Shown one piece after another: positions 1 through 40,264 of a stretch of 40,264 nucleotides of DNA; positions within the stretch are counted from its first letter, which is position 1, and the number at the start of each line of letters is the position of its first letter. The stretch is from Bryobacteraceae bacterium. GTDB taxonomy: Bacteria; Acidobacteriota; Terriglobia; Bryobacterales; Bryobacteraceae. Below the pieces are notes generated by a model. It was not told where the DNA came from. It saw nothing but the letters and a program-made list of their open reading frames with translations, and did no database searches. Location: contig JASHWA010000056.1 in assembly GCA_030044325.1 (NCBI GenBank), positions 1-40,264 of the forward strand, written 5' to 3'. The position numbers and the translations under genes are program-made.

Positions 1-1
1 A

Positions 2-424
2 CGCCGGCTCGACCTGATTCCGAACCTGGTCGAGACGGTGAAAGGATCGGCCGCGCATGAGGAAAAAGTAGTCGGCGAGGTGACCGAGGCGCGCGCGGCG
101 ATGATAGGCGCGAAAACGCCGCAGGAGCGCATTCAGGCCAACCAGCAGCTCGACGGCGCGCTCGGCCGCCTGATGGTGGTGGTCGAGAATTATCCCAACA
201 TCAAAGCCAACGAGAATTTCCTGCGCCTGCAAGATGAGCTTGCGGGCACGGAAAACCGGATCAACGTCGAACGCCGGAAATATAACGAGACGGTGCAGAA
301 ATACAACACCGATATCGCCCTGTTCCCCAAGAATATCGCCGCAAGCATGTTCGGCTTCGAGCGCGAGGACGCGTATTTCAAAGCCGACGAGGCGGCAAAG
401 CAGGCGCCGAAAGTCAAATTCTGA
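2..424 (+). CDS. lemA: LemA family protein (5' truncated by window edge)
   Basis: Open frame from base 2 reads [34 protein letters not shown]...[41 protein letters not shown], the LemA signature; continues upstream of the window. Confidence 0.93.
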
Positions 425-446
425 CCGGTAGTGGGGAGTGCATCGC

Positions 447-479
447 GGGAAGTAGGTCGACCCCTACCGCCTACTTCCC
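447..479. terminator. Inverted repeat / possible terminator between lemA and flgB
   Basis: GGGAAGTAGG...CCTACTTCCC perfect 10-bp arms directly after the lemA stop; no clear U-tract. Confidence 0.4.
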
Positions 480-529
480 ACTTCCTAGTTCCCGCCGCGT
501 GGAACGTTACTTGCAACCCTTCTCGCGTC

Positions 530-868
530 ATGCTCAACGGAGTGACTTCCGATCTCGAGCGCTACATGGATCTGCTCAGCGCCCGCCAAAAACTCGTCGC
601 TTCCAACATCGCCAATGCCGATACACCCGGCTATAAGACGCAAGATATTGATTTTCAATTCGAATTCGCTACGCTGACGCAGGGCGAATTGCCTCAGACC
701 ATCCAGCCCGACGGCCTAGTGGAAAAGCCCGACGGCAACAATGTCAATATCGACCGCGAGGCGCGGCTTCTTGCTGAAAATCAGATGCGTTTCAATCTGG
801 CTTCCGTTTTGGTGAAGGATCAGCTGAAAACGGTACAGGAAGCGATTCAGGGAGGCACTTCCTCATGA
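530..868 (+). CDS. flgB: Flagellar basal-body rod protein FlgB
   Basis: LLSARQKLVASNIANADTPGYKTQDIDFQFEF; start at internal ATG (530) preferred over the longer ORF start at 431; 4-bp overlap with flgC. Confidence 0.93.
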   Translation: MLNGVTSDLERYMDLLSARQKLVASNIANADTPGYKTQDIDFQFEFATLTQGELPQTIQPDGLVEKPDGNNVNIDREARLLAENQMRFNLASVLVKDQLKTVQEAIQGGTSS

Positions 869-1296
869 GCCTGTTCGGATCGATCGAAGTCAGCGCATCC
901 GGGATGGCCGCCGAACGCACTCGCGCGGAACTGCTGGTCCAGAACATCGCCAATTCCGAAACCACACGCACTCCGGAAGGCGGCCCGTATCGCCGGCAAG
1001 ACGTCGTATTCACAAGCGAGGAGCAATCTTCCCCGTTTTCGGCGGTTTTTCAGAACGAAGTAGGAACCGGCGTAGCGGTGAGCGACGTGGTTACCGACAC
1101 GCGCGATCCCATCAAGCGCTACATGCCCGGGCATCCCGACGCGGACGCGAACGGATATGTGGCATTCCCGAATATCAGCCCAGCCGAAGACATGGTGGAT
1201 CTGTTGAATTCGCAGCGGTCTTATGCCGCAAATGTGGCCGCGATCTCTTCGGTTAAAGACATGATTTCGCGATCCATCGACATTATGAGGTCGTAA
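865..1296 (+). CDS. flgC: Flagellar basal-body rod protein FlgC
   Basis: SGMAAERTRAELLVQNIANSETTRTPEGGPYRRQDVVF...SYAANVAAISSVKDMISRSIDIM. Confidence 0.94.
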   Translation: MSLFGSIEVSASGMAAERTRAELLVQNIANSETTRTPEGGPYRRQDVVFTSEEQSSPFSAVFQNEVGTGVAVSDVVTDTRDPIKRYMPGHPDADANGYVAFPNISPAEDMVDLLNSQRSYAANVAAISSVKDMISRSIDIMRS

Positions 1297-1297
1297 T

Positions 1298-1600
1298 ATG
1301 ACAGCTCCCATTCTTCCCGCGCATTTATCGATTCCGCAGATCGCGATGCCTTCAGCCGCGCCGCAGACAACGGCATCGGGAGGCGCGTTTCAATCCGCGT
1401 TCGCCGACGCGGTCGCCAAAGTCGAAAGCTTTCAGCAGAACGCGCAGGCGAGCGTCAACAAATTTCTTTCGGGCGAAGGCGAGGAGCTGCACAAGGTGGC
1501 CATCAACACCCAGCAGGCCGAGCTTTCCTTCCAGTTGTTCATGCAGATGCGCAACAAGATCGTCACCGCCTACAACCAGGTGATGCAGATGCAGATTTGA
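1298..1600 (+). CDS. fliE: Flagellar hook-basal body complex protein FliE
   Basis: Size, position between flgC and fliF, and C-terminus FMQMRNKIVTAYNQVMQMQI. Confidence 0.92.
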   Translation: MTAPILPAHLSIPQIAMPSAAPQTTASGGAFQSAFADAVAKVESFQQNAQASVNKFLSGEGEELHKVAINTQQAELSFQLFMQMRNKIVTAYNQVMQMQI

Positions 1601-1606
1601 GCGTGA

Positions 1607-3268
1607 ATGAACCAGATCACCCAGCTCCTCAAGAAGCTTACGCTGGCGCAACGCGTGTGGATCGTGGCGGCGGTTGTCGCGATCGGGGGCGGAATTTCCG
1701 CCGTGGTGCACTGGAACCAGGAGCGCGATTTCAAGCCGCTGTTTTCCGGAGTCGCGGCGGAGGACGCGGGTCCGCTGCTGGCGAAATTGCGCGAGTCAGC
1801 GGTCGAATACCGGCTCGCCGACAATGGAACCACGGTGCTGGTTCCTTCGGCGAGAGTCGCCGAGCTGCGCATCGAGATGGCGTCGGCGGGGCTGCCGAAA
1901 TCGGGGCGCATCGGATTCGAGCTATTCGATAAAACCAATTTCGGCGAAAGCGAATTCGCCGAGCAGGTGAACTATCATCGCGCAATTGAAGGCGAGCTCG
2001 AACGCTCCATCATGTCGATTCGCGAAGTCGCGATGGCGCGGGTGCACCTGACCTTCGCCAAGGATTCCTTATACACGGAGCAGCGCCAGCCCGCTAAAGC
2101 CAGCATTCTGGTGCAACTGCGGCACCAGGCCGCGCTTTCTCCGCAAAACATCGCGGCGATCTGCCAGTTGACCGCGAGCGCGGTGCCGGGGCTTACGCCG
2201 GACCAGGTTTCGCTGGTCGATACCGTGGGCAATCTGTTGAACCGGCCGCGCACGGCGGGCGCGGGCGACGAGGATTCGAGCGAAGCGGCGCTCGACTATC
2301 GAAAAAGCGTCGAAAAGGACGTGCAGAGCAAGATTGCCGCGACGCTTGAGCCGCTGCTCGGCGCGGAGCATTTTCGCGCGGGGGTCTCAGCCGACGTCGA
2401 TCTCACCAGCGGCGAGCAGAGCGAAGAGCTTTACGATCCCACCAAGTCCGTGATGACCACTTCCCAGCGGAGCGATGACGGTCCTGCGGTACAGGCGGCA
2501 TCGGGCATTCCGGGAACCGGGTCGAATCTGCCGCGGCCCGCATCGAAGCCGGTCACCGGATCGAGCAATTATCAGCGGCACACCGAAAACATCAGTTACC
2601 AGACCAGCCGGACGGTGAAACACACAAAAATCCCGCAGGGATCGATCAAAAGGATTTCGTTATCGATTCTGGTGGATCATACGGTTCGATTCGAGGGGCA
2701 GAAGCGCATGGTGGAAGCGCCTTCGGCCGAAAAGCTGAAGGTGATCAAGGACCTGGTGACGGCCGCGGCCGGGCTTGACGCCAATCGCGGGGATCAGATC
2801 GTGGTGGAGGCTTTCCCGTTCGAAGCGACGCTCCAGGCCGAGCCGGCGGTGATCGAAAAACCGGCCGCGGCGGAACCCGCGGCGGCGATGCCCCCATGGA
2901 TGCAGGCGCTTATGAAAAAGAACGGAATGGTGATCGCGGGGATCGGCGCAGCGGCGATGCTCGCGCTGATCGTCGGCTTCGTCGCCATCCGGAGGCGCGG
3001 TTCGCGCGGAAGGGTGAGCGTGGAACAGACGCCCGCGCTGGCAGCGCCGGCCTCGCCCACGACGGAAGAGCTGACCAAACAGATTGAGGCCAGGCTCGCC
3101 AACCAGGCGGCCGAAAAAGCGCGCCAGGAAGTGGAGCAGTTGATGGCGCTCAAGATCCCGGTGGTCAAGACCAAGAAAGCCGAAGTGCTTACCAAGCACA
3201 TCGCCACCGAATCGAAAACCGAGGCGGCCAACATGGCGCACGTCGTCAGGACGTGGCTGAATGGTTAG
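1607..3268 (+). CDS. fliF: Flagellar MS-ring protein FliF
   Basis: FKPLFSGVAAEDAGPLLAKL...GFELFDKTNFGESEFAEQVNYHRAIEGELERSI...ASILVQL; two TM segments. Confidence 0.96.
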   Translation: MNQITQLLKKLTLAQRVWIVAAVVAIGGGISAVVHWNQERDFKPLFSGVAAEDAGPLLAKLRESAVEYRLADNGTTVLVPSARVAELRIEMASAGLPKSGRIGFELFDKTNFGESEFAEQVNYHRAIEGELERSIMSIREVAMARVHLTFAKDSLYTEQRQPAKASILVQLRHQAALSPQNIAAICQLTASAVPGLTPDQVSLVDTVGNLLNRPRTAGAGDEDSSEAALDYRKSVEKDVQSKIAATLEPLLGAEHFRAGVSADVDLTSGEQSEELYDPTKSVMTTSQRSDDGPAVQAASGIPGTGSNLPRPASKPVTGSSNYQRHTENISYQTSRTVKHTKIPQGSIKRISLSILVDHTVRFEGQKRMVEAPSAEKLKVIKDLVTAAAGLDANRGDQIVVEAFPFEATLQAEPAVIEKPAAAEPAAAMPPWMQALMKKNGMVIAGIGAAAMLALIVGFVAIRRRGSRGRVSVEQTPALAAPASPTTEELTKQIEARLANQAAEKARQEVEQLMALKIPVVKTKKAEVLTKHIATESKTEAANMAHVVRTWLNG

Positions 3269-4292
3269 GGTCGGCGAACGCGAAGCCGACGCCCTGCCGG
3301 GCATCCGCAAAGCGGCCATCCTGATGATCATGATCGGCCCGGAGGCGTCGAGCTCTCTGTTTCGCGAGCTGGACGAAGACGAGGTGCAGGCCATCAGCGC
3401 GGAGATCGCGCGCGTGCAGATGCTCACTCCGGAAGAGTCCGAAGGTGTGCTCGAAGAGTTCTACCAGATGTCGATGGCGCGCGATTACGTCATCAAGGGC
3501 GGCGTCGAATACGCGCGCAAGGTGCTCAACAACGCCTTCGGCCCGGATCAGGCGCGCAAAATTTTCGACCGGCTCATGAAGACGCTGAACAATGAGACGG
3601 TCTCCTTCGACGCGCTGCAAAAAACCGACCCGCAGCAGCTCGCCAAGTTCATTCACAGTGAGCATCCGCAGACCATCGCGCTGGTGCTTTCCCATCTGAA
3701 CCCGGCGCAGGCGGCGGGATTGCTGTCATCGCTGCCCGCCGATCTGCGCTCGGACGTGACGCTGCGCATGGCGAGCCTGGACCAGATTTCGCCGGAGATC
3801 ATCAACAAGATCGCGAGCGTGATCGGCGCCAAGCTCAAGTCGCTGGGCGAGCTGAGCCGCGAATCCTACGGCGGCGTGAACGCCGTCGCCGAAATGATCA
3901 ATCGCCTGGATTCGAACGCGGGGCGCGAGATTCTGGAGTTCATCGAAAACCAGAATCCGCCGCTGGGGGAGACCATCCGCCACCTGATGTTCGTGTTCGA
4001 AGACCTGCTGCTGCTCGACGTAAACGCGGTGAAGGAGCTGCTAGGCAAGGTGGATCGAAAAATTCTGACGGTCGCGCTCAAGGGCACCAGCGACCAGATG
4101 AAGAATCACATGCTCGCCGGAATGAGCCAGCGCGGCGCGGAGATGCTGCGCGAGGACATGGAGGCGCTGGGACCCATCAAGATCAAGGAAGTGGAAGCGG
4201 CGCAGCAGCAGATCATCGCCGTGGTGCGGCAGCTCGAAACCGAGGGCGTGATCAGCCTGAAGGGCGCGGCTGGAGAACAATATGTCGTCTAA
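3261..4292 (+). CDS. fliG: Flagellar motor switch protein FliG
   Basis: SEHPQTIALVLSHLNPAQAAGLLSSLPADLRSDVTLRMASLDQISPEII...MFVFEDLLLLD; overlaps fliF stop. Confidence 0.97.
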   Translation: MVRVGEREADALPGIRKAAILMIMIGPEASSSLFRELDEDEVQAISAEIARVQMLTPEESEGVLEEFYQMSMARDYVIKGGVEYARKVLNNAFGPDQARKIFDRLMKTLNNETVSFDALQKTDPQQLAKFIHSEHPQTIALVLSHLNPAQAAGLLSSLPADLRSDVTLRMASLDQISPEIINKIASVIGAKLKSLGELSRESYGGVNAVAEMINRLDSNAGREILEFIENQNPPLGETIRHLMFVFEDLLLLDVNAVKELLGKVDRKILTVALKGTSDQMKNHMLAGMSQRGAEMLREDMEALGPIKIKEVEAAQQQIIAVVRQLETEGVISLKGAAGEQYVV

Positions 4293-4923
4293 ACTGCTGC
4301 GCGGAGAACAAACCGCGGGGACGGCGCCGTGGCGTCCCGCGCGCGCGCCCGCGAATCTGGCTGCGCAACCGGCAAACGCGCAAGTTTCCGCGGCCATTCC
4401 CAACGAGCAGCGCGATATCGAGGCTCGCCTCAACGCCGCCTACAAGCAGGGATTCGCGGCGGCGGAGGCCGCTGCGGCGAAGAACGCGAACCAGCGCCTG
4501 GAGCCCGCGCTGGCGGCCTTCCACGCGGTGCTCGAGGAGTTCGCCGGCGCACGCAGGAAATTTCGCGCCGAAGCCGAGCAGGACACGGTGAAGCTGGCCA
4601 TCGCCATCGCCCGCCGCGTGCTGTATCGCGAGCTCTCCACCGACGAAGAAGCGATTCTGGGTTTGGTGATCGCCGCCTTCCAGAAGTTGAACGCGCGCGA
4701 AACGCACCGGCTGCGCCTGTCGCCCCAAGGCGCGGCCATGATCGAGCAGAATCGCGCGCGCCTGCAGATGCCTGCGCGGGTCGAAATTGTCGCGGATGCT
4801 TCTCTGGGCGCGGGAAGCGCGGTGTTTGAAACTTCGCGCGGCGAGCTGGATGCGTCGGTCGACACGCAGCTCGCCGAAATCGACCGCGGATTCGCGGACA
4901 TCATGCGGAGGCGCCACCCATGA
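4282..4923 (+). CDS. fliH: Flagellar assembly protein FliH
   Basis: FliH/HrpE-type region YKQGFAAAEAAAAKNANQRLEP...LAIAIARRVLYRELS...; position between fliG and fliI. Confidence 0.85.
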   Translation: MSSKLLRGEQTAGTAPWRPARAPANLAAQPANAQVSAAIPNEQRDIEARLNAAYKQGFAAAEAAAAKNANQRLEPALAAFHAVLEEFAGARRKFRAEAEQDTVKLAIAIARRVLYRELSTDEEAILGLVIAAFQKLNARETHRLRLSPQGAAMIEQNRARLQMPARVEIVADASLGAGSAVFETSRGELDASVDTQLAEIDRGFADIMRRRHP

Positions 4924-4925
4924 CA

Positions 4926-5014
4926 CCCGTGGGACAGCGGGTCGTGGCGGCTGTCGTTCGCCTGGATCGTAACAGCTCCGGCAGCCGTCACAAACCGACC
5001 GGCTGTCCCACGGG
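4926..5014. repeat. Palindromic (REP/MITE-like) element between fliH and fliI
   Basis: CCCGTGGGACAGC (4926-4938) and GCTGTCCCACGGG (5002-5014) are perfect 13-bp inverted arms; nested GTGGCGGCTG/CAGCCGTCAC arms inside. Confidence 0.75.
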
Positions 5015-5038
5015 GATCCGCTGCAGGAGAACGCTGTG

Positions 5039-6349
5039 ATGCTTTCGACCTACATCGACGCGCTGGAGCGTATGCCTACGTTTCGCGCCGCGGGGCATGT
5101 TCGCGAATTGATCGGGCTGCTGGCGGGCTCCGACGGCCCGGCCGCCGCGGCGGGCGACTTCTGCGAAATCCTCTCCGCCAGCGGACGTTCGGTGCGCGCC
5201 CAGGTGGTCGGATTTCGCGATGAGCGCGTGCTGCTGATGCCGCTCGAAGAAACCGGCGGGATCCAGCTCGGCGACACCGTGATCGCGCGGGCGGAAGCGG
5301 CGCGCGTCGAAGTGGGTCCCCACCTGCTCGGCCGCGTGCTCGATGGATTCGGACGTCCCATGGATGGCCGCGCGCCGGCCGATTCGGACGGTTTCTACGA
5401 TCTCTACGCCGCGCCTCCCGGACCGCTCGATCGCGAGCACATCACCCAACCGCTGGTCACCGGAATCCGCTCCATCGACGGACTTCTGCCGCTCGGTAAG
5501 GGCCAGCGCGTCGGAATTTTCGGAGGGTCGGGCGTCGGCAAGAGCACGCTGCTGGGAGCCATGGCGCGCCACAATTCGGCCGACGTGAGCGTCGTCGCGC
5601 TGATCGGCGAACGCAATCGCGAAGTGCGCGAGTTCCTGGAAAACGAGTTGAGCGCGGAGGGATTGAAGCGCAGCGTGGTGATCGCCGCGACCTCCGATAT
5701 GCCCGCGCCGCTGCGCATTCGCGCGGCGTTCGTCGCCCTGGCCGTCGCCGAATATTTTCGGGATCAGGGCAAAAGCGTGCTGCTGGTGATGGATTCGGTG
5801 ACGCGGCTGGCGATGGCGCAGCGCGAGATCGGACTGGCCGCGGGCGAGCCGCCGTCGCAGAAGGGCTACACGCCCAGCGTGTTCAGCCTGCTTCCCAAGA
5901 TCTTCGAGCGCGCGGGAAATTTTAAATCCGGCTCTATCACGGGATTTTTCACCGTGCTGGTGGAAGGCGACGATTTCAATGAGCCCATCTGCGACGCCGT
6001 GCGCGCGATCCTCGACGGCCACATCGTCCTCTCGCGCGAGCTGGGCGCGATGGGCCATTATCCGGCGATCGATATTTTGCATTCGGTGAGCCGGCTCGCC
6101 TCGCGCGTTTCCGAGCCCAAGCAGCGCGAGGCGGCGCAGAAAATTCGCGAGGCGCTTGCCGAGTACCGGCGTTCGGAGGATTTGATCAACCTGGGCGCTT
6201 ACGCCGCGGGCTCCAATCCGCGTCTCGATTCGGCGATCAAGCTGCGTCCCAAGCTGATGAACTTCCTGCGGCAGGAGCCGCAAACCTGCGAGCACATCGA
6301 GCGCACGCGCGCGCGGCTGGCCGAGCTCGCCGGAGAGCACGCCTCATGA
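5039..6349 (+). CDS. fliI: Flagellum-specific ATP synthase FliI
   Basis: GQRVGIFGGSGVGKSTLLGAMAR Walker A, LVMDSVTRLAMAQREIGLAAGEPPSQKGYTPSVFSLLPK; GTG at 5036 or ATG at 5039. Confidence 0.97.
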   Translation: MLSTYIDALERMPTFRAAGHVRELIGLLAGSDGPAAAAGDFCEILSASGRSVRAQVVGFRDERVLLMPLEETGGIQLGDTVIARAEAARVEVGPHLLGRVLDGFGRPMDGRAPADSDGFYDLYAAPPGPLDREHITQPLVTGIRSIDGLLPLGKGQRVGIFGGSGVGKSTLLGAMARHNSADVSVVALIGERNREVREFLENELSAEGLKRSVVIAATSDMPAPLRIRAAFVALAVAEYFRDQGKSVLLVMDSVTRLAMAQREIGLAAGEPPSQKGYTPSVFSLLPKIFERAGNFKSGSITGFFTVLVEGDDFNEPICDAVRAILDGHIVLSRELGAMGHYPAIDILHSVSRLASRVSEPKQREAAQKIREALAEYRRSEDLINLGAYAAGSNPRLDSAIKLRPKLMNFLRQEPQTCEHIERTRARLAELAGEHAS

Positions 6350-6780
6350 AGAAATTCGAATTCCCGCTAAGCCGTGTGCTCGACTGGCGCCAAACGCTCG
6401 CGCGCATCGAGGAATTGAAACTCGAGCGTCTCTACGCCGAGCTGCGCGCGATCGAATCGAGAGAAGCCGAATTGCTGGCCGAGCGCTCGCGCAGCGAACG
6501 CGCGGCCGCCGAAGCGCGATCCCAGACCGGGTCCGAGCTGGCTGCGCTCGACGCCTTCCGGCGCTTCGCCATCGCCGAGCACACGCGACTCGAACAGCTT
6601 CGCGCAGAGTCGAAGAAACGGATCGCCGATCAGATCGGGGTGGTCGCGTTGAAGCGCCGCGACGTGCGCCTGCTCGAACACTTGAAAGACCGGCGCATGG
6701 GGGAGTGGAATCGCGATCTCGCGCGCGAAATCGAGACGCAGGCGGGCGAAATTTATCTCGCCAAGTGGGACCGCGGGTGA
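6346..6780 (+). CDS. fliJ: Flagellar FliJ-like protein
   Basis: MKKFEFPLSRVLDWRQTLARIEELKLERLYAELRAIESREAEL; coiled-coil, directly after fliI with 4-bp overlap. Confidence 0.85.
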   Translation: MKKFEFPLSRVLDWRQTLARIEELKLERLYAELRAIESREAELLAERSRSERAAAEARSQTGSELAALDAFRRFAIAEHTRLEQLRAESKKRIADQIGVVALKRRDVRLLEHLKDRRMGEWNRDLAREIETQAGEIYLAKWDRG

Positions 6781-6911
6781 GGCTCGCTGAAACGATGGCG
6801 CGCGCGCTGACGCTGTAAACGCATTGCGGCGATGCACGCTGGACAGCCGCCAGCCTGGGCGGACGGAAGGCAGCCGGCAACTCGCGTGGTTTTGATTATA
6901 GGACCAGGATC

Positions 6912-7784
6912 TTAATACGGCGTCCGCTCGAACGCCTCGGTCGATGCGCGCGAACGGCTGCGCCGGCTCCCGGGCCATTCCAGGCGCATGTCGCGGCAAA
7001 CTTCATCCAGCATGTCGTGCGTGCAGACCTTGCTTTCGACCGCGAAAGCGGTGAGCAGGAGGTTGTCGCAGAGGGCGTTGATCACGCGCGGGATTCCCTG
7101 CGCGCGCACGTGAATCTCCGCCATCAGCTCTTCGGAAAAAATAGTCTGATTCGGCGCACCCGCGCGATCAAGGCGCGATTCGATATACTCCACCGCGTCG
7201 CGCAGCGTAAATGGTTGCAGATTGCAGCGCAGGACGATGCGCTGCTTCAACTGCCGCAGATTGGGCGCGTCCAGTTTCCGGTCGAGCTCCGGCTGCCCGG
7301 CAAGAATGATCTGCAACAGCTTCCCGTTGCGATTTTCGAGATTTCCCAGAAGCCGGATTTCCTCGAGCACCTCCCATTCGAGGTTATGTGCTTCGTCCAC
7401 GATCAGCACCACGGTTCGCCCGTCCTGCGCCTGCTCCACCAGCAACTGGTTCAGCGCGAACAAAACCTCGGTTTTCGATGTGCGCTGGCACGGCAGATCC
7501 AGATCGTAGGCGATCATTTCGAAAAACTGATCGGTGTTGACCCGCGAATTAAACAGGAACGCGAATTCGATATATTGCGATTCGAGGTAATCCCTCAGGC
7601 ACTCGAGCATCGTGGTTTTTCCAGTACCAACTTCGCCTGAGAGCACGATAAAGCCCTTACGCGCCTGCACGCCATATACCAGATTCGCCAGGGCTTCCTC
7701 GTGCTGTTCGCTCCGGTAAAAGAATGCCGGATCGGGACTTAAACTGAAAGGGGTCTCCGAGAAGCCAAAAAATGCGTTGTACAT
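6912..7784 (-). CDS. ExeA/GspA-like AAA ATPase
   Basis: MYNAFFGFSETPFSLSPDPAFFYRSEQHEEALANLVYGVQARKGFIVLSGEVGTGKTTMLECLRDYL...VVLIVDEAHNLEWEVLEEIRLLGNLE. Confidence 0.92.
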   Translation of the reverse strand: MYNAFFGFSETPFSLSPDPAFFYRSEQHEEALANLVYGVQARKGFIVLSGEVGTGKTTMLECLRDYLESQYIEFAFLFNSRVNTDQFFEMIAYDLDLPCQRTSKTEVLFALNQLLVEQAQDGRTVVLIVDEAHNLEWEVLEEIRLLGNLENRNGKLLQIILAGQPELDRKLDAPNLRQLKQRIVLRCNLQPFTLRDAVEYIESRLDRAGAPNQTIFSEELMAEIHVRAQGIPRVINALCDNLLLTAFAVESKVCTHDMLDEVCRDMRLEWPGSRRSRSRASTEAFERTPY

Positions 7785-8023
7785 GTTAGCCGACTGACGT
7801 CCCTCCGACCGACCGGGCGCGTTCTAAACCCTCGCTGCCTCTGTACTTATCGATGGTAACATGCAATCGATCGGGGCAAATCCATTTTTTTCGTACCGAA
7901 TCGTGTGGTCCAAACGTTCTAGTGCTTTACCAACCAAGTTTGAACGGCTCGGATCTTACCGTTCAACCCCCGGCTGCGCCCAAAAAAAGGCTACCGTTCG
8001 CGCAAGACGTCCGTCATACGGAC

Positions 8024-8287
8024 ATGCGGGCCTGGTGCGCGTTGCTGGTCAGCTTGGCCGCGTGCGCCCCATCACCTGCATACCACATCACCGTCATCCC
8101 CTCCGGAGGCGATCCCGGCGCCGTCGCGGTTGCCGATTTGAACCATGACGGCCATCCCGATATCATCGCCGCGAACGAAAACGGAGGAACGATCACAGTA
8201 CTGCTCGGGGATGGCAAGGTCAATTCCACCGGGCGCCGGGAAGTCCTTTGGCGGCCGGGGACGATCACGGTGTTTCGAGGGAAATGA
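8024..8287 (+). pseudogene. Truncated FG-GAP/VCBS repeat protein (remnant)
   Basis: Signal-peptide-like MRAWCALLVSLAACAPSPAYHITVIPSGGDPGAVAVADLNHDGHPDIIAANENGGTITVLLGDGK then a short aberrant tail ending TITVFRGK*; only about one repeat. Stop abuts csm5 stop. Confidence 0.6.
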
Positions 8288-9397
8288 TCAGTCTGAAATT
8301 TCGAGCATCGCCCATCCCGGCAAACTCGCGGGATAGTTCTGTTGAAAAATCACCCGCCGCGTCTTGGGAAACGGCATCCCCGTCTGAATCGCTTTTTGAT
8401 ACAAGGGCACGTGCTTCAGGATTTGCCGGAATGATTCGTCCTGGGTATTCAAATACGCCGATTTTCCGAGCATCCCTCCACCCCAGCCAATCGACAGAAC
8501 GCACACATCCGTCCGCTCGCCGATTTCCTTGACGCGCCCTTCGAGCGCCCCGAGCGTCGCCGCAAGATACGGTAATCCTGCCCACGCGGCATATTGTTTA
8601 TGCCGCTCGATCAGCGCCGAAGCGTATTGGTTCGCGGCGTGAAACAATTTTCCCCGGTCGGCTGCCGAGCGCTCCCGCCACGCACCTGTAAACGCCGTGC
8701 CCGGCGTCGCCATCTCGGCGAAAATCGGCGTGCTCTCTTCGATTCTGCGCGGCTCCACGCTTCCGCGCGCCGATTTCCACCCCAGCTCGAATCTCCCCGC
8801 TCCCCGCGCCACCAGCGTCGCTACGCGCAGCAGGTACACTTTCATCGGCGCGTGCGTGATCGGCGACGAATCGGCCGCCGCGATGCGCCGCATGCGGCTC
8901 GATCCGGACCCTCCCAGCACCGCATCCTCCGCTATCGCCGCCGGATTCCGGGGCGGACGATCGTCTTGCGCGAGGCGCGCCGCCAGATCCGCCATCGTTT
9001 TTTCCGTCCAGCGTTCGAATACCGCGCCCGTGCGCAGCGCGCCCTTGATCGCCGTTCCCGGAACGTAAGGACCCGACGGCGATTCCGCGAACGTCGGAAT
9101 AAACAGGTTCGGCGCCATGGCGCGCTCCCAGTACGGAATGGCGCTCGAATGTTCGAAGGGAATTCGGCGCCCCGCGAAATTCTGCGCGAACCCTCCCCAG
9201 GATGCGAAATCCAGCTTGTCGGCTTTTTTGAGCTGCGCGAGATATCCGTCCAGGCGCGGACCCTTTGCCAACAGGCGAAAGATGCGCCGCTGATCGAGCA
9301 CGTTCACATGATCCTTCCAGACCATGTAATCGATCGGCGAAAGCCGCTGGCCGTCGCCGATGAGCGTGGGGGTCAAGCAGGTCAGTCTGTACCTCAT
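8288..9397 (-). CDS. csm5: Type III-A CRISPR RAMP protein Csm5
   Basis: MRYRLTCLTPTLIGDGQRLSPIDYMVWKDHVNVLDQRRIFRLL...IPTFAESPSGPYVPGTAIKGALRTGAV; start set at codon 71 of the 439-aa ORF because the preceding part lies in a palindromic repeat. Confidence 0.88.
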   Translation of the reverse strand: MRYRLTCLTPTLIGDGQRLSPIDYMVWKDHVNVLDQRRIFRLLAKGPRLDGYLAQLKKADKLDFASWGGFAQNFAGRRIPFEHSSAIPYWERAMAPNLFIPTFAESPSGPYVPGTAIKGALRTGAVFERWTEKTMADLAARLAQDDRPPRNPAAIAEDAVLGGSGSSRMRRIAAADSSPITHAPMKVYLLRVATLVARGAGRFELGWKSARGSVEPRRIEESTPIFAEMATPGTAFTGAWRERSAADRGKLFHAANQYASALIERHKQYAAWAGLPYLAATLGALEGRVKEIGERTDVCVLSIGWGGGMLGKSAYLNTQDESFRQILKHVPLYQKAIQTGMPFPKTRRVIFQQNYPASLPGWAMLEISD

Positions 9398-9418
9398 CTG
9401 GTATATGCCCCGGTCAGT

Positions 9419-9520
9419 TGTGGCGCACGCGCTTTTGCGTGCCGCGTCCCCGCTCCTGGGGACGCCTGGCCCGGCGTCGGCACGAATGCCGACGCGGCAC
9501 GCACGAGTGCGTGCGCCACC
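9419..9520. repeat. Complex palindromic element in the csm4-csm5 intergenic gap
   Basis: Left arm GTGGCGCACGCGCTTTTGCGTGCCGCGTC (9420-9448) is near-complementary to right arm GACGCGGCACGCACGAGTGCGTGCGCCACC (9491-9520); inner hairpins GCGTCCCC-GCTCCT-GGGGACGC and CGTCGGCA-CGAA-TGCCGACG. Confidence 0.85.
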
Positions 9521-9524
9521 ACAC

Positions 9525-10484
9525 TCACGCGACCCTCCACGGAATCGCGACGGCGACCGCGAATCCGGCCCGATACACCGGATGCGCGAAGTTTTCCGGC
9601 GCCACATCCATCGCCGCGCCGCGCGGCTCGGCTTGCGCCACGATCACCGAGCCCTCCGCAACCATCCGCGTCGGCCGCTTCGCATCGCCGAAATCCTCGA
9701 CGCGCCCGGTGCGCGTAGTCAACGCGTAATCGCCGCGCTGCCAGTCGATCGAATCTTCCGCGGCCGGATGAAACAGGGACAACATCCACCACGCGCCCGA
9801 TCCCGCCACTCCGGTGACCAGCGCCGCGTCGTCATCGGAAAACGATATCTCCGCGCGCCCCCATCCGCGCGACCGCTCGCCTCCGAATCCCGAATCCGCC
9901 AGCAGCCGCAGCGCCGCGGTCACCGGCTCTTTCCATTTCTCCGAGTCCCGCAGTTGCGCGGTCATCCACATGCCCGCTTGTGGCGCGAATTCAAGACACG
10001 CGCTCGAATGTTGCTCCACCGCGGCGCCGTGCCGGTCGACCGCAGCGTTGGATCGCACCGAAACCCGAAACGGACCCTGCGCGCCTTGCGGAATCAGGCA
10101 CTCGCTCGCGCCGTCCACCGTCCAGTTTTCCTCCGAAATCGCGCGCCCGTGGACCAAATCGCCCGCGACGCTCATCGGCACGAACCGCGCGCCTTTCCAG
10201 CGCACCTTCGCCGACGGCGGCGGAGGCCACAAACTGCGCGGCGGAACGACGAACATCGTCTCGCCATGAAACGGAAAACATGAGCTCAGCCGCACCGCCG
10301 GATCCGCGCTCCGCGCCGTCGCGTCCAGCCACTCGTCGAGCATTCCCAGCCGCGCCATCGCGGTGGAAACGGCGGAATACACCGAATCGCTGTGATACAC
10401 GCGGTCCACCCGATCGCGGTCGCCCGAATCGGGTCCAATGCGCCAGGGGCCGGTGGGATAAAGTTTAACGATCATCGAGGGCAA
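9525..10484 (-). CDS. csm4: Type III-A CRISPR RAMP protein Csm4
   Basis: MIVKLYPTGPWRIG...VYHSDSVYSAVSTAM; C-terminal LRLLADSGFGGERSRGWGRAEIS glycine-rich RAMP loop. Confidence 0.9.
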   Translation of the reverse strand: MPSMIVKLYPTGPWRIGPDSGDRDRVDRVYHSDSVYSAVSTAMARLGMLDEWLDATARSADPAVRLSSCFPFHGETMFVVPPRSLWPPPPSAKVRWKGARFVPMSVAGDLVHGRAISEENWTVDGASECLIPQGAQGPFRVSVRSNAAVDRHGAAVEQHSSACLEFAPQAGMWMTAQLRDSEKWKEPVTAALRLLADSGFGGERSRGWGRAEISFSDDDAALVTGVAGSGAWWMLSLFHPAAEDSIDWQRGDYALTTRTGRVEDFGDAKRPTRMVAEGSVIVAQAEPRGAAMDVAPENFAHPVYRAGFAVAVAIPWRVA

Positions 10485-10499
10485 GTGTGGGACAGCCGG

Positions 10500-11336
10500 T
10501 CAATTCGCCAGCTTCTCGCCGAAATCCCCGTTCGACGTGACTTTCTGAATCGCGCCCAGATCCGCGCCCGATGCGAGCTCCGTCTCCGCGCCGCCCGAGG
10601 AATAAAACGCGCGATTGCGCCAGGCCAGCTTCAAATTCGCGAACCGCACCCGGCCGCTTCCGCGCGACCCTCCGCCGCCCAGCGCGTCGTCTTCGAGCAA
10701 TCGCAGCCCCTCGAACACGCGCGCCACCAGCGCCTTGTCTTCCTCGCACAAAATATCCATCACCATGCGAACCTTGAATCGCGCGCCCGCGGGAACGCGC
10801 TCAAGCGTCCTCGGATTGGCTTGCGATGTAATCCGGTCGATCGCGTTCTCGCTCTTGACCTCCGTGATTTCGTCGTCGAGATTCTCGCGCATCTGCGCCG
10901 TGATGCTGTCCGGCTCGAGCGGCGCGTCGTACACCGTCAGCCGCGCCGGACTCGCCGCGCGCGTCTCGATCGGCTCCCCCTCCATGCGCTCCACGCGGCC
11001 GGGGCTGCGCCCGAACAGCAGGCAGATTTCATCATCGGGCCGCTCGCTCTGATGAATGCGCACCTCCTGGCCGCGGCGCTTCGAAAGATACACCAGTTCG
11101 GCCGGCGTAGTCAGCCCCAGCGCGTTTTCAAGCAGCGACCGCAGCCTCCCGCGCAACGAGCTCCCCGGAATATACGGCAGCCCGAACGCGTCCTTCACCA
11201 CCGGATTATCCGCGCCGCCGATTTCCAGCGACCCCTTGCCCGCGCCGATGTGCAAGCCGGTTTCGCAGTGCAGATCGCCCGATAAAATCAGTTTCCCCAC
11301 CAACTGCAATTGTGTTTGAGCTGTGTGTGCGCTCAT
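10500..11336 (-). CDS. csm3: Type III-A CRISPR RAMP protein Csm3 (backbone target RNase)
   Basis: LSGDLHCETGLHIGAGKGSLEIGGADNPVVKDAFGLPYIPGSSLRGRLRSLLE...ALGGGGSRGSGRVRF; the IGGxDxPVVKD Asp is retained. Confidence 0.95.
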   Translation of the reverse strand: MSAHTAQTQLQLVGKLILSGDLHCETGLHIGAGKGSLEIGGADNPVVKDAFGLPYIPGSSLRGRLRSLLENALGLTTPAELVYLSKRRGQEVRIHQSERPDDEICLLFGRSPGRVERMEGEPIETRAASPARLTVYDAPLEPDSITAQMRENLDDEITEVKSENAIDRITSQANPRTLERVPAGARFKVRMVMDILCEEDKALVARVFEGLRLLEDDALGGGGSRGSGRVRFANLKLAWRNRAFYSSGGAETELASGADLGAIQKVTSNGDFGEKLAN

Positions 11337-11342
11337 ATTCCT

Positions 11343-12116
11343 CTATTCGTTATATGCGACGATCGCCTCAAAAAGGTCCTTGAATCGCTCGTATCCGCGC
11401 GCATCGTTTTTGCGCGTGACTTGCAACAGCAGCCGTTCGAGCGCGTCCAGGCTGCGCAGCGAATGCCGCACGATGGTGTACGCCAGGCGCGCTCTCAGCA
11501 TCACGAACTGGTGCTGCCGCTCGCTTTCCGGCGCCCGCACCGCGCGGCGAACCGCGTTGTACAATCGCCGCAACTGGCTCTTGGTGCCCGAATCCATGTC
11601 GCGCATCCGTGCCACCACCGCGTGCGCCTGGTTGTCCAGATACAGGCTGTCCGAAATCAGTTTTTCAAGCTCGATATCGGCGAAGCCTTCAAATGGCCGC
11701 GCGCCGCCGGGCCGTCCGCCCTCGCGCCGGTCTCCACGTTGTTCTCCGCGTTGTTCTCCGCGTTGTTCTCCGCGTTGTTCTCCACGTGGTTCTCCGCGCT
11801 GATCACCGCGGCCTTCGCGCCGGTCGCCGCGCCTCTGCTCGCCCTGCTGCGGACGTGGGCCGCGCTCTTCGCGCGGCTTCTCTTCCCGCCGTTGGCCCTG
11901 CGGTTTCGCTTCCGGCTTCGGCTGCGGCTTGGGCGGCTCGACTTTGGGAGCTTCAGCAGGAGCCTCCGGCTGAGGAGCCTCGGGCTGAGGAGCCTCGGGC
12001 TGAGGAGCCTCTGGCTGAGGAGCCTCGACCGTCGAGGCGGCCGGCTCCGGCGCCGCTTCTTTTTGAGTTTCGTTCTCTACCGCATCATCCATCGGACATC
12101 CTTCCTGGGTTGACAA
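11343..12116 (-). CDS. csm2: Csm2 small subunit with long low-complexity N-terminal extension
   Basis: C-terminal ~110 aa ELEKLISDSLYLDNQAHAVVARM...SQLRRLYNAVRRAV...RARLAYTIVRHS...YERFKDLFEAIVAYNE matches Csm2; N-terminal ~145 aa is PQPEA and RGEQ repeats. Alternative start M9 (12092). Confidence 0.85.
   Translation of the reverse strand: MSTQEGCPMDDAVENETQKEAAPEPAASTVEAPQPEAPQPEAPQPEAPQPEAPAEAPKVEPPKPQPKPEAKPQGQRREEKPREERGPRPQQGEQRRGDRREGRGDQRGEPRGEQRGEQRGEQRGEQRGDRREGGRPGGARPFEGFADIELEKLISDSLYLDNQAHAVVARMRDMDSGTKSQLRRLYNAVRRAVRAPESERQHQFVMLRARLAYTIVRHSLRSLDALERLLLQVTRKNDARGYERFKDLFEAIVAYNE
11731..11800. repeat. Tandem 12-bp repeat inside csm2 (encodes RGEQ units)
   Basis: CGTTGTTCTCCG repeated: ...ccacgttgttctccgcgttgttctccgcgttgttctccgcgttgttctccacg... 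Confidence 0.9.
11955..12029. repeat. Tandem 15-bp repeat inside csm2 (encodes APQPE/PQPEA units)
   Basis: GGCTGAGGAGCCTCG repeated with minor variants about four times. Confidence 0.9.
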
Positions 12117-12183
12117 ACACTCGCTACATCCTCAGTTTCGCAAGCGCCTTCGACCGGCTGTGGCGAACAAAGGGTAGCGTAAG

Positions 12184-13626
12184 CTACTCAGCGGACAACC
12201 TCGCCCATTCTAGCGCCACGCGACCGGCGGGCCGCAACTTCACCGTCACCGCGCTGCGCCCGATCAGGTCCGCGATCAGCGCGGTGCGGGCTTTCTGAAA
12301 ATCGCCACGTTCCGGGGCGCCGTCCCGCGCCGCGCCCAGGATTCTGCGAATCCGCCGGTGATAGCGCCACGGCCGCTCGCCTCCCATCCTGCGAGCCTGC
12401 CGGCGCGACATTTTCGACTGCGTCTCGCGATAAATTCCGCATAAATCCCGCAGATATTGCGAAGAGACTCCATAATCCGAAATCATTCGCATCAAAGACT
12501 CTTTTAAATCCGACGCTTCGGAGAACTGCTTCCATTCGAGCGTCCGCCCCAGCAGCCAGATGCAATCCTTATCCGCCGATTTGGCGATCTCCAGCCGCTC
12601 GCCCGCCTCTTCAAACACCGCGCCCAGCGACGAATCGACCGCCGGCGCGAGCGCCAGCGCCATGCTGATCGTCTTCCCCTCCGGCCCGGCGAACTCCTGA
12701 AGCGTCGCCTCGACGAATCTGTGAAACAAGCGTTCGATCTCTCGCGCCAGCGCAATCAGCGCGTCCCACGCGCCATACACCGCGAAATCGTCGCCGCCCG
12801 AAAAAATCACCGTGACTTTTCGCCAGAACTCCGGCATCGAGCACAGCACTTCCAGCTCACCCGCGAAAAACTGCTTGTACATCACCGAAAGCTGGATGTG
12901 CTCCTCGATGGTTTGCGCCCGCCGAATGCGAATTCCGAAATTATCCACGTCGCCGCGCAACACACCCCACGTATTCAATCCCGACGCGCGCCCCGCCAGG
13001 GCGGCCGTCGAGGCCGGCTCGCGGCCGTCGTCGCTCGGCGCCGCGTGCCGCGCAAACGGCAGCGCTTCGGTCGACGATCCCGCCAGGCTCCAGACGTGCT
13101 TTCCTTCCCCGATATGAATCCGTCCCGGCGTTTCCGGCGACCACCCCGCCGATTCCGCGTCGCGCAGCTTCATCCCCAATTGCCCCGCGAAATAATGTTC
13201 CGAATCGCCGTCCGCGGCCGCGGGCGCCGCATCGAACCCCGGCGTTCCCCGCCGATGCTCCATCTGCTCGGTCAACCGCCGCCGGACGTCGCTCCAATCG
13301 CCCAGATTTTCCGTGACGCTCCACAGCAGCTTCAGCAATCCTGCGCTCAAATCGGCGATCTCGCGCGCCGCGCCGTCCAGAAAATTGTCGGCCGCGCCGC
13401 GCGATTCCTCCGGCAGCACCACCAAAAACTGCCCGCCTCCGCTCGATCCCAAAAGGATTTTCGACAATCCCAGCTCGTTGAGCAGCGCGCGCGGCAAAAT
13501 TTCCATCAGCAGCGTGATCCAATGCGAGCGCCCGGTGAAGACCTGGTCATGGTCTTTTTCGGACGGCGCGAACAGAAACTCTTCGATCCCGAGGAGCTTC
13601 CCCTGTAGGAAAATTTGCACGGACAT
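12184..13626 (-). CDS. cas10: Compact Cas10/Csm1, no recognisable HD domain, GGDD intact
   Basis: Palm 1-like LGSSGGGQFLVVLP; palm 2 WGVLRGDVDNFG...VTVIFSGGDDFAVYGAWDALIALAREIERLF; 480 aa with no N-terminal HD and no CxxC zinc ribbon. Confidence 0.92.
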   Translation of the reverse strand: MSVQIFLQGKLLGIEEFLFAPSEKDHDQVFTGRSHWITLLMEILPRALLNELGLSKILLGSSGGGQFLVVLPEESRGAADNFLDGAAREIADLSAGLLKLLWSVTENLGDWSDVRRRLTEQMEHRRGTPGFDAAPAAADGDSEHYFAGQLGMKLRDAESAGWSPETPGRIHIGEGKHVWSLAGSSTEALPFARHAAPSDDGREPASTAALAGRASGLNTWGVLRGDVDNFGIRIRRAQTIEEHIQLSVMYKQFFAGELEVLCSMPEFWRKVTVIFSGGDDFAVYGAWDALIALAREIERLFHRFVEATLQEFAGPEGKTISMALALAPAVDSSLGAVFEEAGERLEIAKSADKDCIWLLGRTLEWKQFSEASDLKESLMRMISDYGVSSQYLRDLCGIYRETQSKMSRRQARRMGGERPWRYHRRIRRILGAARDGAPERGDFQKARTALIADLIGRSAVTVKLRPAGRVALEWARLSAE

Positions 13627-13667
13627 CGTGAGGCGAAATCAACACTTTAGCACGTATGCCAGCCGCC

Positions 13668-14045
13668 TCACAGCCACTTCTTTGCGCGCCACTCGTCGAG
13701 CGCGGCGCCGGTCAGCCGCTCGAGCTCGCCAAGCTGCGCAGCCTCCGGAACGGTCTTGAAATTGAAGCACGTCTTGCCCTGCATGCGCTTCTTCAATTCC
13801 GGCGAAACGCCGCCGGCGAGTTTCGGATTCATGTACAGCGGCATCAAATGATAACTCACGTACGCCTTGCCGCGCCGCACCTGTGCGAACCACAGCGGCT
13901 GTCCTTTATGCTGCGGAAACGGCGACGGCGACTTGCCGACCAACGTGAATTCGGCCGCAGTGTCGGCTTTCACCGCCAGCTTTTCCGCATGTTTGGACAG
14001 CACCGCTTTCAACTTGGTAAAAACGGAATCGAATTCGGCCGCCAT
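13668..14045 (-). CDS. Conserved hypothetical, DUF1801/YdhG-like
   Basis: YVSYHLMPLYMNPKLAGGVSPELKKRMQGKTCFNFKTVPEAAQLGELERLTGAALDEW resembles DUF1801-type small proteins. Confidence 0.6.
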   Translation of the reverse strand: MAAEFDSVFTKLKAVLSKHAEKLAVKADTAAEFTLVGKSPSPFPQHKGQPLWFAQVRRGKAYVSYHLMPLYMNPKLAGGVSPELKKRMQGKTCFNFKTVPEAAQLGELERLTGAALDEWRAKKWL

Positions 14046-14126
14046 AGCCGAATAGGATACATCGCCGCCCGGCCTTAACGCCGCGTGTCAGCCGGCTTTC
14101 AAAACAAAACAGGTTCGGCGGGATCT

Positions 14127-14813
14127 CTACGCGACGCTCTCGGGGATGGAGGCCGGGGCGCGGGAAGCCGTTACCATGGGCGGCAGAATTCCGCTGGCGC
14201 CTGGCTGCGCAACGATGGTGATTCCGACGTGCGCTGCCTCGCGCGAAATCTGAACCGCGCCGGAGCGCTCCAGTTCCGCCAGATCGCGCTCGAGCTCCTC
14301 TTTCGATTTGCCGAGTTGCACCCGCACGTCCCCCGGCGAGATGCGCCCCGCTGCCGGCTCCTGGCGCAGGCACAGGTACACATACAGCCGGAACGCGCCG
14401 TCGGAAAGCCGCGGCAGCGCCCAGTTAAGACGCGCCAGGTCGCGCTCGATCTCCGGATTTCGCGGCTGCGAACGCGGCGGCGCGGCGCGCAGCAGCCGCA
14501 GCGCCGATTCGGCATTGAGGTGGTCCATGGTCGCCAGCCGCAGCACCAGGGTCGCCAGCAGACAGAATCCGGTCACCGCGACTTCAATCGCGTCGTCCAC
14601 GTGGTTCGACGACATCGCCACGATGCCTGCGCTCTGGAGCACGCGCATGCCCTGGTAAACCGAAAGCAGCCCCAGAAACGCGATCAGAAACCGGTCCGCG
14701 CGATAGTGCGGGCGCTTCCGCTCCAGCAGGACACAGGAAAGAATCGTGGTCAGGCACAGCAGGATGGCGAGCGCCGCCAGCGGCTTCACCAGAAAGATGT
14801 GCCATAGGTACAC
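14127..14813 (-). CDS. Membrane protein: N-terminal TM helices plus C-terminal winged-helix-like domain
   Basis: Hydrophobic segments LAALAILLCLTTILSCVLL, FLIAFLGLLSVYQG and VAVTGFCLLATLVL; C-terminal SDGAFRLYVYLCL...ISPGDVRVQLGKSKEELERDLAELERSGAVQI reads as a wHTH. Confidence 0.6.
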   Translation of the reverse strand: MYLWHIFLVKPLAALAILLCLTTILSCVLLERKRPHYRADRFLIAFLGLLSVYQGMRVLQSAGIVAMSSNHVDDAIEVAVTGFCLLATLVLRLATMDHLNAESALRLLRAAPPRSQPRNPEIERDLARLNWALPRLSDGAFRLYVYLCLRQEPAAGRISPGDVRVQLGKSKEELERDLAELERSGAVQISREAAHVGITIVAQPGASGILPPMVTASRAPASIPESVA

Positions 14814-14907
14814 AGATGTTCCCGCCGTAAAAGATCGGCGAAATCCACATCCGTCAGGGTACGGCGTTCGCCTTAATTCCCACGTAGAATCACGCTTAAC
14901 GAGCTCT

Positions 14908-14934
14908 CGAAAAAAGGTGTCTGTCCCCTTTTTC
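14908..14934. repeat. GGGGACAG-type short palindromic element
   Basis: CGAAAAAAGGTGTCTGTCCCCTTTTTCG; resembles the element at 21541-21627. Confidence 0.6.
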
Positions 14935-14937
14935 GCG

Positions 14938-16377
14938 TCACTGCCCCGCCGATTGCGCCGCGCGCGCGGCGGCCTCGTCGAGCAATTTATCCAGATTCTC
15001 CCGCGAATAATACCGCCCCCGCATCACCACCCCCGCGATTTTTTCGGTGTTCCCGATATCCTTCAAAGGGTCCGCGCCGAGCAGCACCACATCCGCGGCC
15101 TTCCCTTTTTCGATCGTCCCGCCCGAGGAAAGCTGCCCGAAATACATCGCCGCGTTGCGCGTCGCCGATTGAAGCGCCTCCATCGGCGTCAATCCCGATT
15201 TCACCAGCAATTTCAGCTCTTCATGCAATCCGAACCCCGGGTACACCGGATTGAAGCCGTTCGCGTCCGTCCCGGCGAGAAATTCGACGCCCGCTCGGTG
15301 CATATCGCCCACCAGCTTCTCATAGCGCGCCAGCAGCGCCTGAATGCGCGCTTCCCATTCGCCGTATTGTTCCGGCGAAAGATCCTTCAGGAAATACGTC
15401 TTGCGCGGGTCCCATTGCTCGCTCCAGCCTTTGAACAGATACTTCCGGCGCGGATCGTTTACGAAATCGGGCTGCCGCGCCCGCGCGAAACCCTCCAGAA
15501 TCGAGAGCGTCGGCGTCTGCCACGTCCCGTTCCTGACGAATGTTTCAAACAGGATCTGCGCCTTGTGTTCATCATAGGATTGGTCGAGCATCTTCGAATC
15601 CGGCCACGCCAGTTCGCGCATCCGCTCCTCCGGCGCCATGTTCCGGTCGAGCATCATCGCCACGCGCTCTTTTCGCAACTCCTCCTCGCGCGTCGAGCAC
15701 GCGAGTAAAATCCCGTTCAGATGCTCTTCGCTCAACTGCCCCGCATCCGACGCTTCGAGCGGGCTCACCGCTTCCGGAACGTGCCCGGCGAACGGCATGC
15801 GGAGCGCGTGCGCTTCCTCCGCGATCGCGAAATACGCCTCGCGCGGAACGCTCGAATAAATCTTTAGGAAATCCACGCCGCTGCGCGCCAGCGCGAGCAC
15901 CGCGTCGCGTCCCTCCTGCGCCGTCGCCACCGCGAACGCCCCCGGCGGCGCCGGACCGCTCCACAGCATCGGCGGACCATCCAGAAAGCCCGGGGCGACG
16001 ATGCGCGGCGCGTCCCGGCGGCTCCGCCATTGCCGGATCACCGGCATCGGAATCCCCGTGAACATTTCGCGCACGCCGGTGATTCCGTTGGCCACCAGCA
16101 GCGGGAAAAAAATTTCGGGCGTTCCCAGGTGAATGTGCATGTCCCACAGTCCCGGGATCAGAAATTCTCCCTTGCCGTCGATCACCACCGCAGTGCGCGG
16201 CACGTGCCGGATCCTTTTCGCGATCTCCGCGATGCGCTCGCCCTCGATCGCGACGCTCATGGGCTTGGTTTCAGGCGCCCCGGTCGCGTCGATCACGCGG
16301 ACGTTCTTGATGACGATGGTCTGCGCGAATCCGCAGGAAGCGGCCAGGAAAACGAGACCGGCCGCGCGTGGATTCAA
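14938..16377 (-). CDS. Secreted amidohydrolase family protein
   Basis: Signal peptide then IVIKNVRVIDATGAPETKPMSVAIEGERI...FLIPGLWDMHIHLGTPE; C-terminal GTDANGFNPVYPGFGLHEELKLLVKSGLTPMEALQSAT. Confidence 0.92.
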   Translation of the reverse strand: MNPRAAGLVFLAASCGFAQTIVIKNVRVIDATGAPETKPMSVAIEGERIAEIAKRIRHVPRTAVVIDGKGEFLIPGLWDMHIHLGTPEIFFPLLVANGITGVREMFTGIPMPVIRQWRSRRDAPRIVAPGFLDGPPMLWSGPAPPGAFAVATAQEGRDAVLALARSGVDFLKIYSSVPREAYFAIAEEAHALRMPFAGHVPEAVSPLEASDAGQLSEEHLNGILLACSTREEELRKERVAMMLDRNMAPEERMRELAWPDSKMLDQSYDEHKAQILFETFVRNGTWQTPTLSILEGFARARQPDFVNDPRRKYLFKGWSEQWDPRKTYFLKDLSPEQYGEWEARIQALLARYEKLVGDMHRAGVEFLAGTDANGFNPVYPGFGLHEELKLLVKSGLTPMEALQSATRNAAMYFGQLSSGGTIEKGKAADVVLLGADPLKDIGNTEKIAGVVMRGRYYSRENLDKLLDEAAARAAQSAGQ

Positions 16378-16392
16378 TGCCTCTTCGAACCC

Positions 16393-16860
16393 CTACAGAA
16401 GCTTCTCGATCGCGGCCTCGATCGTCGGAATGGGCGTCTCTCCGATGAACGCCTTCATCTTTTTCCCCGCGCGATTGTACAAGAACAGCGCCGGCAGGGC
16501 GCCGCCCCAGTTGGGATCGATGGCGTCGCAGAACTTGTCCTCGTCCGCGGTCTTGCGCCAGTAAGTCGGCCCCGCGACCCCGTATTCGGCCAGCGCCTTG
16601 AGGGCCAGCGGCTGCTTGTCCGCTTCGTCGTTCGAGATCGTGATCAGCGCGAAGCCTCGAGCTTTGAGCTTCGCCGCAAGCTTTTCGAGCGCCGGCATCT
16701 CCGCCCGGCACGGCTTGCAATACGTCGCCCAGAAATTCACCAGCACAACTTTCCCTTTTTGCGAGGCAATCAGCTTGGGATAGCCCGCGTCATCGACGGG
16801 CGTCAGCTTCTGAGCGGCGGCGAGCGTCGCCACCGCGCATAGCGCTAGCGCGAGCCTCAT
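16393..16860 (-). CDS. TlpA/ResA-like thioredoxin-fold protein
   Basis: KGKVVLVNFWATYCKPCRAEMPALEKLAAKL, CxxC active site; start at MRLALAL with 4-bp overlap with the downstream gene. Confidence 0.9.
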   Translation of the reverse strand: MRLALALCAVATLAAAQKLTPVDDAGYPKLIASQKGKVVLVNFWATYCKPCRAEMPALEKLAAKLKARGFALITISNDEADKQPLALKALAEYGVAGPTYWRKTADEDKFCDAIDPNWGGALPALFLYNRAGKKMKAFIGETPIPTIEAAIEKLL

Positions 16861-17237
16861 TTCTTCTCCTCTTTTTCCTGCTTCTCGACCTTCAGATTGA
16901 TCACCGGCTGCTTGCGCGTGTCGAAAATGCTGAGCGTCTTCCATCCGCTGGTTTTTCCGCTGTAGTCCGCCTTGAGCTGATAATCGTTGTCCAGCTTGAG
17001 ACCCGCAAAATGATACGCGCCGTCTTTTTCGGTGATGAAGCTCCGCACTTGCAGCGTCCGCTCGTCTTTGAGCTTCACCACCGCTCCGTTGATGAAGTTC
17101 CCGTCAGCGTCGCTCACCGTGCCCTGGACGATGCGCTCCGTCTTGGCGAGCTTTTTTTCTTCCTTGGTCTCCTGCGCCCACACCGCCGCCGAAATCAGCG
17201 CCAGCGCGGCCATCCACCGCATCATTCCGCACCTCAC
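16857..17237 (-). CDS. Carboxypeptidase-regulatory-like domain protein
   Basis: Signal peptide; VQGTVSDADGNFINGAVVKLKDERTLQVRSFITEKDGAYHFAGLKLDNDYQLKADYSG. Confidence 0.8.
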   Translation of the reverse strand: MRCGMMRWMAALALISAAVWAQETKEEKKLAKTERIVQGTVSDADGNFINGAVVKLKDERTLQVRSFITEKDGAYHFAGLKLDNDYQLKADYSGKTSGWKTLSIFDTRKQPVINLKVEKQEKEEKK

Positions 17238-17600
17238 TTACTTCGATTCGGGCGAAAGCACCAGGTTCACGTCCACGCGTTCCGAGCCCGGCACGCCGCC
17301 TCCGGTAATCGACGCTTCCTTTTCATCCGGGCGGTATCCCTTCGCCGCCGCCCGCACCACGTACACCGCCTGGACCGCCGGCACGCGAAACTCGAATTCG
17401 CCGCGATAGTTGGTCGTCGCTTCCTGCTTTTTCGACTTCGCCTCGCCGCGCGCCTGCAACGTCACTTTCGCCTCCGGCACGGCGAACCCCGGATCGCGAA
17501 ACACCGTGCCCTCTACGATCGCGTAGGACGAATTCTTTCCGCCCAAAGCCAGCGCGCACGCGCACAGGAAAACCGCCCCGGCGGCTCTACTTCCACTCAT
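17238..17600 (-). CDS. Carboxypeptidase-regulatory-like domain protein
   Basis: IVEGTVFRDPGFAVPEAKVTLQARGEAKSKKQEATTNYRGEFEFRVPAVQAVYVVRAAAKGY; start at MSGSRAAG because upstream ORF sequence is out-of-frame read of the neighbouring acidic gene. Confidence 0.78.
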   Translation of the reverse strand: MSGSRAAGAVFLCACALALGGKNSSYAIVEGTVFRDPGFAVPEAKVTLQARGEAKSKKQEATTNYRGEFEFRVPAVQAVYVVRAAAKGYRPDEKEASITGGGVPGSERVDVNLVLSPESK

Positions 17601-17868
17601 CCTCTTCTTCGTCCTCTTCCTCGTCCAGATCGTCGTCATCCTCGTCAAAATCGTCGTCTTCGTCGAAATCCTCGTCGTCGTCATCGTCCTCGTCGTCGGT
17701 TTCCGGCGTCAATTCGAGCGGCGAGACGCTGCTCACGCTGAGATTGGCTCCGCAGTCTTCACAGATCAGCGAATCGCCTTCGTCCAGTTCCTCTTCGTCC
17801 ACATCGATTACGGCATCGCACATTGGACAGTTGACCATCACTTCCTCCACCAGGCGCATACCTTCCAC
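17587..17868 (-). CDS. LysW-like zinc-ribbon protein with poly-acidic C-terminal tail
   Basis: VNCPMCDAVIDVDEEELDEGDSLICEDCGANLSVSSVSPLELTPETDDEDDDDDED...EEEDEWK; two CxxC motifs. Confidence 0.78.
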   Translation of the reverse strand: MEGMRLVEEVMVNCPMCDAVIDVDEEELDEGDSLICEDCGANLSVSSVSPLELTPETDDEDDDDDEDFDEDDDFDEDDDDLDEEEDEEEDEWK

Positions 17869-17916
17869 CGCCTCTCTTCAAATCCTATTTTTACCACGAT
17901 GCTTTGCGAATAGAGA

Positions 17917-18288
17917 TTACGCCGGCAGAGGCTTTCCCGCCGTTGCCGAAAGTGTCCGCTCCAGATCCGCTTCATTCAGCGTAACCAGCGTTTTTTCGAG
18001 GTCCTCGCCCGTTTCGATCATGTATTTCAAATGCTTCGCCGCGAGCGTCAGGCACCACGCGTCGGTGAGCGCGTGGCCCCTCCCTTCGCCCAGCGCGATC
18101 AGCAGTGGATGGGGCAGCGCGATCACGCGCTCCTGTTTCGGCTCGTCGCGCGTCCAGATCACGAATTTCACGTCCACGGTATCGGCGTGCCGGATGGAAA
18201 TACCGGTTTGCAGCCAGCGGAACTCCACTTCCCAGGTCCTGCCGAACGGATCAGGTCCCGCCTCAAAGCGCCGGTAGTTGTCAGCCAT
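17917..18288 (-). CDS. Conserved hypothetical protein
   Basis: Complete 123-aa ORF on the same strand as neighbours; no family recognised. Confidence 0.55.
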   Translation of the reverse strand: MADNYRRFEAGPDPFGRTWEVEFRWLQTGISIRHADTVDVKFVIWTRDEPKQERVIALPHPLLIALGEGRGHALTDAWCLTLAAKHLKYMIETGEDLEKTLVTLNEADLERTLSATAGKPLPA

Positions 18289-18348
18289 CGAATTTCAGAG
18301 TATCAAAAGCGCGGCGAAAAAAACCCGCGTAAGCTATCCTGAAACGCG

Positions 18349-18957
18349 ATGCGCGACGTCCAGCTTCACTCGATCCCGCTCGATCAGATGGCCGCTCGCC
18401 AGGCCGGACTCGCACGCCTGCTCTCGCCCGACGAGCTCGCCCGCGCCGCGCGCTTCCATTTCCCGCGCGACCGCTCCCGTTTCATCCTGTGCCGCGGCCG
18501 TCTGCGCGAAATCCTCTCCGCGCATCTTAAAAAAAATCCCGCTGAAATCGAATTCACCTACAACGCGCGCGGAAAACCCGAAACCGCCGGCGTGCACTTC
18601 AATCTCTCCCATTCGGGCGGTTTCGCGATCGTCGCCGTCTCGGCAGTGCGCAGGATCGGCGTCGATATCGAGCGTATCGACGCACGTTTCGCTCACGAAA
18701 ATATTCCCGAACGCTTTTTTTCGCCTGGCGAGGTCGTCGCGTTGCGCTCTCTGCCCGATTCCGCGCAGCTCGACGCGTTCTTCAAAATCTGGACGCGCAA
18801 GGAAGCCTACATCAAGGCGTTGGGCGCAGGATTATCGCATCCGCTCGCGAGCTTCGATGCGCTCGCAGGCGTTGAGGGGTGGGAGATCGAATCGCTCGAT
18901 ATCGCGCCCGGCTACGCCGCCGCCGTAGCAGCCGCGCTTATTGAAGCACGATGGTGA
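18349..18957 (+). CDS. 4'-phosphopantetheinyl transferase (Sfp-type)
   Basis: FNLSHSGGFAIVAVSAVRRIGVDIERID...FFKIWTRKEAYIKALGAGLSHPL. Confidence 0.93.
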   Translation: MRDVQLHSIPLDQMAARQAGLARLLSPDELARAARFHFPRDRSRFILCRGRLREILSAHLKKNPAEIEFTYNARGKPETAGVHFNLSHSGGFAIVAVSAVRRIGVDIERIDARFAHENIPERFFSPGEVVALRSLPDSAQLDAFFKIWTRKEAYIKALGAGLSHPLASFDALAGVEGWEIESLDIAPGYAAAVAAALIEARW

Positions 18958-21529
18958 ACGCCGCCGAAACGCGCGTCCCCACCTGGATCGTCACGTTCTG
19001 CGGCCCCGAGCCAAGTCCCGCGGGAATCGCGAACTGGAGCACGCTGACGTTCTGTCCCGCGGGCGTCACCGCCAGCGCCGTCACATTGACCCCGCCGATG
19101 TTGATGTCGATCGCCGAAAGCGCCGGCAGATTTCCACTCTGATCCGCCAGACCGTAAATCGTAAGCGAAACCGTCGCGCCGCCGGTCACCGGCGAGTTCT
19201 GGCCGATCGCCACGCCCGACGAGTTCGACGCCGCCGTAATCACCGGAGGCGGAACGTCGATCTGCATCACCACCGGAGGTAAACTCGTTCCCGCCGGCGT
19301 AAACAACCGCACCAGCACGGGACCCGCCTGCGCACCCGCCGGAACCTGCGCCAGAAGCTGGTTGTTCGCCGCCACCGTGTACGTCGTCACCTGGTCCGCG
19401 ATGGTCAGTGTCCAACCCGAAAGATTTTCCGGCAATCCCGAGGCGTTGATCACCGCGATGCCCCCCGCCGGCACGCCGTCGAGCCCGGTCGCCTGGTTCA
19501 GGATGGGCGTAAGCAGCGTCGCCTGTCCCGCGGCCGCCGGCGCGATCTGCAACGCCGCGCTCGCCGTCTCCAGTCCCAGTCCGCTCTCCGCCGTAACCGT
19601 CGCCGCCTGCGCCGCCGCGTTCGGGTTTACCGCCACGTTGGCATACGCCAGACCGGGATTCACCACCCACACGCCGGTCACCACCACATCGCTCGAAGCG
19701 AATCCGGCCACCGTCTCACCCGTAACGAAATCCGTGTTGTATCCGGTGATCTCGACCATCGAATCCGTTCCCGCCGCGATCGACGTCGCGCCCCCCGGAA
19801 GGCTCACTCCGATCGCCGGGAACGCCGGCCCGCCGTAAGTGAATCGCGGCGGAATCGTCCCCGCCGCAAGCGTTTCCCACGATGTCTGGCTATCCGATCC
19901 CAGCGCTTCCACCGACGCCTGATACCCGCTGGTGGCCGGCGGCGCAACCGCCGTGACCGATCCGTCCGGATTGGCCGTCGTCGAGACCGCCGCAATGCTG
20001 TCGAAAACGATCTGCGATCCCGCCAGGTTCGATCCCGTGATCGTCACCGTTGCATTTCCCGAAGGGTCCGTCGTTCCGTTCACGGCCGCGATCGACGGTG
20101 GCGCCGACTGCACCACTCGAAACGCCGACGGCAGCACGTACACGTCGCCGTTGAGGGTCGCCGTGACCGCCGCCGGCGTGGGCGCGTTCACCTGGTTCGG
20201 AGCCAGGCCGATTTCAAGGAACTGTCCGGTGTAGTATAGCGGCGCGATGTTGCCTGTCGCTCCCGTGTACGGATTATAGAAGTACGCCGCTCCTCCGATG
20301 ACGCTGAGAGTCAGCCCCGGCGCAACCGCATTTCCGTTCACCACCACCCCATTCGCCTTGAACACCAGCCATCCGTAGCTCTGAATCGGTGGCGACGCCC
20401 CCACCGCGACATTACCCGCGCCCGGGAATCCATACGTCGTCATAGCCGAAACCGCCGGTCCGTTGGGACGCGGCGGCACGCCGATATTGGCCCCCGGCGC
20501 AGTCACGCCCGCCGTCACCGTCACCTGCTGCGCCTGCGTCCAATCCGTCGTCTCGCCCAAAAATTCCGTCCCGAATGACGTGTTGGCCTGGAACGCGTTC
20601 CCGTTCGGCCCGATCGGCGGAAACAGGTTGTCCGGATACGCTTCGCCTTCGGCGGCCGGCGGCAGCGGCGACGCGTAAACGTAATACTGCCCGACAGGAA
20701 CTCCGTTGATCGTGAACGTCCCGTCCGGATTGGTGATCGCGCTGATCGCCGTCCCGGTGACCGATAGCGCCACCACGCTCGCCATGTTCACGCCCGCCCC
20801 GCCGAGCGTCACCGTTCCGCTGATGCTGCCCGTTCCCGCCGGGTATCCGTTGGCCGGATACAGCAGCGACAACCCCGCGATATCGTCGGCGGCAAGCGGC
20901 GACGCCTTGGTCGAGGCCGAGGTGATCTGCGTCGACATCACGCTTGACGTTTCGGTATGCTGCAATCCCAGCGAATGGCCGAACTCATGCACGATCGTCA
21001 CGAAAAACGCGTCCGAATAGCTCGACTGCTGGTTGAGCGTCAGATCGCTCTGAAGCTGGATCTGGGAATGCACCAGCGGCAGGAACGTCGCGCCGCTGGC
21101 CAGATACGCCTGCGGATTCGCCACCGTGGTCACGAACGTCTGCGCCAACAGGCCCGGCGGAATGTCGTCGCTGAACACCACGTCCACTCCCGCCGACGCT
21201 TCCGGCGTGGTCATCGGCGAAAGCCCGCCGAATTCCAGCTTCACCGCCGACGTGTTCACCGTGTTCCACACATTCGCCGCCGCGCGAATCTCGCTCACGA
21301 TCGCCTGAAAACTGTCGCCCGGCATCAGCGCGCTCGGCCCCGCTTCCGAAATCACGTACGGAGCCATGTTGTTCTGCAACCCGTATGGATCCGCCGGATT
21401 CAAATCGAACCTCACCGGCACGGGAGTGAACGGAGCGTTGCCGCTCGCAAAATAGATCCAGTAATAGTACGCCGACGCCAACGGCGCGAGCCCGGCCACC
21501 GCCACAACCATCGCAAGCCTGCGCAGCAT
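18938..21529 (-). CDS. Secreted matrixin-like metalloprotease with IPT/TIG and Bryobacterales-type C-terminal domains
   Basis: VTIVHEFGHSLGLQHTETSSVM zinc-binding motif; C-terminal ILNQATG...GGIAVINASGLPENLSGWTLTI...; start at MLRRLAMVVAVAGLAPLASA. Confidence 0.85.
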   Translation of the reverse strand: MLRRLAMVVAVAGLAPLASAYYYWIYFASGNAPFTPVPVRFDLNPADPYGLQNNMAPYVISEAGPSALMPGDSFQAIVSEIRAAANVWNTVNTSAVKLEFGGLSPMTTPEASAGVDVVFSDDIPPGLLAQTFVTTVANPQAYLASGATFLPLVHSQIQLQSDLTLNQQSSYSDAFFVTIVHEFGHSLGLQHTETSSVMSTQITSASTKASPLAADDIAGLSLLYPANGYPAGTGSISGTVTLGGAGVNMASVVALSVTGTAISAITNPDGTFTINGVPVGQYYVYASPLPPAAEGEAYPDNLFPPIGPNGNAFQANTSFGTEFLGETTDWTQAQQVTVTAGVTAPGANIGVPPRPNGPAVSAMTTYGFPGAGNVAVGASPPIQSYGWLVFKANGVVVNGNAVAPGLTLSVIGGAAYFYNPYTGATGNIAPLYYTGQFLEIGLAPNQVNAPTPAAVTATLNGDVYVLPSAFRVVQSAPPSIAAVNGTTDPSGNATVTITGSNLAGSQIVFDSIAAVSTTANPDGSVTAVAPPATSGYQASVEALGSDSQTSWETLAAGTIPPRFTYGGPAFPAIGVSLPGGATSIAAGTDSMVEITGYNTDFVTGETVAGFASSDVVVTGVWVVNPGLAYANVAVNPNAAAQAATVTAESGLGLETASAALQIAPAAAGQATLLTPILNQATGLDGVPAGGIAVINASGLPENLSGWTLTIADQVTTYTVAANNQLLAQVPAGAQAGPVLVRLFTPAGTSLPPVVMQIDVPPPVITAASNSSGVAIGQNSPVTGGATVSLTIYGLADQSGNLPALSAIDINIGGVNVTALAVTPAGQNVSVLQFAIPAGLGSGPQNVTIQVGTRVSAAFTIVLQ

Positions 21530-21540
21530 TCGTGAGACGG

Positions 21541-21627
21541 AAAAAGGGGACAGACTACTCTGTCCCCAGCCCACGATGTCGATTTTCCCGGCGCCTCCCG
21601 GCGCGGACAGAGCGGTCTGTCCCCTCT
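21541..21627. repeat. Tandem pair of GGACAGA/TCTGTCC hairpins (REP-doublet-like)
   Basis: GGGGACAGA-CTAC-TCTGTCCCC (21546-21567) and GGACAGA-GCGG-TCTGTCC (21605-21622), outer arms AAAAAGGGGACAG / CTGTCCCCTCTTT. Confidence 0.8.
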
Positions 21628-21639
21628 TTCCTCGTCCCA

Positions 21640-22161
21640 TCAGCCGAGCACCTTCTGGATCTCAGCCTCTAGCGCGGCGAGCGTCATCGTTACCGCCCAG
21701 GACGGAACCGCGGCGCCGTTCTGATTCACCACCAGCCCGCTCGTCGCCGGCCGCACCAGCACCGTATTCCCTGAAGAATCCTGTGTTACGCCGAAAAGTC
21801 CCTGCGACAGCCCGATGATCTGCGTCAGTCCGCTCGGACTGGTCCACAGGAAAATTACGTATTCCTGACCGGTGATCAGCGTGGGAGCTCCCGCCACCAT
21901 CTGCCGGATTCCATTGAGCGTCCCGCCCGGAACCGCAACCGAGCTCAACGCCCCGTTCGGCCCGTTCTTAAGCGTCTCGATGACGCTCAGTTGGTAGACA
22001 GTATATATGTTGCGCCCGTGCAGCATCGCAGCCGACCCGGAAACCTTGACATGCACGATTGCCGTCGACTGCTGGATCATCTGATCCGTCGTGAGCACCT
22101 GGAGCGTGGTCGCCCACAGCCCGCTGGAGCATAAAGCCGCGACAATGAGGCCCGTGCGCAT
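21640..22161 (-). CDS. Secreted hypothetical protein
   Basis: Signal peptide MRTGLIVAALCSSGLWA; co-oriented directly upstream of the metalloprotease. Confidence 0.65.
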   Translation of the reverse strand: MRTGLIVAALCSSGLWATTLQVLTTDQMIQQSTAIVHVKVSGSAAMLHGRNIYTVYQLSVIETLKNGPNGALSSVAVPGGTLNGIRQMVAGAPTLITGQEYVIFLWTSPSGLTQIIGLSQGLFGVTQDSSGNTVLVRPATSGLVVNQNGAAVPSWAVTMTLAALEAEIQKVLG

Positions 22162-22301
22162 GGAACGTTGTATACGGAAGCAAGTTACATTCCAGCCGTA
22201 AGTGTTTGATGTGACGTTACTTTGAAAAGAAAAACGCGCGCATTTTGTGGAGCTTCGACACGCGATTGAGACATCCCGTCACACCCGGGGAACTGCAGTC
22301 C

Positions 22302-23900
22302 CTAATCCCCGACCATCCGGAAAATCTCGTAAACCGGCCGCCCGTGCGAATCCGAAATCGACTCGATCGTCTGCTTCTTCCGCCCGAAAGCCGCCGCCGC
22401 GCGGTTGAAGTGCTCGTTCACGCCCTGAAAATTCTCGCGTCCGTCCACGTGGCCGACAAACGTCGCGTCCGGATCGGTCATGACCCTTTTGATGATCTCC
22501 CAATCGGTATCCGACGGCTTCTCCGGCTGGAACAACCCCAAGGCCGAACGGATGTCCAGCCGCCCCCGGGTGAACATCGCCAGTGTGTTGGCCATACCCC
22601 AGTCGGTCACATAAATGGGTTTCCGATTCTTCGGGAATGCTTTGTATAGTTGGAACGCCGCATCCGTGAAATTGCCGTTCGCTCCGTTCCGGTCGAAATC
22701 CGCGAGATATTGGTTCACCACCAGCAGATTCATTACGACCATCGCCACCACCGCGACCGTCGCCACTCGCCGCCACGGCAAGGACGCCAGAACAATGGCC
22801 ACGAAAAACGCCGGAAACGGCCACAACAGCACCGAGTGATGTACCGCTCCGCCCGCTCCCGCCGTGATCGCCATCCCCAGCCAGGTCACGAACATGAAAA
22901 TCAGTGCGAACCACGCCCCGCTCTTCCTCCACCACAGCGGAACGCACGCGAGCGCCGCCAGAAACATCCAATCGAACCCGGTTGTCCGGTGCTCGCCCAG
23001 GTGCCTTTCGATCCACTGCGCGACCCTCCCCCGCCGCGTGACGGCCGGACGCGTATACTCCGACTCCGCCGCCGGAATGAACCCCAGCAGTCCGGATCCG
23101 TTCAGCGACATCTGGACCATCCTGCCCTTGCCGAGGACAATCTGCGACACGGTAGCCGGTTCGAGCCGGAAATTCTCGCCGAGGGTCGCATTGTGGCGCT
23201 TCACGTTGAAAATCACAAACGGAAGTGCCCCAAGAAGGAACGCTGCCGTCGCAATTCCGGCCGTCCGGAAAGTGAGCACCCGCCGGATCTCCCGCCAGAA
23301 AACCAGCCCTCCGAGCGTCAAGCCTCCCAGGATCCAGAACATCAGCGCCTTGTTCCACAAGGCCAGTCCCAGAAAAAAGAAACCCTGCGCCAAATCGCGC
23401 ATCTTATGGTGTTCCTGCCCAAAACGCAGGAGAAAGAAGCAGCCGGTGACAACTAAAAGGTGGCCGAGCGCAACCGGACCCCAATCGAAGGTGTTAGTAA
23501 CCAGGAATGTCGGATCGGTGGCCAGCAGGAAGGCCGCGCAAAGACCCGCGAAGGCGCCCGCGGCTTGGGTTGTGAATTTATACAAAACAAATACAGTTAG
23601 CGCGCCGGCGAGGACCATCGGCAAGCGCACGGACCAGACGGTCACGCCGGCAATCCGAAAAATGTAGTAATAAAGGAGCGTCTTGAGCGTCCCTACGTAG
23701 CTCATCACCATCAAGGGGAGCTCGCGATGGAAGATATTGAGAGATAACTCCCTTTGTTTGAATAAGAAAAGCGGAACGCCGAACAGCGCTTCGTCTTCCT
23801 GGACGCCGGCAAACGGGATCATCGAAGCGCCGAGGACAACGAACAGAATGGACGCCAGAGCGGCGCAGGCAGTTTGAAATCGTGTGCTAAGATGCGTCAC
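22302..23900 (-). CDS. GT39/ArnT-like membrane glycosyltransferase
   Basis: Multi-TM; VWSVRLPMVLAGALTVFVLYKFTTQAAGAFAGLCAAFLLATDPTFLVTNTFDWGPVALGHLL. Confidence 0.8.
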   Translation of the reverse strand: MTHLSTRFQTACAALASILFVVLGASMIPFAGVQEDEALFGVPLFLFKQRELSLNIFHRELPLMVMSYVGTLKTLLYYYIFRIAGVTVWSVRLPMVLAGALTVFVLYKFTTQAAGAFAGLCAAFLLATDPTFLVTNTFDWGPVALGHLLVVTGCFFLLRFGQEHHKMRDLAQGFFFLGLALWNKALMFWILGGLTLGGLVFWREIRRVLTFRTAGIATAAFLLGALPFVIFNVKRHNATLGENFRLEPATVSQIVLGKGRMVQMSLNGSGLLGFIPAAESEYTRPAVTRRGRVAQWIERHLGEHRTTGFDWMFLAALACVPLWWRKSGAWFALIFMFVTWLGMAITAGAGGAVHHSVLLWPFPAFFVAIVLASLPWRRVATVAVVAMVVMNLLVVNQYLADFDRNGANGNFTDAAFQLYKAFPKNRKPIYVTDWGMANTLAMFTRGRLDIRSALGLFQPEKPSDTDWEIIKRVMTDPDATFVGHVDGRENFQGVNEHFNRAAAAFGRKKQTIESISDSHGRPVYEIFRMVGD

Positions 23901-24099
23901 GAGAGGAAATCGATTGAGATTTTTTACCGGCTCACACGACAGTATACGTCAGAGGAGCTGATGCTAATCTGACCGGCATGGGCGCGCCGTAATGATTTTG
24001 GACAAACCGTAAGGATTTTGGCAAAAGGCGCCGATATGAACCCGATGTAAGCCGGCATAAGCGACGCTGAAACAGGGCGGAAACGAGGATTTTGGAGGG

Positions 24100-24115
24100 T
24101 GGCAGCAAAATTGCT
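24100..24115 (+). promoter_or_regulatory. Candidate sigma-54 (RpoN) -24/-12 promoter
   Basis: TGGCAGCAAAATTGCT vs consensus TGGCACG-N4-TTGCW, exact GG-to-GC spacing. Confidence 0.6.
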
Positions 24116-24125
24116 TGCCTACGGC

Positions 24126-24404
24126 AGTCAGATATGGTATGGTGTGGAAAGTCTTTACCGAAGTCCGGTGGCGTGGCGGCCAAAGCGCACCGCGTGAGCC
24201 CGGGAACTGCCGTGCGGCAGAGCCGTACGCGCAGAGGCATAATATCCACACTGCCGTTTCGGCAATGTTACAAATCGGTTTGGACCTTTGAACCTTTTCG
24301 CGTCACTTCGCGTCTAATGCCATGTGACGCGGGACGAACGAGAGTAAGAAGTCAAGAAGTAAGTAGAAAAAAAGAAAAGAAAGAAAGAGACAGGAGAGGC
24401 AGTC
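24126..24404 (+). promoter_or_regulatory. Long structured 5' leader of the dksA/traR-like gene
   Basis: No credible CDS; stems GTGTGGA/TCCACAC (24142-24148/24245-24251), CTGCCGTGCGGCAG (24207-24220), TGCCGTTTCGGCA (24252-24264), CGCGTCAC/GTGACGCG (24299-24331). Confidence 0.45.
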
Positions 24405-24791
24405 ATGACCAAGAGTGAGTTGAATAAGTTCAGAAATATTCTGGAAGCCAAGCAGGCCGAGCTCGCCCAGTTCGTCCGCAACCGCGAGGGCATCGCGATC
24501 GAAAAGAGTCCCGATGCGCTCGACGAGGTGCAACACGCCGCTGAGCGGGAGCTCGCCATCCGCAACCTGGACCGCGAATCGAACCTGCTGCCCAACGTGC
24601 GCGCAGCTCTGCGGCGCATCGACGAAGGCACCTTCGGCGTGTGCCTGCACTGCGAGGAGGAAATCAGTCCCAAGCGTCTCGCCGCGGTGCCGTGGGCGCC
24701 GTTCTGCATCCAGTGCCAGGAAATCGCAGACCGCAGCCAGTCGGGCGACGGCTCGGAGATCCTCGACGACCTGCTGGTCAACGCCGCTTAA
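24405..24791 (+). CDS. DksA/TraR-type zinc-finger regulator
   Basis: MTKSELNKFRNILEAKQAELAQFV...DEVQHAAERELAIRNLDRESNLLPNVRAALRRIDEGTFGVCLHCEEEISPKRLAAVPWAPFCIQCQE. Confidence 0.93.
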   Translation: MTKSELNKFRNILEAKQAELAQFVRNREGIAIEKSPDALDEVQHAAERELAIRNLDRESNLLPNVRAALRRIDEGTFGVCLHCEEEISPKRLAAVPWAPFCIQCQEIADRSQSGDGSEILDDLLVNAA

Positions 24792-24870
24792 TCCGGTCTC
24801 TCCAACAGGGCGCGGGACGCATCGTGGCGACGCGGTCCGCGCCCTTGGTGTATCGGCAGGAGACTGGGTG

Positions 24871-25488
24871 CTAGGGACTGGGCAGTGGGCGTATGAACGA
24901 GACCATTCGTCCCGCTTTCTCGCCTTCGCGCCGGTAGGAATAAAAAATCTCCGGCTCGCAGAATGTGCATCGTCCGTTTGATTCGATTCGTTCCGGATTC
25001 ACGCCGCATTCGATCAATTGCGCGCGATTTTCCTGGGCAAGATCGACCTTTGCGCGCCCGCCTAAACCGAACAGCCGCGCGACCTCTTCGCCCACTTGGT
25101 AACAGCAGGCGCCGATTCCCGGCCCGATCGCCGCGATCAAATCCCCCGCGTTCGTCGCAAACTGCGCGTGCATCTCACCAATCGTTTCAAAAACGATCCG
25201 GCCATGAGTGCCACGCCAGCCCGCGTGAATCGCCGCGACCGCGCCCGTGCGCACATCCGCCAGCAGGATCGGAAAACAATCCGCTGTCCGCACCGATAAC
25301 GCGAGTCCTGGTGTTTGCGTGATCAGCGCGTCGCCCTCCCCGGCGCAGCTCTCCCGCTCGACTCGAATCACGCGATTCGAATGCACCTGCCGCAGGCTTG
25401 CCATCGCGCTCTGATCGATCTCATCGAGACGCGTTCCAAACCCGTGCTCGAATCGCTTCAGTTTATTGAGCAGTGGTGAAAGCAGCAT
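24871..25488 (-). CDS. pgeF: Polyphenol oxidase / purine nucleoside phosphorylase YfiH (PgeF) family
   Basis: LRQVHSNRVIRVE...ALITQTPGLALSVRTADCFPILLADVRTGAVAAIHAGWRGTHGRI...AIGPGIGACCYQVGEEV. Confidence 0.93.
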   Translation of the reverse strand: MLLSPLLNKLKRFEHGFGTRLDEIDQSAMASLRQVHSNRVIRVERESCAGEGDALITQTPGLALSVRTADCFPILLADVRTGAVAAIHAGWRGTHGRIVFETIGEMHAQFATNAGDLIAAIGPGIGACCYQVGEEVARLFGLGGRAKVDLAQENRAQLIECGVNPERIESNGRCTFCEPEIFYSYRREGEKAGRMVSFIRPLPSP

Positions 25489-25532
25489 TGCGGGGCGGGC
25501 TTCAGCCCGCGGCCTGCACAGCGTGCGCCGAT

Positions 25533-26174
25533 TCACTCATGCCCGCCGGCCGCTTTGTAATTTTCGATCACCTTGCCCACGTAATCCTGCGTTTCGGGGT
25601 ACGGAGGAATGCCGTCGTATTTATCCACCGCGCCCGTTCCCGCATTGTAGGCAGCCAGCGCCTTGGCCACGTCGCCGTTGTATTTGATCAGCAGCTCGCG
25701 GAGCAGGCGTGTTCCGGCGTCGATATTCTGCTCGGGATCGTTGGGGTCGGCATTCAGCTTTTTGGCCGTCTCCGGCATCAGCTGCATCACCCCGATCGCG
25801 CCTTTTTTCGAAACCGCGTCCGTCTTCATCGCCGATTCCACCTTGGCCACGCTCTCGACAAAGGCGGGAGGAAGCGCGTATTTTCCGGCCGCTTCCCGAA
25901 CCATCGTCTTGGGATCGCGCGGCGGCGCCGGTTTTTCGGCCGCGGCGGCCGGTGTGGGCGGCGGAGGCGGCACGTAATCGTCCTGTTCGAAGCGCTCGAT
26001 GGCGGACGCGGGAACTTCCGCGTAGCCCTGCTGGGAATATAGGCGAATCATGTCGCCCTCGACCTCATGCCGGTCCGCGCGAATCCGCATTCCACTGGTC
26101 AGCACGGCGTACTCGCCCGCGAACGCAGGCACCATCGAAAAAAGGGCGAAAATCAGCTTTCTAAACACGCTCAA
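25533..26174 (-). CDS. Lytic transglycosylase SLT-domain protein
   Basis: ALPPAFVESVAKVESAMKTDAVSKKGAIGVMQLMPETAKKLNADPNDPEQNIDAGTRLLRELL. Confidence 0.93.
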   Translation of the reverse strand: MSVFRKLIFALFSMVPAFAGEYAVLTSGMRIRADRHEVEGDMIRLYSQQGYAEVPASAIERFEQDDYVPPPPPTPAAAAEKPAPPRDPKTMVREAAGKYALPPAFVESVAKVESAMKTDAVSKKGAIGVMQLMPETAKKLNADPNDPEQNIDAGTRLLRELLIKYNGDVAKALAAYNAGTGAVDKYDGIPPYPETQDYVGKVIENYKAAGGHE

Positions 26175-26197
26175 TCAAAACAGTAGACGACAGCCGG

Positions 26198-27259
26198 TTA
26201 TTTTGCGTGCAGCGGCGCGATCGAAATCATGCTCAGTCCCGTTATAAACAAGACCAACATCACCACGATGAGCGTCTTGACGCGCAGATTCGCGCCTTTG
26301 AATTCCCGCCACACCAGCAATCCCCACAGCGCGCTGACCATCGTCGCGCCCTGGCCCAGCGCATAGCTGACCGCCGGTCCCACCTGCACCGTAGAGGGCG
26401 TGCTCGCCGCGGCAAAATTGCACAGCGCGCCGGTCATCCACAAAATTCCGCCCACGAGGCCGAACACGTGCTGTTTGACGCCCCCTTGAAAATACGCCAT
26501 GAACTCGACCGGACCGCCCTCCACCGGAAAATTCATGAAAAACGGCAGGTAAAACAGCGACGAAAACAATACCCCTCCGCTGAACAGAAGTCCGATGCCA
26601 TAGGCCGACACGCCTCCATCGCCCTGTCTCGCGATCTCCACCATGGGATAAAACATTCCCATCAAAATTCCGCTGACGATACTCAGCACGATGCCGCGTG
26701 CGGCGCCCGGACCTTTCGGCAATTTTTTCTTGGCGCGCGGATCGGGAGTGAGCGCGGCGGCCTCGGCCGCCTGTTTCGCGTCGACGTAGCCGGTGTAGGC
26801 GAACGCATCGACGATTATCGCCACCAGCACCAGGAACGCTCCGCCGAACAACAGAGGTGCGTAGCCCTGCGGGTTCAAAATGAAGCTCCACACCGTGCCG
26901 ATCACCAGCGCGAGGCCGATCGAGATGGGAAACGCGATGGACAGCCCGGAAACGGAGATCGCCGCGACCAGCAGAAGATTCGCCAGGTTGAAAACCATGC
27001 CCGCTCCCACGGCCCACGCCATCTGGCGCTTGGTCGCGATCAGCAGGTTATCGGAAAAGGTCAGCTCTTGCGGCAGGATCTGGCCTAAGGTGAATGCGGC
27101 CACCACCGCGCAAAGCACCGTGCCGAGCGAATAATCGTAGTAAAACAGCTCGAATCGCCATTTTCCCGCCATCTTTTGAGTATTTGCCCAGGACCCCCAG
27201 CACAGCATGGAGCCGATGAGCAGGAGCAGCGCGCCAAGATACGTAGTCGGCAGCAGCAT
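26198..27259 (-). CDS. RhaT/GRP-type sugar transporter-like membrane protein
   Basis: Ten-TM-like profile; LGALLLLIGSMLCWGSWANTQKMAGKWRFELFYYDYSLGTVLCA. Confidence 0.8.
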   Translation of the reverse strand: MLLPTTYLGALLLLIGSMLCWGSWANTQKMAGKWRFELFYYDYSLGTVLCAVVAAFTLGQILPQELTFSDNLLIATKRQMAWAVGAGMVFNLANLLLVAAISVSGLSIAFPISIGLALVIGTVWSFILNPQGYAPLLFGGAFLVLVAIIVDAFAYTGYVDAKQAAEAAALTPDPRAKKKLPKGPGAARGIVLSIVSGILMGMFYPMVEIARQGDGGVSAYGIGLLFSGGVLFSSLFYLPFFMNFPVEGGPVEFMAYFQGGVKQHVFGLVGGILWMTGALCNFAAASTPSTVQVGPAVSYALGQGATMVSALWGLLVWREFKGANLRVKTLIVVMLVLFITGLSMISIAPLHAK

Positions 27260-27351
27260 AACGGTGAAAAATTCTCTCTTAACTACGGAGAACGTACTAA
27301 AGTTTTGAACAGCCCCTTCCGAACGATGAATAAGCTATATTACACCAACAC

Positions 27352-28494
27352 GTGAAGGAGGCAAGTGTGCGAAGCGCAAAACATTCGCGCATGGTGCGTC
27401 GGGTTTTGGCTCCTGTGATCGTGCTCGCCTCGATCTGCCCCGGCCAGCGCGCCAAACCCTCCTTCGATCCCGAAACCAAAGACGGCCTGCTGATCGAACA
27501 CATCCTGCAGGAGCGCGATCCCGCCGAAAAGCTGCGGTATCTCGAACAGTTCGCCGCGCAGTATCCCTCGCACAACGCCATCGCCTGGGTTTACGATCAG
27601 CTTCAGCCGGCGTATTTCGAGGCGAAGGAATACGAGCAGGCCATGCGCATCGGCGGCCTGCGGCTGGCAATCGAGCCGGACAATCTCGAGGCGGCCAAAA
27701 TTTCGCTGCGCGCCGCCGACGCGGAGAAATCGCCCGGCGAGATCCTCAAATGGGCGGACCGCCTGATGAATGTGGCCAACTCGGTGGCGCAAAAAACTCC
27801 GGCGGAAGCCAAGGAAAGCGAGGAGTACGCCGAGTTTTGCATGTCCACCACGCTGCACTCGGCCGATTTGAAGACGCAGCTCGCGCTGGTCCAGCAACTC
27901 GAGCAGCGCAATCCTTCCACCCGCTTCATCCCCAGTTTCCCCGGCGAATATTTTCGGATCTATCGGGCCATGGGTGACGAAGACAAGGCCGCCGAGATGG
28001 CCGAAAAGGGACTGCCCGCGGATCCCGGCAATATGGACATGCTGCTGACGCTCGCAGAATTCCACGCGCGGCGGGACACGCCCAAGGAGCGTCAACAGGT
28101 GATCGAATATTCCGAGAGGCTGATCGCCGCCGTCGAAAAGGCGCAGCGTCCCGACTCGATCGGCGAGCAGGAGTGGAACAAGCAGAAGGCCGATACGCTC
28201 GGTCTCGCCTACTACATGGGCGGAGTTGCCAGCAGCCTGAACAACAATTTTAGACAGGCCGACCGCATGTTGCGCCAGGCGCTTCCGCACATCCCCGAAA
28301 ACGACCAGAAGATGGCCGCGCTGCTGTATCACCTGGGCATGGCGAATTACCGGCTGGCCGAAGCGGGCACGGATCGCAGCCGCCCGGTGGACGCGGTGCG
28401 TTTCCTGCGCCGCTGCGCAGCGATCCGCAGCCCCTACCAGGAGAACGCGGAGAAAAACCTCGAGGGAATCCGCGCGGAGTACAGTTTGCCGTGA
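27352..28494 (+). CDS. Secreted TPR-like repeat protein
   Basis: AEKLRYLEQFAAQYPSHNAIAWVYDQLQPAYFEAKEYEQAMRIGGLRLAIEPDNLEA helical repeats; start uncertain (27352 GTG or ATG at 27391). Confidence 0.75.
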   Translation: MKEASVRSAKHSRMVRRVLAPVIVLASICPGQRAKPSFDPETKDGLLIEHILQERDPAEKLRYLEQFAAQYPSHNAIAWVYDQLQPAYFEAKEYEQAMRIGGLRLAIEPDNLEAAKISLRAADAEKSPGEILKWADRLMNVANSVAQKTPAEAKESEEYAEFCMSTTLHSADLKTQLALVQQLEQRNPSTRFIPSFPGEYFRIYRAMGDEDKAAEMAEKGLPADPGNMDMLLTLAEFHARRDTPKERQQVIEYSERLIAAVEKAQRPDSIGEQEWNKQKADTLGLAYYMGGVASSLNNNFRQADRMLRQALPHIPENDQKMAALLYHLGMANYRLAEAGTDRSRPVDAVRFLRRCAAIRSPYQENAEKNLEGIRAEYSLP

Positions 28495-29288
28495 GGAGAA
28501 TGGCCGCGTTCATTCGTGGCTGGGAACATTCGCTCGAGCGCGGTGTCTATGTGGGCATGTTCGAGCAATCGATGGTTTTGGACGGCGGCGCTTCGAAGCG
28601 GAGCGGCGCGCTTGCGGCCGCGCTGATGCTTGAAAGCGCCGGCGTGGCCGCGCTGATTTTGATTCCGCTGATTTTCAACCAACGGATCGGAATCGTGCGG
28701 CCGTGGATGCCGCTGACGGTTCCGATTCTGCGCCCGGTTTCCGAGCCTCCCCGCGCGGCCGCAGCCTCGCAAACGCAATCGATGCGAAATGCTTTGACGG
28801 TTCCTCGCGCATTCCACTGGAGCGCGGCGCCTCGCGCCGTTCCGGCCGGGCCGGTGACGATTTCGGGCGATCTTGCGCCGGCCATTGGCGGAATCGGAGG
28901 TTCCACAATCGTCGAAGGACCGCCGTTGACCTCAGGATTGGGAATTTCGACCGAAGTTGCGGCGCCGGTCGCGCGCGCGCCCGTTTCGAAACCTTCCGAG
29001 CCGCAACGCGTCGGCGGGGATGTGCAGGCGGCCAAGCTGATTCGCAAAGTGATTCCCGTTTATCCCGAGCTCGCCAAGCGGGCGCGCATTTCGGGAACAG
29101 TGCGATTGGTCGGCGTGATCGCAAAGGATGGGACGGTGGAGCAGTTGCAAGTGCTGAGCGGCAATCCGCTCCTGGTGCCGGGCGCGGTCGAAGCCGTGCG
29201 GCAATGGATTTACCGGCCGACGATGCTCGACGGCGCGGCGGTGGAAGTGATCGCGCCGATCGACGTGATCTTCACGCTGGCGCAGTGA
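28491..29288 (+). CDS. TonB family protein (energy transducer-like)
   Basis: One TM, Pro-rich linker, C-terminal AKLIRKVIPVYPELAKRARISGTVRLVGVIAKDGTVEQLQVLSGNPLLVPGAVEAVRQWIYRP; start/stop overlap with upstream gene. Confidence 0.9.
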   Translation: MRRMAAFIRGWEHSLERGVYVGMFEQSMVLDGGASKRSGALAAALMLESAGVAALILIPLIFNQRIGIVRPWMPLTVPILRPVSEPPRAAAASQTQSMRNALTVPRAFHWSAAPRAVPAGPVTISGDLAPAIGGIGGSTIVEGPPLTSGLGISTEVAAPVARAPVSKPSEPQRVGGDVQAAKLIRKVIPVYPELAKRARISGTVRLVGVIAKDGTVEQLQVLSGNPLLVPGAVEAVRQWIYRPTMLDGAAVEVIAPIDVIFTLAQ

Positions 29289-29435
29289 CCGGCACGCCCC
29301 GTCGTAAACGTCGGCGTGCGAGCCGCGCCAGCAAGGGCGCGGGTTTTGCCCTCCTCGTCCCACGGACTCGTCGAGGAACGCAGCGTCGGAACCCGTTACC
29401 GATCGCCGTTCCCATGCAGTCTGGCACAATGAAGG

Positions 29436-31094
29436 GTGCGACTCTTTCTTCTGATGAGCATCCTTGCTGTTGCCGGGTCCGCGGAATCGCTTTCGGACCG
29501 CTTTTTCGACGAATACTATTTTCCGTTCAATCCCAGCGGCGCGACCTCGGCCGGAATTCATAAATACGACGGGAAGCTCGAGGATTTTTCGAAAAGCGGA
29601 ATCCAGAAGCGGATCGCGGTTCTGCACAAGTTCGAACCCGAATTCGAGAAGCAACCCGCGACGCCCGATCGCGACCTGGTGCTGAACTACATTCGCGCGG
29701 CGCTGCTCGATCTTGAAACCATCCGGAGCTGGGAAAAAAATCCCGACAACTATTCAAGCGGGATCGCTTCGAGCGCTTTCACCATCATGAGCCGGACGTT
29801 CGCGCCTCCGGATGTTCGTTTGAAGGCTTTGATTTCGCGCGAACGGGCCATGCCCCAGGTTTTGATGGACGCGCGCGGGAATCTGAACGATCCGCCGAAA
29901 ATCTTCACCGAGATCGCGATCGAGCAGCTTCCCGGGATCGTCGCGTTTTTTGAGCACGATGTTCCGCTGGCATTCAATGAGGCGAAAGACGCGAAGCTGC
30001 TCGAGGAATTTCACGCGTCCAACGCGGCGGTGATCGCGGCCCTCGGAGATTACGAAAAGTTTCTGAAGACGGACCTGCTGGCGCGATCGAACGGCGATTT
30101 CCGGCTGGGCGCGGAGAATTTTTCGAAGAAACTCGAGTACGAGGAGATGGTCGATATTCCGCTCGACCGGCTGCCCGAGATCGGGTTCAACGATCTGCGG
30201 GCGAATCAGCGGAAATTGAAAGAGGTCGCGGCGCAGATCGATCCCAAGAAAACGCCGCGCGAGGTGCTGGACGATCTTGAAAAGGATCATCCGCCGGCGG
30301 ACCAGCTTTTGCAGGCGTTTCGCGACGAATGCGTGAAGCTGCGCGACTTCATCGTCGCGAAAAAAATCATCACGCTGCCTTCGACTACGCTGCCGATTTT
30401 AGAAGAGACGCCCCCGTTTGCGCGCGCGCTGACCTTCGCTTCGATGGATACGCCCGGGCCGTACGAAAAGGTCGCCAAACAGGCGTATTTCAACGTCACG
30501 CTGCCGGAAAAGGACTGGCCCGCGGCGCGCGTTGAAGATTACATGCATGCCTTCAATCGCGGAACGATTCTCAGCACCGCCGATCACGAGGCGTATCCGG
30601 GGCATTACGTGCAGTTTTTGTGGATGCATCGGGTGCACTCGCGGGTGCGCAAACTGCTCGGAGCGAATTCGAACGCGGAGGGTTGGGCGCATTACTGCGA
30701 GCAGATGATTTTGGACGAAGGATTTTCAGACGACCCCAAGATGCGTCTGGGCCAGTTGCAGGACGCGCTTTTGCGCGACGCGCGGTTCATCGTCGGAATC
30801 GAGATGCACACGGGCAAGATGACCATGGAGCAGGGCGTGGAGTTTTTCGAAAAGGAAGGCTACCAGCCGCATGAGTCGGCGGACAAAGAAACCAAGCGCG
30901 GGACGTCGGACCCGACTTATCTTTATTACACGCTGGGAAAGCTTCAGATCCTGAAATTGCGCGAGGACTATCGCGCCATGAAGGGCGCCGGCTTCTCACT
31001 CGAGCAGTTCCACGACGCGTTTATGGAGCAGGGATTTCCGCCGATAAAAATCGTGAGGCGGGCGCTTCTCGGAAACGACTCGCCGACGTTGTAA
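29436..31094 (+). CDS. DUF885 family protein (secreted peptidase-like)
   Basis: Signal peptide; DHEAYPGHYVQFLWMHRVHSRVRKLLGANSNAEGWAHYCEQMILDEGF. Confidence 0.9.
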   Translation: MRLFLLMSILAVAGSAESLSDRFFDEYYFPFNPSGATSAGIHKYDGKLEDFSKSGIQKRIAVLHKFEPEFEKQPATPDRDLVLNYIRAALLDLETIRSWEKNPDNYSSGIASSAFTIMSRTFAPPDVRLKALISRERAMPQVLMDARGNLNDPPKIFTEIAIEQLPGIVAFFEHDVPLAFNEAKDAKLLEEFHASNAAVIAALGDYEKFLKTDLLARSNGDFRLGAENFSKKLEYEEMVDIPLDRLPEIGFNDLRANQRKLKEVAAQIDPKKTPREVLDDLEKDHPPADQLLQAFRDECVKLRDFIVAKKIITLPSTTLPILEETPPFARALTFASMDTPGPYEKVAKQAYFNVTLPEKDWPAARVEDYMHAFNRGTILSTADHEAYPGHYVQFLWMHRVHSRVRKLLGANSNAEGWAHYCEQMILDEGFSDDPKMRLGQLQDALLRDARFIVGIEMHTGKMTMEQGVEFFEKEGYQPHESADKETKRGTSDPTYLYYTLGKLQILKLREDYRAMKGAGFSLEQFHDAFMEQGFPPIKIVRRALLGNDSPTL

Positions 31095-31109
31095 GGTGAG
31101 CGGAATCGC

Positions 31110-31370
31110 TCACCGCGCGCGCATACGTGCGGCGATCGCCAGGCACACGCCCGCCATGATGCCGATGATCCACAGACGGCGCGCACGGCCGCCCTGCGAA
31201 CCGCCCATATCGGATCGCTTGGCGGTCTGCCAGAGATGATCGAGCTCGTCGATGACCCGCTCGCCCGCGTTAAACATCTGCCGGCCCGAATCGATGACAT
31301 GATGCAACGTTTCGCTGGCTTGATCCACCTCGGCATGCGCCATCTGACGGTTTACTTCTTGAGTTGGCAT
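31110..31370 (-). CDS. Small single-TM hypothetical protein
   Basis: MPTQEVNRQMAHAEVDQASETLHHVIDSGRQMF...RARRLWIIGIMAGVCLAIAARMRAR. Confidence 0.5.
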   Translation of the reverse strand: MPTQEVNRQMAHAEVDQASETLHHVIDSGRQMFNAGERVIDELDHLWQTAKRSDMGGSQGGRARRLWIIGIMAGVCLAIAARMRAR

Positions 31371-31413
31371 ACGGGTAAGACGCTTCAAGGAGCGATCGTG
31401 AAACACGGTAACG

Positions 31414-32868
31414 TCACTGCGAAAGTTTCCGGACCGCGCTCTGCACCACCGCATCCCGCTGCATTTCGATCTCATCGCCCTTGGCGACGCCGAAGGCCAG
31501 ATTGGTCAGATCCTGCTTCAGGCGGCTCTGAATCCAGTCGCGATGGCTGATCCACTCGGCGGGGCCGGGCTGGATGCGATTTTCCGAGAGGAACAGCTGC
31601 AGCTCGTCGAGCATTTCCGGCGTGACTTCGAAATTTTCCTGGAGCGTGTGTTTTTCCAGATATTGGCCGGCGAACTTGGTGATCGCGCCGGTGGCTTCGA
31701 GCACCATGGTCAGACGATCGATGGGATCGCGCTCCACCACCTGGTCCGGCTCGATTCCGCCTCCGCCGTGAACTTCGCGGCCCGAATCTGTGTGGAATGT
31801 GCCTTGGGTCTGGCTGGTGGCGGCATCGAGCGTTCCGCCATGGAGCGGCTTTTGAATCGACCGCCCACTGGGAGTGTAATAATACGCGACGGTGAGCGCC
31901 ATTCCGCTGTTGCCGGAGAGCGGAAAAACGTTTTGCACGAGTCCTTTTCCGTAGCTCGGCGTGCCGAAGACGCTGGCGCGGTCGTGATCCTGGAGCGCGC
32001 CGGTGACAATCTCCGATGCGCTGGCGGTTTTCCCGTTGATCAGAACGGCCAGCGGAAATTTGTACGGCGCAGCCAGCTTGGGGACGTGAACTTCCTGCGT
32101 TTTCTGCGCCCGGCCTTTGATGGTGAACACCAGCTGATCGGGCGCCAGGAACAGTGACGCGACTTCGAGCGCGGCTTCGGCCACGCCGCCGGGATTGTCG
32201 CGCAGGTCCATAACCAGTCCTTTTAAATTCGTCCCGCCGAGCTTTTCGATGGTGTCTTTGACCAGCCCGCCGGTCGCCTGATCGAAGCTGGTGACGCGGA
32301 TGTAGCCGATCGAGGGCGTAAGCATGAAGGCGCGATCTACACTGGGCGAATCCATGAGCGCCGGTTCGAGCGTGACGTGGAAGACGCGGGCGTTGCGCAG
32401 CACATCGAGCTCGGCTTTCTGCTGGCGCGCGATGGTGAGAAGCTGCACCAGCTGATCGAATTCGAGACGCGCGAGAATGTAGCCGTTGATGGCGAGGATC
32501 TCGTCGCCCGGCGCGAGACCGGCTTTTTCCGACGGCGTTCCGGCCATGGCTTGCAGAATGATCACGCGGCCGGGCAGAACGCTGACGATGCTGCCAAATC
32601 CTTTGTGCTCGCTGTTCTGCATTTCCTTGAGCTGCTGGAACTGGCCGGGATCGAAGAAAATCGAATGCGGATCGAGGGTTCGCAGCATGCCCGGAATCGC
32701 GCCCTGATACAGCAGAACGTTGGGATCGGCGGCGTCGGCCGCGTTCTGGTCGACGGCGACAAACACGTCGACCAGTTTCTTGAGCTGCCGCGCGAGTTCG
32801 TCGCCGGCATCGGATTCTTGGGCTGCGGACGGGATCGTGAACAGGAGCAGGAGAGCGAAGAATCGCAC
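31414..32868 (-). CDS. S41 family C-terminal processing-like peptidase
   Basis: PDZ + S41: GFGSIVSVLPGRVIILQAMAGTPSEKAGLAPGDEILAINGY...LVMDLRDNPGGV...NGKTASASEIVTGALQDHDRASVFGTPSYGKGLVQ; start chosen at GTG (VRFFALLLLFTIPSAAQ). Confidence 0.9.
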   Translation of the reverse strand: MRFFALLLLFTIPSAAQESDAGDELARQLKKLVDVFVAVDQNAADAADPNVLLYQGAIPGMLRTLDPHSIFFDPGQFQQLKEMQNSEHKGFGSIVSVLPGRVIILQAMAGTPSEKAGLAPGDEILAINGYILARLEFDQLVQLLTIARQQKAELDVLRNARVFHVTLEPALMDSPSVDRAFMLTPSIGYIRVTSFDQATGGLVKDTIEKLGGTNLKGLVMDLRDNPGGVAEAALEVASLFLAPDQLVFTIKGRAQKTQEVHVPKLAAPYKFPLAVLINGKTASASEIVTGALQDHDRASVFGTPSYGKGLVQNVFPLSGNSGMALTVAYYYTPSGRSIQKPLHGGTLDAATSQTQGTFHTDSGREVHGGGGIEPDQVVERDPIDRLTMVLEATGAITKFAGQYLEKHTLQENFEVTPEMLDELQLFLSENRIQPGPAEWISHRDWIQSRLKQDLTNLAFGVAKGDEIEMQRDAVVQSAVRKLSQ

Positions 32869-32972
32869 GCACTTACCCACCTGCCGTGTCTGTGTGAGAG
32901 CCCGCCCAAAACCGCTCCCTACGGTCGGGGTTTTAGAGAAATGTCTTCCGCCTTTTGGGAGCGACGTCATGA

Positions 32973-33950
32973 TTACCTGGAATAACGAATCGTTTGTTTT
33001 TCTCGATGACGCTCGACCGCGAGCTCGATCAGGCGATCGATAAGCTGCGCGTACGGAAGACCGCTCGCTTCCCACATTTTCGGATACATGCTGATGGATG
33101 TGAACCCCGGGATGGTGTTGATCTCGTTGATAAAAAATCTTTGCGTGGCCGATTCCATCAGGAAATCGACTCTCGCCATGCCTTCGCAATCGACCGCTTT
33201 ATAACATTCGACTGCGAGGCCGCGGATTTTTTCGGTTTGTTTCGCGTTGAGATCTGCCGGGACGATGGTTTGCGCTTTGTCGAGCAGATATTTGTCTTCG
33301 TAGTCGTAGAATTCGCGTGAAGGGAGGATTTCGCAGGGGAGCGATGCGACGGGATTTTCGTTGCCGAGCACGGAGCATTCGAATTCGCGGCCTGCGATCC
33401 CACGCTCGACGATGATTTTGCGGTCGAACTCGGCGGCCAGCTCCAGCGCGGAGAGCAGCTCTTCGCACGTTTTCGCTTTCGAGACGCCGACCGAGGAGCC
33501 CAGATTGGCGGGCTTGACGAACACCGGGAATGGGAATCGGCCGCACACGTCTTCGCGCTTGTACTGGTCGCGGCGCAGGCTGAGGGACTCGACGACGGGC
33601 AGGCCGGCTTCCGAGATCAGACGTTTCATGATCTCTTTATCCATCGATACCGACGACGCGAGCACGCCCGCGCCGACGTAGGCCAGATCGGCGAGCTCGA
33701 GCAGGCCCTGAACTGTGCCGTCTTCGCCGAAAGTTCCGTGCAGCACCGGAAAAACGACGTCGATTCCGCCGTTCGCGCCGGGTTCGGGCGAGATGGCGCG
33801 CGGGGTCCAGCGGCCGTTTTTGTCGATCAGGATGCGCTCGACGTCATAGCGCGATGGATCCATCGCGGCGATCACCGACTCGGCCGAGCGCAGCGAAACT
33901 TCGTGCTCGCCCGTGCGGCCTCCGTAGAGAACGGCTACGCGTAGCTTCAT
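32973..33950 (-). CDS. ddl: D-alanine--D-alanine ligase
   Basis: VAVLYGGRTGEHEVSLRSAESV...FPVLHGTFGEDGTVQGLLELADLAYVGAGVLASSVSMDKEIMK...EINTIPGFTSISMYPKMWEASGL. Confidence 0.97.
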   Translation of the reverse strand: MKLRVAVLYGGRTGEHEVSLRSAESVIAAMDPSRYDVERILIDKNGRWTPRAISPEPGANGGIDVVFPVLHGTFGEDGTVQGLLELADLAYVGAGVLASSVSMDKEIMKRLISEAGLPVVESLSLRRDQYKREDVCGRFPFPVFVKPANLGSSVGVSKAKTCEELLSALELAAEFDRKIIVERGIAGREFECSVLGNENPVASLPCEILPSREFYDYEDKYLLDKAQTIVPADLNAKQTEKIRGLAVECYKAVDCEGMARVDFLMESATQRFFINEINTIPGFTSISMYPKMWEASGLPYAQLIDRLIELAVERHREKQTIRYSR

Positions 33951-34861
33951 AGAATTCGTTTTCCCATGGCGGACATAATCAGTTCGACGGCCAGCAGCGC
34001 CGTCCGGTTCACTTCATCGATCACCGGATTCACTTCGACAACTTCGATCGACGTCATCGCGCCGGCATCGCAGATGGTTTCCATGGCCAGGTGCGATTCG
34101 CGGTAGGTGATGCCGCCCCGGACGGGCGTGCCCACTCCCGGTGCTTCCTGCGGATCGACGGCGTCCATATCGAAAGAAAGGTGAAAGCCTCCGGTCCCGC
34201 GAGTGGCGTGGCCGATCGCTTCTTCCATGACGCTGCGCAGCCCGCGCTCGTCGATATCGCGCATGGTGAAAGGATGGACGCCCGCCCCGCGCACGTTCTG
34301 GCGCTCGATCTCATCGACGCTGCGCAGGCCGACGATGGCCACGTTTTCGGGCGAAACCATGGGACAGAAGCCGGCCAGGTTCGCGAGCTCGCGCGGGCCA
34401 AGGCCCACGATACAGGCGAGCGGCATGCCGTGCACGTTGCCGCTGGGGCTCGATTCCGGCGTGTTCATGTCGGCGTGGGCGTCGATCCAGATCAAGCCGA
34501 TTTTTTCCGCGCGCTGGTGAAACACGGCGGACATTCCGGCCACCGTCCCCATCGCCACCGAATGATCGCCGCCGAGCACCAGCGGAACCCGGCCGTTTTC
34601 CGCGGCCTTTTCGACCATCCGGGCGAGTCGCGCGCAGGTGTGCGCGATTTGCGGCAGATAGCGGGCGTTTTCGGCTCCGACGGGCAGGCTCTCGGGCTGA
34701 TCGACGACGATGTTTCCTAAATCTTCTACTTCGTATCCGAGCGAGGCGATTTTTTCGTTGAGCCCCGCCACGCGCAGCGCCGAGGGTCCCATATCGACGC
34801 CCCGGCGGCCGGCGCCGAGATCCATGGGAGCGCCGATGATGGCAATGTGCGATTGGCGCAT
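33947..34861 (-). CDS. rocF: Arginase
   Basis: IGAPMDLGAGRRGVDMGPSALR...LGGDHSVAMGT...IWIDAHADMNTPESSPSGNVHGMPLA...LSFDMDAVDPQEAPGVGTPVRGGITYRE. Confidence 0.96.
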   Translation of the reverse strand: MRQSHIAIIGAPMDLGAGRRGVDMGPSALRVAGLNEKIASLGYEVEDLGNIVVDQPESLPVGAENARYLPQIAHTCARLARMVEKAAENGRVPLVLGGDHSVAMGTVAGMSAVFHQRAEKIGLIWIDAHADMNTPESSPSGNVHGMPLACIVGLGPRELANLAGFCPMVSPENVAIVGLRSVDEIERQNVRGAGVHPFTMRDIDERGLRSVMEEAIGHATRGTGGFHLSFDMDAVDPQEAPGVGTPVRGGITYRESHLAMETICDAGAMTSIEVVEVNPVIDEVNRTALLAVELIMSAMGKRIL

Positions 34862-34900
34862 CTACAAATCACAATTATCCCAGCATGCGGTTGGCGGTGT

Positions 34901-34975
34901 GTAGTTCGTCGTCGCGGATTGACGTATCGCGCCCTCTCGCGTAAACGCGACGACTAACCACTAACGACGAACTAC
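34901..34975. repeat. Inverted repeat between arginase and enoyl-CoA hydratase genes
   Basis: GTAGTTCGTCGT (34901-34912) and ACGACGAACTAC (34964-34975), perfect 12-bp arms; right arm includes the ECH stop codon. Confidence 0.75.
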
Positions 34976-35739
34976 GAACCGGACGAATCCCGTTTGCGGT
35001 TCAGGAAGGACTCCATCATCCGCCGCGGCTCATCTGTAATGAAAGCTCCGCCAAAAATCGAGATCCCGGCTTCGATCGCCGCGGCCAGCGGCAGTTCTTC
35101 CCAACGTCGCATCAACTGTTTTTGCAAACGGATGGCGTTGGGGCCGGTTTTGAGTATCGAATCGACGGTTCTTTCGAGAGCGCGCCCCAGATCCGGGGCC
35201 GCGACGACCTGGTCCACCAGTCCCCAGCTTTCGGCTTCGCGCGCGCCGTGGATTTCGCCCAGCAGCATCAGGCGCCGCGCCCGCCCCCAGCCGATCAGGC
35301 GCGGAAGAATCGCGGCTTCGATCACCGACGGAATCCCTACGCGGACTTCCGGCATTCCGAACTGCGCGGTTTCCGCGGCGATGCGCAGGTCGCAGGACGC
35401 GGCGATCTCGAGTCCCGCGCCCAGCGCGTACCCGCAGATGCCGGCGATCGAAGGGCACGGCAGGTCGCGCAGCGCCTGGCAGCAGCGGTGGAGCAGCGTA
35501 ATGAATTCGCGCGCGCCGGCCGGGTCAAGGCGCGACATCTCTTCGACATCCGCTCCGCCGATGAACGCCTTTCCGCCCGCGCCGGTCACGATGACGGCGC
35601 GCAGGGTATCGTCGGCGGCGATCTCGTCCACGCGGTCCGCAAAATCGCGCAGGTGCGCGCGGTCCAAGACGTTCAGCTTGCGCTGGTTATCGATGCTAAG
35701 GTGGGCGACGGCGCGCTGGTCGATTCCTAACGAAATCAT
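34972..35739 (-). CDS. Enoyl-CoA hydratase/isomerase family protein
   Basis: AVIVTGAGGKAFIGGADVEEMSRLD...LPCPSIAGICGYALGAGLEIAASCDLRIAAETAQFGMPEVRVGIPSVIEAAILPRLIG. Confidence 0.95.
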   Translation of the reverse strand: MISLGIDQRAVAHLSIDNQRKLNVLDRAHLRDFADRVDEIAADDTLRAVIVTGAGGKAFIGGADVEEMSRLDPAGAREFITLLHRCCQALRDLPCPSIAGICGYALGAGLEIAASCDLRIAAETAQFGMPEVRVGIPSVIEAAILPRLIGWGRARRLMLLGEIHGAREAESWGLVDQVVAAPDLGRALERTVDSILKTGPNAIRLQKQLMRRWEELPLAAAIEAGISIFGGAFITDEPRRMMESFLNRKRDSSGS

Positions 35740-35784
35740 AAGGTCCTCGTCTGTTGTTATACTCAAAGCGGCAGGAGGTCAAGC

Positions 35785-37419
35785 ATGCCAGGAGCCCATT
35801 CGCGTCTCAAGACGGGCCGTCTTCGGAATTATCTGTTCGCGCCGGCGGTGATCGTCGTCTGCTCGCTTGGGGCCGGGTTCCTCAACAGCGATAGCGCTGT
35901 GGCGGCCACGCAGGACGACGATGTCGCGCAGAGCATGAAGTCGTTCACCAGCGTGCTGGACCTGGTGCAGCGCAACTTCGCCGATCCGGTGAACGACGAT
36001 AAGGCCATCTATAACGGCGCGATTCCGGGCATGCTGCACACCCTCGATCCGCATTCGAATTTCTTCGATCCCAAGGCGTACGCGGAGATGCGCGACGAAC
36101 AACGCGCGCGCTACTACGGCCTGGGAATGACGGTGGGGCCGGGCGGTGACAAGTTCGATAAAACGGTGGTGCGTTATCCCTTCAACGGCTCGCCCGCCGA
36201 CAAAGCCGGGCTTCGCGCCGGTGACGCGATCCTGGAAGTCAACGACAAAAAGACCGACGGCATGGATACCACGCAGGTGGTCAACATGATCAAAGGTCCG
36301 CGCGGGACTTACGTGCAGTTGACCATCGGGCGCGACGGGCACGATCAGCCGCTGACTTTCAACGTGATGCGCGATGAAATTGCGCGGCCCAGCGTTTCGC
36401 TCGCGTTCATGATCAAGCCGGGTGTGGCTTATGTGAAAGTGGATAATTTTACCGACGAGCACACCAGCAAGGAGCTCGAAGACGACTTGAAATCGCTCGG
36501 CGAGATGAATCTCAAAGGCTTGGTGCTCGATCTGCGGGAAAATCCGGGCGGAATTCTGAATGAAGGCATCGAGGTCGCCGGGCATTTCCTCAAGAAGGGG
36601 CAGATTGTGGTGAGCCACAGCGGGCGCACCCAGCCTTCCAAGAGCTTCACTTCCCACACCAACAACGGCGGCCATGAATATCCCATGGTGGTGCTGGTGA
36701 ACCGCCGCTCGGCTTCGGCCGCCGAGATCGTTTCCGGCGCGTTGCAGGATCACGACCGCGCCTGGATTCTGGGCGAAACCACCTTCGGCAAGGGCTTGGT
36801 GCAATCGGTGTTCCCGCTGAGCGAAAATACGGCGCTCGCGCTGACCACCATGCAATACTATACGCCCAGCGGACGCTGGATCCAGCGCAAATATTCGAAT
36901 ATTTCCTTCCTCGATTACTACTTCAACAACAAGGATCAGAGGAACGTCAACGACGTGAAAATGACCGACAGCGGCCGCACGGTGTACGGCGGCGGCGGCA
37001 TCACGCCGGACGAGAAATACGATTCGCCCAAGCTGAACAAGTTCCAGGTGGAGGTGCTGCGCAACATGGAGTTTTTCAACTTCGCCGCGCAGTATTTCGG
37101 CGCCAAGTCCGATCCGGGACTGGCCAAGGGGTGGGAGCCGGACGAGAGCATGATCAACCAGTTCCACGATTTTCTGATGTCCAAGAAGATCGCCTTCACT
37201 GAGCTCGATTTCACCGAGAACCACCAGTGGGTCAAGGAGCAGTTGAAACAGGAGATGTACGTCACCTCCTTCAGTTTCGACGACTCCGAACGCGTGCGCA
37301 TCGAGCAGGACCCGGAAGTCGCCAAGGCCGTCGAGGCCATGCCCAAAGCGCAGGGATTGCTCGACCGGGCGAAGAAAATGATCGTTCAGAGAATGCCGCT
37401 CGAGCGTCCGGCGCAGTAG
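35785..37419 (+). CDS. S41 family C-terminal processing peptidase
   Basis: PDZ region YPFNGSPADKAGLRAGDAILEVNDKKTDGM; LVLDLRENPGGILNEGIEVAGHFL; NRRSASAAEIVSGALQDHDRAWILGETTFGKGLVQ. Confidence 0.94.
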   Translation: MPGAHSRLKTGRLRNYLFAPAVIVVCSLGAGFLNSDSAVAATQDDDVAQSMKSFTSVLDLVQRNFADPVNDDKAIYNGAIPGMLHTLDPHSNFFDPKAYAEMRDEQRARYYGLGMTVGPGGDKFDKTVVRYPFNGSPADKAGLRAGDAILEVNDKKTDGMDTTQVVNMIKGPRGTYVQLTIGRDGHDQPLTFNVMRDEIARPSVSLAFMIKPGVAYVKVDNFTDEHTSKELEDDLKSLGEMNLKGLVLDLRENPGGILNEGIEVAGHFLKKGQIVVSHSGRTQPSKSFTSHTNNGGHEYPMVVLVNRRSASAAEIVSGALQDHDRAWILGETTFGKGLVQSVFPLSENTALALTTMQYYTPSGRWIQRKYSNISFLDYYFNNKDQRNVNDVKMTDSGRTVYGGGGITPDEKYDSPKLNKFQVEVLRNMEFFNFAAQYFGAKSDPGLAKGWEPDESMINQFHDFLMSKKIAFTELDFTENHQWVKEQLKQEMYVTSFSFDDSERVRIEQDPEVAKAVEAMPKAQGLLDRAKKMIVQRMPLERPAQ

Positions 37420-37428
37420 TGTCGGACG

Positions 37429-37462
37429 GCGGAGTTCACTCCGCGCGGCGCTTTAGCGCCGC
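37429..37462. terminator. Double hairpin between convergent genes, candidate bidirectional terminator
   Basis: GCGGAGTTCACTCCGC followed by GCGGCGCTTTAGCGCCGC between the S41 stop (+) and the MEDS stop (-). Confidence 0.6.
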
Positions 37463-37481
37463 TGGTCTTTCAACAACTTCA

Positions 37482-38252
37482 CTAGGCTGGTTGCGCGACG
37501 CAATATGTCCGCGCGCGAGAGAGGATCTCGTCAACCCGCGCCGGAACATTGCGGCGCATCCACAGGATCAGGCCTTCCGAGCGCGGCAGGATTCCCCAGC
37601 GCGCCCGGAACATCTCCGATTTCATCACAGCCTCGGCATGGGCGGCCTTCGAGCCGAGGATCTCCTCCATCGCGCGGCAAATGGCCGACTCCACCTGTTC
37701 ACCGGCCGCGGGAACGATGTGCGTGTGATTCGAGAGCAGCGCATCCAGGCCCGCCGGATCGAAATCGCGGCTGAAGATATCGATCGGATAACCGCAAAAA
37801 AGCTGGAATGAAGAGCGGCTCAGCAAGCGGTTCCAGAACTGCTCGAGGCGCACCGCGCCCACGTGGTTGCCCGCGGTCCACAAAATTCCGACCATCTCGC
37901 CGTAAGCGCGAATGCCTTTGAATTCGCGCCTCCCGCGCCGGAGCACCGGAGCGAGCACCGCTTCGAACAGGTCCCAATCGGGCATCTGCCCGAGCACCAG
38001 GCGCGCAAGCGTCTCTTCGGCATCCAGCCACACGACGCGATCGCGGCCGCCCGCGTCGAGCCGCTCTCGGAATGCGCCCGCATTCGCGGAAGTCGAGATC
38101 ACGATGCCGCCTTCGCCGTTTTTGAGACCTTCTTTCAGGTATTGGGAGACGTTCCGCGCGAGGCGCTCCGGGTCCCAACCGTAGAATTGCACCAGATGGC
38201 TGTCGTTGGGCGAGTCCAGAATTCTATGCCACGGCGAACTCGGCATACACAC
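37482..38252 (-). CDS. MEDS (DcmR-like sensory) domain protein
   Basis: SHLVQFYGWDPERLARNVSQYLKEGLKNGEGGIVISTSANAGAFRERL...LFCGYPIDIFSRDFDPAGLDALLSNHTHIVPA. Confidence 0.85.
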   Translation of the reverse strand: MCMPSSPWHRILDSPNDSHLVQFYGWDPERLARNVSQYLKEGLKNGEGGIVISTSANAGAFRERLDAGGRDRVVWLDAEETLARLVLGQMPDWDLFEAVLAPVLRRGRREFKGIRAYGEMVGILWTAGNHVGAVRLEQFWNRLLSRSSFQLFCGYPIDIFSRDFDPAGLDALLSNHTHIVPAAGEQVESAICRAMEEILGSKAAHAEAVMKSEMFRARWGILPRSEGLILWMRRNVPARVDEILSRARTYCVAQPA

Positions 38253-38358
38253 TCCCCCGCCGGTAACGATTCGGGAAACACCGCTTCCGTTTCAGGATTA
38301 ACCGTTTCGACCGGCGGCCGTCCGGCGCCGCCGCGATACACTGGTTAGATCTCCTCAC

Positions 38359-39708
38359 GTGATTTCGGCAACTACTTTATCCGACCGGGCCGAAGTGCGG
38401 GCCATGGTGCGGCTGGCGTTGCCGCTGGTGCTGGCCGAGCTCGGCTGGATGCTGATGGGCATCGAGGACACCATGTTCGTCGGCCGGGTCAGCGCCGCCG
38501 CGATCGGCGCGGTAGGGCTTGGAACGTCGATTTTCTACACCATCGCGATCACGGCCAGCGGATTGATGCTGGGGCTCGATACGCTGGTGGCCCAGGCGGT
38601 CGGCGCGGGCAAGCGGAACGACGCGCAGCAGTCGCTGGTCAACGGCGTGTGGCTTTCGGCGCTGCTGGTTTTGCCCGCGATGGCGCTGGTCGAGGCCATC
38701 GTGCGCCTGCTTCCGCGATTCGGGATCGATGCCGCGGTGCTCGCCGATGTGCGTCCGTACATGCGGGCGCTCAACTGGAGCGTCGCGCCGCTGCTCGTGT
38801 ACTTCGCTTTCCGGCGCTACCTGCAAAGCTGCGGCGTCGCGCGGCCGGTGATGACCACGCTCATCACGGCGAACGGAGTGAACGTCGCGGTCAACTGGCT
38901 ATTGGTGTTCGGAAACCTGGGCGCGCCGAGGCTGGGTGCACAGGGTTCGGGATGGGCCACCTTCGTTTCGCGCGTGTATATGATGACCGCGCTCGGATGG
39001 GTGATTTTCCGGCGCGAACCTGATATTGTGCGGGTTTCCTGGCGGCCGCGGTGGCGGCGCATCCGCCGCCTGGTCGCGCTGGGCGGTCCCGCGGCGGCGC
39101 AGATGGGCATCGAAATCGCCGTCTTCGCCACGGTCACGGTGCTGATTTCCAGGTTGAACGCGACCATCCTCGCCGGCCACCAGATCGCGCTCACCACGGT
39201 CAGCACCACCTTCATGATGCCGCTGGGAATCAGCTCGGCTGCGGCGGTGCGGGTGGGCCACGCGATCGGCCGCGGGGACGCGAGCGGCGCCGCGCGGTCC
39301 GGATGGACAGCGCTCGCGCTGGGCGCGATGGTCATGTCCATGGCCGCGGTTACCCTGCTGGTCGCGCCGGAATGGATCGCGCGTCTGTTCACCCCGGAGA
39401 CCCGGATCATCGCCGCGGGAGCCGCGCTGCTGCGCGTCGCCGCCTTTTTCCAGCTGTTCGACGGTTTTCAAGTGGTGGCGACGGGCGCGCTGCGCGGCGC
39501 GGGCGACACGCGCACCCCGATGTTCTGCCATTTCGCCGGCTACTGGCTGATCGGACTCCCGCTCGGAGCGACCCTGTGCTTTCGAAACGGCTTCGGCGCG
39601 CGCGGATTGTGGATCGGCTTGTCGATCGCGCTCATTCTGATCGGAATCGTGCTGGTGGCGTTCTGGCGCAAAACCGTGCGCGGGTGGGCGGCGCCTGCAC
39701 TCAATTGA
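38359..39708 (+). CDS. MATE family efflux transporter
   Basis: LALPLVLAELGWMLMGIEDTMFVGRVSAAAIGAVGLGTSIFYT...QVVATGALRGAGDTRTPMFCHFAGYWLIGLPLG. Confidence 0.95.
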   Translation: MISATTLSDRAEVRAMVRLALPLVLAELGWMLMGIEDTMFVGRVSAAAIGAVGLGTSIFYTIAITASGLMLGLDTLVAQAVGAGKRNDAQQSLVNGVWLSALLVLPAMALVEAIVRLLPRFGIDAAVLADVRPYMRALNWSVAPLLVYFAFRRYLQSCGVARPVMTTLITANGVNVAVNWLLVFGNLGAPRLGAQGSGWATFVSRVYMMTALGWVIFRREPDIVRVSWRPRWRRIRRLVALGGPAAAQMGIEIAVFATVTVLISRLNATILAGHQIALTTVSTTFMMPLGISSAAAVRVGHAIGRGDASGAARSGWTALALGAMVMSMAAVTLLVAPEWIARLFTPETRIIAAGAALLRVAAFFQLFDGFQVVATGALRGAGDTRTPMFCHFAGYWLIGLPLGATLCFRNGFGARGLWIGLSIALILIGIVLVAFWRKTVRGWAAPALN

Positions 39709-39801
39709 ATGAGCGCATCGTTAGAATTTCGTGCCCGGGCCGGTTGCGGCGTGACAGTTATGGAGCGCGACGGTCCTGAAACAGCTCTAGCAGGTTGCTA
39801 C

Positions 39802-40264
39802 TTAAACGTCCTTTTTGCGTGGATCCTTGCCCGGCAGATTCTCCGGATTCTCATGAACCTTGTGGCGAAACGCCGCGTTCATCCCCGCCGCGAGCGATAC
39901 CGTCCCATCGCCGTATTTATCGCGAATCCGATCGACCGCCCGCAGCGTCTTTCGCCAGCGCTCGGTCTTATCTTCGTCGAGCAGGCTCGTCTGCCCTTCC
40001 CCCGCTTTGAGCGACTGCGCGTACACGCCGAGCAGCCGGATTTTCTTCCGCGTCCACGCCTTGTGAAACAATTCCCGCGCGGCGTTGGCGATCTCCCAGT
40101 CGATCTGCGTCGCGTGATCCAGCGTGCGCGCTCGCGTGAACGTCGAAAAATCCGAGTAGCGCAGCTTGATCTGCACCGTGCGCGAGAACAGCCCATGATC
40201 GCGCAGCCGCCGCGCGACCATCTCCGACAGGCGCACCAGAATCGAATCGAGCGCCCCCGCATCC
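39802..40264 (-). CDS. dinB: DNA polymerase IV (Y family), C-terminal part, truncated by window edge
   Basis: LSEMVARRLRDHGLFSRTVQIKLRYSDFSTFTRARTLDHATQIDWEIANAARELFHKAWTRKKIRLLGVYAQSL; little-finger domain. Confidence 0.9.
   Translation of the reverse strand, partial: DAGALDSILVRLSEMVARRLRDHGLFSRTVQIKLRYSDFSTFTRARTLDHATQIDWEIANAARELFHKAWTRKKIRLLGVYAQSLKAGEGQTSLLDEDKTERWRKTLRAVDRIRDKYGDGTVSLAAGMNAAFRHKVHENPENLPGKDPRKKDV

Follow-up and report, generated by a model that had tools for sequence, protein, structure and literature searches.

Here, we show by distribution and phylogenetic trees that the ancestor of the soil-bacterial family Bryobacteraceae (Acidobacteriota) already had a type III-A Csm effector, which the family has since retained as a core set of genes. 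As a rule, CRISPR effectors are mobile and patchily distributed genes of defence; in contrast, this Csm operon has been inherited vertically, like a housekeeping gene set. The window analysed (the whole stretch of DNA, 40,264 nt) comes from an assembly that is 79% complete and consists of 642 contigs. The core of its small subunit, Csm2, was found in 55 of the 60 other Bryobacteraceae genomes, with identities of 79-97%, and these genomes represent 36 of 39 genera; the same search found it in 0 of 40 order- and class-level genomes. Three of the five family genomes that lack it are 65-84% complete; in the other two (G025, 92% complete; G029, 99%), csm2 may truly have been lost. Among named contigs, those with the Csm2 core come almost exclusively from Acidobacteriota MAGs assigned to Bryobacteraceae, Bryobacterales, Solibacter or Sulfopaludibacter-type lineages; some are labelled to class or phylum only, and one label is evidently wrong. 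When 396 genomes were drawn from the phylum, just eight outside the family had a Csm2, all of them remote, and no plasmid copy was detected at E 0.001.

The mean identity of the Csm2 core among sampled genomes is close to that of RpoB (85.5% vs 84.3%). In a tree comparison based on 27 genomes (rpoB of G046 was left out as mis-extracted, and the 79% complete genome of the window yielded no rpoB domain), the csm2+csm3 tree shared 15 of 24 splits with the rpoB tree, including 12 of the 16 well-supported ones. The cas10 tree and the tree of the whole operon had 10 and 13 splits in common with rpoB, respectively, compared with about 0.2-0.3 for random labels. The dN/dS values of seven close pairs were 0.014-0.062 for Csm2, 0.03-0.11 for Csm3 and 0.04-0.14 for Cas10; on the basis of dN/dS, with some csm5 pairs left out, the filament body is more constrained than Cas10, Csm4 and Csm5.

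One genome that holds the core operon, G050, also contains an ordinary type III-A locus (L229, contig G050:C44, about positions 1-8200), which has an 851-aa Cas10, a linked Cas6 and a CARF protein of Csm6 type, and whose Csm2 lacks the Arg/Gly/Asp/Glu (R/G/D/E) tail described below. Weak second Csm2 matches also occur in G030, G007 and G052, without csm genes around them, and are probably due to chance.

The csm operon and its neighbourhood

The operon of the window lies on the minus strand in the order cas10, csm2, csm3, csm4 and csm5, and the same order was observed in all 40 family loci that were fetched. The following features were annotated:

12184-13626 (-): cas10/csm1, 480 aa, beginning at palm1, GGDD present, without HD domain (TIGR02578, 1.9e-52; PF22335, palm2)
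11343-12092 (-): csm2, whole gene, 249 aa, ATG start (PF03750, 6.9e-10; TIGR01870, 4.4e-10)
11673-12092 (-): disordered Csm2 tail, about residues 1-140 (AF2 pLDDT about 50)
11958-12027 (-): 15-nt tandem repeat encoding PQPEA, acidic/Pro block of the tail (Tandem Repeats Finder, 4.7 copies, 94% matches)
11731-11810 (-): 12-nt tandem repeat encoding GEQR, R/G block of the tail (Tandem Repeats Finder, 6.7 copies, 88% matches)
11346-11669 (-): helical Csm2 core, residues 142-249 (AF2, six helices; top fold matches nearly all solved Csm2 chains)
10500-11336 (-): csm3, catalytic Asp kept in IGGADNP (TIGR02582, 8.3e-61)
9525-10475 (-): csm4, likely ATG start at 10475 (TIGR01903, 2.7e-38)
8288-9397 (-): csm5, likely start at 9397 (TIGR01899, 3.1e-15)
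6912-7784 (-): AAA ATPase beside csm5, resembling the XrtA/PEP-CTERM-associated ATPase but below the family cut-off

The score of Cas10 against TIGR02578 (178.9 bits) is just above the cut-off of 170. The HD domain is absent because the protein begins at the first palm domain, profile residue 11 aligning to residue 273 of a solved Csm1, and it is missing from Cas10 throughout the family loci, none of which has a conserved HD replacement upstream of cas10. An HD domain in Cas10 is typical of type III-A systems and is not required for the subtype. The GGDD motif is intact in 36 of 41 Cas10 proteins and altered in five (GSDD, GGND twice, GGDE and GHDQ); judged from this conservation, cyclase activity may still be of importance. 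With a mean pLDDT of 65, the AF2 model of Cas10 was of insufficient quality and was left unused. The catalytic Asp of Csm3 is invariant in 40/40 readable orthologues. The csm5 start was placed at 9397 because the alignments in most relatives begin at residue 71 of a longer frame.

The preliminary description of this DNA had placed a csm2 frame here and read its C-terminal part as Csm2. Both proposals were confirmed, the gene lying on the minus strand and residues 152-247 matching PF03750, with further support from TIGR01870 and PADLOC Csm2 (2.2e-13). The 257-aa form listed for csm2 starts with a TTG at 12116; the ATG at 12092 is the better start, since a Shine-Dalgarno sequence (AGGAAGG) precedes it and since in relatives the csm2 ATG has a characteristic position relative to the cas10 stop, a few tens of nucleotides from it in most loci and sometimes overlapping it. 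AF2, run on 31 family sequences, predicted six helices for residues 142-248 with a pLDDT of about 87-96. Nearly all of the best Foldseek matches of the Csm2 model were solved Csm2 chains, at weak E-values (0.03 at best), probably because the tail dilutes the score. Thus, the profile and fold matches together indicate that the small subunit that marks subtype III-A is present.

Genes flanking csm are mostly unconserved, except the AAA ATPase, which adjoins csm5 in 17 of 40 relatives; nothing observed links this ATPase to the action of Csm. Several other elements were noticed in or near these loci. The csm4-csm5 gap of the window (9417-9522) holds a palindromic element of about 106 bp with a predicted hairpin of -84 kcal/mol, whose core of 46-47 bp recurs at 91-94% identity at unrelated sites in a few other family genomes (L036, L072, L154, L160 and L189); it reads as a putative dispersed repeat of REP or MITE type. 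A row of flagellar-type genes read as fliG, fliH, fliI and fliJ (3261-6780, plus strand) adjoins the csm region in the window and was absent beside csm in the 40 relatives fetched.

The disordered N-terminal tail of Csm2

The preliminary description had proposed that Csm2 bears a long, low-complexity N-terminal extension made of two blocks. This was borne out at the DNA level, where both blocks are in-frame tandem repeats, an acidic Pro/Ala/Glu block followed by an Arg/Gly/Asp/Glu block, and by the AF2 model, in which residues 1-140 had no secondary structure and a pLDDT of about 50 next to the well-modelled helical core. It had also been considered that the tail might be an assembly or frameshift artefact, or that translation might begin downstream of it. 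Both can be dismissed, because an in-frame tail was found in 104/104 distinct orthologues and because the csm2 ATG lies near the cas10 stop.

The suggested search of homologues for such extensions covered 104 distinct Csm2 orthologues from 121 loci, mostly from MAGs, with tail starts set by a simple rule, so that the true start may differ slightly in a small number of cases. Every orthologue had an R/G/D/E-rich tail, of 30-163 aa (median 65), with an R+G fraction of at least 0.23 and 1-11% hydrophobic residues. Several motifs were recurrent, including DRG (80 orthologues), RG[DE] (78), PPR (68) and RPPRE (44). On the other hand, the acidic Pro/Ala/Glu block was observed mainly in the genus of the window and in few other genera. 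Since the R/G/D/E arm is family-wide and the acidic block is mainly confined to one genus, the latter looks like a later extension of the tail, as far as the sequences indicate.

Two claims about the tail were therefore upheld in part. It had been described as an acidic block followed by a basic one, and two blocks are indeed present in the window, but there is no fixed design across the family, and "basic" overstates the second block: it contains 21 Lys/Arg and 16 Asp/Glu residues (net +5), and the median net charge over the last 60 tail residues of the family orthologues is +3. The tail had also been said to be absent from described Csm2 proteins. Shorter N-terminal extensions do exist elsewhere: the Csm2 of Thermococcus onnurineus has 187 aa and its match begins only at about residue 94, and the eight remote Csm2 proteins of other Acidobacteriota have about 20-40 residues before the helical part. 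What stood is that these extensions in the same phylum lack the R/G/D/E composition.

Composition and the AF2 model show that the tail contains disordered Arg/Gly-rich repeats of RG/RGG type. It resembles the eukaryotic RNA-binding regions of this type in having such repeats, and disorder, on an RNA-handling protein. However, Arg alternates with Asp/Glu in the Csm2 arm (RGD, RGE, DRG), which makes it a nearly neutral polyampholyte; the clearly positive charge of RG/RGG-type regions is absent from the arm, both in the second block of the window and in the family median. Such a charge argues against strong RNA binding.

A second charged tail of low complexity lies elsewhere in the window (17587-17868, minus strand), where a small protein with a CxxC...CxxC start has a long C-terminal tail of only Asp and Glu, derived from tandem repeats (17597-17698).

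Arrays, Cas6 and the search for guides

No CRISPR array was found within the window, and none beside csm in 40 + 80 relative loci, where a few repeat flags in the L138-L217 set were left unread. Repeat clusters near csm in L040, L050 and L066 turned out on reading to be long tandem or low-complexity repeats; in L050 (7830-8180, genome G041), five tandem copies of a unit of ~70 nt lie immediately upstream of cas10 and do not form a CRISPR array. Linked cas1, cas6 or Csm6 genes were likewise absent from core csm loci. A Csm6-type protein (PF09623) was detected in four genomes among the 60 other family members, and PF09659 matched nowhere, controls included.

Cas6 is encoded away from csm in 36 of 37 family genomes, including that of the window (locus L083, PF10040, 8.1e-14). 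It evolves fast, the proteins of most relatives being 35-59% identical to that of the window's genome, and its co-occurrence with the operon suggests that it probably works with the core Csm complex. Cas1 has a scattered distribution, occurring in 13 of 37 family genomes; it was not found in the 79% complete genome of the window (G000), and most genomes of the same genus lack it.

Runs of repeats ending in ATTGARAC were observed in only three of 37 family genomes (G023, G029 and G032), and isolated ATTGARAC pairs in other family genomes look like chance. Arrays of this type were absent from the window's genome (79% complete) and from its genus (23 genomes). Matches to a 14-nt repeat-end pattern were clustered in about ten genomes from other genera, with at most two matches per genome in the genus of the window. 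G048, a family member with the core csm operon, contains a very large set of CRISPR repeats (contig C19, from about 24202; 163 matches in the genome), which is a candidate supply of crRNAs in trans. In G029, the 99% complete genome without core csm2, two arrays with the same repeat flank a putative reverse transcriptase gene near cas6 (L101, contig C13, 6865-9750).

No guide RNA was recognized beside csm, where the cas10-csm2 gap is short and unconserved and the flanks are unconserved except for the AAA gene. Beside cas6, there was no Rfam match, and the conserved flanks look largely coding.

Possible roles and comparison with known systems

We infer that the core Csm complex no longer serves mainly adaptive immunity. 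Our preferred reading, which we hold tentatively and at just short of an even chance, is that a type III-A effector whose parts are described above has turned into a core, Cas6-dependent guided RNase, the Csm2 arms providing multivalent contacts with RNA or ribonucleoproteins (RNPs). That the whole family has domesticated the complex as a housekeeping RNase with fixed chromosomal guides, and with the Csm2 arm for RNA contact, is plausible, although we would bet mildly against it. As no guide was found, the guided-RNase reading rests on the conserved parts. In this mechanism, Cas6 would trim a chromosomally encoded crRNA-like guide, itself still hypothetical; the Csm filament would carry it, and Csm3 would cut complementary RNA, whether cellular or from resident elements, and signalling by cyclic oligoadenylate would be optional. 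By analogy with known Csm structures, each of the several Csm2 copies lining the filament would project an R/G/D/E arm. Weak multivalent contacts of these arms with RNA or other RNP proteins could then raise the local target concentration or cluster the complexes, and the acidic block in the genus of the window might temper such contacts.

The chief rival is that the system is still immune, the core Csm complex using crRNAs from the arrays of other CRISPR-Cas systems and the tail being an accessory for RNA capture. The conservation of Cas6 and the arrays with Cas6-type repeats in about ten genomes of other genera agree with this, as do the facts that crRNA borrowing in trans is an accepted idea for III-G and that arrays are missing from most III-B, III-C, III-E and III-F loci as well (PMC12669027). 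However, no array with ATTGARAC-type ends was found in 23 genomes of the window's genus, and most genomes of this genus lack Cas1, yet purifying selection on the operon is strong, and near-universal vertical retention is unusual for defence genes. We therefore lean against immunity through borrowed crRNAs, while regarding it as quite possible. For the tail, it might be proposed that it simply serves as a flexible linker that aids solubility and changes by slippage of its repeats, with no role in RNA contact or clustering. Its variable length, the in-frame tandem repeats of the window and its nearly neutral charge would fit, but its R/G/D/E composition is kept in 104/104 orthologues, with recurrent RPPRE and DRG motifs, and the ordinary Csm2 proteins of the same phylum have shorter tails of other composition; a mere linker appears rather unlikely.

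Two further explanations carry much less weight. All five Csm subunits are recognizable, as expected of an ordinary mobile III-A defence locus with an odd tail, which was the frame of the preliminary description. Such a locus is very improbable given the vertical, family-wide core spread and the lack of HD domain, array, Csm6 and linked cas1 and cas6, and the genuine ordinary locus in G050 bears little resemblance to the core operon. That the operon is a decaying relic, or an artefact of assembly or frameshift, is hardly credible: although it lacks the HD domain and accessory genes, GGDD is altered in a few lineages and the assembly of the window is fragmented and incomplete, the same architecture with open frames occurs in 40 separately assembled loci, with strong purifying selection and RpoB-like conservation, which refutes this explanation for the family.

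If the guided-RNase reading is correct, a Csm complex whose Csm2 is as conserved as RNA polymerase across the family, and whose loci have neither arrays nor adaptation genes, would provide a clear, testable example of a CRISPR effector retained for another job, and its target could be read directly from a conserved guide, should one be found. To our knowledge, the Csm2 arm would represent a novel type of disordered contact that is built into a class 1 filament. An HD-less Csm complex with an intact Csm3 site could also be of interest as a putative cutter of RNA only.

Our open-access literature searches found no description of the Bryobacteraceae Csm system. It resembles the type III-A Csm complex in the palm domains of Cas10, the usual order of Csm2-Csm5, the Asp of Csm3 and the mostly intact GGDD. 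It differs in lacking the HD domain, a local array, adaptation genes and a linked Csm6, in having an unlinked Cas6, and in its vertical core inheritance and the R/G/D/E arm on Csm2. The nearest precedent for III-A roles beyond immunity is the system of the Mycobacterium tuberculosis complex, which is conserved across the lineage with little sign of spacer acquisition and for which such roles have been proposed (PMC13334790). That system, in one young species complex, keeps its arrays, cas1, cas2, linked cas6 and csm6, whereas the one described here spans a whole family without those parts beside csm. Array-less type III subtypes and variants such as III-G likewise have their effector genes apart from any array or adaptation module, and III-G was described with an active HD domain and without the conserved catalytic Asp of Cas7 (PMC12669027). 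The Bryobacteraceae Csm complex shows the reverse pattern: the HD domain has been lost and the Csm3 Asp is invariant.
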